The notes under the pieces: generated by a model
Told to the model about the DNA's origin: nothing
Database searches by the model: none
Seen by the model: only the letters and a program-made list of their open reading frames with translations
Position numbers and translations under genes: made by a program
Shown here: in pieces, positions 1 through 52,024 of the stretch
Position numbering within the stretch: position 1 is the first letter of the stretch
Layout of the letters: every line of letters starts with the position of its first letter
NCBI GenBank assembly: GCA_022565805.1
Contig: JAIULZ010000010.1
Location: 1-52,024 of the forward strand
Direction: 5' to 3'
DNA: 52,024 bases
Source: Balneolales bacterium
GTDB taxonomy: Bacteria > Bacteroidota > Rhodothermia > Balneolales > Cyclonatronaceae

Positions 1-32
1 TTGATATTTTGCTTGACTTTTAACGGTATAAC

Positions 33-102
33 TGACCTCTGACCTCTGACCTCTGGCCACTGACTTCTGACTTCTGACTTCTGATCTCTGTCGCCTGTCT
101 CC
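33..102. repeat. Heptanucleotide tandem repeat (TGACYTC family)
   Basis: Ten consecutive 7-bp units can be read from base 33. Three are TGACCTC, followed by TGGCCAC, three TGACTTC, then TGATCTC, TGTCGCC and TGTCTCC. The period is strict while the unit sequence drifts along the array. It lies downstream of the amidohydrolase gene in non-coding DNA. Related arrays with the same period occur at 10929-10984 and 51638-51658. No spacer/repeat structure is present, so it is not CRISPR. Confidence 0.85.
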
Positions 103-173
103 CGCCTTCCACCCTCGGTCAAGCTAAATAAGGCATCGACACAAATGCACAATTCACAATTAAAAAACCAACT

Positions 174-1364
174 CTATCCCTCTTTTTCCTCAAAACGATA
201 CAGAAGGGATAAAAATAACCGGATTCCGGAAACCAAAAGCTCATCCGGGAAGTCGTATCGTTTATGGTGTAGCTGCGGATGGCTTTTTCCGGAGCCGAGT
301 CCGAAGAGTAAAACCGGAACTACTTCCGAAAACCGCCCAATATCTTCGCTCCATGAAAACGGATGCGGTGCATCATATACCGCAAGCTGAAGCTTGGTGG
401 CGGCATCTTTGAGCAAATCAACCAGTTCAGCATCGTTTGTTACCGCGTCGAATTCTTCGTGTATGGTAATTTCGTGCTCCAGATTCCAGGCTTCACAGCA
501 ACTTTCAACCACTTTCCGGGCGTCGTATATCATCTGACGAAGCGTTTCGTTTCCGGCTGTGCGAAGCGTTGCGCGGATTTCAGCAATGGATGGAGTTATG
601 CCAAAAACGGGCTGTTTTCCGCCAATGTTTCCTCCCGTTATGGTAATCAGGGCGTGCGTGTGCTCGGGGTAGCGATCCGAAGCCTGCGATTGAAGTGCCT
701 GCAGAATAGCCGTAAAAGCCGGGACCGGCGACTGACCGTTTTCCGGATGCGCCGCGTGAGAAGCAGCTCCCTTCAGCCGGATTCGGAGTCCGGCAGATGC
801 GGATGCAAAAATGTCTTTTCTCGCAATTACCTGATGCTTGGGATAGCCCGGAAGATTATGTAGCGCAATTGCGGCATCGGGCGCAAGCTTTTTCATGATG
901 CCGGTTTCGAGCGTGGCAATGGCTCCGGCACCGGTTTCTTCTGCAGGCTGAAAAAGAAGCATAACCGTACAGTTTTCAAACCGGAAGTCACGTAAATAGC
1001 GCGCCACTCCCAACAAAAGCGTCATGTGACCGTCGTGTCCGCATTTATGGGCTGTCTCCGGATTCACTGATGCGTGGCTCATTGTTTCGGGCTCATCAAC
1101 CGGTAAGGCATCAAGTTCGGCACGGAGCAATATTTTTTGCGGATTACCATCAGTATTTGCGGCTTTATAAACCGCAATCAGTCCGGTACCGCCAACTTGG
1201 GTGTAAAGTTCATCAGGCTCAGTTTCCTTCAGCCACTCCTCTACACGAGCCGCCGTCTTAAGCTCTTCCCCAGAAGCTTCCGCCAGCTTATGCAGTCCAC
1301 GCCTAATTTCAATCAGCTCAGCGATATGCTCATCAATAAACTTCTCAATATTTTCGAAACTCAT
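174..1364 (-). CDS. M20D-family amidohydrolase (amino-acid or diaminopimelate N-deacylase type)
   Basis: A 396-residue cytosolic zinc/metal hydrolase of the hippurate hydrolase / IAA-amino acid hydrolase family, which removes an acyl group from an N-acylated amino acid. The metal site is visible as CGHDGH (108-113), the acidic pair in PAEET (140-144), His169 in ALHNLPG and a late SHPQLHH segment. The dimerisation/lid domain contains SHAAHPENG. Length matches the family (380-400). It follows dapD by 65 bp on the same strand, and asd lies just upstream, so the likely substrate is N-succinyl- or N-acetyl-diaminopimelate, as for B. subtilis DapL. The family assignment is firm; the substrate is inferred from context. 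Start ATG at 1364 has an A/T-rich leader without a Shine-Dalgarno sequence. Confidence 0.85.
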   Translation of the reverse strand: MSFENIEKFIDEHIAELIEIRRGLHKLAEASGEELKTAARVEEWLKETEPDELYTQVGGTGLIAVYKAANTDGNPQKILLRAELDALPVDEPETMSHASVNPETAHKCGHDGHMTLLLGVARYLRDFRFENCTVMLLFQPAEETGAGAIATLETGIMKKLAPDAAIALHNLPGYPKHQVIARKDIFASASAGLRIRLKGAASHAAHPENGQSPVPAFTAILQALQSQASDRYPEHTHALITITGGNIGGKQPVFGITPSIAEIRATLRTAGNETLRQMIYDARKVVESCCEAWNLEHEITIHEEFDAVTNDAELVDLLKDAATKLQLAVYDAPHPFSWSEDIGRFSEVVPVLLFGLGSGKSHPQLHHKRYDFPDELLVSGIRLFLSLLYRFEEKEG

Positions 1365-1429
1365 TATAAAAAAATTAAAAAACTCCTATCAAGAAGCAGA
1401 AAATACCCGATTTAAGTCTTTGAAATATC

Positions 1430-2275
1430 TTATCTCAGCAAATCCTCAAGCTCAGTAGCATCGTCTGTTTTATCATCGCGGTATTTTATGATAATCGGAC
1501 ACTGAATACTCAAGCCGTTGGAAGCAGCCCACTCATTTCCGCTTATTTTTCTGGTGCCCGGTATAACTACGGCATTTTCGGGAATTTCGAGCGTTTTATC
1601 TTTTCCGGCGCGAATAATCCGTTGATTCACTATATCATAAACGGGAGTCGATCTTGTGAGCACTACTCCTGCACCAATTACGGCTTTTTTCCTGATAATG
1701 GTGCCTTCATAAATACCTGTATTTCCCCCAATCATACAGTCGTCTTCCACGATTACCGGAACCGCACCAATGGGCTCAAGCACGCCACCGATTTGCGCGG
1801 CCGCACTCAGATGCACTCTTTTCCCAATTTGCGCGCAGCTTCCTACAAGCGCGTGGGAATCTATCATGGTGCCTTCATCTACAAAAGCGCCGGCATTTAC
1901 ATACATGGGCGGCATCATAGTTACGCGATTTGCGATAAATGATCCGCGCCTCACGGTAGAACCACCCGGCACAATGCGGATGCTCCGCTCGCTGCCGTTC
2001 ATATACTGCGTGGGATAAGTATGCTTATCAAAAAACTTGAAGCTTGACTCCGTGCCCATGGGCACGACTTCTCCATATTTGAATCCAAGCAAAATTCCAC
2101 GTTTTACCCAGCCCTGCGCCTGCCAGTCTCCGTTCAGCTTTACTGCCGAGCGAATGCTTCCATCTTCAAGCCCGGATAGAAAGGCTTCAAAAACATCATA
2201 AAAATCTTCCGGTGCGTTAGCCGGCATAGTTTCAGCAAGGTTCAGGATATATGCTTTAATCTGATCTGTTGTCAT
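1430..2275 (-). CDS. dapD: 2,3,4,5-tetrahydropyridine-2,6-dicarboxylate N-succinyltransferase
   Basis: A 281-residue left-handed beta-helix acyltransferase that succinylates tetrahydrodipicolinate in the lysine/meso-diaminopimelate pathway, feeding peptidoglycan. Hexapeptide-repeat segments (VTMMPPMYVNAGAFVDEG, SHALVGSCAQIG, AAQIGGVLEP) fill the central region, and the conserved GGNTGIYEG follows. The N-terminal helical domain contains the family segment RGILLGFKYGE. The open frame extends upstream to 2356, but the start MTTDQIKAYI at 2275 matches the usual beginning of the family and gives the usual length. It lies between asd (upstream) and the M20 amidohydrolase (downstream), and is probably co-transcribed with the latter. 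Confidence 0.92.
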   Translation of the reverse strand: MTTDQIKAYILNLAETMPANAPEDFYDVFEAFLSGLEDGSIRSAVKLNGDWQAQGWVKRGILLGFKYGEVVPMGTESSFKFFDKHTYPTQYMNGSERSIRIVPGGSTVRRGSFIANRVTMMPPMYVNAGAFVDEGTMIDSHALVGSCAQIGKRVHLSAAAQIGGVLEPIGAVPVIVEDDCMIGGNTGIYEGTIIRKKAVIGAGVVLTRSTPVYDIVNQRIIRAGKDKTLEIPENAVVIPGTRKISGNEWAASNGLSIQCPIIIKYRDDKTDDATELEDLLR

Positions 2276-2472
2276 AATCTGTTTTAATAACTGTTTGTTT
2301 TGCATCATGCTGGTCTCGAACCTTACAAGTTCACAAGATTCAGCCGACGAGCTCAAAAATATTTATGTGTCGGTGCCAAAAATCACAAAGTCCGGGAATT
2401 TTCCAGGGTGATGGCTTCCGATCTTTAAAACTGCCGGATACAGCTTCCCGTTCGGAACGGATATCAGCAAAA

Positions 2473-3543
2473 TTAAGCGCGGGCTTTAATATAGCCCTTG
2501 TTTACCAGGAGCTCCGCATTCAATACAGCGCCACCGGCGGCTCCGCGAACGGTGTTGTGACCGAGCGCAGTAAAGGCCAGATCAAGCACGCCTGAAGCCC
2601 TCATTTTACCTACCGAAACCTGCATGCCGCGTTCGTTCCAAACATGCAAACGAGGCTGAGGATGCGCCGGGTCTTCAAAATATTTAAGGGGCTGCTTGGG
2701 CGCAGAGGGTAAATTTAGCTCTGCAATGGGGCTGACCCAGTTTTGGATAACTGAAATAGCGTCTGCTGCCGAAACATTTTTTGTTTTAAAGCCAACGGTA
2801 ACCGAGAGCAAATGACCTTCCACAACAGGAACCCGATAGGCAGAGGCTTGTATGGCGATTGAAGCATTGCTTACGATTCCATTATCACCCACAGAGCCCA
2901 GAAGTTTGAGCGGCTCCCACATTATCTTTTCTTCTTCTCCTCCAATATTTGGCACCACGTTTCCCATAATGTCGAGGCTGGGCACGCCGGGATAGCCTGC
3001 ACCGGAAACCGCCTGCATGCTTGTAACAAGTACTTTATCTACGCCAAAGGCATCATGAAGCGGTTTAAGACTAAGCACGAGCGGCACACAAACGCAGTTC
3101 GGATTGGTGATAATGAATCCACGACCGTTGGAATCAAAGCGCTGAAACGGTATTTGCCCTATATGATCTGGATTTACCTCCGGTACCAGTAGAGGCACAT
3201 GATTATCGCGACGATAAACGCGCGCATTGGTTACAACCGGAATTCCGTTTGATGCAAAATCTTTTTCTATTTCTCCGGCAACGGCTGCGTCCATTCCGGA
3301 AAAAACGAAGTCAACGTCTGCCATAGCTTCTGGCGTGCAGTTCTTAACCGTCATTTCTTTAACAAAATCCGGCATTTCGGATGTTTCTATCCAATGAGTT
3401 GCTTCTGCGTACGATTTGCCCGCCGAACGCTCTGAAGCGCCAACTGCAACAAGGGTAAACCAGGGGTGATTATCCAATAGACGAATAAATTTCTGCCCCA
3501 CAGCGCCAGTTGCGCCAAGTACCCCAACCTTCAATTTTTCCAT
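2473..3543 (-). CDS. asd: Aspartate-semialdehyde dehydrogenase, archaeal/fungal type
   Basis: A 356-residue NADPH-dependent enzyme that reduces aspartyl phosphate to aspartate semialdehyde, the branch point to lysine/DAP, threonine and methionine. The Rossmann motif GATGAVGQ is at residues 10-17. The catalytic cysteine lies in NPNC (Cys150), and a second cysteine follows at 152. The segments SMQAVSGAGYPG and NVVPNIGGEEEKI are typical of the archaeal/fungal branch rather than of the classical E. coli-like Asd; I recognise them from memory of that subfamily. The gene is 197 bp upstream of dapD and probably starts its own transcript, because a terminator for the preceding gene lies at 3681-3712. 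Confidence 0.93.
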   Translation of the reverse strand: MEKLKVGVLGATGAVGQKFIRLLDNHPWFTLVAVGASERSAGKSYAEATHWIETSEMPDFVKEMTVKNCTPEAMADVDFVFSGMDAAVAGEIEKDFASNGIPVVTNARVYRRDNHVPLLVPEVNPDHIGQIPFQRFDSNGRGFIITNPNCVCVPLVLSLKPLHDAFGVDKVLVTSMQAVSGAGYPGVPSLDIMGNVVPNIGGEEEKIMWEPLKLLGSVGDNGIVSNASIAIQASAYRVPVVEGHLLSVTVGFKTKNVSAADAISVIQNWVSPIAELNLPSAPKQPLKYFEDPAHPQPRLHVWNERGMQVSVGKMRASGVLDLAFTALGHNTVRGAAGGAVLNAELLVNKGYIKARA

Positions 3544-3680
3544 AAAGTGGATTATATTTAGAACAATTGCTTAATTTTATTGATGTAAAAGGTAAGGTAA
3601 AAATGCATTCACAAGTTTGTTCTTTAGTAAAAGCTATTCTGAAAAGTGATTGCAACTTCCTTACAAATATGTTTCGAAAA

Positions 3681-3712
3681 TTTTAAAATAAAAAAGGCCC
3701 ATAACGGGCCTT
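3681..3712 (-). terminator. Rho-independent terminator of the lipoprotein gene
   Basis: A perfect 7-bp stem (3694-3700 with 3706-3712, AAGGCCC/GGGCCTT, 5-nt loop) is followed on the minus strand by a long T-rich tract (bases 3681-3693). It lies 32 bp past the stop of the minus-strand lipoprotein gene and upstream of asd, so it separates the two transcripts. Confidence 0.85.
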
Positions 3713-3744
3713 AAAAAACAATCTGTAAAAATTGCCCGGAAGAA

Positions 3745-4239
3745 TCAGGAATTTAGCTGTTTTTCGATTTCTTCGAGCAGATTTTCATAATACCGAGCAT
3801 CGCGCATGCGTCTTTCAGAATCATACGGACGAATACTGCCGTACTGAGCGGGCGATGGCGGGAAAATTTCAACAAGATTTAGCCTAACTCTGGTGTAGCC
3901 GTCATTAACGGAGAAAAGCGAAATTTCGGCACGTACCGCTCTTGAAATACCTGAGCGGTAGCCAAAGAAACGATCTTCACCGCGATTACTACGATCGTTA
4001 AAAAAATCTGCATGAATTGTTCCGACTTCGGAATTAGATTCTCTGATTACGAAACCTGTTCGGTTTAAAACACCTAAAGTAGCTTGGAAAACATCCATTT
4101 TCTCGCTTCCAAACATTCGGTTATCGATATCTGAAAGATCTGCATCCGATAAATTAGTTGAAGCGCATGATGGTAATATAAGAAGGGCGAAGATCAAAGA
4201 GAGACTTAACAAGGCTCTGATATGTAGAATTGATTTCAT
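3745..4239 (-). CDS. Hypothetical lipoprotein
   Basis: A 164-residue protein with a lipoprotein signal peptide. A short basic N-terminus is followed by a hydrophobic stretch and the lipobox LPSC with the acylated Cys at 25. The mature part is charged and predicted soluble. It contains a segment of the type MDVFQATLGVLNRTGFVI followed by a beta-rich part, which recalls small periplasm-facing lipoproteins in which a 'bent' domain measures envelope state, but I do not recognise a named family. It ends in a helical, charged tail (ENLLEEIEKQL). It is a single-gene transcript with its own terminator, divergent from glyS across 580 bp. Confidence 0.75.
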   Translation of the reverse strand: MKSILHIRALLSLSLIFALLILPSCASTNLSDADLSDIDNRMFGSEKMDVFQATLGVLNRTGFVIRESNSEVGTIHADFFNDRSNRGEDRFFGYRSGISRAVRAEISLFSVNDGYTRVRLNLVEIFPPSPAQYGSIRPYDSERRMRDARYYENLLEEIEKQLNS

Positions 4240-4819
4240 TGTGTGGTGCTTAAATGCGTTTTGCTGCGGATGACTGGTTTAGTTTTATGGAAGGTTGGAA
4301 TAAAGACAAAAAGCAGACTGCTATCAAGCGCATTTACATTAATAAACTTTTGATTACAATACTTAATACATAGATTTATAAGCCATTGTAGTTTTAAGAC
4401 TTAACTATTTAAGGTTTTGGAAACGCTTTTCCGGTTCTAATTAAGCAAATATAGCCTAAAAGTTTGCTGAATAAAGGGGTGAGTCAGGCAGTTTAGGTTA
4501 GTTCTGCAAATTAACAAGAGTTAAGGAGGCATGTTTTAGGCTGAACTGATTCTCAAGTTGCTAATAATTTTTTGTGCTTCCTCCCGTCTAAAATTCTTTG
4601 CCCTTATAGCATATACATGAGAATCACATATTCACCTTCTGCTATTCATTGCCGCATCATATTCGTATATTTACGAGTTTGCACTGCTTTCTACAGGAGA
4701 TGTAGGAATAGTATATGTCTCAACTGGGAAGCTAATTTATTTGATTACCCGAATATCATCTGCCTCACAAAGGCATCACACTATATTTTTGAACTTCAAA
4801 AGAACATATTTAAAATTTT
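4240..4819. other. Intergenic region between the divergent lipoprotein gene and glyS
   Basis: About 580 bp of A/T-rich DNA that must carry both divergent promoters. I see no RNA gene and no convincing protein. An AAGGAGG at 4523-4529 is followed one base later by ATG TTT TAG, which is too close and too short to be a gene. An 86-codon frame from 4572 runs into glyS in another frame and has no recognisable sequence. Confidence 0.6.
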
Positions 4820-6289
4820 ATGGCCGACTTAAATAGCCTGGAAAAAATTGTATCTCTTTCTAAATCTCGCGGATTTATTTTCCAGTCATCCGAAATTTAC
4901 GGTGGCTTGGCCGCAGTATATGATTACGGCCCGCTTGGTACCGAGTTAAAGCGCAAGCTTAATCAGGCATGGTGGTCTTCCATGACCCAAAAGCACGATA
5001 ATATTGTTGGTATAGACGCGGCTATTTTAATGCATCCGAAAGTTTGGAAAGCAAGCGGCCACGTAGATAGTTTCATGGACCCCATGATAGACGATAAAGC
5101 ATCCAAACGCCGTTATCGTGCCGATATGCTCATTGAAGATTATATCCGCAAGCTACAAAAAGACGGGAAAAACGAGCATGCAGACCATATACAGCATCTG
5201 CTCGATACTAGCGGAACCCGCAAAAGTCTGAATGAAGACCTCTATGCCATCATCATGGACGAAGAAATTCGTTCTCCAGACTCCGGCGCCTTCGAATGGA
5301 CCGAAGTACGACAGTTTAATTTAATGTTCAGCACGCAGTTTGGAGCCACATCCGAGGGTGAAGACTCCCGAGTATATCTGCGGCCGGAAACTGCACAGGG
5401 TATATTTGTAAACTTTTTAAATGTCGCCAACACCTCGAGACAGCAAATTCCATTTGGCATCGCGCAAATAGGAAAAGCTTTTCGTAACGAAGTTGTGGCC
5501 AGGCAGTTCGTATTTCGCATGAGAGAATTCGAACAAATGGAAATGCAGTTTTTTGTAAAGCCGGGCGATGACGATCAGTGGTACGACAAATGGAAAGAAA
5601 GCAGATTCGAATGGCATAAGAGCATTGGTATCCGCGAAGAAAACCTCAGGTTTTTAGATCACCCTGCCGACAAACTGGCTCACTATGCCAAAAGCGCGGT
5701 AGACGTACAGTATAAATTCCCGATAGGATGGCAGGAAGTGGAGGGCATCCACAATAGAACCGACTTCGATTTAAAACAGCATCAGGAGTTTTCGGGCAAA
5801 AAACTGGAGTACTTCGAGCCTCAAACGCAGCAGCGCTTTGTTCCTTATGTAATTGAAACCTCGATTGGTCTCGACCGATGTACGTTAATGACGATTTGTG
5901 ATGCCTACCGCGAAGAAGAAATCGATGCTGGTAATGGAAAAACAGAAACACGAACCGTTTTAAAGCTGCATCCCAAGCTTGCGCCTATTACGGCCGGCGT
6001 TTTCCCGCTAATAAAAAAGCCGGAGCTCATGGAGCGCGCCAAGGCCATTCAGGAAGATTTAAGCGATACCTGGAAAGTAATTTTCGATGAAAAAGGATCT
6101 ATCGGCAAGCGATACAGAAGACTCGACGAAGCCGGCACGCCCTTTTGTATTACCGTAGATTTCGACGGTCTCGAAGATGGCTCGGTAACCATCCGTAACC
6201 GGGATACCATGCAGCAGGAAAGAATTCCCGGCGAAAAAGCGGCTCAGTATATACAGGAGCACACCAAAAAATGGACGCCCAAAGATTAA
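4820..6289 (+). CDS. glyS: Glycine--tRNA ligase, dimeric (alpha2) type
   Basis: A 489-residue class II aminoacyl-tRNA synthetase that charges tRNA-Gly in the cytosol. The N-terminal YGGLAAVYDYGPLG motif and RPETAQGIFVNF are hallmarks of the archaeal/eukaryotic-type single-chain GlyRS (also called glyQS), not of the alpha2beta2 enzyme. Class II motif 2 is seen as FRNEVVARQFVFRMREFEQ. Motif 3 is near ETSIGLDR, and the C-terminal anticodon-binding domain starts around PKLAPI. Length is in the family range. The A/T-rich leader has no Shine-Dalgarno sequence. The DCC-family gene follows 51 bp downstream. Confidence 0.95.
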   Translation: MADLNSLEKIVSLSKSRGFIFQSSEIYGGLAAVYDYGPLGTELKRKLNQAWWSSMTQKHDNIVGIDAAILMHPKVWKASGHVDSFMDPMIDDKASKRRYRADMLIEDYIRKLQKDGKNEHADHIQHLLDTSGTRKSLNEDLYAIIMDEEIRSPDSGAFEWTEVRQFNLMFSTQFGATSEGEDSRVYLRPETAQGIFVNFLNVANTSRQQIPFGIAQIGKAFRNEVVARQFVFRMREFEQMEMQFFVKPGDDDQWYDKWKESRFEWHKSIGIREENLRFLDHPADKLAHYAKSAVDVQYKFPIGWQEVEGIHNRTDFDLKQHQEFSGKKLEYFEPQTQQRFVPYVIETSIGLDRCTLMTICDAYREEEIDAGNGKTETRTVLKLHPKLAPITAGVFPLIKKPELMERAKAIQEDLSDTWKVIFDEKGSIGKRYRRLDEAGTPFCITVDFDGLEDGSVTIRNRDTMQQERIPGEKAAQYIQEHTKKWTPKD

Positions 6290-6340
6290 CGATCGATCAC
6301 ACTGCTGAACTCAATTTCGCAGTATGATGTTTAAGCTTAT

Positions 6341-6793
6341 ATGACAACTAAACACACACATAGCGATTCTGAATTACATTCAGGCACAGATTCCGAAGCG
6401 TACGCCATCATTTTTTTTGATGGCGTATGTAACTTGTGCAATGCTTCCATCAATTTTGTTATCGACCGGGATTCGAAGCGGTATTTCCGGTATGCTCCGC
6501 TTCAATCCGAGACTGGGCAGCGTTTTCTCGACAAGCATGGGAAATCGGTCTCTGACTTCGATTCGGTCATATTGAGTGAAAACGGCAAGGTTTATGAGAA
6601 ATCGGCCGCTGCGCTCCGCGTAGCCCGTAAAATGGATGGCGCATGGCCTCTATTATATGGTTTCATCATCATCCCGCGTTTTCTACGAGATGTTGTTTAC
6701 AACCTTATTGCCAAAAACCGATACAGATGGTTTGGCAAAGAGGAATCCTGCCGGATGCCAACCCCCGAGCTGAAACAGTTGTTTTTAAGCTGA
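6341..6793 (+). CDS. DCC-family thiol-disulfide oxidoreductase-like protein (DUF393)
   Basis: A 150-residue protein with the defining FFDGVCNLCN segment (CxxC, Cys30 and Cys33) and the later RFAPLQSETG-like segment (here RYAPLQSETG). This marks the DCC/DUF393 family, predicted thiol-disulfide oxidoreductases of unproven substrate. The middle part includes WPLLYGFIIIPRFLRD, a semi-hydrophobic helix usual for the family. The first 20 residues are His/Ser-rich and probably unstructured. It lies between glyS and metF on the same strand. No substrate can be deduced here. Confidence 0.85.
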   Translation: MTTKHTHSDSELHSGTDSEAYAIIFFDGVCNLCNASINFVIDRDSKRYFRYAPLQSETGQRFLDKHGKSVSDFDSVILSENGKVYEKSAAALRVARKMDGAWPLLYGFIIIPRFLRDVVYNLIAKNRYRWFGKEESCRMPTPELKQLFLS

Positions 6794-6901
6794 TATACAA
6801 CCATAGATCGGTTTTTTTACGGTATTGAAGCAATAATCAACTTATTTCCACATATTCATAAAAAGCTTAATCTGAACAAAAATAAAAAGCCTTAAAAGCC
6901 C

Positions 6902-7873
6902 ATGAAAGTAACCGAATTTTACGAGCAATCTGACGAACCCCTTATTTCTTTTGAAATAATTCCTCCCCGCAGAGGTAAGTCAATTTCCGGTGTATTTGAG
7001 GCCTTGGATCAGGTTATGGCTTATCGTCCGCCTTTTATTGATGTAACTTCACATGCAGCCGAGGCTTATTACGAAGAACTCGACAATGGAGATATAAAAC
7101 GCCATATCAAGCGCAAAAGACCGGGCACCATTGGTTTGTGCGCCGCGATTAAGCATCGGTACGAAGTAGAACCGGTCCCGCATATTATTTGTAAGGGCTT
7201 TACTCGCGAGGAAACAGAAGATGCTTTAATCGAACTCAATTATCTTGGCATACAAAATGTACTTGCCATTCGTGGCGACGACCACGGTACTCCCAAACCA
7301 TACAACCGTATTCGAGAAACAAACGAATATGCTATTGATCTGGTGAAACAAATTCGGCGGATGAATAATGGCATCTATCTTGAAAAGCTTATAGATGCAG
7401 ACAGCACTAATTTTTGTATTGGCGTTGGTGGCTATCCGGAGAAACATTTCGAAGCACCTAATATGGGTTGGGATATTAAGCGGCTGAAAGAAAAAGTAGA
7501 CGCCGGAGCCGATTATATTGTTACACAAATGTTTTTTGACAATCAGGTCTTTTTCGATTTTGTAAAGAAATGCCGAGAAGCTGGTATTGAGGTTCCCATT
7601 ATACCGGGTTTGAAGCTGATTACGAGCTTTAATCATCTCACTTCTTTGCCAAGATCTTTTTTCCTGTCGCTTCCCGAACCACTTTCGCACGAAATTTCGC
7701 TTTATCCGGAAAGAGCCAGAGAAATTGGCATCGAATGGGGTACTAAACAATGCAATGAGCTCCTTGATAATGGTGTTCAGGGACTCCATTTTTATATTAT
7801 GGCAAATCCAAGCCCGGTTATTAAACTTCTTGACAGCATGAAAACCGGATTAAAATCCAGATCATCCCGTTAA
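6902..7873 (+). CDS. metF: 5,10-methylenetetrahydrofolate reductase
   Basis: A 323-residue FAD-dependent TIM-barrel enzyme that reduces methylene-THF to methyl-THF for methionine synthesis. SFEIIPPRRG near residue 16 holds the catalytic glutamate. VLAIRGDDHG is the family's LALRGDxP-type loop. IGVGGYPEKH and VTQMFFDNQ are the conserved folate/FAD segments, and GVQGLHFYIMN-like sequence (GVQGLHFYIMAN) lies at the C-terminus. Length is close to the usual 290-320. I see no SAM or cobalamin riboswitch in the short 108-bp leader. The NlpC/P60 gene begins 9 bp downstream, so the two are probably co-transcribed. Confidence 0.95.
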   Translation: MKVTEFYEQSDEPLISFEIIPPRRGKSISGVFEALDQVMAYRPPFIDVTSHAAEAYYEELDNGDIKRHIKRKRPGTIGLCAAIKHRYEVEPVPHIICKGFTREETEDALIELNYLGIQNVLAIRGDDHGTPKPYNRIRETNEYAIDLVKQIRRMNNGIYLEKLIDADSTNFCIGVGGYPEKHFEAPNMGWDIKRLKEKVDAGADYIVTQMFFDNQVFFDFVKKCREAGIEVPIIPGLKLITSFNHLTSLPRSFFLSLPEPLSHEISLYPERAREIGIEWGTKQCNELLDNGVQGLHFYIMANPSPVIKLLDSMKTGLKSRSSR

Positions 7874-7882
7874 TAAAAATGT

Positions 7883-8380
7883 ATGTCTGGCAACGCTACG
7901 CTCCCTTTTTATGAATTGTTCGTTAAAAAGTTCTCTTATATACTTTTTATCATTCTGTTAATTGCTGCAAGTGGCTGTAATCGGCAAGTTCAGACTCGCG
8001 GTCCGCAATCTAACGTTGTTGAGCAACGATTAATGCAACAATACCAGCAATGGCAGGGAACACCCTATAGACTTGGTGGCATGAATTTGAATGGCGTAGA
8101 CTGTTCTGCCTTTGTGATGATGGTTTTTAAAAATGGTTTTGATATCGATATCCCCAGAAATACCGCAGAACAAATGAGCTTTGGTTCTGCCGTAAGCCCG
8201 CGACAGCTTATGATCGGGGATCTTGTTTTTTTTCAGACTGGTAGAAATACCCTGCATGTGGGTATTGTATTACGAGGCGGCGATTTTATGCACGCATCTA
8301 CGAGTCAGGGCGTTATGATTTCACACCTCGGCGAGTCGTATTGGCGGCAACGCTTTATACGGGCAAGAAGGGTGATGTAG
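7883..8380 (+). CDS. NlpC/P60-family lipoprotein (peptidoglycan endopeptidase)
   Basis: A 165-residue lipoprotein with a single NlpC/P60 domain, which cleaves gamma-D-Glu-meso-DAP or related peptide bonds in the wall. The signal segment ends in ASGC with the acylated Cys at 32. The catalytic triad is readable as Cys74 (GVDCSAF), His125 (LHVGIVL) and a third polar residue, His137 (FMHAST). Length fits small Spr/MepS-like enzymes. An in-frame TTG at 7916 would shorten the N-terminus and still leave a signal peptide. It overlaps the metF transcript by context only; there is no functional link. Confidence 0.9.
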   Translation: MSGNATLPFYELFVKKFSYILFIILLIAASGCNRQVQTRGPQSNVVEQRLMQQYQQWQGTPYRLGGMNLNGVDCSAFVMMVFKNGFDIDIPRNTAEQMSFGSAVSPRQLMIGDLVFFQTGRNTLHVGIVLRGGDFMHASTSQGVMISHLGESYWRQRFIRARRVM

Positions 8381-8565
8381 AGCCCCGTAGTTTTTCATAA
8401 ATCAGAATACCATCACCCTGCAGCAAAATACTCGATTAAATGAACGCATAGAGCTTTAACAGATTAAAGATGTACAAAAATTAAGGTATATCGGCTTACC
8501 AAAAAGCAGAATATATTTCGACTTACTGCTAATCATATTAAACTATTTAGATTCGATAATTTCAT

Positions 8566-9294
8566 ATGCTAAAATTATTAGTGAATATAGATCATGTGGC
8601 TACGCTGCGAAATGCCAGATCCGAAGGCTACCCAGACCCGGTAGAGGCTGCCAAAGTAAGTGAAGACAACGGAGCAGCCGGAATTGTCTTTCATTTGCGC
8701 GAAGATCGCAGACACATTAAAGACGAAGATGCATGGGGTCTTAAAAAGGCAGTAAAAGGGCTCCTCGATTTTGAAATGGGTGCAACGCCGGAAATGCTGG
8801 ATATTTGCAGCAGGATGAAGCCGCACCTTTGTACCCTTGTACCCGAAAAAAGAGAAGAAATTACAACCGAAGGCGGGCTAAATATGAGCCTCATTTTCGA
8901 TCATTACCGGGATGAGGTTTTGCCGATTTTGAATGAAGCCGGCGTACCGGTGAGTCTTTTTGTGGAGCCATCTGTTAAAGATATTGAGCTATGCGCTAAA
9001 CTGGAAATTCCGGTAATTGAGCTGCATACCGGCACCTATTCTAATGCAACCGGATCTGCGCAAGCACATGAGCTCGAACGACTTAAAAAAGCAGCCATCG
9101 TTGCTCATGAAAACGGTATACAGGTAAACGCCGGTCATGGACTAAATTTCAAAAATATCAGACCTTTTTTAGAAAACGTACCTCACCTTTGTGAAATCAG
9201 CATCGGTCACGCTCTTATAGCAGATGCGGTGATGCGCGGTTTACCGGTTGTGGTAAGTGAAATGGCGCAGCTGATAGACTCCTACAACCAATAA
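8566..9294 (+). CDS. pdxJ: Pyridoxine 5'-phosphate synthase
   Basis: A 242-residue TIM-barrel enzyme that condenses 1-deoxyxylulose 5-phosphate with aminoacetone 3-phosphate to make pyridoxine 5'-phosphate (DXP-dependent vitamin B6 route). The N-terminal LLVNIDHVATLRNAR, the HLREDRRHI substrate loop, TLVPEKREEITTEGG, and the C-terminal VNAGHGLNFKN and ISIGHALIADA are all family signatures. Length is standard. A 54-bp gap separates it from era on the same strand. Confidence 0.96.
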   Translation: MLKLLVNIDHVATLRNARSEGYPDPVEAAKVSEDNGAAGIVFHLREDRRHIKDEDAWGLKKAVKGLLDFEMGATPEMLDICSRMKPHLCTLVPEKREEITTEGGLNMSLIFDHYRDEVLPILNEAGVPVSLFVEPSVKDIELCAKLEIPVIELHTGTYSNATGSAQAHELERLKKAAIVAHENGIQVNAGHGLNFKNIRPFLENVPHLCEISIGHALIADAVMRGLPVVVSEMAQLIDSYNQ

Positions 9295-9348
9295 TTTTAA
9301 TCAGTTTCAGCTTTTTAACTTACTAAACCTTTATACAGGAAATACCCA

Positions 9349-10278
9349 ATGGATAACGTACCAGAAAACCCAGACTCTCCTAACCCATTTGCCGATTACC
9401 CGGAAAATTACCGGGCTGGCTATGTTGCCATTGCCGGAAAACCGAATGCGGGCAAATCGACCTTTCTGAACCAGGTTTTAGGTACCAAACTTTCCATTAT
9501 TTCCCCCAAAGTACAGACTACGCGCCACCGGATAACGGGAATTCACTCCGATGAGCGCGGGCAAATTGTTTTTTTGGATACCCCCGGAATTATTGATCCG
9601 AGCTATAAACTGCACGTAAAAATGATGGATGCCGTACAGCGGGCCCTTAGGGATGCCGACTTCGTTATTTTTATTGCAGATCCGGCTGATTTGCCCGATG
9701 AAAAACTTTGGTCTGGCATCCAAAAGATGATTAGCAAACGAACCATACTTGTAATCAACAAGATGGATCTTCACAATCAGCCGGCGCTCGATTTAGCCCG
9801 AGAAAAACTGGAGAGCTTTATACAACCTTCCGATACTTTTTTCGTGTCGGCTTTAACAGGATTTGGAATCCCGGAACTAATAAACCGGATGTTTGAGCTA
9901 CTTCCCAAAAGTCCTCCCTTCTTCCCTCCCGATCAGCTTAGCGAGCACCCAGAACGCTTTTTTGTTTCCGAACTCATTAGAGAACAATTGTTTCATCTTT
10001 ATCGCGCCGAAATCCCCTATTCTTGCACGGTAGACATTCTCTCTTTCGATAGCGAACCGGAAATGGATCGCATTGAGGCAGAAATAATTGTTAACCGAAA
10101 CAGCCAAAAAGGAATAATTATTGGTAAGGGTGGCCAGGCTTTGAAGAAGCTGGGAACCGAAGCGCGCAAGGAAATCGAGCTGTTTTTGGGTAAAAAAGTG
10201 TATCTGAGTATTTTTGTGAAGGTACGTGAGAAATGGAGAGATAACGATAATTACCTTAGAAGTTTTGGGTATAACTAA
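9349..10278 (+). CDS. era: GTPase Era
   Basis: A 309-residue GTPase that binds 16S rRNA and assists 30S subunit maturation. G1 is GKPNAGKS (30-37), the switch region carries TTRHRITGI, G3 is DTPG (77-80) and G4 is NKMD. The C-terminal KH domain has the GxxG loop in IIGKGGQALKKLG. A 20-residue Pro/Asn-rich N-terminal extension precedes the G domain. An AGGA lies near the usual Shine-Dalgarno distance before the ATG at 9349. The NusG paralogue follows after 72 bp. Confidence 0.96.
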   Translation: MDNVPENPDSPNPFADYPENYRAGYVAIAGKPNAGKSTFLNQVLGTKLSIISPKVQTTRHRITGIHSDERGQIVFLDTPGIIDPSYKLHVKMMDAVQRALRDADFVIFIADPADLPDEKLWSGIQKMISKRTILVINKMDLHNQPALDLAREKLESFIQPSDTFFVSALTGFGIPELINRMFELLPKSPPFFPPDQLSEHPERFFVSELIREQLFHLYRAEIPYSCTVDILSFDSEPEMDRIEAEIIVNRNSQKGIIIGKGGQALKKLGTEARKEIELFLGKKVYLSIFVKVREKWRDNDNYLRSFGYN

Positions 10279-10350
10279 GCAATTTTTAGCCTTTTCCTGA
10301 ACGAAGGCTGTGAAAAACCTTAACTAAATTACTTTTTTTGCAAGACTCTT

Positions 10351-10926
10351 ATGCCGGAAAAAAGGAAGCTGGAAAAAGCAACAACCGTAATTAGAAGACT
10401 TAAAGTTAAAAACGAAAAACCTGCTTGGTATGCTTTAAAAACTAAGCCACGTGCCGAGAAAAAACTGCATGAGAGGCTAACCGATGCCCAAATTGAGCAT
10501 TATCTGCCACTAGTAAAAGTTTTGAAGGAATGGAGCGACCGCAAAAAGTGGATTGAAGAACCTATGTTTCGCGGCTATCTTTTTGTTTTTACCAAAAGCA
10601 GCGAATTTGCTAAAGTACTCTCTGTAGACGGAGCTGTGCACTTTGTGAGGTTCAATCAGGGTTTTGCCGTTATTCGTGAAGATCAAATCGAATTCATTCG
10701 CAAGGTTGAGGAAAATAAGCTACGCTATGAGGTAACGGAGCATAATTTCGAAGAAGGCGACGAAGTCGAAATTATACAAGGACCACTTAAAGGCATGCGC
10801 GCCATATGGAAGAGAGATAAATCGAAATACAATGTGGTTGTAGAAATAGAGCAGCTTTCCCGCTATATCTCAATCGAAATCCCTGCCGTATTTTTGAGCA
10901 AAATAAGCGTAGAAGAGGAAGGTTAA
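10351..10926 (+). CDS. NusG-paralogue transcription antitermination factor (UpxY/RfaH-like)
   Basis: A 191-residue protein with the NusG N-terminal fold (AWYALKTKPRAEKKL near residue 27, PMFRGYLFVF near 70) and a C-terminal KOW-like domain (EEGDEVEIIQGPLKGM). NusG family members bind the RNA polymerase clamp. Specialised paralogues such as UpxY, LoaP and RfaH act on particular operons. The 25-residue Lys/Arg-rich N-terminus and the absence of secE/rplK neighbours argue against it being housekeeping NusG. It is the last gene of the era run, with no capsule or other long operon beside it, so its target cannot be read from context. Confidence 0.8.
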   Translation: MPEKRKLEKATTVIRRLKVKNEKPAWYALKTKPRAEKKLHERLTDAQIEHYLPLVKVLKEWSDRKKWIEEPMFRGYLFVFTKSSEFAKVLSVDGAVHFVRFNQGFAVIREDQIEFIRKVEENKLRYEVTEHNFEEGDEVEIIQGPLKGMRAIWKRDKSKYNVVVEIEQLSRYISIEIPAVFLSKISVEEEG

Positions 10927-10928
10927 TT

Positions 10929-10984
10929 TTGAGTGTTGAGCGTTGAGTTTTGAGTTGACCGAGGACCGAAGACGGAGGACATAA
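10929..10984. repeat. Heptanucleotide tandem repeat (TTGAGTN / GACCGAN)
   Basis: Eight 7-bp units in register: TTGAGTG, TTGAGCG, TTGAGTT, TTGAGTT, GACCGAG, GACCGAA, GACGGAG, GACATAA. The unit changes from one heptamer to another while the period holds. It begins just past the stop of the NusG-like gene. Confidence 0.8.
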
Positions 10985-11360
10985 GGTTATGGTCAGTAGT
11001 AAAAATAATAATATCCGATTCTTGAGCGGCAGGCTTTTCGTAGCAGCAAATGCTATGCAATTTTTTTTTAACCGCAAAAGGCTAAGCATGACCGAATGAA
11101 TCTCCTTTATTTGGCAATGCACAGGTCGAAGGCGGTAATTACTAATGCGCATATTGCTCAGTATGCCATCAAACAGCCAGAAAAAAACTCCCGAAGCGCT
11201 CCCCGAATAGTCGGGGCAGGCTGGGATAAGTTGTGCAATCCTGTGTCATACCCCGAGTAACCCCGTGCTATCTTTAATGTAATAAGCCAAAGTCTGTTAT
11301 TTCATAAACTTCAAAGAAACCCATCACCCAAAGAATAATTCACTAAATTTTCCGAATATT

Positions 11361-11383
11361 GGGAGCGCGGCGCGCAAATTTGC
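11361..11383 (+). repeat. GC-rich 23-bp dispersed repeat, copy 1
   Basis: The inverse complement of this 23-mer matches 37482-37504 at 20 of 23 positions. Both copies are intergenic and both lie within several hundred bases of heptamer-like repeats. The core GAGCGCGG-GCGCAAATT is far more GC-rich than the surrounding DNA. Confidence 0.6.
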
Positions 11384-11388
11384 TAGAC

Positions 11389-11432
11389 AAAAAAAAGCCT
11401 GCCAGTTTATCAGAATAGTAAACGACAGGCTT
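11389..11432 (-). terminator. Rho-independent terminator of isocitrate dehydrogenase gene
   Basis: On the minus strand a hairpin with AAGCCTG (11426-11432) pairing with CAGGCTT (11395-11401), extended by a second imperfect block, is followed by a run of eight T. It lies 24 bp beyond the stop codon of the gene. Confidence 0.85.
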
Positions 11433-11455
11433 CTGTTAAATTTTTGCTTACTGTA

Positions 11456-12466
11456 TCAGGCGTTTCTGATTTCTTTACATATTGCGTCTGTGAAGCCTTT
11501 TGTGGATCCGTTGCCGCCTAAATCTGCGGTACGAACTTCATTATTCGCAAGGGCTTTAACTAAGGCTGCACGAATTAATGTATATTTGTCGTCCATACCT
11601 AAATGACGTAGCATCATAAGAGATGAGAAAAGCAGTGCAGTTGGGTTTGCTTTATTTTGACCTGCAATATCTGGAGCTGAACCGTGTACGGCTTCAAATA
11701 CGGCATACTCATCACCAATATTAGCCCCCGGAGTTACCCCAAGACCGCCAACCAGGCCCGAAGCCAGATCGCTCATTATGTCTCCGAAAAGATTAGTGGT
11801 TACAATAACTTCGAACTGCTGCGGACGCATAACAAGCTGCATAGCCATGTTATCAATAATCATATCCTGAAATTCGATTCCCGGATAATCTGCAGAAACC
11901 TCTTTTCCGACTCGCAAAAACAAGCCTGTTGACTCTTTTAAAATATTAGCTTTGTGGCCTAAGGTTACTTTCTTCATATCGTACTTGTGGGCATATTCAA
12001 ATGCGGCGCGCACAATACGCTCGGATGCTTTTCTGGTAATCACGCCAATTAGCTCAATATGTGAATCAGGCTCTACAATGCGCTCCTGACCTATATACAA
12101 ACCTTGTGTATTCTCTCTGAATGTTACCAGGTTTACATCTTTGTATGGAGAATTAATGCCTGGCAGAGAAAGAACCGGCCTTACGTTAGAATATAAATCC
12201 AAAATTTGGCGCAATGTAACGTTTGCAGACCTGAAACCTGTGCCTACCGGTGTTGTAAGCGGGCCTTTTAACGCAATTTTATGCTCTTTAATTAAGTTGA
12301 TGGTTTCCTCGGGCAGCGGATTACCCGTTTCTTCAAATGCTCCGAGACCGCCTTTTCCTTCTACCCACTCTATTGGAACAGCTGCTTCACTAAAAATTTG
12401 CTGCACTGATGATGTGATTTCGGGGCCAATTCCATCACCCTTTAATAATACAACCTTACGAACCAT
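11456..12466 (-). CDS. icd: NAD-dependent isocitrate dehydrogenase (IDH3-like)
   Basis: A 336-residue beta-decarboxylating dehydrogenase of the TCA cycle, oxidising isocitrate to 2-oxoglutarate. GDGIGPE (10-16) begins the fold. The substrate loop has Ser80, Asn82 and Arg86 (FRSANVTLR), the SxN pattern of isocitrate rather than isopropylmalate dehydrogenases, with Arg96 in LYSNVRPV. The cofactor loop reads HGSAPDIAG; Asp-Ile here, in place of the Lys-Tyr of NADP enzymes, indicates NAD. Length fits the short mitochondrial IDH3-like class. It is a single-gene transcript with its own terminator. A homoisocitrate or tartrate activity is less likely but not excluded. Confidence 0.85.
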   Translation of the reverse strand: MVRKVVLLKGDGIGPEITSSVQQIFSEAAVPIEWVEGKGGLGAFEETGNPLPEETINLIKEHKIALKGPLTTPVGTGFRSANVTLRQILDLYSNVRPVLSLPGINSPYKDVNLVTFRENTQGLYIGQERIVEPDSHIELIGVITRKASERIVRAAFEYAHKYDMKKVTLGHKANILKESTGLFLRVGKEVSADYPGIEFQDMIIDNMAMQLVMRPQQFEVIVTTNLFGDIMSDLASGLVGGLGVTPGANIGDEYAVFEAVHGSAPDIAGQNKANPTALLFSSLMMLRHLGMDDKYTLIRAALVKALANNEVRTADLGGNGSTKGFTDAICKEIRNA

Positions 12467-12819
12467 GATATTTTCTAATAATTTTGAAGATTTACATCTG
12501 CTGATGCAGAAATGAATAGCCGCTGTGTTTACGGACCTGAAAGTATACTTGCCATCTAATTATTTTTTAGCGCACATTCTTAGGTCAGGATAAATAAGTA
12601 CAAATACGCCCGCTTTTTTCTATTCAGGCACGTTTTCGAAATTTTATTGACTGCACCTATCAACCTAATTAAATGACCGTCTATTTCTACCGTATGTATA
12701 AGACTTCAATATTTAAAAATTCTGAAGCCAGCCGGCTTTTACAGCGATTCTCTCGTTCTGCCTGATCAGGAGAAATTTACGCCGGAAAATAAGTAAATTT
12801 GGCGTTAATTTCAGATTAG
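12467..12819. other. Gene-free stretch upstream of icd
   Basis: About 350 bp between the small membrane-protein gene and icd, both on the minus strand. It should contain the icd promoter. No conserved element, RNA gene or credible ORF is visible. A possible weak terminator for the upstream operon is at 12775-12809. Confidence 0.5.
12775..12809 (-). terminator. Possible terminator of the fmt/penicillin acylase operon
   Basis: ACGCC (12779-12783) pairs with GGCGT (12801-12805), and an imperfect A/T extension continues the stem outward. On the minus strand this lies just past the stop of the 111-residue membrane protein and is followed by a TTTC stretch. The loop is long, so confidence is low. 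Confidence 0.35.
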
Positions 12820-13155
12820 TTAACGTACGCGCCCCAGGACTAAATACCCGCTTAAACAGGCAAAACCACCCGTTATGGAGCCGATAGCCCAAGTAATTAC
12901 ATAAAGCGCCCAAACTGGTACCGTCATAATATCTGCGACTTGCGCAGCCATGATACCATCATTCCGGAAATCTGCTATAAGCGCAAGCATAAGCCATAGT
13001 GCCCCAACGCCAAGCATACCGGCTGTAAATGCTTTATAGCCACGATCCGGACCGATAAGACCAGCAATAAAGCATGGAATAATGATTGTCCACCATGGGA
13101 AAATGAGTTGAAGCCCCCAGCTTCCCAGAAAAATAATTACAAATGCTGCTTTCAT
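12820..13155 (-). CDS. Small integral membrane protein, hypothetical
   Basis: A 111-residue, very hydrophobic protein with about four likely membrane segments (roughly 3-20, 23-36, 43-62, 79-104) and only short polar loops such as GPDRGYKAF and DFRNDG. I do not recognise a named family. Its ATG overlaps the TGA of the penicillin-acylase-type gene (ATGA, 13152-13155), so translation is coupled to it. It is the last gene of the run starting at HU. Coupling suggests a role beside the exported hydrolase, but this is inference only. Confidence 0.7.
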   Translation of the reverse strand: MKAAFVIIFLGSWGLQLIFPWWTIIIPCFIAGLIGPDRGYKAFTAGMLGVGALWLMLALIADFRNDGIMAAQVADIMTVPVWALYVITWAIGSITGGFACLSGYLVLGRVR

Positions 13156-15590
13156 GGCTGTACACGCTCCATTTCCGTTTTAGTAATTTGCTGCAACCAA
13201 TGAAGTGCCGCAGCATCGTCTGGGAAAAAATGTAGTGGGAAAAACTGTCCCCGTGCCCAGGGCTCAATAAAATCGTCGTAATGCCTGTTTCCGGGATTAC
13301 CGGATTGCCCGCCCGGATACACTCCCCAAGCCTTCACCTCGTCTTCCAGACTCACCACCATTCTCCAGGAAGGTCCTATGGCTCCCCGCACTGAGTTTAC
13401 GGCCTCGGTCGCACCGCTTGTGCGTATGCCGAGCCGGCTTAAGGGCTCTACTCTGGATAAGTGCATAATCCCCACCCGCTGATAACGCCACCACGCCCAG
13501 TTTTCAGTCGACGAACCCAGGGATTGACTCAAGCGAATTAAGCTGTCGTTCCAGGCATCAAAAACCAGTTGTTCCAGGGTAGGAGGTGTTGCGGGCCCGA
13601 AAGCCGTCATCAAGTAATTAAAGTCGTCTGTATCGGATAAAATATCGAGTGTTCTGGCCATATCAGGGGTCTTGCGGTTTTCGACACGCCCATTAAAAAT
13701 TATGCTCCAGAGTTTATTTCTAAATTGATTCGCCCACTCTGTAAAGAGCACCGGCTCAACGGCATCGGCATACATTTCGTAGTCCCAGTTACGAAGTATA
13801 GCCAAAAGCTCGTGGTGACTGTCTGGCAAGCTGGAGAACTGATCATGGGCTTCTATGATCTGCAGTAAATTCCCGGTATGGGATCGTGCAGTTAAACTTA
13901 TGTTATCTAGTTGAAGCGCCATCATGTCGCTATAGTCAAACTGATCTGAACCAGCCAGAACCTCATTTATACGTGCTCCCCGCTCATAACTCGAAAAAAA
14001 GCGCCCAAGGTAATACGGGTAAGTCTCATCAGTAGGGTTTTGGTTAGCAGAGCTTACAAAACCTCTTTCTGGATTGGTAATATGCGGCACGTGGTCGCGA
14101 GGCACAAACTCGTTCCAGTCGTAGGCAGGATCGGATCCATCGCTTATAAAATCTCCCATTCCCTGCCATCGCAGCGGATACAAACCGTTATTCCAGATAG
14201 AGATATTCCCGTCGCGATCGGCATAGGTAAAATTCTGCGCCGGAGATTCAAAATACTGTATTGCCTCTACAAACTCTGTATAAGATCGGGCGCGGTTGAG
14301 CTTTAAAAACGTTTGAATATCTGTAGAACCACGATGAGCCAACCATTGAGAAGCCTGTCCCCTTAAAGCATCTCTGAATTCAAACCGGACCGGGCCATGA
14401 TGCGTATAAACAACCGTATCGCGAACAATACCTTGCCCCCGCACCGGTATTTCCTCAACTTTTATATCTACAGGTTTCCACTCGCCATCGTGGTAATATT
14501 CTCTGAATGATGCGTCCCTGAACTTGATCTCATATATATCGAGCACATTTGCTCCGGAGTTAGTAAACCCCCAGGCAATGTCTTTATTAAAACCAACAAT
14601 AACAGAAGGAATACCCGGAATAGAAACTCCGTACACGTTCTGATCGGGTGTATGGAGCTGTACTTCGTACCATATTGCAGGCAACGTCATTTCGAGGTGC
14701 ATATCGTTTGCCAGTAGCGGGCGGCCAGTTACTGTGCGGGAACCATCTACTGCCCAGCTATTGCTGCCAAGTGCAGGGTCGGGATGAGTATATAAATCTT
14801 GTGCAATTACGCTGGGCGAGAAAAATGAGGGCACATCAGCAGGCTGCAGCGGATTTTGTGTGAAAGGTGTTCCCGGCGGGATGATTGGATCCATATTGGC
14901 AGGATAGGCTGGCAGAAACCGATCCAGAAAGGTTTCACCAAGCACCTGCCTCATCTCGCTCATGCTTACAGCAGAAGAACCCCCTGCGAGGGTTGTAGCC
15001 ATATTCATGTGCATCAGCAGAGTATTAACCGGCACCCAATGATCCGGTTTATGCCCTAAGAGTTTGTACTCCAGCGGTATATTACGATCCGAAAGCGCAT
15101 CGATCCAGATATTTACGCCTGTAGTATATGCGTTTAAGATTTCCATTAATTCCGGATCCTGCTCATACATCCGCAGCTTATTTTCTGCCCCAAACATCAT
15201 ACCGCGTCTTCTGGCGGTTTTATCAAGTTGCAGCGTTTGCTTGCCAAGTATCTCAGAAAGCGTGCCTGCTGCGCTCCTCGTTTGCAGATCCATTTGCCAC
15301 AGTCTGTCTCTGGCGGTAACAAAACCTTGCGCGAGGTATACATCATGATTATTCCGTGCGAAAATATGAGGCACCCTGCGATCATCGATAACAACAAGAA
15401 CAGAATCCCGCAGCTCTGGAAAGGTTAGCCACTCGCTGCCAGGATCATGCTGTGCGCCCGCACTTTGCCAGAAACCGTCTACCGGATTTAAAAAAGGGCC
15501 CAAAGCCGGAACCACTCCCATTCTGGAGTTTAAAATTACCACAAGCGTAATTGTGGCAATAATGGCTCCAATACATTTAATCCATTTCAT
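13152..15590 (-). CDS. Penicillin acylase-family N-terminal nucleophile hydrolase
   Basis: An 812-residue precursor of the Ntn amidase family (penicillin G acylase, acyl-homoserine lactone acylases, aculeacin acylase). One N-terminal membrane or signal segment (about 4-22) sends it to the periplasm. Self-cleavage is expected between Gly275 and Ser276 in LGSNSWAV, making Ser276 the nucleophile of the beta chain. The alpha-chain motifs DDRRVPHIFARN, VYLAQGFVTARDRLWQMD and the beta-chain PLLANDMHLE, NKDIAWGFTNSGANV are typical. Length matches. The substrate (penicillin, AHL, acyl peptide or other amide) cannot be decided from sequence. It lies 97 bp past fmt in the same run and is coupled to the membrane protein downstream. 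Confidence 0.9.
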   Translation of the reverse strand: MKWIKCIGAIIATITLVVILNSRMGVVPALGPFLNPVDGFWQSAGAQHDPGSEWLTFPELRDSVLVVIDDRRVPHIFARNNHDVYLAQGFVTARDRLWQMDLQTRSAAGTLSEILGKQTLQLDKTARRRGMMFGAENKLRMYEQDPELMEILNAYTTGVNIWIDALSDRNIPLEYKLLGHKPDHWVPVNTLLMHMNMATTLAGGSSAVSMSEMRQVLGETFLDRFLPAYPANMDPIIPPGTPFTQNPLQPADVPSFFSPSVIAQDLYTHPDPALGSNSWAVDGSRTVTGRPLLANDMHLEMTLPAIWYEVQLHTPDQNVYGVSIPGIPSVIVGFNKDIAWGFTNSGANVLDIYEIKFRDASFREYYHDGEWKPVDIKVEEIPVRGQGIVRDTVVYTHHGPVRFEFRDALRGQASQWLAHRGSTDIQTFLKLNRARSYTEFVEAIQYFESPAQNFTYADRDGNISIWNNGLYPLRWQGMGDFISDGSDPAYDWNEFVPRDHVPHITNPERGFVSSANQNPTDETYPYYLGRFFSSYERGARINEVLAGSDQFDYSDMMALQLDNISLTARSHTGNLLQIIEAHDQFSSLPDSHHELLAILRNWDYEMYADAVEPVLFTEWANQFRNKLWSIIFNGRVENRKTPDMARTLDILSDTDDFNYLMTAFGPATPPTLEQLVFDAWNDSLIRLSQSLGSSTENWAWWRYQRVGIMHLSRVEPLSRLGIRTSGATEAVNSVRGAIGPSWRMVVSLEDEVKAWGVYPGGQSGNPGNRHYDDFIEPWARGQFFPLHFFPDDAAALHWLQQITKTEMERVQP

Positions 15591-15687
15591 AAAATTATTA
15601 AATGATGTAAGTGATAGCAGAAAAAAGAAAGTAAACAGGCTGTAGCTAATCTGCCAATAGTATTTAAATTCTCACTTTTTATCCGGG

Positions 15688-16632
15688 CTATTCCATGTCA
15701 AAAGTAAGACTGCCTGTATAGCCCCGGAAAAAGTCGGCAGCAGGCATTTGCTTTTTTCCTTCAAATCTAAAGTCGCCCAATAGCAACGATCTATCGGCAC
15801 ATTGCACAGCGCAGAGATCTCCATCTGTATAAATCTGTCCGGGAATTTTTCCATCTGCTATAAAGTCGCTGAGAGGTAATTTGGATGAAAGAATTTTGCA
15901 CTTTTTACCGTCGAGTAACGCATAGGCAGTAGGAAACGGACTTAACCCCCGGATGTGATTGTGCACTTGAGCGGCAGTATTTCTAAAATTAAGCCTGCAG
16001 TCTTCGTCGAAGAGTTTTGGAGCAGGTGTAGCTTCAGCCGAATTCTGAGTTTCAAAAACGGCTTTACCCCCGGCAAGTTTATTAATGGCCGACAGCAATA
16101 AATCGGCTCCGGAAATCATCATCCTGTTGTAAAGTTCTCCGGTGGTTTCATCAGGGCCAATTTTTAATCGAAAGCGGTCTATAATTTTACCGGTATCAAC
16201 GCCATTATCGAGCAAAAATACAGTACACCCGGTTTCGGTTTCGCCATTCATAACGGCATGATGTATAGGAGCTGCACCCCTGTATTTTGGCAGTAATGAA
16301 GCGTGCAAATTTACTGATCCTGTTAGCGGTATTTGCAGCATAGCAGTCGGGAGAATTTTAAAGGCTACGACAACAAATAAATCTGGCTTAAGCGCTCTGA
16401 GTTGTTCATGAAGCTTTGAATCCTTCATCGAATTAGCCTCGATAACCGGGATTTCAAGCTCTATAGCGCGGGCTTTAATCGGAGTGGGAGTTAAACGGCC
16501 ACCTCTGCCTCGTTTTTTATCTGTTCCGCTAACTACAGCACAAACATTGTGGTCAGAGACAGCTAAACGTTCGAGCGAGGGAACCGCAAACTCTGGCGAT
16601 CCCATAAAAACAATATTAAGGCTTGTGTTCAT
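15688..16632 (-). CDS. fmt: Methionyl-tRNA formyltransferase
   Basis: A 314-residue enzyme that formylates Met-tRNAfMet using 10-formyl-THF. The N-terminal Rossmann domain begins NIVFMGSPEFAVP. The catalytic region shows NLHASLLPKYRGAAPI (108-123) with Asn, His and the Asp147 in GVDTG. The C-terminal OB-like tRNA-binding domain is present, so the length is standard. The gene lies 53 bp past def, the usual fmt/def pairing: one enzyme adds the formyl group and the other removes it. Confidence 0.95.
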   Translation of the reverse strand: MNTSLNIVFMGSPEFAVPSLERLAVSDHNVCAVVSGTDKKRGRGGRLTPTPIKARAIELEIPVIEANSMKDSKLHEQLRALKPDLFVVVAFKILPTAMLQIPLTGSVNLHASLLPKYRGAAPIHHAVMNGETETGCTVFLLDNGVDTGKIIDRFRLKIGPDETTGELYNRMMISGADLLLSAINKLAGGKAVFETQNSAEATPAPKLFDEDCRLNFRNTAAQVHNHIRGLSPFPTAYALLDGKKCKILSSKLPLSDFIADGKIPGQIYTDGDLCAVQCADRSLLLGDFRFEGKKQMPAADFFRGYTGSLTFDME

Positions 16633-16685
16633 GCAAAATATGATTTAATAGGCTGGGAATCGCAATGGAAACAGCGTTAACTTAG

Positions 16686-17258
16686 CTACGAAATGAGCTC
16701 TTTTTTAGGAACAAGCGGATATTCTGCGGGAGCCTTTCCTGATTCTACCAGCTGAAGCTTGCTTCTGATAAGTCTTTTCCGGAATGAGCCGAGATAATCG
16801 ATAAACAGAACACCTTCTATGTGATCATATTCGTGCTGAAAAATACGGCTAAGCCAGCCGCTTATTTCCATTTCCTGATGCTCAAAATTTCTATCCTGAA
16901 AACGTATTTTAATTGTTTCCGGTCTTGTTACCGGCTCCCGTAAACCGGGAATACTCAGACAGCCCTCATCAAAAGAACTTGTTTCCTGCCCTTTTGAAAT
17001 AATTTCCGGATTAACAAAAACCATAGGGCCGAAATCGGTTTCCTGATCTTCATCTGAAATAAACGGGTCTGAATCTGTAACAAAAAGACGAAGAGATACG
17101 CCAATTTGCGGTGCAGCCAAGCCTACACCCTGACCATTGTACATGGTTTCGAACATGTCGTCGATAAGTTTTTGAATCTCAGCCGTATTCTCCTTAACAG
17201 GGCTGGATTTTTCACGTAAGACAGGATCGTTATAGGTAACTATTGGAAGAATGCTCAT
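16686..17258 (-). CDS. def: Peptide deformylase
   Basis: A 190-residue metalloenzyme that removes the formyl group from nascent proteins. Motif 1 GVGLAAPQIG (44-53), motif 2 EGCLSIPG with metal ligand Cys100, and motif 3 QHEYDH with HEYDH at 142-146 are complete. The open frame extends to 17405, but MSILPIVTYND at 17258 is the family start. Its ATG shares one base with the TAA of ruvX (TAATG), so the longer frame is only an overlap with ruvX. The 16-residue acidic insert SDPFISDEDQETDFGP between motifs 1 and 2 is common in Bacteroidota-type enzymes. Confidence 0.95.
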   Translation of the reverse strand: MSILPIVTYNDPVLREKSSPVKENTAEIQKLIDDMFETMYNGQGVGLAAPQIGVSLRLFVTDSDPFISDEDQETDFGPMVFVNPEIISKGQETSSFDEGCLSIPGLREPVTRPETIKIRFQDRNFEHQEMEISGWLSRIFQHEYDHIEGVLFIDYLGSFRKRLIRSKLQLVESGKAPAEYPLVPKKELIS

Positions 17259-17683
17259 TAAAATTTGTTTTGATCTAAATATTCCTGAAGAATAATACAA
17301 GCTGCGGTGGCGTCGACCAAACCTTTTTGTTCTCTTTTCTTTTTGCGGACGCCGGTTTCCACCAGCTGCCTTCGCGCCATAACAGATGTAAAGCGCTCGT
17401 CCCAAAGTACAATCGGGACGGCAGGATACACTTTTTTAAGACGGTTTATAAACTCCTGCACCATTTGGGTGGAGCTACCGGTTTGGCCATCCTGACCAAT
17501 AGGCCAGCCGACTACAAAAGTAGTAATTTCGCTTTCCAAGGCCAGTTTTTCGATGCATGGAAAAATCTCGCCCTGCCCAAATGCACCAATCGGACTCGCG
17601 ATGATAAACATCGGGTCCGATTGGGCAAGTCCGGTTCGTTTTTTGCCAACGTCTATGGCAAGAATACGTTTACGTTTAAGCAA
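17258..17683 (-). CDS. ruvX: Putative pre-16S rRNA nuclease / Holliday junction resolvase (YqgF)
   Basis: A 141-residue RNase H-fold protein. The first strand ILAIDVGKKRTGLAQSD carries the conserved Asp11. VVGWPIGQDGQTG is the second signature, and LWDERFTSVMA with PVDAxxAxxIL-like VDATAACIILQEYL closes the active site. In E. coli YqgF matures the 5' end of 16S rRNA and was earlier proposed to be a resolvase. It lies between HU (14 bp upstream) and def (1-base overlap), so all are probably one transcript. Confidence 0.92.
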   Translation of the reverse strand: MLKRKRILAIDVGKKRTGLAQSDPMFIIASPIGAFGQGEIFPCIEKLALESEITTFVVGWPIGQDGQTGSSTQMVQEFINRLKKVYPAVPIVLWDERFTSVMARRQLVETGVRKKKREQKGLVDATAACIILQEYLDQNKF

Positions 17684-17697
17684 ACTAAAGACTCAGA

Positions 17698-18015
17698 TTA
17701 TTCCTGATCTGCGGTTTCAAGAGGCTGACGCAGGAATTCTTTAAGAAGTTTAGAAGGCTTGAAGTGTGTTTTACGATGCTCGGGCACATAAATAACTTCG
17801 TTAGTCTTCGGGTTTCTTGCTTTAGGCTTAGCCTTGGTAATTTTAACTTCAAAAACACCGAAGTCACGAATTTCAATTCTGCAAGTAGGGTTAGCTTCCA
17901 TCATCGTGTCACGAATAGCGACGATCACATCATCTACCCAAGGCTCTACCTGTACCATTGGAAGGTTTTTAGTCTCAGATATGCGGCGAACAATATCGCG
18001 TTTAGTATAAGTCAT
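17698..18015 (-). CDS. HU/IHF-family nucleoid DNA-binding protein
   Basis: A 105-residue histone-like protein that bends DNA as a dimer. Residues 1-45 form the helical dimerisation part (TYTKRDIVRRISE). RDFGVFEVKITKAKPKARNPKTNE is the beta-arm with the conserved ARNPKT motif, where the intercalating proline sits. The C-terminus is longer than E. coli HU by about 12 acidic residues (PLETADQE). It begins the HU-ruvX-def-fmt run. HU versus IHF cannot be decided from the sequence alone. Confidence 0.93.
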   Translation of the reverse strand: MTYTKRDIVRRISETKNLPMVQVEPWVDDVIVAIRDTMMEANPTCRIEIRDFGVFEVKITKAKPKARNPKTNEVIYVPEHRKTHFKPSKLLKEFLRQPLETADQE

Positions 18016-18195
18016 GATTTTTCCTTGATTCTTTGCTTGAAAATGATTTTAATCGGGCCATTTCTCAAATGACTCCTCAAATATAAGACAGTTTTAGCTT
18101 TCTAACTTGTTAAAAATTTATAAAGAACCAATAAGAGATTGTTTACAAATTGCTTATGGGTTTAATACCAGCTTAATCAAACGGTTGATTTACCG

Positions 18196-20430
18196 CTATT
18201 CAAACCTGTAAGCTTGTTTAATCCCATCGATTTTCTGAATTTTCTTAATTACATTTTGTAAATGCTTAAGATCTTCTACAAACAAAATAATGGTTCCTTC
18301 GAAAGCGCCGGTATCGCTAGATACATTTATACTTTTCATATTTGTCTTCATCGACTTAGAAATAGTATTTGAAATATCGTTTATAAGGCCAACCCGGTCT
18401 TCCCCGATTATTTTAATAGCACCTATAAACTGTGTACCGGTCTGTTTCGCCCAGGACACTTCTACCAGATATTCCGGCTCGGTTTTAGATAAATGTAACA
18501 GATTGTTACAATTCGTACGATGAATTTTAAGACCTCCGTTGCGACTAATGTAGCCAACTACATCGTCTCCTGGAATTGGGTTACAGCATTTTGAAAAGCT
18601 GTATTTTATATTACCCAGATTTCCGCTCATCGTAAGCGTTTTCCGGTTGGCGGCCTGCGCCTCATCAATAATACGATCGTCGTATTTAAGGCCGTCTTTA
18701 CCGCCGTTTTTTTCCTGTTGCTCCTCTTCTACCCTGCCTTTAGATAGAAAACTTTTTACAGCTTTAATAAGAAGGTTAATATCGTAGCTCTCGTTACCAA
18801 TGGCAAAAAACATCTGCTGTATAGAAGAAAACTCAAGCTTGTTTACAATCTTGGCCAGGTCCTGGTCAGATAGTTCAAACTTATAACGTTCAGCTTTTTT
18901 CTCCCACATTTGCCGGCCAACATCCGAAACCTTACGCTCTTCTTGCTTTATAAACTGCTTAATTCGAGATTTCGCTTTGTGCGTTACAACATCGGTAATC
19001 CAGTCGGGATTTAGATTCGAGTTTTTTCCGGTAATGATTTCAACCTGATCCCCGTTATTCAGCTTATGCCTGAGCGGCATCATTTTACCGTTTACTTTTG
19101 CAGCAATTGCCCGTTCGCCTACCTGAGAGTGAATATCAAATGCGAAATCAATTGTTGTTGCCCCTTTAGGCAGGGTACGAAGCTCACCATTAGGTGTAAA
19201 TACATATATTTCGCGATTATATAAATTAAGCTGGAAATCTTCAACAAACTCTGTCGCGGCATCCGGTCTGGGGTTTTCTAAGACTTCTTTTACCCAGTTA
19301 ATGTAGCGGTCTATACCATTTTGGGTTGCTCCTTCTTTGTATTTCCAGTGTGCTGCTAGCCCGTTTTCTGCTATTTCATCCATTTGCCTTGTACGAATTT
19401 GCACCTCCACTTTCCGGCCCTGATTGGTTATAACGGTGGTATGCAGCGACTGATATCCATTTACTTTTGGCACCGAAATAAAGTCGCGAAACCTTGCCGG
19501 AATTGGAGTATACGAATCAGTTATAAACGAATACACCCGCCAACAATCTTCTTTTTTGTGGGGTTCATCCAGTATAATGCGGATCGCGAACAAATCATAA
19601 ATTTCTTCGAATGGCTTGTTTTGCCGTTTCATCTTATGGTAGATGGATGTTATATGCTTAGGCCTGCCTTTTATCTCGAAATTAAAGCCCGATTTTTCCA
19701 GCTGCTCCTGAATCGGTACCATAAATTCTTTAATAAAAGACTCCCGCTGCTCTTTCTTTTCGCGCAGTTTTCGGGCTATAAACTTATACCCGTTAGGGTC
19801 TACCGTTTTAAAACAAAGGTCTTCGAGCTCGCTTTTAATTTTATACAGACCAAAACGATGCGCAAAGGGGGCATACAGCTCCTGTGTTTCACCGGCAATA
19901 CTTAGCTGCTTGTGCCTAGGCAGGTGGTGCAGGGTTCGCATGTTGTGCAAACGATCGGCAAACTTTATGAGCACCACTCTAAGGTCTTCTGCCATAGTCA
20001 TGAGCAGCTTCATAAAAGTTTCTGCTTGCTTAACACCCTTGGATGTAAAAACGCCCGAAATTTTGGTAAGACCATCAATAAGGTGGGCAACCGTAGCGCC
20101 AAATTCATCCTCGATATCGGCCAGAGATACATCTGTATCTTCTACAGTGTCGTGCAGTAAGGCAGCAGCAACAGAAACATCATCAAGACCAATTTCGTCG
20201 GCTACTATTTCGGCAACCGCAAGCGGATGCAGGTAATAAGGCTCACCAGAAGCTCGTGTAATACCCGAATGCGAAAGATAGGTGAGTTTAAAGGCGCGCT
20301 CAATCAGATCTTCATCGACCTTATCCATCCGCTTATGGCACAGCGCAATCAGATGAGCCAGATTCTGTTGCTGAACCTCTCCCATATTAAACTCTGACAG
20401 ATCGTATTTATAAGTGCCTGATTGTGCCAT
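18196..20430 (-). CDS. spoT: Bifunctional (p)ppGpp synthetase/hydrolase (RelA/SpoT family)
   Basis: A 744-residue long RSH enzyme controlling the stringent response. The hydrolase HD domain keeps His54 (LSHSG), HPLAVAEIVA and HDTVEDT (93-99), so hydrolysis should be active. The synthetase region has FEEIYDLFAIRI and VNGYQSLHTTV. The TGS domain is visible as IYVFTPNGELRTLPKGATTIDFAF, then a helical region, a Zn-finger-like KCCNPIPGDDVVGYISR, and a C-terminal ACT domain (EDRVGLINDISNTI). All domains are present in the usual order. It is the only RSH gene seen here. Confidence 0.95.
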   Translation of the reverse strand: MAQSGTYKYDLSEFNMGEVQQQNLAHLIALCHKRMDKVDEDLIERAFKLTYLSHSGITRASGEPYYLHPLAVAEIVADEIGLDDVSVAAALLHDTVEDTDVSLADIEDEFGATVAHLIDGLTKISGVFTSKGVKQAETFMKLLMTMAEDLRVVLIKFADRLHNMRTLHHLPRHKQLSIAGETQELYAPFAHRFGLYKIKSELEDLCFKTVDPNGYKFIARKLREKKEQRESFIKEFMVPIQEQLEKSGFNFEIKGRPKHITSIYHKMKRQNKPFEEIYDLFAIRIILDEPHKKEDCWRVYSFITDSYTPIPARFRDFISVPKVNGYQSLHTTVITNQGRKVEVQIRTRQMDEIAENGLAAHWKYKEGATQNGIDRYINWVKEVLENPRPDAATEFVEDFQLNLYNREIYVFTPNGELRTLPKGATTIDFAFDIHSQVGERAIAAKVNGKMMPLRHKLNNGDQVEIITGKNSNLNPDWITDVVTHKAKSRIKQFIKQEERKVSDVGRQMWEKKAERYKFELSDQDLAKIVNKLEFSSIQQMFFAIGNESYDINLLIKAVKSFLSKGRVEEEQQEKNGGKDGLKYDDRIIDEAQAANRKTLTMSGNLGNIKYSFSKCCNPIPGDDVVGYISRNGGLKIHRTNCNNLLHLSKTEPEYLVEVSWAKQTGTQFIGAIKIIGEDRVGLINDISNTISKSMKTNMKSINVSSDTGAFEGTIILFVEDLKHLQNVIKKIQKIDGIKQAYRFE

Positions 20431-20526
20431 ATTCTGTGTTGTAAGTGCGCTCAGACTACCGCTTTTTGGTAGTTGAAAAAATTACCATTAGCTCCGGCAG
20501 TCTTACAGTAAATAATTAAGCTTTAT

Positions 20527-20560
20527 TAGAAGGCTTTGTAAAACCTTTTTCCGCCCGACT
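20527..20560. repeat. Half-copy of dispersed TIR element (copy A)
   Basis: Begins TAGAAGGCTTTGTAAAACC, identical to the right terminal inverted repeat (inverse strand) of the full copy at 29315-29458. It continues with a degenerate version of its CTTTTGCCCGCCTT interior and then loses similarity. Confidence 0.75.
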
Positions 20561-20669
20561 TATTTAATCGTATATATAAAGTACGAAATCGGGCTTCGTT
20601 TATGGTGCAAATAATGAAATATGTCTATTTATGTAACCCCTTTTTACGGTTTCTCCTTGTGCGTCCATT

Positions 20670-20718
20670 TACTTTTCAGGTATCCTTTACCTGAAAAGTA
20701 CCTTTATTCTTTTTGTCT
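20670..20718 (+). terminator. Orphan hairpin with T-rich tail
   Basis: A perfect 13-bp inverted repeat (20670-20682 with 20688-20700, arms TACTTTTCAGGTA / TACCTGAAAAGTA, 5-nt loop) is followed on the plus strand by a T-rich tail. No plus-strand gene lies upstream, so it could end an unannotated small RNA or be an insulating structure. Confidence 0.4.
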
Positions 20719-20953
20719 GTATTTGTATGTATCTGCACTTTTTTTGATTTACTTTGCTGTTTTCTGCAATCAAAACAAGCAAGTAACAACCTGCTAAATC
20801 GACATATTACCAGATTTAAGTACTCTGCATTACAAAGTTTGAACCTAAACTAAAACCTGTTTGTGAATACTCTCAAATATTCGATTAATGTGGTTTTGTA
20901 ACCCATCTTGTACAATATTAATGTATAGCCAGTATAAATGCTACTATTTTTTA

Positions 20954-21093
20954 AAGAAGACTTTAGGAAAGGTTTTTTTGCAAACTGCCAAGTCGCAAAA
21001 CGTTAGCTAACACTGTCGACAGCCTATTCTACGGTTTTATATTAGCTGTAGCGTCTAATACGAACAAATTAGAAGGTTTTGCAAAACTTTCTA
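20954..21093. mobile_element. Degenerate full-length copy of dispersed TIR element (copy B)
   Basis: In inverse orientation this aligns with 29315-29458 over its whole length. The first 70 bases are clearly alike (terminal repeat, then TTTGTTCGTATT-GACGC, then ATAAAACCG-AG-ATAGGCT). The other end keeps AAAG-CTTCT. Length (about 140 bp) equals that of the full copy. It has no coding capacity, so it is MITE-like. Confidence 0.65.
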
Positions 21094-21123
21094 TTGAATT
21101 AGGATTATACCGTTTTAGTATGA

Positions 21124-22236
21124 TTACTTCATTTCCAGGAATTGGTCGGGATTAAGTCCTTTCAATTCTTCGCTTACAAATATTCTTCCTTTTCTTGCCA
21201 GGTCGCCATCCAGATATACATCTGCGCCTATACAAACTAAATCCCAGTGTACCGAGCTATGGTTTCCGTTGGGGGCAATATCGTAGTCTTGCCCAAGCGT
21301 GAGGTGGTTTGATCCGTAAATTTTTTCATCAAATAAAATATCATACATCGGTTTTTCGATTACCGGATTTGTACCGAAGCTAAATTCCCCAAACCGGGAT
21401 GCGCCCTCATCGGTTTCCAGAATTTGTCGCAAACCTTCGTTATCCGAACTGTCGAAATCTACCACTTTGCCCTGCTTTACCCTTAATTTTACAAATTCAA
21501 ATGGTTTACCCTGATACACACTTGGTGCATAGCTAATTTCGCCCTCTACCGAGTCGATAATAGGCGAGCTGAATAATTCTCCGTCAGGTATGTTTCTTGT
21601 TCCGTAACAGGGAATCCAGTTTTGATTTTTAACTGAGAAGCGTATATCGGTACCCTCGCCTTTTAACCGTATTTCGTCGGTTTTGCGAAGCCGCTCCTCA
21701 AGTGGCAACATCGCTTTGCGCAGTTTTTCGTAATCGAGCAGACAAGCCTTATAATAAAACTCAGCAAAATCCTGAGTCGGCATTTTAGCATTCATGGCAA
21801 AGGCAGGCGAGGGATATCTTAGGATGCACCACTTGGTATTATTTACACGCTCTTCGAAATGTACGGGAACCAGAAAATGATCGGAATACGCTTTGTTTTG
21901 CGCAGACCCAATACTACTGTTTTCATAAATATTCTCGGCTGCCCGAATACCAATAAAAGCATCCATCTGCTTCATTAGCGGCAGCTGATCTGTATGTGCC
22001 TGTTTTTGCCAATATTCGGTATCTCCGGTTTCCATTAAAATACGGTTCGTTTCGGTATCTTCCAGCTTAACGAAAGGAATAGCCCCCCGCTCGCGTGCAC
22101 CACGACAAAGCGCCCGCACCAAACCAATTCCATTTAAGCCTACCAGCTGAATTAAAACATGCTCTCCTTTTTTGAGATCGCAGCTGTGTGAAAGCAGGTT
22201 TTCTGCAAGTTTTTGATCTTTTTCCGAAATAAGCAT
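21124..22236 (-). CDS. M29-family metallo-aminopeptidase (aminopeptidase T type)
   Basis: A 370-residue dinuclear metal exopeptidase releasing N-terminal residues from peptides. The C-terminal half shows the family metal-binding blocks: RNIPDGELFSSP, VEGEISYAPS, GEFSFGTNPVI, DEKIYGSNHLTLG and NHSSVHWDLV, supplying Glu, Glu, His, His and Asp ligands. The N-terminal Rossmann-like domain starts KLAENLLSHSCDLKKGE. Length is slightly short of the usual 400-410. A GGGTGATGG site lies 18 bp before the start. The ABC ATPase gene upstream ends 58 bp away and may be co-transcribed. Confidence 0.9.
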   Translation of the reverse strand: MLISEKDQKLAENLLSHSCDLKKGEHVLIQLVGLNGIGLVRALCRGARERGAIPFVKLEDTETNRILMETGDTEYWQKQAHTDQLPLMKQMDAFIGIRAAENIYENSSIGSAQNKAYSDHFLVPVHFEERVNNTKWCILRYPSPAFAMNAKMPTQDFAEFYYKACLLDYEKLRKAMLPLEERLRKTDEIRLKGEGTDIRFSVKNQNWIPCYGTRNIPDGELFSSPIIDSVEGEISYAPSVYQGKPFEFVKLRVKQGKVVDFDSSDNEGLRQILETDEGASRFGEFSFGTNPVIEKPMYDILFDEKIYGSNHLTLGQDYDIAPNGNHSSVHWDLVCIGADVYLDGDLARKGRIFVSEELKGLNPDQFLEMK

Positions 22237-22293
22237 AAAATATTATTTTTGTAGGGTGATGGCATCTAAAACCAAAATACAACTCTTTGCAGC

Positions 22294-22935
22294 TTAAGAG
22301 TCTGCGGGTTTCCTTTTAAACTGACTGATATCCATAATATGATCGCAGAGATCAAGTTCGCGGCTGTCGTTGGAGGCCAGTAGCATAGTTCGCCCCTCTT
22401 TTCTGGAGCGCTCTGTAATTTCCTGTATAAGAGTAAAGCCGGCTTTATCCAGATTGGTGCCCGGTTCGTCCAGCAATAAAAAAACCGGATTTTTAATTAA
22501 TGCGGCGGCCATACGAACCCGCTGCTGCTGACCAGAAGATAGTTTGCCATGATAATGATTCATTTTATCGGGAAGCTGCACTTCACTCATAATTTCTGCA
22601 ACGCGCTCTTCTTCCGGTTTAGATCCTGTCAACTTTAAAATAAGCTCCAGATTTTCACGGCAAGTTAAGCCATCATATAGGCGAATGTAGGGTCCTGCAA
22701 ACCCTAAATAGGAATACAGCTGACTTTTCTCCAGCTTTTTTTGATTCATTTCCCAGCTAATCTTCCCGCGGTCGGGCCGTGTAAGTCCAGACACACATTT
22801 CATAAATGTAGACTTACCGCTACCATTTGGTCCGGCAATTCCCCAAATTCCTGCATGAAAAGACGCATCAATCTGCTGAAAAATCACCAATTGACCGAAC
22901 TTTTTTGATATTTTACTTACTTGAATAACAGACAT
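22294..22935 (-). CDS. ABC transporter ATP-binding protein (orphan, CcmA-like size)
   Basis: A 213-residue nucleotide-binding subunit. Walker A GPNGSGKST (35-43), signature LSSGQQQR and Walker B VFLLLDEP are intact, and a switch-like SND replaces the usual His loop region (LLASNDSREL), so the H-loop histidine is not obvious. Start ATG at 22935 is preferred; the frame opens further upstream only with a TTG. No permease gene lies beside it. Size and the single small domain resemble CcmA-type heme-exporter ATPases, but with no ccmB neighbour this is a guess. Confidence 0.85.
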   Translation of the reverse strand: MSVIQVSKISKKFGQLVIFQQIDASFHAGIWGIAGPNGSGKSTFMKCVSGLTRPDRGKISWEMNQKKLEKSQLYSYLGFAGPYIRLYDGLTCRENLELILKLTGSKPEEERVAEIMSEVQLPDKMNHYHGKLSSGQQQRVRMAAALIKNPVFLLLDEPGTNLDKAGFTLIQEITERSRKEGRTMLLASNDSRELDLCDHIMDISQFKRKPADS

Positions 22936-23138
22936 GGCAGAATGTAGCAAAGAAATACTTCCTTAGCCACAAATTTACGCCGTTTTTTAGCTTTATCTGT
23001 TGATTTAGCGCGGCTAATGCTTATGTTTTAAGAAGACTTTGTTAGTTGTATCGAACTTCGGTTCACAGACCTTGCAAAACACGTTTAAACGTATTGGCAC
23101 CAACAATCACATTAATCATATAAACACCATACCAACTC

Positions 23139-25226
23139 ATGACTCAGGCTGTTCAGAGAATTACCGAAAGACTACAGCGTAAGCTTACGCACAATCAAGA
23201 GTATTTTACCCCTGCTGAACTTATTGAGGTTGGTATTCCAGACTTTGTTGTGGCTCGAATACAGCTGGAGCTCGAGAAAAACCTGGCCGATTCTATCGTG
23301 CCGCCCCGCACCGACTGGGCAAATATGAATGCAGCAGAAGTTACCGGCGCATGGCAGCAATTTCTGGATGCTATTCATAATCAGCTTCGCTTACCGCATT
23401 CGTTTGCTAAAGGAGTGATTGAAAATTCGGTTGCCGATTTGCTGGATGTGCTCATCGAGCCCCGTAAAAATCTGGGTGCCTACATATTTGGCAACGACGA
23501 CATCCTGAATAAAGAAGAAGCTATGGAGCGCATGCGATGGGTTGTGGTGTACCGGCATTTCGGCACCTTTCTACCGCGCTACATGAAGAATAAACAGCTT
23601 GAGGTAATTAGCCGGCAACGTTATGAAAATGCGGTATCCCAAATAGACCGCAAACTTTGCGCCCAATACAGCCCGCTAAACTGGGCACAGCTTATTAACC
23701 CCATTTTTATTATTTGCAACGGCGAAATAGATCCTGAACTTCTTACTCGGTTTTTCAACGACAAAGAAATGCCAAAAATAGCGGCCCGCTTCGACGCGAA
23801 ACGGGATACTGTAGATAAGCAGCTTCTTATTGAGGTACTTTCCAGCCCAGTTTTTGAGGATAATGAAGACGACTCTAACTCGTATGTACCTCTAAGCTAC
23901 GGCCAGCCTGTTCAGCAAAACCGGGCAACAGAAGAAGAATCTTTTAAAAAGGCAGAGAAAGATCAAGAAAAGGCAGCGGAACAGGAACACGAACACGAAC
24001 CGGAAATTCGGGCCGGGCACCTGACCGACGAACCGGATGCCAAAGAGGAGCAGGAAGCCATCACCCTGCAAAGAAATGAACCTAAGTCTGAACCTTCTCC
24101 CCAAGATGAATCTAAAAGTAGTATGGAAGAAGCGCTAAGTGATTTTCTAAACTATACTTTTAAGAGCACCGACGAGCTCGAAGGTTCTGAAAAAGAACCT
24201 GAATCTGCAGAAGAAAACACAAAAGAAGAGCCGGAAACCACTTTGGGTTCAAACTTCAGGAGCAGCGCTTCATACGAAGAGAATAAAGATGAAGATGATG
24301 AAGAAGAAGAAGTTCCTTTCTATAAAAGATACCGCGCAGAAGCAGACACCGAAGATGATTCCATCATAAATAAAAAAACCGTTATCGACGAAGAAGATGA
24401 GGATCGTAAGCCATTATTCTCGCAGTTTACCTTTGATGAAGAGGAAACACAAGAAGAAGAAAGTTTTGCAGATAATGAAACTTCCACGCCCGATTATAAA
24501 AACCCTGCAGACGAGCAAGACCTTGAGGAATTAGTCGGCAATGCTAGTATTTTTAGCCCCGGGGAAGATGAAAGCAAGAAAAAAGACGAGAATAATGATG
24601 CTAAAGCAGAGATAGTTGAAGAAAAAGAGAATGAGAAAGAGAAAGACGAAGAAATTGATGACGAGCCCATTTATAAGAAGTTCCGCTTGTCTGATGATGA
24701 GGAGCCGGGATTAGGCTCAAGCGGGCTAAGTAAATCTGGAATAAAGTCTCCGGAACCAGCACATAATGAATCTGACAACAACGAAGACGATGATGTTCCC
24801 CTTTGGAAGCGTCTACTTGAAAAAGAAGACGATAGCGACGATACCCCTATAATTAAGAAAAGTATCTCACTGGATAGTACCTCTGTGGGCAGCCGGCAGG
24901 GGCAGGCTGCCTATCATGCAGAAGAAAAAGAAGAACAGCTACGAAGAAGTATAGCCGAACCCGAAAATAATGTGGGCGATCGCTACGAGTCTCTCAAAAA
25001 GTACTTAAAGAGTGGTCAGAAAGAGTTCATTCGCGATATTTTTAAAGGGGATGAGCAGGCATACAGCGAATGTTTAGAACAAATGGCAACCTACAAAAGC
25101 TGGAGAGAAGCCGGGAAATACCTCACTAACGAAATTTTCAGAAAAAATAAAATCGATATCTATAAAGATGTTACCGTAGATTTTACCGATAATCTTCATC
25201 GCTTTTTTATGAAATCTAAAAGCTGA
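23139..25226 (+). CDS. Large acidic hypothetical protein with repeated short linear motifs
   Basis: A 695-residue protein with three parts. Residues 1-245 look folded and helical (starting RITERLQRKLTHNQEYFTP). Residues about 255-605 are extremely Glu/Asp-rich, low-complexity and probably disordered. Residues about 610-695 form a second helical domain (RYESLKKYLKSGQKEFIRDIF... ending FTDNLHRFF). Inside the acidic part a short motif recurs about five times, near residues 391 (VPFYKRY), 424 (KPLFSQF), 509 (EPIYKKF), 553 (VPLWKRL) and 569 (TPIIKK). I do not recognise a characterised family. The C-terminal part resembles tails of uncharacterised Bacteroidota proteins from memory. It is a single gene between intergenic regions of about 200 and 100 bp. 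Confidence 0.85.
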   Translation: MTQAVQRITERLQRKLTHNQEYFTPAELIEVGIPDFVVARIQLELEKNLADSIVPPRTDWANMNAAEVTGAWQQFLDAIHNQLRLPHSFAKGVIENSVADLLDVLIEPRKNLGAYIFGNDDILNKEEAMERMRWVVVYRHFGTFLPRYMKNKQLEVISRQRYENAVSQIDRKLCAQYSPLNWAQLINPIFIICNGEIDPELLTRFFNDKEMPKIAARFDAKRDTVDKQLLIEVLSSPVFEDNEDDSNSYVPLSYGQPVQQNRATEEESFKKAEKDQEKAAEQEHEHEPEIRAGHLTDEPDAKEEQEAITLQRNEPKSEPSPQDESKSSMEEALSDFLNYTFKSTDELEGSEKEPESAEENTKEEPETTLGSNFRSSASYEENKDEDDEEEEVPFYKRYRAEADTEDDSIINKKTVIDEEDEDRKPLFSQFTFDEEETQEEESFADNETSTPDYKNPADEQDLEELVGNASIFSPGEDESKKKDENNDAKAEIVEEKENEKEKDEEIDDEPIYKKFRLSDDEEPGLGSSGLSKSGIKSPEPAHNESDNNEDDDVPLWKRLLEKEDDSDDTPIIKKSISLDSTSVGSRQGQAAYHAEEKEEQLRRSIAEPENNVGDRYESLKKYLKSGQKEFIRDIFKGDEQAYSECLEQMATYKSWREAGKYLTNEIFRKNKIDIYKDVTVDFTDNLHRFFMKSKS

Positions 25227-25328
25227 AAACATTTTTATTTGGTTTATGCCAAAGAAGATATTAAACAGCTTTACTTAATTCGACTGAAACCGTGGTCCTG
25301 GTCGGGCTGCACAAATTAAACGTGACTT

Positions 25329-26879
25329 ATGGATATAAATCCGAAATTCGAAAAGCTACAGGAGCTAAGACGTCAGGCTCGTCTTGGCGGCGGCAAAGAA
25401 CGCATTGAAAAGCAGCATGCATCCGGTAAGCTTACTGCTTACGAACGTATTGAGCTGTTGGTAGACAAAGACAGCTTCGAAGAAATAGGGGCGCTTGTAC
25501 GGCATAGGTGCCGCGATTTTGGCCTGGATAAACAAAGCTACCCCGGCGACGGCGTAGTTACCGGTTACGGCACTATTAACGGCCGGCCCGTGTATGTTTT
25601 CTCGCAGGATTTTACGGTATTCGGAGGTTCCCTTTCAGAAACCCATGCCGAGAAAATTTGTAAGATTATGGATATGGCGCTAAAAAACGGAGTTCCTGTT
25701 ATTGGGCTTAACGACTCCGGCGGCGCACGCATTCAGGAAGGCGTGGCATCATTAGGTGGGTATGCCGAGGTTTTTTGGAGAAACAGCATGGCATCGGGCG
25801 TTGTGCCTCAGATTTCAGCAATTATGGGTCCGTGTGCTGGTGGTGCGGTTTACTCGCCTGCGATTACCGATTTTATCTTTATGGTGCAGGATACAAGCTT
25901 TATGTTTGTTACGGGTCCGAATGTGGTAAAAACAGTAACCCACGAAGAAGTAACCTCCGAAGAGCTTGGTGGAGCTTCTGCACATAGCTCAAAGTCGGGG
26001 GTAGCTCATTTTTCTACCGATAACGATGCCGACTGCCTGCAGCGCATCCGCACATTAATGAGCTACCTGCCACAAAATTGCGAAGAGAAAGCGCCGCGTC
26101 AACCAGCCGTCGAACCAGACTCTGCGCTTGCAGGCGGGCTCGACACCATTGTGCCCAATAACCCGAACAAGCCATACGACATTAAAGACGTAATTAAGGG
26201 CGTAGTAGACGGCGGCTCTTTTTTTGAAGTTCATGAAAATTACGCCGACAATATTGTTGTAGGTTTCGCTCGGCTTGGTGGCAGAAGCATTGGTATTGTG
26301 GCCAATCAGCCCTTATCGCTCGCCGGATGCCTCGACAATAATGCGTCTGTAAAAGGGGCCCGGTTTGTGCGCTTTTGCGATGCTTTCAATATTCCACTTG
26401 TGGTATTTGAAGATGTACCGGGCTTTTTACCGGGAACAGATCAGGAATGGGGAGGAATTATTAAACATGGCGCCAAACTTTTATATGCATTTTGTGAAGC
26501 AACCGTGCCCAAAATGACCGTTATTACACGCAAGGCCTACGGCGGTGCCTATGATGTGATGAACTCCAAGCATATAAGAGCCGATTACAACGTGGCCTGG
26601 CCCTCCGCCGAAATTGCGGTTATGGGCACCAAAGGCGCAGTGGAGATAATTTTTCGCAGAGAAATTAAAAGTGCCGCAGATCCTGAGACTACACAGAAGC
26701 AGCTTGAAAATGAATATGAAGAAACCTTTGCCAATCCGTACCGGGCTGCCGCGCGAGGGTATATCGATGATGTGATCTTCCCTTCGGAAACCCGAAAGAA
26801 GCTTATTAAAGCCTTCGAGCTCGTACAAAACAAAGCAGACACCGTGCCCCGTAAAAAGCACGATAATTTACCGCTTTAA
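25329..26879 (+). CDS. pccB: Acyl-CoA carboxylase carboxyltransferase subunit (propionyl-CoA carboxylase beta)
   Basis: A 516-residue biotin-dependent carboxyltransferase that moves CO2 from carboxybiotin to propionyl- or acetyl-CoA. Two crotonase-fold halves are present: the N-terminal half with [24 protein letters not shown] and [12 protein letters not shown], and the C-terminal half with [34 protein letters not shown] and [15 protein letters not shown]. Length is that of PccB. The biotin carboxylase and biotin-carrier subunits are not beside it, so acyl-CoA preference is inferred from family resemblance. Confidence 0.93.
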
Positions 26880-26899
26880 TTGCATTAGGTAATAAGAAA

Positions 26900-26952
26900 C
26901 TGAGGCCTGCCGACTACTTCCTGCAAGTTTAGGCTGCGCCTCTTTTGTTTAT
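26900..26952 (+). terminator. Possible terminator of pccB
   Basis: GAGGC (26902-26906) can pair with GCCTC (26938-26942) across a long, partly self-pairing loop, followed by TTTTGTTT. It lies 20 bp past the pccB stop. Plausible but not strong. Confidence 0.4.
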
Positions 26953-27044
26953 GCGCTTTCCTCTATAAATAAAGAATACTTCTTGCATAGCTTGCCAAGT
27001 TTCGGGCTAAAACGCCATCACACCGAAAAAACCAGCGCCTTTTC

Positions 27045-28412
27045 ATGAATTTATTTAGCAACGAACCAGATACCCCGAAGACAAGAAAAGCTGGAGACAA
27101 CAACTCTCCTGGTCTGGCTCAAGCACCGCTTGCTACCCGCATGAGACCACAGGCTCTGGATGAGTACGCTGGTCAGCAACATTTAATTTCGGAGGGTAAG
27201 CTTCTAAACCGCATGATCAAAACCGGCAATATTGGTTCAGTTATTCTTTATGGACCGCCCTCGAGCGGAAAAACCACCCTTGCCCACGTTATTTCCATGG
27301 AAATCGACGGGCGTTTCGTAACGCTCAATGCTGTTCTAGACGGAATTAAGGAGCTGCGCAGCGTTGTAGACGAAGCCCGCACCCGACAGCGAATGAACCA
27401 AACCCGAACGCTGCTTTTTGTCGACGAGATTCATCGCTGGAATAAAGCGCAGCAAGATGCGCTTTTACCACATATCGAATCCGGGCTGTTAACCCTAATT
27501 GGCGCAACCACCGAAAACCCGTACTACTCGCTGGTCGGCCCGCTATTATCGCGTTGCCAGCTTTTTGAGCTTCATCCTTTCGACGAAACCGACATCGCCA
27601 GACTGCTTGAAAGAGCTATACAAAACCACGAAAAAGGGCTTGGACGTTTCTCGGTTATGCTGGATGATGATGCTCGGGATCATTTTGCATCGTATGCGGC
27701 CGGCGACATACGAAATGCCCTTAACGCTCTGGAAATGGCCGTGATTACCACGCAAGCAGGCGCCAATGGCAAGAGACACATCACCCTTGAGGTAGCGCGG
27801 GAATCTATACAAAAACGAAATATTCGCTTTTCCAAACAGGGTGATGAGCACTACCATTACGCATCTGCCTTCATAAAATCGTTAAGAGGCTCCGATGCGG
27901 ACGGGGCTATGCACTGGATGGCGGCTCTTTTGGAAGGCGGAGAAGATCCGAACTTTATTTTCAGGCGTATGCTTATTTTTGCTTCAGAAGATATTGGGAT
28001 GGCAGAACCCAAAGCACTTGAGCTGGTAAATGCCGCTCATGCTTCCTTTGAGAAATGCGGAATGCCCGAAGCGCTTTACTTTTTATCTCACGCCTGCCTT
28101 TATTTAGCGCTATGCCCTAAAAGCAACAGTGCCGGAGCCATTTTCGAAGCTCTTAATCATATAAAAAAACATGGCCCCGGTCAGGTTCCGGAGCACTTGA
28201 AAGACAAGACCGCAAATCGCTTAAAAGCCAAGTATGAGCATACGGCTAATGCCTCAGACTCTTATTTATACCCTCATAACTACAAAAATAACTGGGTGAA
28301 GCAGCAATATCTGCCCGATTCTGTTGCGAAGGGGAGCTATTACAAGCCCGGAAATAATACCGTTGAAAACAGGTTTAATGAACGCCTTAAACAAATACGG
28401 AATGAGGAATGA
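27045..28412 (+). CDS. rarA: Replication-associated recombination protein A (MgsA/RarA AAA ATPase)
   Basis: A 455-residue AAA+ ATPase, related to clamp loaders, acting at stalled replication forks. [20 protein letters not shown] starts the core. Walker A is GPPSSGKTT (70-78), Walker [21 protein letters not shown], sensor 1 [13 protein letters not shown] and sensor 2 [12 protein letters not shown]. The C-terminal tetramerisation part has [18 protein letters not shown] and [14 protein letters not shown], both highly typical. Length matches E. coli RarA. The 25-residue N-terminus is low-complexity. Confidence 0.95.
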
Positions 28413-28735
28413 AAAGATAGTAAAATAAGATTAGGCGTGATGCCTTAGAGCAGTAAAGGGCTTTTAGCAGCTTAGATATCGACTCTGGAACTAAAAAAAT
28501 GAATAAAATGCGAAGCGTTTTAACAGGCGCTTCGAAAGCCTTATAAAAAAAATAAATATTTGTACTTACGGCACTACATTTATTTCTCTTTATCAGATTT
28601 CCATTTTTCTATGAATGAATGCCAGAGCGAAATCAGTTGTTTAAACGACTGAAAATTTAGCAATAGAAGTTTCGCTTAGGCGCTTCTATAATTATACTTC
28701 ATTTTAATATCAATTTTAAATCAAACCAGGAATAC
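28413..28735. other. Intergenic region with hairpins and a near-palindrome
   Basis: About 320 bp between rarA and the FMN reductase gene. It contains a hairpin CGAAGCG/CGCTTCG (28511-28517, 28528-28534), an 18-bp near-palindrome (28634-28651) and a second hairpin TAGAAG/CTTCTA (28664-28688) about 50 bp before the reductase start. No gene is visible. Confidence 0.55.
28634..28651. promoter_or_regulatory. Near-perfect 18-bp palindrome, possible operator
   Basis: CAGTTGTTTAAACGACTG is symmetric except for one T/G pair. It lies 84 bp upstream of the FMN reductase gene. A dimeric repressor site is possible; nothing identifies the protein. Confidence 0.3.
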
Positions 28736-29290
28736 ATGCCTAAAATAACAGTATTAAGCGCCACAGACAGGCCAGGATCAATGGCCCTGAAAATTTCAAA
28801 ATTTACAGCAGAAAAATTAATTGAGCAGGGTGCAGAAGCGCAGGTCGTTTCACTTGAGGATTATCCGCTTCAGGACGTAGTTGGCGGTAAATATGGTCAG
28901 GATATTCCTTCGGTAAAAGCTTTTAACGATAATGTACTCGATGCCGACGGTGTGGTTATGGTTGTACCCGAATACAATGGCTCTTTCCCAGGAATCCTTA
29001 AAGTTTTTATTGATTATTTGCCATTTCCGGAGTCTTTTGAAAAACTACCTATTGCGTTTATTGGTGAAGCGGCCGGCGCCTTTGGCTCGGTACGGTCTGT
29101 GGAACAGCTTCAAATGATTTGCAACTACAGAAATGCATATTTATTCCCAGAGCGCATTTTTCTGCAAAGAGTAAATAAGATTTTCAATGAGAAAGATGGT
29201 ATTACTGATGAGTTTTCTGCTAAATTGATGAATAGCCTCATTGCCAATTTTGTAAGCTTCACCGATCGGAACAAAATTGCCAGATCCTGA
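28736..29290 (+). CDS. NADPH-dependent FMN reductase family protein
   Basis: A 184-residue flavodoxin-fold oxidoreductase (PF03358 type). The N-terminal phosphate-binding loop is visible as LSATDRPGSMALKIS. The strong family motif is VPEYNGSFPGILKVFIDYL. GEAAGAFGSVRSVEQL follows, as in azoreductase/chromate reductase-like members. It should bind FMN and use NAD(P)H to reduce quinones, azo compounds or flavins; the true substrate is unknown. It is a single gene followed by the element copy at 29315 and then a bidirectional terminator. Confidence 0.88.
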   Translation: MPKITVLSATDRPGSMALKISKFTAEKLIEQGAEAQVVSLEDYPLQDVVGGKYGQDIPSVKAFNDNVLDADGVVMVVPEYNGSFPGILKVFIDYLPFPESFEKLPIAFIGEAAGAFGSVRSVEQLQMICNYRNAYLFPERIFLQRVNKIFNEKDGITDEFSAKLMNSLIANFVSFTDRNKIARS

Positions 29291-29314
29291 TTTCCCTTCT
29301 TCTGGAACCTCTAT

Positions 29315-29458
29315 TAGAAGGCTTTGAAAAACCTTCTATTTTGTTCGTATTCGACGCCGGAGCAAAAATAAAACCGGAGTATAGGCTATCTATTCGAGGA
29401 TTTTATTTTTGCGCCAAGGAAGAAGGCGGGCAAAAGAGTGGTTTTACAAAGCCTTCTA
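29315..29458. mobile_element. MITE/REP-like element with terminal inverted repeats (copy C, reference copy)
   Basis: A 144-bp non-coding unit bounded by 19-bp inverted repeats, TAGAAGGCTTTGAAAAACC at 29315-29333 and its complement with one mismatch at 29440-29458. The left end is itself a hairpin (AGAAGG...CCTTCT). The interior is A/T-rich with short GC islands. A degenerate full copy is at 20954-21093, half-copies are at 20527, 33584, 36252 and 49730, and a copy cut by the window end is at 51973-52024. No clear target-site duplication is visible. It lies between the reductase stop and a terminator. Confidence 0.75.
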
Positions 29459-29497
29459 TTAGTAATACTGCCTAAATAGGCAGTAATTGTATTATGC

Positions 29498-29542
29498 AAA
29501 AAGGCTGCAGCGATAACTTAGTATTTCGCTGCAGCCTTTTTT
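29498..29542. terminator. Bidirectional rho-independent terminator
   Basis: A perfect 16-bp stem (29498-29513 with 29526-29541; core GGCTGCAGCGA) with a 12-nt loop, having A-run and T-run on the two sides. It lies between the convergent FMN reductase and alpha-CTD-like genes and can stop transcription from both. A smaller hairpin ACTGCC/GGCAGT precedes it (29467-29484). Confidence 0.9.
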
Positions 29543-29580
29543 ATGAGAAAAAATAGTACGCTTCTAATTTAAGTTGATAA

Positions 29581-30132
29581 TTAGCCCGCTTTTCTGTCCT
29601 CGAGAATTTCTAAAATAGTGGTCGCACAGTATTCTAATTCAGCCGATGTTTTAGGCCCGCAATGGGATAATTTAGAGAAATCGTCGGATTCTCTGTAGAA
29701 TTCCAGAAATGCTTCTACCCCAACGATGCCATTTCGAACAAGAGTATTTCTGGTTCGGTCGGATAAAGCCATATAAACAGCATCTACACGCTCAATTTTT
29801 TCCTGGGACTCAAACCTCCCCTCGGCATTTTTAAGTAAATCGGTAAAGTCGTGCTCAGTGCCGTGTTTTGTAAATATGGTATCTTCCCGGATAAGAATAC
29901 TGCTGTCATATTCCTTTTTTGCTACTTCATCACAAAAGCGAACAAGCTCTTTATTCGTCTTGGGCCCGCACTGCCTAAGACTTAAAAAGCTACCTTCTCT
30001 CCTATAATGTTCATACATCAAAAGCATACTCGCAAGCTTATTCTGAACCAAAACATTTCTGGCTCTCTCGCTTAGCATCTCTAACGTATCGGCTGATTTT
30101 TCAGGATCTTGAATCTCCATAGTCAATTTCAA
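29581..30132 (-). CDS. Stand-alone protein with two RNA polymerase alpha-CTD-like domains
   Basis: A 183-residue protein made of two similar domains, about residues 17-72 and 120-176, joined by a charged linker. Each reads L-S-x-R-x-R-N-x-L ... C-G-P-K-T-x-x-E-L. This matches the helix and helix-hairpin-helix pattern of the RNA polymerase alpha C-terminal domain. The positions equivalent to E. coli Arg265, Asn268, Gly296 and Lys298, which contact UP-element DNA, are present in both (Arg23, Asn26, Gly56, Lys58; Arg126, Asn129, Gly159, Lys161). There is no alpha N-terminal domain and no ribosomal operon around it. DNA binding or polymerase-related regulation is inferred. An in-frame ATG four codons in is an alternative start. 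Confidence 0.7.
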   Translation of the reverse strand: MKLTMEIQDPEKSADTLEMLSERARNVLVQNKLASMLLMYEHYRREGSFLSLRQCGPKTNKELVRFCDEVAKKEYDSSILIREDTIFTKHGTEHDFTDLLKNAEGRFESQEKIERVDAVYMALSDRTRNTLVRNGIVGVEAFLEFYRESDDFSKLSHCGPKTSAELEYCATTILEILEDRKAG

Positions 30133-30361
30133 ATATAAATAGTAAAGGGATACAATCGTAATAGCAATGTAATGATGGCTGTATTTTTCGTCTGCAATTT
30201 ATACCCTTAAACACGCTTATACAGAGTAATACACAGTAATTATCATTCATTTACAAAATTATTAATAGTAAGCCTCCATAGTGCATCTATGCGTATTTCC
30301 GAATCAATCCTGATGATTTACCAGGTTATTTTTACAACTTTTAAGATACCTTAAACAACAA

Positions 30362-30559
30362 TTATCTATTAAATTTAGCCGCATCCAAAATCGACCACAA
30401 ATGAATAAGCCATCCAAGCCAGACAATCCACAAAATGGCCGCAAGTATAAAGAAAAATACTGCTTTTAAAAGTCTACCCTGCAATAACTGACCAAGCCCT
30501 GGTATAAAAAAACTGGCTAAAGCAGCAAGCACATTTCCCGCTGATCCATTTCCAGACAT
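30362..30559 (-). CDS. Small TM2-like membrane protein
   Basis: A 65-residue protein with two membrane segments (about 8-25 and 32-54). It shows the pattern SFFIPGLGQLLQGR followed by a second hydrophobic segment ending in HLWSILDAAKF, similar to TM2-domain and related tiny membrane proteins of unknown role. An AAGGAG lies 8 bases before the ATG, unusually clear for this window, which supports the gene being real. A short hairpin (30590-30604, GCGAAA/TTTCGC) lies upstream. Confidence 0.7.
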   Translation of the reverse strand: MSGNGSAGNVLAALASFFIPGLGQLLQGRLLKAVFFFILAAILWIVWLGWLIHLWSILDAAKFNR

Positions 30560-30947
30560 ATTAATTTCTCCTTTTATTCTATGTTATATGCGAAATGTTT
30601 TCGCAAAATGTGTACTCTCGAAATAAAACAAATAATCACTTCTGTATTTCCTGGCATCCCAAGTTTGCTGAAAGAATGCTATTAAAATGAATATCCAAAA
30701 TGAAAAAGGCAACATCTATCAGGCAAATACAGTTGAAAAAAAGCTTTATAAACCGCTCCTTTGTGATACTTCATACAGACTTTACGCAAGAAAAGTTATA
30801 GGTGTTACAAAATTAGCATCGTTATTTTTTCTTGCATTAAGACTTCAATAAGAAATTTGAGGCGCAATTATCATGACTCTGCCTTGTATGTAAGTAGCCC
30901 GCATGTGTAGGTTTCTGCGGTAAAAAACCGAATAGTCTAATCTTGCG
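30560..30947. other. Gene-free stretch between FloA-like and TM2-like genes
   Basis: About 390 bp. Apart from a GCGAAA/TTTCGC hairpin (30590-30604) close to the TM2-like gene I see no RNA gene, repeat or credible ORF. Both flanking genes are on the minus strand. Confidence 0.5.
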
Positions 30948-31658
30948 TTAATACTCGAGTTCTTGTTTTTGCAGCTTTAATTCTTGCTCATGGAGCAAAA
31001 GTCTGAAGTTTCTCTCCCAAAATTCGGGTCGAAGAACCGTGTGAAGCAAATGTTTTCTAAGCCCGTTGGCATCGCCGGCAGAAACCCGAATCAATTCCTT
31101 ATGATATCTTCTCACATCCTCTATTTTTCTTTTAAGCTCGCGATCAATTTCTTTTCCCGTAAAGGTATCAAACGCAACCGACATTAAGGGCCTTCTGTAG
31201 GTTGCCATCAGATCGTACCGATACGTAAATCCAGAAAATTCAAGTTCTCCGTTTATTTGAATTTTACTCAGTTTTTCGGCTTCTTCTATAGCTTGTTTAA
31301 GGTTTTTGGAAGAAAGGTCGATGAGGCAAAGTTGCTTAAAACCTACCTTGAGCGACGGTACGCTACGGGCCTTTTTTAAAATATAAATATGAGCTTCAAC
31401 AACTTCGAGTGGATTACCACCCGAAACGGCATGTAGTTGCAGGTTTTCGACAGATACATCTAGTTTATTTACGCCCGCCAGCTTTGTTGCTTCCGCAACG
31501 TTTACGCGATAGCCACCTCTTAACAAAATATTAATAGCTTGTTGCAGGCTTAATCGAACCCCCATTTTTTTGAATTTCCGCTTTAGCTGATAAATATGGA
31601 GAAAGAAATAGCTGCCAAGTGCTAAAACCAATAGAGCCGGCAAAAGTAGAGCGTACAT
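30948..31658 (-). CDS. FloA-like (flotillin-like) membrane-anchored protein, short
   Basis: A 236-residue protein with one N-terminal membrane helix (about 3-22). Residues about 34-125 follow the FloA pattern: a basic stretch, GVNKLDVSVENLQLHAVSGG, NPLEVVEAHIYILKKA and CLIDLSSKNLKQAIEEA. These match the FloA segments KAGLDV...LESHYLAGGN, VVNALIAAQRA and AIDLAGRDVLEAV. The usual SPFH-type remainder and glutamate/alanine-rich coiled tail of FloA (about 330 residues in all) are replaced by about 110 different residues ending in a Gln/Glu-rich helix. Members organise membrane microdomains; whether this one does is unknown. Confidence 0.6.
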   Translation of the reverse strand: MYALLLPALLVLALGSYFFLHIYQLKRKFKKMGVRLSLQQAINILLRGGYRVNVAEATKLAGVNKLDVSVENLQLHAVSGGNPLEVVEAHIYILKKARSVPSLKVGFKQLCLIDLSSKNLKQAIEEAEKLSKIQINGELEFSGFTYRYDLMATYRRPLMSVAFDTFTGKEIDRELKRKIEDVRRYHKELIRVSAGDANGLRKHLLHTVLRPEFWERNFRLLLHEQELKLQKQELEY

Positions 31659-31794
31659 GTAGAAAGAGAAGAAATTAAAAATTCGGTTAACAAACTAAGA
31701 CCCAACCTTAGCACAGCGCTGATGTTGGGCTTTCTGCCACCAGATTTTTTATGGATTCAAAACCCATCACCCTTTTAAAGAACAGTTCTGAATT

Positions 31795-33252
31795 CTAACG
31801 GTTCAGAAATGATGCTGCAAATTTATAAAAACGAAATACATCATTAAAATTAGATATGAAGCCAACAGAAACTCTTACAGAACCACGAAGAACACCCATT
31901 TTCTGAGTCATTTGGGTAATCAGACAGGTTTCACCCGGTTTCATATTTTTATCAGTAAGATTAAAATAAGTCGACAGCTGATCCTGATTGATGTTATTCG
32001 ACACTTCATCTATGCCGGGGTTGCAGAAACATCCTGTACGTAATGAAATAGTTTTTTGATTCGCCTCTTGTTCAATAGATAAAAAGGGTATGGCTTGTCC
32101 GTTTTGATCGTAAAAATGCATTGAAACTGTACCACCTCGCATTTCTGCCCTTGTATCGCCAAGTATTTTCACTAAGGGCCGGCCATTATGGTGCTTTAGC
32201 CCCTGCAGCGCATGGATTAACCACTGACTAAGGCTTGAGATTCGGGTTTTGATTTTATCTATCCCCAAGTCGCTGAGGTAATTGAGTCCCGCATATACGG
32301 CGGGAATCTCCAGGTAGCTGAGGGTGCCGTCTTCGAAACGCTCATGATTACCCATTAGCAAGTGCCCATCGTAGGTTGCAGCGGCAATAGCTACGGTACC
32401 GCCTGCGTACCAGGGTTTCTTCATTACGGGAAAAACGTCTTTCCGCATTAAAAGACACCCAATTCCGGTGGGATAGCCAAACATTTTATAGAACGAAACC
32501 GTGGCGAAATCGGGCTTCACTTTAGATAAGTCGAGCTTATCTGTAGGTACAAATGCGGCTGTATCGAGCAGAACATGCCAGCCTTTACTCTTTGCAATTT
32601 CGATAAAATCGAGATCGTGCTTAATTCCCGAAACATTAGATTGAGCAGGAAATGCAAGCAGCTTGTTTGTCTTTTCACCAAACTGATCTAACTTTTCGGT
32701 TAGTACAGCACTATCGATTCGCAAAGAATTAGGATCGAGTGGGGTATATGAAAACGTTGCGCCTTTCATTTTTGCAAACTCCCGGATACCATTTACCGAG
32801 TTATGGTTATCCAGAGTGAGCATAAGATGTGCATCTTGGGAAAACGGATAGCTTTCGCCAATAATTTTTAGCCCTGCAGAGCAGTTAGCGGTAAAGATGC
32901 AGAAATAATCGTCACTAGCATTAAAGTAATCCAGTATATGTTTTCGTGTAATTTCTACCCCTTGCGTGGCCTGAGCAGAAGCCGGATTTGTAGAGTGGGG
33001 ATTCCCTAAAACGGCCTGTTTCAGATAATCTGCGTGGCCTTGAATAAGAGATGCAGGGTACAAATTGCCACCAGTAAAATCCAGATAAGTATGTGACTGT
33101 TCATCCAGCCTCGAAAAATCTTTTTCCCGTGCATCATCCAAGGCAGAGGTTTCCTTATAAGCAGGATAGAATTCCAAAAACTGTTCCAGCGCTTTTTCTT
33201 TGGAATCCGGAATATGCTGTATTTCAGACTGACTAAGATTTAATGTAGACAT
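31795..33252 (-). CDS. Aminotransferase class V, molybdenum-cofactor-sulfurase-like
   Basis: A 485-residue PLP enzyme. It follows the N-terminal NifS-like domain of MOCOS/ABA3: YLDFTGGNLYP, LGNPHSTNPAS, FTANCSAGLKIIGE, LDNHNSVNGIREFA, LLDTAAFVPTD (Asp230) and SFYKMFGYPTGIG with the PLP lysine at 256. RTGCFCNPG carries the candidate persulfide cysteines 408 and 410. No C-terminal MOSC domain is fused and no molybdenum genes are nearby, so the acceptor is unknown; it could be a cysteine desulfurase-like enzyme. It is not kynureninase, which has different motifs, although the tryptophan dioxygenase gene is divergent from it 700 bp away. Confidence 0.85.
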   Translation of the reverse strand: MSTLNLSQSEIQHIPDSKEKALEQFLEFYPAYKETSALDDAREKDFSRLDEQSHTYLDFTGGNLYPASLIQGHADYLKQAVLGNPHSTNPASAQATQGVEITRKHILDYFNASDDYFCIFTANCSAGLKIIGESYPFSQDAHLMLTLDNHNSVNGIREFAKMKGATFSYTPLDPNSLRIDSAVLTEKLDQFGEKTNKLLAFPAQSNVSGIKHDLDFIEIAKSKGWHVLLDTAAFVPTDKLDLSKVKPDFATVSFYKMFGYPTGIGCLLMRKDVFPVMKKPWYAGGTVAIAAATYDGHLLMGNHERFEDGTLSYLEIPAVYAGLNYLSDLGIDKIKTRISSLSQWLIHALQGLKHHNGRPLVKILGDTRAEMRGGTVSMHFYDQNGQAIPFLSIEQEANQKTISLRTGCFCNPGIDEVSNNINQDQLSTYFNLTDKNMKPGETCLITQMTQKMGVLRGSVRVSVGFISNFNDVFRFYKFAASFLNR

Positions 33253-33957
33253 ACTTCTTTATTGGGTTATAAATGGTGACGTTGAAAGCAGAGTTCGGTA
33301 CTTTTAGAACTAATGAACTGCGTATCTTTCCAAAATGTGGTTTATCAACGCGTCTTGAAAATACAGAAAATACGCAAGAGCTACCAAGAACACTTACACC
33401 CTTTTGATACTTTCAGGAAACTGCAAATATGGCCGAAACCAGAAAAATGTTCTTGATTGTTTATAATGAAAGACGTCCCGACTGTCTGAATTTCCCTATC
33501 TTAAGAGCAGGCTGTAAACTGGTGCACAGTGTTTTATGAGCCTTGGAGAATATGCTGTTTTTAATATCAAATTTGAATCTCACGGGTAAAAAAGTGGTTT
33601 TATAAGACCTTCTTTTTGCATATCTGCCTTACCGGGATATTTATTTGATGAAAAGAAACATTATTTATTTGATTCTATTTATATCGCAAAAACGGTTTTC
33701 AACCTCTTGAGTACCTGTTTACTCCTTAGTAGCTCAGCCGAATTATGAATGAAAGACTTAGTTTTCGGGGATTATAGCTGCAAAATTTATCTTTAAAATG
33801 CATTTCCCCAAGGGTGAATGTTTTTAACATACCATCAATTCAACATTCCGGGTCAGCAATACATCAAGGCGCTTATGCACCAGCCAAGATTAGTAATGAG
33901 GTTTTCTTATTGCTGGTTTCCATGAATTTCTTTTGAACATTTATTTTAAGATTGCTT
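33253..33957. other. Gene-free stretch between divergent aminotransferase and TDO genes
   Basis: About 700 bp holding both divergent promoters. It contains a half-copy of the dispersed TIR element at 33584-33614. No ORF, tRNA or strong hairpin is visible. TATCTTTA at 33788-33795 is the nearest thing I see to a Bacteroidota-type -7 element, with no matching -33 element. Confidence 0.55.
33584..33614. repeat. Half-copy of dispersed TIR element (copy E)
   Basis: GGGTAAAAAAGTGGTTTTATAAGACCTTCT matches the right end of the reference element (GGGCAAAAGAGTGGTTTTACAAAGCCTTCT) at 25 of 30 positions. The rest of the element is absent. Confidence 0.7.
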
Positions 33958-34764
33958 ATGCACACTTCAGAATCGGGATCTAAATCACTCACATACAGTA
34001 GCTATCTTTGTATAGACGAGCTAACAGAACTTCAAAAACTAAAATCAAAACCCGAAGAGCATGATGAGATGCTTTTTATCATTATTCATCAGACCTATGA
34101 GCTTTGGTTTAAGCAAATTCTGCACGAGTTTGGCCTTTTACGCACGCAGCTACTTAAAGTAAGAACATGGGATGCCATAAAAACCATGCGCCGCATACTT
34201 ACTATCATGAAGACGCTTGTCTCCCAAATTGATATTCTCGAGACAATGACTCCATTGTCTTTTAATCAGTTCAGAAAGTTTTTAGACAGCTCAAGTGGTT
34301 TTCAGTCGGTACAATTCCGGGAGCTGGAAATTCTTTGTGGACTTCGATACCCCTTAATGAAAGATGCTCACAAAGAAAACGAACCCGCGCTTCGCACTAT
34401 TTTAGCCCGCATGGAAGAACAAACCATATGGGAGGCGTTCTGCATATACCTGAAAGGTCGCGGCCACGATCTCGAACAACCCGAACGTTTACATGATAAA
34501 GGCCTGTTGTACGACGAAAATGATCATAACCAATCTTTACTTGTTGATGTGATGCATCATGATCCTGAAGCCGCATTGCTTTGTGAACTTTTGGTCGATT
34601 TCGATGAAGGCCTGCAGGAATGGAGATACCGGCACGTTAAAATGGTTGAACGAACAATTGGAACTAAAAAAGGAACTGGCGGCTCCGATGGGGTTGCCTA
34701 CCTTCGTAAAACTGTGCATACTACTATCTTTCCTGATCTTTGGGCAATAAGAGCCAAATTATAA
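33958..34764 (+). CDS. kynA: Tryptophan 2,3-dioxygenase
   Basis: A 268-residue heme dioxygenase opening the indole ring of tryptophan to N-formylkynurenine, the first step of the kynurenine route. FIIIHQTYELWFKQ holds active-site His45. FQSVQFRELE is conserved. RHVKMVERTIG contains the proximal heme ligand His226, followed by GTGGSDGVAYL, which binds the substrate carboxylate. The start is ATG at 33958; a TTG two codons upstream also opens the frame. Length agrees with bacterial TDO. No kynureninase or formamidase gene is in the window. Confidence 0.95.
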   Translation: MHTSESGSKSLTYSSYLCIDELTELQKLKSKPEEHDEMLFIIIHQTYELWFKQILHEFGLLRTQLLKVRTWDAIKTMRRILTIMKTLVSQIDILETMTPLSFNQFRKFLDSSSGFQSVQFRELEILCGLRYPLMKDAHKENEPALRTILARMEEQTIWEAFCIYLKGRGHDLEQPERLHDKGLLYDENDHNQSLLVDVMHHDPEAALLCELLVDFDEGLQEWRYRHVKMVERTIGTKKGTGGSDGVAYLRKTVHTTIFPDLWAIRAKL

Positions 34765-35160
34765 ATGGCCGGCTTTTCAGGTTTTTATACAGCTACTATT
34801 TAAAATAAAAGCCTTCAGCAAACCAGTATTTTTCCGAAAACATAAAGTTTGGGAAAAGCAAATTAGAAGAAATACAATTGCTAAAACACCTTCTCGTAAA
34901 GAAATGAACCCCAAAATAGGGAAGTACATTGTACTGCTCTATTTTAAAAGCGTTTGCGAAGTCACTTTCTTTGTATTTTTAAAAAAAATTTTTTTCTGAA
35001 AGGTTTTTCCGATTTATCTCTTATAGGTAAAAACGCAGAGAGATACAGAGCAACAGGGCTAAGGAAATTATTTCCAAAACTCAAAAACTCTTTACTCTCA
35101 CATATATTATACATATACTCCATATAAAAAATGGAGCAACTTCTCATTGATTTTAATGTA
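34765..35160. other. Intergenic region upstream of recA
   Basis: About 395 bp between TDO and recA, expected to carry the recA promoter. A long A/T tract lies at 34978-34996. I cannot identify a LexA-type box with confidence. No gene or RNA is visible. Confidence 0.5.
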
Positions 35161-36222
35161 ATGGCAAATTCAGACAGACTAAAAGCACTCGACCTCGCAG
35201 TAGGTCAAATCGAAAAACAGCACGGTAAAGGCACCATCATGAAGCTGGGTGATGCTCCTATCCTTAATATTCCTGTTATTTCATCAGGATCTATGATGAT
35301 AGATGCCGCTTTGGGAGTAGGTGGTTTCCCAAGAGGCCGTATTATCGAAATTTACGGACCGGAATCAAGCGGTAAAACAACGCTTTCCCTTCACGTTATT
35401 GCAGAGGCCCAGAAAAAAGGCGGTTATGCCGCTTTCGTAGATGCGGAAAATGCATTTGATGCTAAGTATGCTAAAGCACTTGGCATAAAGACAGACGAGC
35501 TGCTTGTTTCGCAGCCAGACAGCGGCGAGCAAGCCCTCGAAATCACCGAAACGCTTATACGCTCTGGTGCCCTTGATGTTATTGTAATCGACTCTGTAGC
35601 TGCACTGGTTCCCCGGGCCGAGCTGGATGGCGATATGGGAGATTCCCACATGGGTCTTCAGGCAAGGCTGATGTCTCAGGCACTGAGAAAACTTACCGGT
35701 ATTGTGAATAAAACACATACCTGCGTGATTTTTATTAACCAGATTCGCGAAAAAATCGGGGTTATGTTTGGTAATCCCGAAACTACAACTGGTGGACGCG
35801 CCCTTAAATTTTACTCCTCGGTTCGTATCGATATCCGCCGGATTGGTACCATTAAAAAGGGAGATCAGGTTGTTGGTAACCGCACGAAAGTAAAAATAGT
35901 GAAGAACAAAGTTGCTCCTCCATTCAGAGAAGTGGAATTTAATATTGAGTACGGAAGGGGTATTTCCAGGCTTGGAGAACTGCTGGATCTTGCGGTTGAG
36001 TACGAAATTATTCAAAAAAGAGGCAGCTGGTATCGTTACGACAACGAACCCATTGGTCAGGGCGCAGACTCGGCCATTCAATTCCTCACGGAAGATCCTG
36101 ATCTGGCCGATCGTATCGAAAAGATTGTCCGCGCCAAGCTCTTGCCCGATATGGTAGAAGACGAAAAACCGGATGAGAAAACAAAATCAAAAACAAAAAC
36201 CGCCGCAGCAGCCACAACCTGA
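35161..36222 (+). CDS. recA: Recombinase RecA
   Basis: A 353-residue DNA-dependent ATPase for homologous recombination and SOS induction. Walker A GPESSGKT is at 66-73. [54 protein letters not shown] (loop L1 region) and [19 protein letters not shown] (loop L2) are all present. The C-terminus is Lys/Asp-rich and acidic in part ([15 protein letters not shown]). The start [10 protein letters not shown] at 35161 is chosen over an in-frame ATG 10 codons upstream because it matches the family. It is followed by a strong terminator and then recX. Confidence 0.97.
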
Positions 36223-36251
36223 TTCTAAAAGAAATGTTTTTTCCAGAATCT

Positions 36252-36281
36252 GCTTAAAACAGGTTTTATAAGGCCTTCTTT
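36252..36281. repeat. Half-copy of dispersed TIR element (copy F)
   Basis: TTAAAACAGGTTTTATAAGG then CCTTCTTTT resembles the right end of the reference element (AAAAGAGTGGTTTTACAAAG then CCTTCTATT). It lies directly between the recA stop and the recA terminator stem. Confidence 0.55.
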
Positions 36282-36282
36282 T

Positions 36283-36319
36283 ACAGGCAGCGACTAAACA
36301 CCGCTGCCTGTTTTATTTT
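36283..36319 (+). terminator. Rho-independent terminator between recA and recX
   Basis: A perfect 10-bp stem (36283-36292 with 36302-36311, ACAGGCAGCG/CGCTGCCTGT), 9-nt loop, then a TTTTATTTT tail. It separates recA from the recX frame by only a few bases. In E. coli recX is expressed by read-through of a terminator in the same position. Confidence 0.9.
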
Positions 36320-36326
36320 CAGAAAT

Positions 36327-37115
36327 TTGCCATTCATCCAGAACCCACCTTTAGCTCCTCCAAAATACGTGAACGAATTTCGCAAATACCCCAAGAAGCA
36401 ACGCAAGGCTCCGCAAAAAGTACAAGAGCGTCTCACGGCTATCATCGATAAGCTATTGCCAGACCTCCCGGCAAAAATAAGTAAGATGGAAGTACAGAGC
36501 GGAAATAAAATCAGGATAAACGTTTGGCTTAATGATGAATTTGCATTTGGATTGTATCAGTCTGTATTTGTTGAATATTCTCTAAAAAAAGGAATGGAGA
36601 TAGATCTCAATTTCCTTGAGAAGCTTCTCGACTCAGAACAACGGTTCGACCTACGAGAATACCTCATCCGTTTATTGTCGGTTCGTAGCCATACTTCTTT
36701 TGAGTTGCGTACAAAAGCCACCAGAAAAGGATATAGTTCTCCACTCATTGAAGATATAATAGAGGAGTTTCGCGAAAATGGATTAATAGACGAACACGAC
36801 TTTGCCCTTAAATACGCTCGGGAATTATCTAACAATAAAAAGTGGGGACCTGCCAAAATACGTGCTGCACTCATGACTAAAGGAATACCCTCAAAATATA
36901 TCGACTCGGCCTGTGAAGAAATCCACGACCCCGAAACCGACAATGCAGAAGTTCTGGAGTTTTTAGTTCAAAAAGCAAGTCGTCGCCTTAAGCGCGAACA
37001 GGACCCATCAAAGAGAAAGAAAAAGTTATTCGACCATCTGCAGCGAAAAGGCCATTCTCCATCACTTATTTTGAAACATATAGATGATTTGCTAAAAATT
37101 GTTGAAGACGCCTGA
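36327..37115 (+). CDS. recX: Regulatory protein RecX
   Basis: Up to 262 residues, almost entirely helical, with the three-helix RecX repeats: FDLREYLIRLLSVRSHTSFELRTKATRKG, LIEDIIEEFRENGLIDEHDFALKYAREL and KKWGPAKIRAALMTKGIPSKYIDSA. RecX binds RecA filaments and limits their growth. The start is uncertain. The frame opens with TTG at 36327, a GTG lies at 36369 and the first ATG is at 36486, which would give 209 residues and still keep the conserved core. The first 50 residues are Pro/Lys-rich. Its position behind recA and the terminator supports the assignment. Confidence 0.88.
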   Translation: MPFIQNPPLAPPKYVNEFRKYPKKQRKAPQKVQERLTAIIDKLLPDLPAKISKMEVQSGNKIRINVWLNDEFAFGLYQSVFVEYSLKKGMEIDLNFLEKLLDSEQRFDLREYLIRLLSVRSHTSFELRTKATRKGYSSPLIEDIIEEFRENGLIDEHDFALKYARELSNNKKWGPAKIRAALMTKGIPSKYIDSACEEIHDPETDNAEVLEFLVQKASRRLKREQDPSKRKKKLFDHLQRKGHSPSLILKHIDDLLKIVEDA

Positions 37116-37239
37116 ACTTAGCCAAAAGTTTCTCCGATCAACTCAAAATTAAATTCTGCACGATATATATTGTGCTATTTAAATGCGAATGGTTGAAATT
37201 TGATTCTGCCCTCAACTTTAGCAGTTCGAATTTCACGCA

Positions 37240-37425
37240 AAGGAAAATTGATTTTTATTGGATGATAGGGTAGCCTGTAATTTGGTAGCGGGCGTTTTAA
37301 GCATTTTGAGATCATAACTTTGATGCGTTTGGATAGTTATACCTAGCACATCCGCTGCTTTCAAAGTCATCCTGGCTTGGCTCAGATACCCGATTATGAT
37401 ATTTATTTGTCTCCGTTTCCTAACT
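37240..37425 (-). pseudogene. Possible remnant of a Fis-type helix-turn-helix (NtrC-family C-terminus)
   Basis: Reading the minus strand gives, without a stop for about 60 codons, KRRQINIIIGYLSQARMTLK and then AADVLGITIQTHQSYDLKML. AADVLGIT-x-QT resembles the AAxLLGIxRxT recognition-helix region of Fis/NtrC C-terminal domains, preceded by a helix of the right length. No start codon, receiver or AAA domain is attached. I treat it as a decayed fragment; chance similarity is possible. Confidence 0.3.
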
Positions 37426-37481
37426 AAAAACTGACTGTTGACTGATGATATTTACTCCCCCTCCCCGATCATTTTTGCCCC

Positions 37482-37504
37482 GCGAATTTGCGCACCGCGC
37501 TCCG
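37482..37504 (-). repeat. GC-rich 23-bp dispersed repeat, copy 2
   Basis: Inverse complement of 11361-11383 with 20 of 23 matches. It lies about 30 bp from a heptamer-like tract (37429-37450), as copy 1 lies downstream of the array at 10929. Confidence 0.6.
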
Positions 37505-37838
37505 TGTCGCCCGAGAACAGCTGTTATTATGTACTATGTGAAAATTCTTTGATAAATACTTTGCGGTAGCTTTACTTCGTATAGCAATATAGCTCTCATC
37601 ATTATATTTAATTTACAGCGAAATGAGGCATATCACCCAGTTTTCGTGTATAAAGCCATCAGCTATCGTTGCGGCAGTACAGTTAAATTTGGCCAGGCAA
37701 ACAATAGCCAAATCCTTTACCGCTGCAAGTACTTTAGTCAGCAAAAATGATAAAAGAAAATGGGCATATAATTCTCCATCACGAATAAATTTATTTTATT
37801 TTAGCCAACGAAGCAGTCTTTAATTCTTTCCTACATTC

Positions 37839-38915
37839 ATGACTCAATTCTCAGCAGAAAATTTACCTCGCCTGGTCGGCTACACCATAGTAGCCTTTAT
37901 TACTGCGTTTGTATTTTGGAGATTTTCTGCGTTATTCGGCTACCTTGTGGTTTCGCTGGTCTTAAGCTACATATTAGACCCGATTGTGAGCCGCATGCAA
38001 TCTAATGGCATGAACCGGACCCTAGCCACTTTTCTTGTAATCATTTCGGTTATTTTACTGCTTATATGGGCTTCTACTACCATAATACCAAATATCGGGA
38101 ATCAGATTGGCCGACTTGCTCAGCAATTTAATGTTGAGACCATTAATTTTATAGCCCGTACAATAGAAGAATACACCCTGCAGCTTGTCCCTTATCTGCC
38201 GCAAGGCTACCTCACAAATAATGTAGACTCGTTTTTCAACCGTTTCTTTGATCTGCAAAATGTACAGAATGTTGTGGGCAATCTGCTTGGTATTTTCACC
38301 AATCTTTTCACAGCCGCATTAATTCTGCCCTTCAGTACTTTTTTCTTCCTTAAAGATGGAAGCGTACTGCGCCGGAAAGTGCTTCAGTTTGTGCCGAATA
38401 AATATTTCGAAACTACCATTAACATTATTACCAAAATCGAAATAAGGCTGGGAACTCATTTTCGGGCCATTGCACTGCAAAGTACCCTTGTTGCATTTTT
38501 TTCGTGGGTATTTTTAAGCATGGCTGGCCTTAATAATGCCTTATCGGTAGGTGTAGCAATCGGTATAGCAAATACAATACCTTATTTTGGACCCATACTA
38601 GGCTATCTTTTATCCATTATAATTGCCATAATCGAGACCGGAGATTTTTCTTTAGTAATCAACTGTATAATTGCGGTAATGATTGTTCAAATTATGGACA
38701 ATGTGCTATTTCAGCCTGCTATTTTCTCAAAGGCTGCAGACATCCACCCGCTTATGGTACTTTTTATTATCCTGATAGGGGCCGAACTAGCTGGTTTACT
38801 AGGCATGCTTATTGCCATACCAACAGCTACCATTCTTCGCGTTATCATAACAGAAATCACCTGGAGTTTAAAAAACTATTTTGTCTTTAAATCCAAACAT
38901 GAGCAACCTCTCTGA
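37839..38915 (+). CDS. AI-2E (PerM) family transporter
   Basis: A 358-residue inner-membrane protein with about seven to eight membrane segments and the family layout. Two N-terminal helices (around 12-32 and 34-75) are followed by a soluble stretch (about 80-150) and then a C-terminal block with SVGVAIGIANTIPYFGPILGYL and DNVLFQPAIFSKAADIHPL, the most conserved part. Family members export autoinducer-2 or act in cation transport; the cargo is undetermined. Its 3' end overlaps ldcA by 17 bp, so it opens the nine-gene run. Confidence 0.9.
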   Translation: MTQFSAENLPRLVGYTIVAFITAFVFWRFSALFGYLVVSLVLSYILDPIVSRMQSNGMNRTLATFLVIISVILLLIWASTTIIPNIGNQIGRLAQQFNVETINFIARTIEEYTLQLVPYLPQGYLTNNVDSFFNRFFDLQNVQNVVGNLLGIFTNLFTAALILPFSTFFFLKDGSVLRRKVLQFVPNKYFETTINIITKIEIRLGTHFRAIALQSTLVAFFSWVFLSMAGLNNALSVGVAIGIANTIPYFGPILGYLLSIIIAIIETGDFSLVINCIIAVMIVQIMDNVLFQPAIFSKAADIHPLMVLFIILIGAELAGLLGMLIAIPTATILRVIITEITWSLKNYFVFKSKHEQPL

Positions 38916-39858
38916 CTATCTGCCCTGTAAACCCCTCGCCACCGGAGGCACTATTGGGGTTTTTGCCCCATCATCTCCGGCAGAGCCACAAAAATTAGAG
39001 CGGGGAATCCACTATCTGGAATCGCTCGGTTTTAATGTAGTTAGTTCCGAAAGCTGTAAGCAGAACTTACATTATATTTGCGGCACCGGCGAAGAACGCT
39101 CGGCTCATCTTATGGAAATGGTTAATGACGACAAGATTGATGCAATCTTTTGCATGCGCGGTGGTTTCGGTGCACTTATGATGTTACCCTTCCTGGACTA
39201 TGAAAGAATAGCGCAAAAAAGAAAAATAATTGCCGGGTTTTCTGATGTAACCGCGCTTCAGTGGGCTATCTGGACAAAAACACGTTTAATTTCTTTTTCG
39301 GCAGGTATGGTCGCTACAGATATGGCTCGACAGCCTTTAAACGGAGATTTCACCAAAAAATTCTGGACTCTACTGCAAAATGGCCACTGTAGCTACGAGC
39401 TACTATTACAACCAGATTCGGGTAAGTCAAATTTTCCAAAAGAGAAAAGTCTGCAGGGCTACGCGCTTCCCGGCACCCTCTCTGTCGCATGCATGCTGCA
39501 GGGCAGCCAGTTTTTACCCAACCCCAAAAATAGTATTGCTATTTTCGAAGATGTCGACGAACCTCGTCATAAATACGAAGCTTATCTGCAACAATTTCGG
39601 TTAAGTGGTTTTCTGCATAAGCTTAATGCTGCAGCAATTGGTTGCTTTAGCCCGGCTTTGGAAGAACAATATCCAAGCATACCACCGTTAAATACAATTT
39701 TCCAGAGGGCTTTTGAAGGGTGCAACTACCCCGTTTTTGAAGGATTGCGATATGGGCACGTAGATGATAAAATTTGCCTTCCCGTTGGAGCTCCAATATC
39801 TGTATCTTATCAAGATCAAATTGTACTTACCACTTCGCAACCCCTTTTTCAGCTTTGA
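38899..39858 (+). CDS. ldcA: S66-family LD-carboxypeptidase
   Basis: A 319-residue serine peptidase that removes the terminal D-Ala from tetrapeptide muropeptides in recycling, or degrades microcin C-like compounds (MccF branch). The nucleophile is Ser115 in AGFSDVTAL. FCMRGGFGALMMLP is the conserved loop before it. The Glu is probably in IAIFEDVDEPRHKYE and the His in RYGHVDDK. The start is ATG at 38899; a TTG at 38881 lies in frame but further inside perM. It overlaps perM by 17 bp and its TGA overlaps the purN start. Confidence 0.9.
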   Translation: MSNLSDYLPCKPLATGGTIGVFAPSSPAEPQKLERGIHYLESLGFNVVSSESCKQNLHYICGTGEERSAHLMEMVNDDKIDAIFCMRGGFGALMMLPFLDYERIAQKRKIIAGFSDVTALQWAIWTKTRLISFSAGMVATDMARQPLNGDFTKKFWTLLQNGHCSYELLLQPDSGKSNFPKEKSLQGYALPGTLSVACMLQGSQFLPNPKNSIAIFEDVDEPRHKYEAYLQQFRLSGFLHKLNAAAIGCFSPALEEQYPSIPPLNTIFQRAFEGCNYPVFEGLRYGHVDDKICLPVGAPISVSYQDQIVLTTSQPLFQL

Positions 39859-40460
39859 TTGCCAAAATTGTAGTAGCCGCTTCCGGATCAGGTTCCAATT
39901 TCCAGTCTTTGATTGATGCCATTGACGAAAAACGGCTACATGCTGAAATTAGCGGCTTAATAGCTTCCAAACCCGGTATTGGAGCAATAAGCAGAGCTAT
40001 ATCTGCGGGAATACCATACGATATCGTACCCACAACCGCACGAAGATCATCTGAGCTTTTAGCTTCTGAGCTTCTTTCTATTTTGAAAATCAGAGGTGCG
40101 AATTTTCTCGTGCTGGCGGGATTTCTGCTAAAAATTCCGGATTCAGTAATTAAAGCCTATCCCAATCAAATTATAAACATTCACCCATCTCTTTTACCCA
40201 AGTTCGGTGGCAAAGGCTATTATGGGCTTAATGTACACAGAGCCGTAATAGAGGGTGGCGAAACAGAAAGCGGCTGCACCGTACATCTGGTAAACGAGCA
40301 TTATGATGAAGGCCGGATTCTGGCTCAAAAAAAGATATCTGTACTAAAGGGTGATCTTCCCGAGACGCTCGCCGCCCGTATTCTAAAAGAGGAGCATAAG
40401 CTTTACCCTGCTGCCGTACAGCAGTATATCGAACAATTTCCCAAAAACATTAAACATTAA
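39855..40460 (+). CDS. purN: Phosphoribosylglycinamide formyltransferase (GART)
   Basis: A 201-residue enzyme that formylates GAR in purine synthesis. It begins IAKIVVAASGSGSNFQSLID. The catalytic blocks are INIHPSLLPKFGGKGYYG, with Asn and His, and VHLVNEHYDEGRIL, with the Asp. The frame is open far upstream inside ldcA, but the family start falls at the TTG at 39855, which overlaps the ldcA stop (TTGA). No ATG exists at a sensible place. It is 10 bp before purH. Confidence 0.92.
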   Translation: MIAKIVVAASGSGSNFQSLIDAIDEKRLHAEISGLIASKPGIGAISRAISAGIPYDIVPTTARRSSELLASELLSILKIRGANFLVLAGFLLKIPDSVIKAYPNQIINIHPSLLPKFGGKGYYGLNVHRAVIEGGETESGCTVHLVNEHYDEGRILAQKKISVLKGDLPETLAARILKEEHKLYPAAVQQYIEQFPKNIKH

Positions 40461-40470
40461 CCGATCGATA

Positions 40471-42042
40471 GTGTCTATTTCTGCGACAACTTCATTCTTG
40501 CGTAAAGACCTGAGCATAAAAAAAGCCTTACTGTCTGTATTTGACAAATCGGAACTTTTACCCCTTGCGGAATGCCTCCATAAATCAGGAACAGAGCTGG
40601 TCTCTACTGGTGGCACGGCTGCTTTTCTGAAAAGTAATGGCTATGCTGTTACCGATATAAAAGACGTTACCCGGTATCCGGAGTTTTTGGATGGTCGGGT
40701 AAAAACACTACACCCGGCAGTGCATGGCGGCATTCTTGCCCGAAAGAACAATAAAGAAGACATGCAGCAGCTTGAAAACCTCGATATTACCACATTCGAT
40801 CTGCTTGTAGTAAACCTATATCCTTTCGAAGAAGTTAGAAAACAAAATGCGGGTCAGGAAACCAGTTTTGAAAATATAGACATTGGCGGGCCCACGATGC
40901 TGCGCGCTGCCGCCAAGAATGTAGATCATGTTTGTGTTCTTAGTTCACCGGACCAATATGCGGAGTTTATCGAGCAGTTCAGCAAAACCAATTCCATTAG
41001 TTTTGATTTCAGGATGAAGGCAGCCTTTAAAGCCTTTGATCGCACATCAGCCTACGATACGGCCATTTCAGGGTATCTGCAAAAGCAAATCAGCTCCGGA
41101 TTCCCTGAAACTATGGCCCTGCGTTTCAAGAAGTCTGAAGCTTTACGTTATGGCGAAAATCCGCATCAGGCTGCGGCTGTTTACGGGCAGCAGGAAGACT
41201 TCATAGACGTATTGCATGGCAAACAGCTTAGTTACAACAACTACCTTGATGTTGATGCGGCGCTCAATTTACTAAAAGATTTCGCCTACGACGAGCCAAG
41301 TTGCGCTATTATAAAGCATACGCTGCCATGCGGTGTCGCAAGTTGCAAAACATTGTACGAAGCCTGGGAAGCGGCTTTCAACACCGATACCATTAGTCCG
41401 TTTGGTGGAATTGTATTGCTCAATAAATGCTGCGACCTTAAAACTGCAGCTTCCATAGACCAGATTTTTTCAGAAATTATACTTGCGCCCGATTTTGCCC
41501 CCGACGCACTTGAGCTTCTTAAAAAGAAAAGTAACAGAAGACTTATACGCATTAAAAACCTTGATCAGCTCTATCCTGAGTACAGCTACCGCTCGGTTTT
41601 TGGTGGTCTTTTGGTACAGCAGCCCGACCATTTGAACCCTGTTCCCGACCATTTTCAGATTGTAACAAGAAAAAAACCAACTCAATCCGAATTAGATGAT
41701 ATGTTATTTGCATGGAAGGTAGTAAAAAGGGTAAATTCAAACGCTATCGTATTCGTTAAAAATCGGCAAACTCTGGGCATTGGGTGTGGGCAGCCCAGCC
41801 GGCTGGATTCTTCGGATTTCGCAGTATTAAAAGCATCAAAATTTGGTCATTCTTTAACGGGGTCTGTGGTTGCATCAGATGCATTTTTCCCGTTTCGCGA
41901 TGGCATTGACTCAGCAGCTAAAGCCGGGGCTGCACTCATTATACAACCCGGTGGCAGTATCCGGGATAAGGAAGTAATCGAAGCCGCAGATGAGCACAAT
42001 ATGAGTATGGTATTTACCGGTATCCGCCATTTTAAGCATTAA
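40471..42042 (+). CDS. purH: Bifunctional AICAR formyltransferase / IMP cyclohydrolase
   Basis: A 523-residue enzyme for the last two steps of IMP synthesis. The N-terminal MGS-like cyclohydrolase domain shows IKKALLSVFDKSE, STGGTAAFLK and FLDGRVKTLHPAVHGGILAR. The C-terminal transformylase domain shows LRYGENPHQAA, IKHTLPCGVA and SDAFFPFRDGIDSAAKAG with the catalytic Lys/His region. Length equals the E. coli enzyme. The start is GTG at 40471 (an ATG is absent nearby). It is followed by mreB after 21 bp. Confidence 0.95.
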   Translation: MSISATTSFLRKDLSIKKALLSVFDKSELLPLAECLHKSGTELVSTGGTAAFLKSNGYAVTDIKDVTRYPEFLDGRVKTLHPAVHGGILARKNNKEDMQQLENLDITTFDLLVVNLYPFEEVRKQNAGQETSFENIDIGGPTMLRAAAKNVDHVCVLSSPDQYAEFIEQFSKTNSISFDFRMKAAFKAFDRTSAYDTAISGYLQKQISSGFPETMALRFKKSEALRYGENPHQAAAVYGQQEDFIDVLHGKQLSYNNYLDVDAALNLLKDFAYDEPSCAIIKHTLPCGVASCKTLYEAWEAAFNTDTISPFGGIVLLNKCCDLKTAASIDQIFSEIILAPDFAPDALELLKKKSNRRLIRIKNLDQLYPEYSYRSVFGGLLVQQPDHLNPVPDHFQIVTRKKPTQSELDDMLFAWKVVKRVNSNAIVFVKNRQTLGIGCGQPSRLDSSDFAVLKASKFGHSLTGSVVASDAFFPFRDGIDSAAKAGAALIIQPGGSIRDKEVIEAADEHNMSMVFTGIRHFKH

Positions 42043-42063
42043 CACTTTTGTGATAACTAAACT

Positions 42064-43119
42064 ATGCAAGTAGCACAACACACCGACCAGCGTCTAAAAC
42101 AAAGAAAACAATCGGCTCTTGACTGGCTCTATACCGATATAGCTATAGATCTTGGCACAGCAAATACGCTTATTTACGAACGCAATAAAGGAATCGTGCT
42201 TAACGAACCCTCTATTGTTGCACTAGATGCACAGGGTGGAGTAGTAGCAATTGGCCACGAAGCAAGGCTAATGCACGAAAAAACCCACAAAAATATTCGA
42301 ACAATAAGGCCACTTAGAGATGGCGTTATTGCCGATTTTGAAGTGGCCGAGCACATGATTCGGGGAATGATTAAAAAAGTGAAGAAAAGCTGGTATTCTT
42401 CTACCCGAAAAATGGTAATCTGCGTTCCAAGCGGCATTACAGAAGTTGAAAAACGCGCCGTTCGGGAAAACGGAGAGCGCGCAGGGGCAAGAGAAGTATA
42501 TCTTGTAGACGAACCAATGGCAGCCGCTATTGGTATCGGGCTTGATGTTCATGAACCTGTTGGAAACATGATTGTAGACATCGGTGGTGGTACCACAGAA
42601 ATCGCTGTTATTGCACTTTCTGGTATCGTTTATTCCCAATCTGTACGCCTTGGTGGCGACAAACTGAACGATGTAATAATTAATTACTTTCGCCGTAACC
42701 ATAACCTTTTGATTGGCGAACGTACCGCAGAAGAAGTAAAAATGGTGCTGGGTTCGGCCGCTCCACTCGATGAAGAAGTGGAAATGTTTGCCAAAGGCAG
42801 AGACCTGATTAACGGCGTACCAAAAACACGTGTAGTAACTTCCCGAGATGTACGTGAAGCCCTTTCCGAAACTGTGAATACCATTGTAGAATCGGTTACC
42901 AAATCTTTGGAACAAACCCCGCCGGAGCTATCCTCGGATCTGCTTGATCGTGGCATTATGCTAACCGGAGGTGGTGCACTTCTTAAAAACCTGGACAGGC
43001 TCATAATGGAAACCACAGAACTGCCCGTACATATTGCAGAAGACCCGTTAACCGCAGTTGTTCGCGGTACTGGCGCCATTCTGGAAGACATTGAATACTA
43101 CAAAAGTGTATTAAGCTGA
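42064..43119 (+). CDS. mreB: Rod-shape-determining protein MreB
   Basis: A 351-residue bacterial actin that guides the elongasome. The phosphate loops are IAIDLGTANTLIY near residue 28 and IVDIGGGTTEIAVIALSG. VCVPSGITEVEKRAVRE and YLVDEPMAAAIG are further MreB signatures. The C-terminus has IMLTGGGALLKNLDRLI. The basic N-terminal 20 residues (DQRLKQRKQSALDWL) may form the amphipathic membrane helix. It is first of the mreBCD-mrdA-rodA group. Confidence 0.97.
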   Translation: MQVAQHTDQRLKQRKQSALDWLYTDIAIDLGTANTLIYERNKGIVLNEPSIVALDAQGGVVAIGHEARLMHEKTHKNIRTIRPLRDGVIADFEVAEHMIRGMIKKVKKSWYSSTRKMVICVPSGITEVEKRAVRENGERAGAREVYLVDEPMAAAIGIGLDVHEPVGNMIVDIGGGTTEIAVIALSGIVYSQSVRLGGDKLNDVIINYFRRNHNLLIGERTAEEVKMVLGSAAPLDEEVEMFAKGRDLINGVPKTRVVTSRDVREALSETVNTIVESVTKSLEQTPPELSSDLLDRGIMLTGGGALLKNLDRLIMETTELPVHIAEDPLTAVVRGTGAILEDIEYYKSVLS

Positions 43120-43144
43120 CAGATTCCAAGGCAGTGAAGGACTT

Positions 43145-43987
43145 ATGAGGATTACGTTCACCAAATTAGGGGACATTAAAGATCAGCTTCTAACTGTGGG
43201 CTTCCTCATTATTGCGCTTATTATGATGAGTGCACGACAGGATGGAGCTTTTCAAAATGTCCGTAAGGCTTCCATCACCCTAATTAGCCTGGTCGAAACA
43301 CCCTTGTCTAATGTAAGGGTGTATAGATCTGCTTTGCGAACGAATGCTGCACTTGAACAAAATACTATACGATTACAGGATGAAGTTAGCCGCCTAAGAT
43401 CCCTAAGGGAGGAGAACAATGCCCTCAGGGAGCTGCTTAACCTTAAAGAATCTTCAGATTATACATTGCATCCGGTTCGTGTAGTTACAAAGAATATCAC
43501 TGGAATTAATAATAACCTTGCCGTTAACGCCGGAAGCAGGCATGGGGTCGCCATTGGAATGCCTGTGGTAAACCATGAAGGATTGATAGGTAGCGTAGTA
43601 ACTCCCGGAAATTCATACTCGCAGGTTTTACCGCTTTTTAACAGGCAATTTCGTGCAAGTGTACGAATAGAAGGCAGCAGAGCACTCGGTATTTTATCTT
43701 GGGAAGCAGACCATCCGGGCGAACTCACCGTTCGTTTTGTGCCCCAAACCATTGGTGTAGAGCCCGGAATGATGGTATCTACATCGGGGATGAGTAATCA
43801 GTTTCCGGCTGGCATACCAATTGGCGAAATAATTCGTTCTGAACCGGAAACGGGTCGGGAAACACAGATTATCTATGTAAGACCATTCGTAAACTTCTCT
43901 ACACTTGCCGAAGCCCACGTAATGCTTTGGCAAGTAGAAACAGAGATTAAAGAGCTCGAGTTAGAAATGGAGTCCCTTTTCCGATGA
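43145..43987 (+). CDS. mreC: Rod-shape-determining protein MreC
   Basis: A 280-residue periplasmic scaffold with one N-terminal membrane segment (about 12-30), a coiled coil (about 60-102, ending LRSLREENNALRELLNL) and two beta-barrel-like domains: LHPVRVVTKNITG, NLAVNAGSRHGVAIGMPVVNHEGLIG, and MMVSTSGMSNQFPAGIPIGEI. It links MreB/MreD to PBP2. The Shine-Dalgarno-like GAAGGA lies about 5 bp before the ATG. It overlaps mreD by 4 bp (ATGA). Confidence 0.93.
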   Translation: MRITFTKLGDIKDQLLTVGFLIIALIMMSARQDGAFQNVRKASITLISLVETPLSNVRVYRSALRTNAALEQNTIRLQDEVSRLRSLREENNALRELLNLKESSDYTLHPVRVVTKNITGINNNLAVNAGSRHGVAIGMPVVNHEGLIGSVVTPGNSYSQVLPLFNRQFRASVRIEGSRALGILSWEADHPGELTVRFVPQTIGVEPGMMVSTSGMSNQFPAGIPIGEIIRSEPETGRETQIIYVRPFVNFSTLAEAHVMLWQVETEIKELELEMESLFR

Positions 43988-44454
43988 AGCAGCTTACCTG
44001 GATAGATTTAGGAATTGGTTTTTTATTTGTTTTAGCGCAGATATCGATATTCAACCATCTCGATATCTTCAATATTCGCCCAAGTATGACATTGTTGTTC
44101 GTACTTTGGCTGTGTATGGTACGAACGAGAACCTACGTTTTGCTAGTTTCCGGACTTATAGCTGTTTTAATGGATATTTTAACAGACAGTTGGGGAGTAT
44201 ATCTCTTTAGCACATCCCTTACTGTTTTGATATTTCATACATTTATTAAACAGCAAGCACAAAACAAACTCTTACCGGGGCAAGCGTTTTTAACCGCTGG
44301 CGGCATTTCACTGGTATATCATCTGTTTTTCCTGTTTATTTCTGAATTCGCAGGGCTGTATGATACGAACCTGCTTTTCCTCAAATACTGGTTAGGACTT
44401 AGCCTGTATACCTCTGTTGCAGCTTCTATTGCGTATATGCTGTTACCTGATTGA
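43984..44454 (+). CDS. mreD: Rod-shape-determining protein MreD
   Basis: A 156-residue inner-membrane protein with five to six hydrophobic segments and few polar residues, as expected of MreD. Sequence conservation in this family is low, so the call rests on its position between mreC and mrdA, the 4-bp overlap with mreC, its size and its hydropathy. The loop RTRTYVLLVSGLIAVLMDILTDS resembles the family's central GYLVGLLVDLLS-like part. Confidence 0.85.
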   Translation: MKQLTWIDLGIGFLFVLAQISIFNHLDIFNIRPSMTLLFVLWLCMVRTRTYVLLVSGLIAVLMDILTDSWGVYLFSTSLTVLIFHTFIKQQAQNKLLPGQAFLTAGGISLVYHLFFLFISEFAGLYDTNLLFLKYWLGLSLYTSVAASIAYMLLPD

Positions 44455-44470
44455 TTAAACCTTAAGCAGT

Positions 44471-46309
44471 ATGCCCATCACAGAAAACGAATCTCAGCGC
44501 ACACAAACTGCTGTAATAGTCTTACAGATTTTAATTACAGCGATCTTTGCGATTATGTTTGGCCGCTTAATATATCTGCAGATATTCCAATATGATGTTT
44601 ACAGCCCTATTAGTGAGCGAAACAGCATTCGACAGCAAATAGTGAACCCCGCACGTGGTCTTATTTTCGACCGCCACGGAAATCTCTTAGTTGGTAATGA
44701 GCCTTCATTTACCATCACCATTACCCCGCTAAACTTCGATATGAGCAGTATTCCCTTGCTTAGTAAGTTAACTGGTACAGAAAAAGAGGAAATAGAGCGC
44801 AGGGTGATGGAAGCCAGGAGCTATTCGTTTCACAGAGAAAGCAGACTTTTAAGAGATGTAAGTTTTGAGGTTTTTTCTGATGTACAGGAAAATCTGTGGA
44901 GACTTCCCGGTATAAGTCATCAGGTTGAGGGAAAAAGAAGTTATCCGACTCCGGTACGGCTTTCGCATGCACTGGGATATATGGCCGAAGTAAGCAGGGC
45001 AGAATTAAACAGCTCACCGGATTACCGAATGGGAGATTTGATCGGAAGAAGTGGTCTGGAAAGAATCTACGAACCCTATTTAAGGGGCGAAAAAGGCACA
45101 CAATTTGTTACCATTAACGCTTTTGGCAGAGCGCTCGGCCCTTTTAATGAAGGCATACTTGATATTACACCTCAAAGGGGTGTAAATATATACAGCACCT
45201 TAGATACCGAACTCCAAAGGGTAGCCGAAGAACTGCTTGCCGGCAAGGTTGGTGGCGTAGTAGCGCTTAACCCAAAAACCGGTGCTATATTAGCCATGGC
45301 AAGCTCTCCCGATTACGACAACTCCAGATTAGCCGGAAGATTAGACCGCAGCTATTGGCAGGAAATAAATGCAGACTCACTTACCCCACTTTTCAATCGC
45401 TCGGTAGCAGCAATGCAACCCCCCGGCTCAACAACAAAGCCCCTTATGGGACTCATAGGAATGAGACTTGGGCTTATTTCTGAGGAAACTACTATTTTCT
45501 GCGCCGGTGGCTATCAACGGGGACGTTTTTACAGATGCCTGAGACATCACGGAAACCAAACTATTGGCCAGGCTATAGAAACATCCTGTAATACATTTTT
45601 CTATGCATTAATGGATCAGATTGTAAACCGGCACGGCCTTAATGTGTGGAAAGAAATGATGAACGACACAGGCCTTGGAGTTAGTTCAGGTATCGATCTA
45701 ACCAACGAAGTTCGCGGAATTGTACCCGACAGCGCCTACTTTAACCGTGTTTTCGGGGTGCGCCAATGGGGTCTAGGCGATATGATTAATCTTGGAATCG
45801 GCCAGGGAGCAATGGGAACAACCCCTCTTCAAATGGCAATTTCCACAGCCGCTATTGCCAATAACGGCTATCGCGTAACTCCTCACTTAATCTCGCACAT
45901 AGAGTTCGAAGATGGTCAAACCGAAAATATCGTCGACCCGCCGGTTCGCATAGACTGGATGCAGCCCAATCATTTAAAGACAGTACAAAAAGGTATGCGA
46001 AAAGCCGTAACCGATGGATCTGGCCGATTCTACGCCAACCTTCGCGACGTACCCGTTGCAGGCAAAACCGGTACTGCTCAAAATCCACATGGACAAAACC
46101 ACGGCTGGTTTATCACCTACGCACCTTTCGACGACCCGGAAATAGTAATTGCTGTATTACTCCAAAATGCCGGATTTGGCTCCATTTCTGCAGCACCTGT
46201 TGCAGGTATGATGATGGAGCAATACTTCTATGGCGAAATAAGAAGACCCCATGTTTACCAAATGATGCTGGATTTTAAGCCCGCTCCTTTTAACCCTAAT
46301 AACAACTAA
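44471..46309 (+). CDS. mrdA: Penicillin-binding protein 2 (peptidoglycan transpeptidase)
   Basis: A 612-residue class B PBP of the elongasome. A single membrane helix (about 17-37) is followed by the dimerisation domain with NPARGLIFDRHGNLL. The transpeptidase domain has the SxxK motif at Ser320-Lys323 (GSTTK), SxN at Ser372-Asn374 (TSCN) and KTG in VAGKTGTAQ. GRSGLERIYEPYLRG is typical of PBP2. Length is standard. rodA starts 4 bp downstream, as the two proteins form one complex. Confidence 0.95.
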   Translation: MPITENESQRTQTAVIVLQILITAIFAIMFGRLIYLQIFQYDVYSPISERNSIRQQIVNPARGLIFDRHGNLLVGNEPSFTITITPLNFDMSSIPLLSKLTGTEKEEIERRVMEARSYSFHRESRLLRDVSFEVFSDVQENLWRLPGISHQVEGKRSYPTPVRLSHALGYMAEVSRAELNSSPDYRMGDLIGRSGLERIYEPYLRGEKGTQFVTINAFGRALGPFNEGILDITPQRGVNIYSTLDTELQRVAEELLAGKVGGVVALNPKTGAILAMASSPDYDNSRLAGRLDRSYWQEINADSLTPLFNRSVAAMQPPGSTTKPLMGLIGMRLGLISEETTIFCAGGYQRGRFYRCLRHHGNQTIGQAIETSCNTFFYALMDQIVNRHGLNVWKEMMNDTGLGVSSGIDLTNEVRGIVPDSAYFNRVFGVRQWGLGDMINLGIGQGAMGTTPLQMAISTAAIANNGYRVTPHLISHIEFEDGQTENIVDPPVRIDWMQPNHLKTVQKGMRKAVTDGSGRFYANLRDVPVAGKTGTAQNPHGQNHGWFITYAPFDDPEIVIAVLLQNAGFGSISAAPVAGMMMEQYFYGEIRRPHVYQMMLDFKPAPFNPNNN

Positions 46310-46313
46310 GCCC

Positions 46314-47558
46314 ATGACTTGGTATACCAAATTCGACTGGCTTCTGTTTATTAGCTGGCTGGGGCTCAGCCTCATAGGTCTGATAGCTATTTATAGCGCA
46401 ACACAAGGGCCAATGCACCAAGACACCTTTATTGCCGGGAATTTTAGCAGACAGGTCTTACACCTTGTCCTGGGTCTTATTATTATTGTGATTATGTTGT
46501 TTATTTCGCCCAGAGCTTATGTTCAGCTTGCACTGCCCGGCTATTTGCTATGTCTGTTTATAGCCCTTCTTACCGTCTTTTTCGGAGTAGAAGTTGGTGG
46601 AGAAAGAAACTGGCTTAATATAGCCGGCTTCAGGCTTCAAATCAGTGAGTTTATGAAACTTGGTACTATACTCGCCATTGCCGCCTATCTTAGTAATTTC
46701 CGAAATGCGACTACCAGTAACTTCCAGACTATAACGGTTATTTTAGTCCTGATTTTGGCACCGGTTGGCTTAATAACACTACATGGAGATACCGGAACAA
46801 GTCTTGTTTATATTGCGCTTATACCTTTTATTCTTTTTTGGGTTGGTCTCTCTTACGGGTATTCCCTTCTACTTACAGTACCCGCCCTAATTGCTTATTT
46901 CACGATAATTAATATTTATGTTGCAGCTGCCATTTCACTCTTACTGGTATTTGCAGTTTTTATGCTGGAAAAAAAACCGGCGCTTACCATTGGCAGCGTG
47001 GTAGTTTGTATTCTCGTTGTGCTAGGCGTACAGTTTATGCTAACCGAAGTTTTGCAACCTCACCAAAGAGCAAGAGTAGAATCGTTTCACGACCCTTCTG
47101 TAGATCCTCATGGCGCAGGCTGGAACGTTATACAGGCGAAGACAGCAATCAGCTCGGGCGGGATACATGGTAAAGGATTTTTGCAAGGTACACAAACACA
47201 GCTACGCTTTCTGCCGGAACAGCAAACCGACTTTATTTTTTGTGTGATTAGCGAAGAGTTCGGTCTTATTGGCGGTGGCTTAACTCTGTTTCTTTTTTTT
47301 CTGATGATTTCCCGGCTTATTGCTATTGCCGGAAGCCATAAAAACTCGTTTGCCAAGGTTACTATAATTGGGGTCGCCTCCGTATTTATCATTCATATTA
47401 TAGTTAATCTGGGGATGGCTATGGCTTTGTTGCCCGTAATAGGCATCCCTCTGCCGCTTATTAGCTATGGCGGATCATCTTTCCTCAGCTTCTCCATCAT
47501 GATCGGGCTCTGTTTAAACTTCGATTATTACATGAGAGATTTCGGGCTTTACTCTTGA
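46314..47558 (+). CDS. rodA: Peptidoglycan glycosyltransferase RodA (SEDS family)
   Basis: A 414-residue polytopic membrane protein with about ten segments that polymerises glycan strands with PBP2. The SEDS signatures are GGERNWLNIAGFRLQISEFMKLG, the long periplasmic loop near VESFHDPSVDPHGAGWNVIQAK containing the catalytic-region Asp, LPEQQTDFIFCVISEEFGLIGG, and GIPLPLISYGGSSFLSFSI at the end. Length is slightly over E. coli RodA. It ends the mre run; the convergent rnhB ends 32 bp away. Confidence 0.95.
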   Translation: MTWYTKFDWLLFISWLGLSLIGLIAIYSATQGPMHQDTFIAGNFSRQVLHLVLGLIIIVIMLFISPRAYVQLALPGYLLCLFIALLTVFFGVEVGGERNWLNIAGFRLQISEFMKLGTILAIAAYLSNFRNATTSNFQTITVILVLILAPVGLITLHGDTGTSLVYIALIPFILFWVGLSYGYSLLLTVPALIAYFTIINIYVAAAISLLLVFAVFMLEKKPALTIGSVVVCILVVLGVQFMLTEVLQPHQRARVESFHDPSVDPHGAGWNVIQAKTAISSGGIHGKGFLQGTQTQLRFLPEQQTDFIFCVISEEFGLIGGGLTLFLFFLMISRLIAIAGSHKNSFAKVTIIGVASVFIIHIIVNLGMAMALLPVIGIPLPLISYGGSSFLSFSIMIGLCLNFDYYMRDFGLYS

Positions 47559-47590
47559 TAAACCCATGCACTGCTAAGGAATTAGGAAAA

Positions 47591-48280
47591 TTATTCTGGC
47601 GAAACAGCTTCCTGATTTGTGTTGAGCCGAAAAGACCGGCGATGATGCGCAGTATATCCATACTTTTTTAGCCCCTCGTAGTGTACCTTTGTTGGGTAAC
47701 CCACGTTAGTATCCCAGCCGTAAAAAGGATGTTTATCATGAAGATTAAGCATGTATTCATCTCTGTATGTCTTTGCAAGAATAGACGCAGCCGCAATACT
47801 TGCAGAACGCCCGTCTCCTTTAACAAGACATTGATGTGGAATCACTTCCGGTAGATATCGGTTACCGTCTATAAGTAGGTAATCAGGGGCCGGCTGTGCT
47901 TTAAGAGTACACTTTCGCATTGCCTGCAGAGATGCCCACAAGATGTTCATTTGATCGATTTCGACCGGTGTACAGCTTTGGATCGCCCAGTACATGGCCT
48001 TCTCCTTTATTAGAGCAGCCAGATGCTCCCGCTCTGCTTTACGCTTGATGAGTTTACTGTCGCGAATCCCATCTACATCAAAATCCTCCCCTAAAATAAC
48101 CCCTGCCGCCACAACGGGGCCGGCAAGACAACCTCTGCCAACCTCATCGAGCCCCATTATTCGAGAAAAACCTTCTCTGCTCAACTCCCTTTCTATTGAA
48201 TATAAGTCTGAATCGCTCCCTGCTTCACCCTTCTTTTGTGCAGTCGTAACCTTTGTTTTTACCTTATGTGTTTTTGCCAT
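47591..48280 (-). CDS. rnhB: Ribonuclease HII
   Basis: A 229-residue endonuclease that nicks RNA in RNA-DNA hybrids and at single ribonucleotides. The N-terminal catalytic block GLDEVGRGCLAGPVVAAGVIL carries the DEVGRG motif (Asp, Glu). YLLIDGN supplies the next Asp, and KGDGRSASIAAASILAKTYRD follows, with the fourth acidic residue just beyond. A 35-residue Lys-rich N-terminus (MAKTHKVKTKVTTAQKKGE) is not part of the domain. An ATG closer to the core is absent. It converges on rodA. Confidence 0.93.
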   Translation of the reverse strand: MAKTHKVKTKVTTAQKKGEAGSDSDLYSIERELSREGFSRIMGLDEVGRGCLAGPVVAAGVILGEDFDVDGIRDSKLIKRKAEREHLAALIKEKAMYWAIQSCTPVEIDQMNILWASLQAMRKCTLKAQPAPDYLLIDGNRYLPEVIPHQCLVKGDGRSASIAAASILAKTYRDEYMLNLHDKHPFYGWDTNVGYPTKVHYEGLKKYGYTAHHRRSFRLNTNQEAVSPE

Positions 48281-48591
48281 GCCATTTTTTCTTGAAATAT
48301 TCTGTTTTTAGAGGATGTACCAGAGCATATAAATGATGGTTATATCTATGTTTTTAACGGTGTACATATCGCTAAAAATCGGATACCATATTTTGATCTA
48401 TCAAAAAGCCCAAAATAACCAACAAAAGAGATATTCTTATGAAATAAAGAAATGTGAATAAAATAAAAAGGCACGATAAATTGAGAGACAGAGTTTAAAT
48501 AAATGAACTACTTCGGCTTTGCAGAAAGCTTTTTATAGCCGTTGAATTAGAATACTAATAAATATTTTTAGCTTCAGCTCAGGTTTTCGGT
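48281..48591. other. Intergenic region between rnhB and the VWA gene
   Basis: About 310 bp of A/T-rich DNA holding the divergent promoters. A small hairpin GCTTT/AAAGC with a T5 tail lies at 48516-48534. No gene or repeat is visible. Confidence 0.45.
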
Positions 48592-49698
48592 ATGCATTTT
48601 CGCTATTTAAAATGGGACGAACGTTTTGGCAGGCAAGATACCAAATCTCCGTTCGATCGTTTAAATGATATTTTCCAGCAGCTTCTATTAATTAGTAGTG
48701 GCGATGTTGCTCAAGCTTTAAAATGGCTTACTGAGCTGGATAAGGAATACAAACTTACTTCGGAGGATGAAGGATATGGAATGTCTGACTTCATCGAAGA
48801 TCTTGAGCAAAAGGGCTATATCAAATATAACGAAGACAAAGTTGAAATTGTAATTACCCGGAAAACCGAACGGGAATTACGAACTAAATCGCTTGAAGAG
48901 ATTTTCCGAAATCTAAAAAAAGACAAAGCGGGTGATCATAAAACATCATTTCAGGGAAGAGGACTTGAGCGCCAACCGGAAACGAAGAAATGGGCTTATG
49001 GAGACGATTTAAATCATTTCGATTCGACAGGGACCCTTCTCAATGCGCTTCGGAATAGTCCTTTAGACTCTTTTAAACTCTCTGAAGATGATCTTGAAGT
49101 TTATGAAACTGACCATAATACATCTTCTGCAACTGTGCTCATGATAGATTTGAGTCACTCTATGATCTTATACGGAGAAGATCGTATTACTCCGGCTAAA
49201 AAAGTGGCTATGGCCTTGGCTGAGCTCATATTAAACCGCTATAGTAAAGACAGTTTAGACATTATTGCTTTCGGAAACGATGTTTGGCCGGTTTCTGTAG
49301 AAGACCTGCCCTATTTAAAAGTTGGTCCTTACCACACCAATACGCTGGCCGGACTTGAGCTGGCGCGACATATTTTACAGCGAAAGCGCCACGCAAACAA
49401 ACAAATTTTGATGATTACAGACGGAAAACCTTCCGCCATGTATGAAAATGGCAAGCTGTATAAAAACAGCTTCGGGCTTGACCGGAAAATTGTGAATAAA
49501 GTTTTAAACGAGGCGGTAATATGCAAGAAGGAAAAAATTACCATTACCACTTTTATGATCGCCCGTGATGCTTATTTACAAAATTTTGTTCGGGAAATGA
49601 CGGAGGCCAATAAGGGCAGGGCCTATTTTTCGAGTATAGATAATCTTGGTGGTTTCGTACTGGAAGACTACGTAAGAAACCGGAAAAAGCGAGTCTAA
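48592..49698 (+). CDS. von Willebrand factor A domain protein
   Basis: A 368-residue cytosolic protein. Residues 1-170 are charged and unrecognised. Residues about 178-360 form a VWA domain with the MIDAS residues Asp186, Ser188 and Ser190 (DLSHSM), a Thr in YHTNTLAGLE and the Asp in ITDGKPS. The type recalls VWA partners of MoxR-like AAA+ ATPases (chelatase-like), but no such ATPase lies nearby. It is a single gene; an A/T-rich leader precedes the ATG. Function is unknown. Confidence 0.82.
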   Translation: MHFRYLKWDERFGRQDTKSPFDRLNDIFQQLLLISSGDVAQALKWLTELDKEYKLTSEDEGYGMSDFIEDLEQKGYIKYNEDKVEIVITRKTERELRTKSLEEIFRNLKKDKAGDHKTSFQGRGLERQPETKKWAYGDDLNHFDSTGTLLNALRNSPLDSFKLSEDDLEVYETDHNTSSATVLMIDLSHSMILYGEDRITPAKKVAMALAELILNRYSKDSLDIIAFGNDVWPVSVEDLPYLKVGPYHTNTLAGLELARHILQRKRHANKQILMITDGKPSAMYENGKLYKNSFGLDRKIVNKVLNEAVICKKEKITITTFMIARDAYLQNFVREMTEANKGRAYFSSIDNLGGFVLEDYVRNRKKRV

Positions 49699-49729
49699 TA
49701 TGGCTTGGCGAAACCGTTAATCCGAATCT

Positions 49730-49748
49730 GGTTTTTCAAAGCCTGCTA
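49730..49748. repeat. Terminal-repeat fragment of dispersed TIR element (copy H)
   Basis: GGTTTTTCAAAGCCTGCTA matches the inverse of the left terminal repeat of the reference element at 18 of 19 positions. It lies in the 3' region of the VWA gene, just before a GGGTGATGA site. Confidence 0.55.
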
Positions 49749-49791
49749 TCTGTATTTTTAGGGTGATGATATTTGAGTCGGTCGCTCTTTT

Positions 49792-51120
49792 CTATTCGTA
49801 AAGCAGGTAGGGTTCGCGCAGTTTACGAAAAACCTCTACATCATCTTCCCAGAAAGATTTTGCCGGCTGGTATGACTCAAGCAAGAAATCGATTTGTCGG
49901 GTCCCGGCCAAATTATACATAAAGCGATTAGTCTTTGCCTCAGAATCGTAGCGAATCATTTCCCGAATTAGCGAAAGTCCCATTTCAACAGGCTGGAGCT
50001 CCGTGGGATTTAGCGTGAGCGGAGATATGCGAACTCCCTTATTAACGACTCCCTCATGCTTGGGTGATGTTGCCATTCCCGGAATTGATTCTGGCGTGAA
50101 AAAGATTTTTTCGAGGCTTACCGGAAATTCGCTTTCGAGTCGTTGCAATACCGAATCCGGCAAACTTAAGCTTGGTGAACCTATGATCAAAAAAGGATCG
50201 CGTGTACCGCGTCCTTCAGACATATTTGTACCCTCGAGAAAGCACATGCCCGGGTAAACCAGTGTATTGGTAAAATGAGGAAGATTAGGTGAGGGTGGTC
50301 TCCAGTCTGGCAAAGGCTCTATATCGGTCCATGCATGATTGCGCATCCAGTTTTCCATTTTAATAACGCGCAAATTCGGGGGCATGGTGTTTTCCGGGTT
50401 AATCCAGCCAAGACCAAGCATCATAGTAGCAAGTTCACCAATAGTCATTCCATGAGAAACCGGAATTGGGAAAGCCCCAACAAAAGATCTGAATTCGTCT
50501 TCCATCAGCCAGCCCGAAATATATTCCCCGCCGAGAGGATTTGGGCGGTCGAGTACCCAGATTTCAACATCATTTTCAGCAGCGGCTTCCATAGCAAGGC
50601 CTAAGGTAGAAATATAGGTATAAAAGCGTGCACCGGCATCCTGTAAGTCGAAAATAAGTATGTCTACATCTTTAAGCATAGATGGTATTGGCTTTCTTGT
50701 ACTACCGTACAAAGAAAAAACAGGAAGACCGGTTTGCAGATCAATATCATCCTGTACTTCTTCTCCCGCGGGCAGATCTCCCCGAAAACCATGCTCAGGG
50801 GCAAAAAGGGCCGTTATTTGTACATCTCGGGAAATGAGGGTGTCGAGGAGGTGAGTTTGTGCAACACGGCTCGAGGGATTAGCAATTAAGCCAACACGCT
50901 TATCTTTGAGCTCTGCAAGGTGTTTATCTAAAAGAACCATGGCACCTGTACGGAAGCTATTTGAGCCAACAGCTTCTTCAGAATAATCTGCTACATTTGC
51001 ACCGGAATCGGGCGTATCCGGGAAAAAAGAATCCCGGTCCGCACAACCAACAGTAAACCAAAATAATACTGCGAGTAATTGTATATGCAAGCTACATATG
51101 CGGATACCGGGATAATACAT
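49792..51120 (-). CDS. Exo-beta-N-acetylmuramidase NamZ-like lipoprotein (DUF1343)
   Basis: A 442-residue exported protein. A signal peptide ends with the lipobox-like TVGC (Cys26), so it should be a lipoprotein. The DUF1343 core shows KRVGLIANPSSR, ITALFAPEHGFRGDLPAGEE, LPVFSLYGSTRKP, DVDILIFDLQDAGARFYTYISTL, WVLDRPNPLGG and LEGTNMSEGRGT. Members such as B. subtilis NamZ remove terminal MurNAc from glycan strands in cell-wall recycling. The frame opens up to 51375, but the ATG at 51120 starts the signal peptide and avoids overlap with ndk. It follows ndk by 37 bp on the same strand. Confidence 0.9.
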   Translation of the reverse strand: MYYPGIRICSLHIQLLAVLFWFTVGCADRDSFFPDTPDSGANVADYSEEAVGSNSFRTGAMVLLDKHLAELKDKRVGLIANPSSRVAQTHLLDTLISRDVQITALFAPEHGFRGDLPAGEEVQDDIDLQTGLPVFSLYGSTRKPIPSMLKDVDILIFDLQDAGARFYTYISTLGLAMEAAAENDVEIWVLDRPNPLGGEYISGWLMEDEFRSFVGAFPIPVSHGMTIGELATMMLGLGWINPENTMPPNLRVIKMENWMRNHAWTDIEPLPDWRPPSPNLPHFTNTLVYPGMCFLEGTNMSEGRGTRDPFLIIGSPSLSLPDSVLQRLESEFPVSLEKIFFTPESIPGMATSPKHEGVVNKGVRISPLTLNPTELQPVEMGLSLIREMIRYDSEAKTNRFMYNLAGTRQIDFLLESYQPAKSFWEDDVEVFRKLREPYLLYE

Positions 51121-51157
51121 ACATGAATTATTATTTAACTCATTATACGGGGAATTA

Positions 51158-51589
51158 TTACCCAAGGTTCGCAACTTCTTCGGATTTTGCGAAGAAATAG
51201 GCAGACTCAATTTGGGCATTTTCGTCAGAATCAGAGCCGTGCACAATATTTTCGGCTTTGCTATCAGCATAAAGCTTGCGAATAGTGCCTTCTTCAGCTT
51301 CGGCAGGGTCAGTCGCTCCAATAAGTTTACGGAAATCCGCAACTGCATTTTCTTTTTCCAAAATAATAGGAACACAAGGGCCGGAGCTCATAAACTCACA
51401 CAATTCGCCGTAAAAAGGACGCTCCTTATGTACTTCATAAAATCCGCCTGCGGTTGCCGGGGTTAATCGAACCATCTTCATTGCAATAATTTTGAAACCT
51501 GCTTTTTGGATCTGTGCAATTACTTCGCCTTCTTTTCCTTTAAGAACACAGTCTGGTTTTAAAATGGTAAGCGTTCTGTTTGATGCCAT
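51158..51589 (-). CDS. ndk: Nucleoside diphosphate kinase
   Basis: A 143-residue enzyme balancing nucleoside triphosphates by a phosphohistidine intermediate. [13 protein letters not shown] begins the fold (KPD conserved). The active-site His117 is in [27 protein letters not shown] and [15 protein letters not shown] are further signatures. Length is standard. It is probably transcribed with the NamZ-like gene. Confidence 0.96.
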
Positions 51590-51637
51590 AATAATATGTA
51601 ATTAATCGATTGAATGATAGTGATAGTGATTTGTGGC

Positions 51638-51658
51638 TGATGCCTGACGCCTGATAGT
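51638..51658. repeat. Short heptanucleotide repeat
   Basis: Three 7-bp units in register, TGATGCC, TGACGCC, TGATAGT, about 50 bp upstream of ndk. They belong to the same drifting TGAYNCC-like series as the array at 33-102. Confidence 0.55.
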
Positions 51659-51720
51659 TGCTCTTGCCTCAGAATGTTTTCAAAGTCTTTAATTATAAAA
51701 TGAAGACTTCACAGACAAAA

Positions 51721-51753
51721 CAAGCAAGTATATACTGCTTGATCTTTTTTTTT
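51721..51753 (+). terminator. Orphan hairpin with T-run
   Basis: CAAGC (51721-51725) pairs with GCTTG (51737-51741), with AGTATATACT able to pair within, followed by a run of nine T. No plus-strand gene precedes it in this window, so it may be an sRNA end or accidental. Confidence 0.35.
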
Positions 51754-51972
51754 GAAAAATAATGCCGGGTTTTAACATACTGTGTCTCATAGCTATAATA
51801 CCTTAAATAAACAACCATGCACACATTAAGCAGTTGCCACTTTTATAACTGCCTCAATATACGGCTAAACATGTATTTTTGGATACAAAACGAACGTATA
51901 ATTAGGTTAAGAACCGAAACAGACTGTACAGTTTTGTAAAAACCTCTCTTTCCTTAACTAAGGCACACTTAA

Positions 51973-52024
51973 AAGAAGGCTTTGCAAAACCACTCTTTTG
52001 CCCGCCTTCTTCCTTGGAGCAAAA
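51973..52024. mobile_element. Dispersed TIR element, copy D (cut by the window end)
   Basis: The first 52 bases match the inverse strand of the right half of the reference copy (29407-29458), with only three or four differences, starting AAGAAGGCTTTGCAAAACC and running through CTCTTTTGCCCGCC. It leaves the window still matching, so a full copy probably continues beyond 52024. Confidence 0.8.

Follow-up and report, generated by a model that had tools for sequence, protein, structure and literature searches.

The DNA analysed here (the window, 52,024 nucleotides) is part of the 4.47-Mb, 290-contig assembly of a Balneolales bacterium (G000) and carries, at positions 29581 to 30132, an open reading frame encoding a protein with two domains like the C-terminal domain of the RNA polymerase alpha subunit (alpha-CTD). 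The gene lies on the minus strand, where it reads for 183 amino acids from a TTG codon, and the frame is kept in six genomes; on the plus strand the same frame is interrupted by stops throughout. The open reading frame, its division into two halves and their alpha-CTD pattern, all described in an earlier note on this DNA, are confirmed, while three points are corrected: the strand, which is minus, the translation start, and the equivalent of Lys298 as a feature of the family. The ATG at 30120, which would yield a protein of 179 amino acids (20.7 kDa, pI 5.2), appears a likelier start than the TTG because the latter overlaps the motif TANNTTTG (here TATATTTG, positions 30130 to 30137 of the minus strand, a weak candidate for a Bacteroidota-type −7 element) and is followed by this in-frame ATG. 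Note that motifs of the −7 type occur in the window at chance level (58 versus 54 expected), so that we only infer the start.

Downstream of the tandem gene, a hairpin at 29498 to 29541, bordered by A and T runs (−27.2 kcal/mol, z −5.0), is probably a bidirectional terminator, shared with a convergent NADPH-dependent FMN reductase gene (28736–29290; PF03358). With this terminator at its 3′ side and the reductase gene convergent, the tandem gene looks monocistronic. The reductase gene adjoins it in five of the six genus members, the contig of the remaining one (G001) ending before that point, and the other flank is occupied by either an AEC-type permease gene (named from its sequence only) or a FloA-like gene. 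In the window, a short protein encoded at 30948–31658 on the minus strand has a partial FloA match below the cut-off (PF12127, residues 21–125), and a similar one is found near the tandem gene in the other genus members. Further away, the plus strand encodes at 23139–25226 a 695-residue protein whose middle is a very long, acidic and low-complexity stretch and which matches nothing in Pfam at E 0.01.

The tandem protein consists of two copies of a ~60-residue domain and contains no other polymerase part. The first copy (half 1, residues 13–74; 29911 to 30096, minus strand) matches the family profile, built partly from half 1 itself, at E 3e-27; the second (half 2, residues 115–175; 29608 to 29790, minus strand) also matches this profile, and the ~40 residues that link them (29791 to 29910) are variable in the alignment of the family. 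The two halves can be aligned with each other and with the alpha-CTD of the same organism in one register (LSxRxxN ... GxK), which, together with a profile–profile score above all shuffled controls (see below), bears out the claim that both follow the alpha-CTD pattern. The absence of an alpha N-terminal domain was likewise verified, Pfam and NCBIfam searches matching the tandem protein over the CTD region only. A broken rpoA fragment was considered and ruled out by the intact, separate and complete rpoA present in the same genome, by the homology of the two halves and by conservation in six species. RpoA was not found by protein search in G001, G003, G013, G017 and G019, the last three belonging to other genera; missing the whole protein in five genomes probably reflects limits of the data or of the search. 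A loss of the RpoA CTD in G001 and G003 was dropped as a candidate, since the whole RpoA was also not found there.

Single-sequence searches place the tandem protein near the alpha-CTD below thresholds: the RNA_pol_A_CTD model (PF03118) scores 13.2 bits (E 0.077), short of its gathering cut-off of 23.8, the RpoA model PRK05182 gives a sub-threshold E of 0.0019, and a PDB search returned chance matches only. When the 14 individual domains (the 12 halves from the genus and two from larger proteins described below) were compared with PF03118, the best member reached E 0.001. The profile built from these 14 domains is more telling. Five of its six PDB matches, the top five, are RNA polymerase alpha chains, all matched over the CTD (E 0.019 to 1.1). 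Against 41 genomes translated in six frames, five of the six matches that follow the family itself are RpoA alpha-CTDs, at E 0.003–0.01 and aligned over positions 5–58, nearly the whole domain; each of the 21 genomes checked among the 41 contains several HHH_5 and HHH_2 domains, and none of these ranks among the top profile matches. Using hhalign, the family profile aligns to the alpha-CTDs of 25 relatives over 52 columns (probability 83, E 8.7e-6) with a score of 29.9, above the maximum of 27.7 reached by 300 column-shuffled controls. The scores against the RuvA-type HHH_5 (9.4) and the ligase-type HHH_2 (10.9) both fall within the shuffled range. Taken alone, the half-1 profile still scores 25.7 against the alpha-CTD (E 1.1e-4, from a single comparison), and the half-2 profile gives a weak match (17.2, E 0.0076).

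Among the known families, the alpha-CTD is thus the nearest profile, ahead of the other helix-hairpin-helix (HhH) families, and the HMM comparison proposed in the earlier note turns out in favour of the alpha-CTD with its Arg/Asn pair kept, short of the PF03118 cut-off. These data support the view that each half is distantly related to the alpha-CTD, every match being below curated cut-offs, and profile searches and profile–profile tests together favour descent from the alpha-CTD, or from an ancestor shared with it, over a generic HhH origin. What the tandem protein shares with the RpoA alpha-CTD (PF03118) is the LSxRxxN motif at helix 1 and an HhH hairpin with its glycine. Unlike RpoA, it has two copies per chain, lacks the N-terminal domain and stays below the Pfam cut-off; unlike the RpoA alpha-CTD, its domains carry a two-residue insertion before the hairpin and have no C-terminal GMxL arm. 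A 667-residue ORF of the same genome (L003) that also matches PF03118 was set aside as an ordinary DNA ligase, as judged from its sequence.

Half 2 was modelled from ten aligned halves, taken from the window and four other loci, giving a pLDDT of 88.6 and a pTM of 0.76, with helices at 2–18, 22–30, 36–46 and 57–75. Under the sequence alignment, the last three coincide with what we take to be the positions of alpha-CTD helices 1, 2 and 4. A fold of the whole protein made from the single sequence was set aside (pLDDT 39.9). A Foldseek search of the half-2 model against the PDB, in line with the structural check suggested in the earlier note but run without a positive control, retrieved no alpha-CTD and nothing below E 3.8, and against a viral library it gave nothing above noise. 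As the search was run without this control, the missing alpha-CTD match lowers confidence and does not refute the kinship. It is among the points that would favour a generic HhH repair or recombination protein, whose likeness to the alpha-CTD would be convergence in the hairpin, along with the missed Pfam cut-off and the CGPKT hairpin, which resembles the general HhH signature. Yet HHH_5 and HHH_2 score at noise where the alpha-CTD scores far higher, and the invariant Arg-x-x-Asn sits outside the hairpin; we therefore consider such an origin unlikely.

We then compared the contact residues, in E. coli numbering and with the organism's own alpha-CTD (L001) as reference. The DNA-contact residues, those of the 265 determinant, include R265, N268, N294, G296, K298, S299 and E302. 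Half 1 presents R23 (30064–30066) and N26 (30055–30057) as equivalents of Arg265 and Asn268 (together 30055 to 30066, minus strand), and half 2 presents R126 (29755–29757) and N129 (29746–29748; together 29746 to 29757, minus strand). The equivalents of Gly296 and Lys298 are G56 and K58 in half 1 (29959 to 29967) and G159 and K161 in half 2 (29650 to 29658), on the same strand. The statement that each half has Arg, Asn, Gly and Lys at these positions therefore holds for the window protein; across relatives, Arg, Asn and Gly are invariant (12/12 halves and 14/14 domains), whereas the lysine is not conserved, being present in nine of 14 domains (5/6 for half 1, 2/6 for half 2 and both domains from larger proteins). 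In E. coli alpha, R265 and N268 contact the DNA backbone and the minor groove (PMC11434276). At other positions of the determinant, the E302 equivalent is kept in 10 of 14 domains, S299 in one (mostly T elsewhere), N294 in none, and C269 is never kept. Overall, 62 of 112 cells of the 265 determinant are identical to the organism's own alpha-CTD, versus 118 of 644 at other positions.

This selective retention of the DNA-contact Arg, Asn and Gly, while other alpha-CTD positions diverge, could suit a decoy that occupies UP-element-like tracts, competes with the alpha-CTD and lowers transcription from UP-dependent promoters, and the two domains of the protein recall the pair of alpha-CTDs in the polymerase. 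The loss or lack of conservation of the K298 and N294 equivalents makes a shared DNA specificity doubtful, however, and we regard a decoy role as improbable. The equivalent of D259, a residue of the 261 determinant touching sigma region 4, is found in none of the 14 domains, and position 261 is mostly G, N or Q. The two-residue insertion falls in the 284–285 region, beside the 287 determinant, which contacts activators. Both features weigh against a polymerase mimic or adaptor whose domains would bind the sigma factors or activators that normally touch the alpha-CTD, the loss of D259 speaking in particular against a full mimic. Such a role would fit a protein akin to the alpha-CTD, a hub for activators, and a lone copy of its domain is found in proteins bearing a sigma region 4 motif; on balance this role, too, seems to us improbable.

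A survey of relatives for domain count and context, as the earlier note had suggested, found the tandem form in a single genus, apparently one of soda-lake bacteria. It is present at the same locus in all six genus members examined (G000 and five others). It was not found in four other genera of the family or in the rest of the 129 genomes of the order, and two phylum-wide samples that partly overlap, of 247 and 394 genomes, did not yield it either. Searches of viral contigs, phage records and plasmids returned no relatives of the tandem protein, and PADLOC gave no match to it. Candidatus Cyclonatronum proteinivorum is a soda-lake isolate (PMC6243061). In a tree of the domains, whose resolution is limited by their ~60 residues and whose root is arbitrary, the twelve halves group together (92/90) and half 2 forms one group (89/95), with the domains of the larger proteins and RpoA on the other side, which is consistent with a single internal duplication before the radiation of the genus.

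The tandem protein evolves fast, with 26–63% identity between species versus 67–79% for the neighbouring reductase. Saturation of synonymous sites in almost every pair precludes an estimate of dN/dS. Fast evolution and the loss of several positions of the 265 determinant would be expected if DNA binding had been lost and the domains now served as protein–protein or scaffold modules. Against this stands the invariance of the R265, N268 and G296 equivalents though most other positions have changed, and we regard such a loss as improbable.

Of the three roles first proposed for this protein (DNA-binding regulator, polymerase mimic or decoy), a DNA-binding regulator is the best supported. The two homologous domains are distant kin of the alpha-CTD, retain R265, N268 and G296, and are conserved genus-wide at one locus; in the reading that we prefer, and to which we give about an even chance, the protein would bind DNA with both of its halves and be a small transcriptional regulator or an architectural DNA factor. 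It would be a stand-alone DNA binder whose single chain carries two diverged HhH domains of the alpha-CTD type, in which the Arg-Asn pair and the hairpin glycine of each half may grip A/T-rich DNA by its minor groove or backbone. One polypeptide would thereby do the job of the two alpha-CTDs in the RNA polymerase dimer and, expressed as a single gene, might regulate transcription or DNA architecture. DNA binding itself, the preference for the minor groove and A/T-rich tracts, and the regulatory role are predicted from sequence. Points against this reading are the Pfam cut-off that no match reached, the Foldseek search of half 2 (run without a positive control) that retrieved no alpha-CTD, the loss of N294 and C269 and the lack of conservation of K298; the fast evolution also counts against it, because it is unusual in a global DNA binder. 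A bolder version, in which a two-domain copy of the alpha-CTD would compete with or replace the polymerase's own at upstream promoter tracts as a genus-specific global regulator, appears rather unlikely to us.

The alpha-CTD is usually seen as a component tethered to RNA polymerase. If the preferred reading is true, this module would be able to become an independent regulator, its DNA-contact Arg, Asn and Gly kept and its other contacts lost, and the tandem protein would provide a straightforward way to ask whether domains like the alpha-CTD can work in trans on promoters. A further connection is with larger proteins that combine an alpha-CTD-like domain with a sigma region 4 motif, two of them encoded beside Dnd-like genes. 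The tandem arrangement is real, genus-specific and unusual; the module itself is already known.

Outside the genus, the closest relatives of the tandem domain (E 4e-11 to 2e-25, two of the four being in the profile) are these larger proteins of 667–737 amino acids, encoded in four genomes of the phylum (G063, G066, G233 and G170). Unlike the tandem protein, they are large and multi-domain and carry only one copy, at the N-terminus, together with a sigma-70 region 4 motif that two of them match only below the Pfam cut-off. In two of these genomes, which are distant ones, DndD-like (TIGR03185, 281 bits in G066) and DndE/HerA-FtsK-like genes lie directly downstream. In these Dnd-linked loci (L063:5185-11019 and L065:5741-11795), one large protein has an HA domain near its C-terminus, and the first protein, of the 667–737-residue type, matches no PADLOC family. 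Two of the multi-domain relatives searched against viral contigs, and one against plasmids, returned no relatives. The multi-domain relatives match weakly the sigma region 4 part of NCBIfam MzaA, a sigma-70-family protein of the MZA anti-phage system; the tandem protein, unlike MzaA, has no sigma part. BREX PglW, too, is reported to contain a domain whose structure resembles the alpha-CTD (PMC12839542); compared by description only, PglW differs from the tandem protein as a kinase fusion in the BREX/Pgl defence system. Alpha-CTD-like modules are thus known outside RpoA, from PglW and the multi-domain relatives; no description of a free-standing tandem alpha-CTD was found in the open-licence literature. 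In the same genome as the tandem gene, an SNF2-associated/SWIM protein (L002:1-1710, contig C31) contains an alpha-CTD-like stretch below the cut-off, and in G004 and G005 ORFs of similar length (1187–1194 amino acids) contain such a stretch above the Pfam cut-off.
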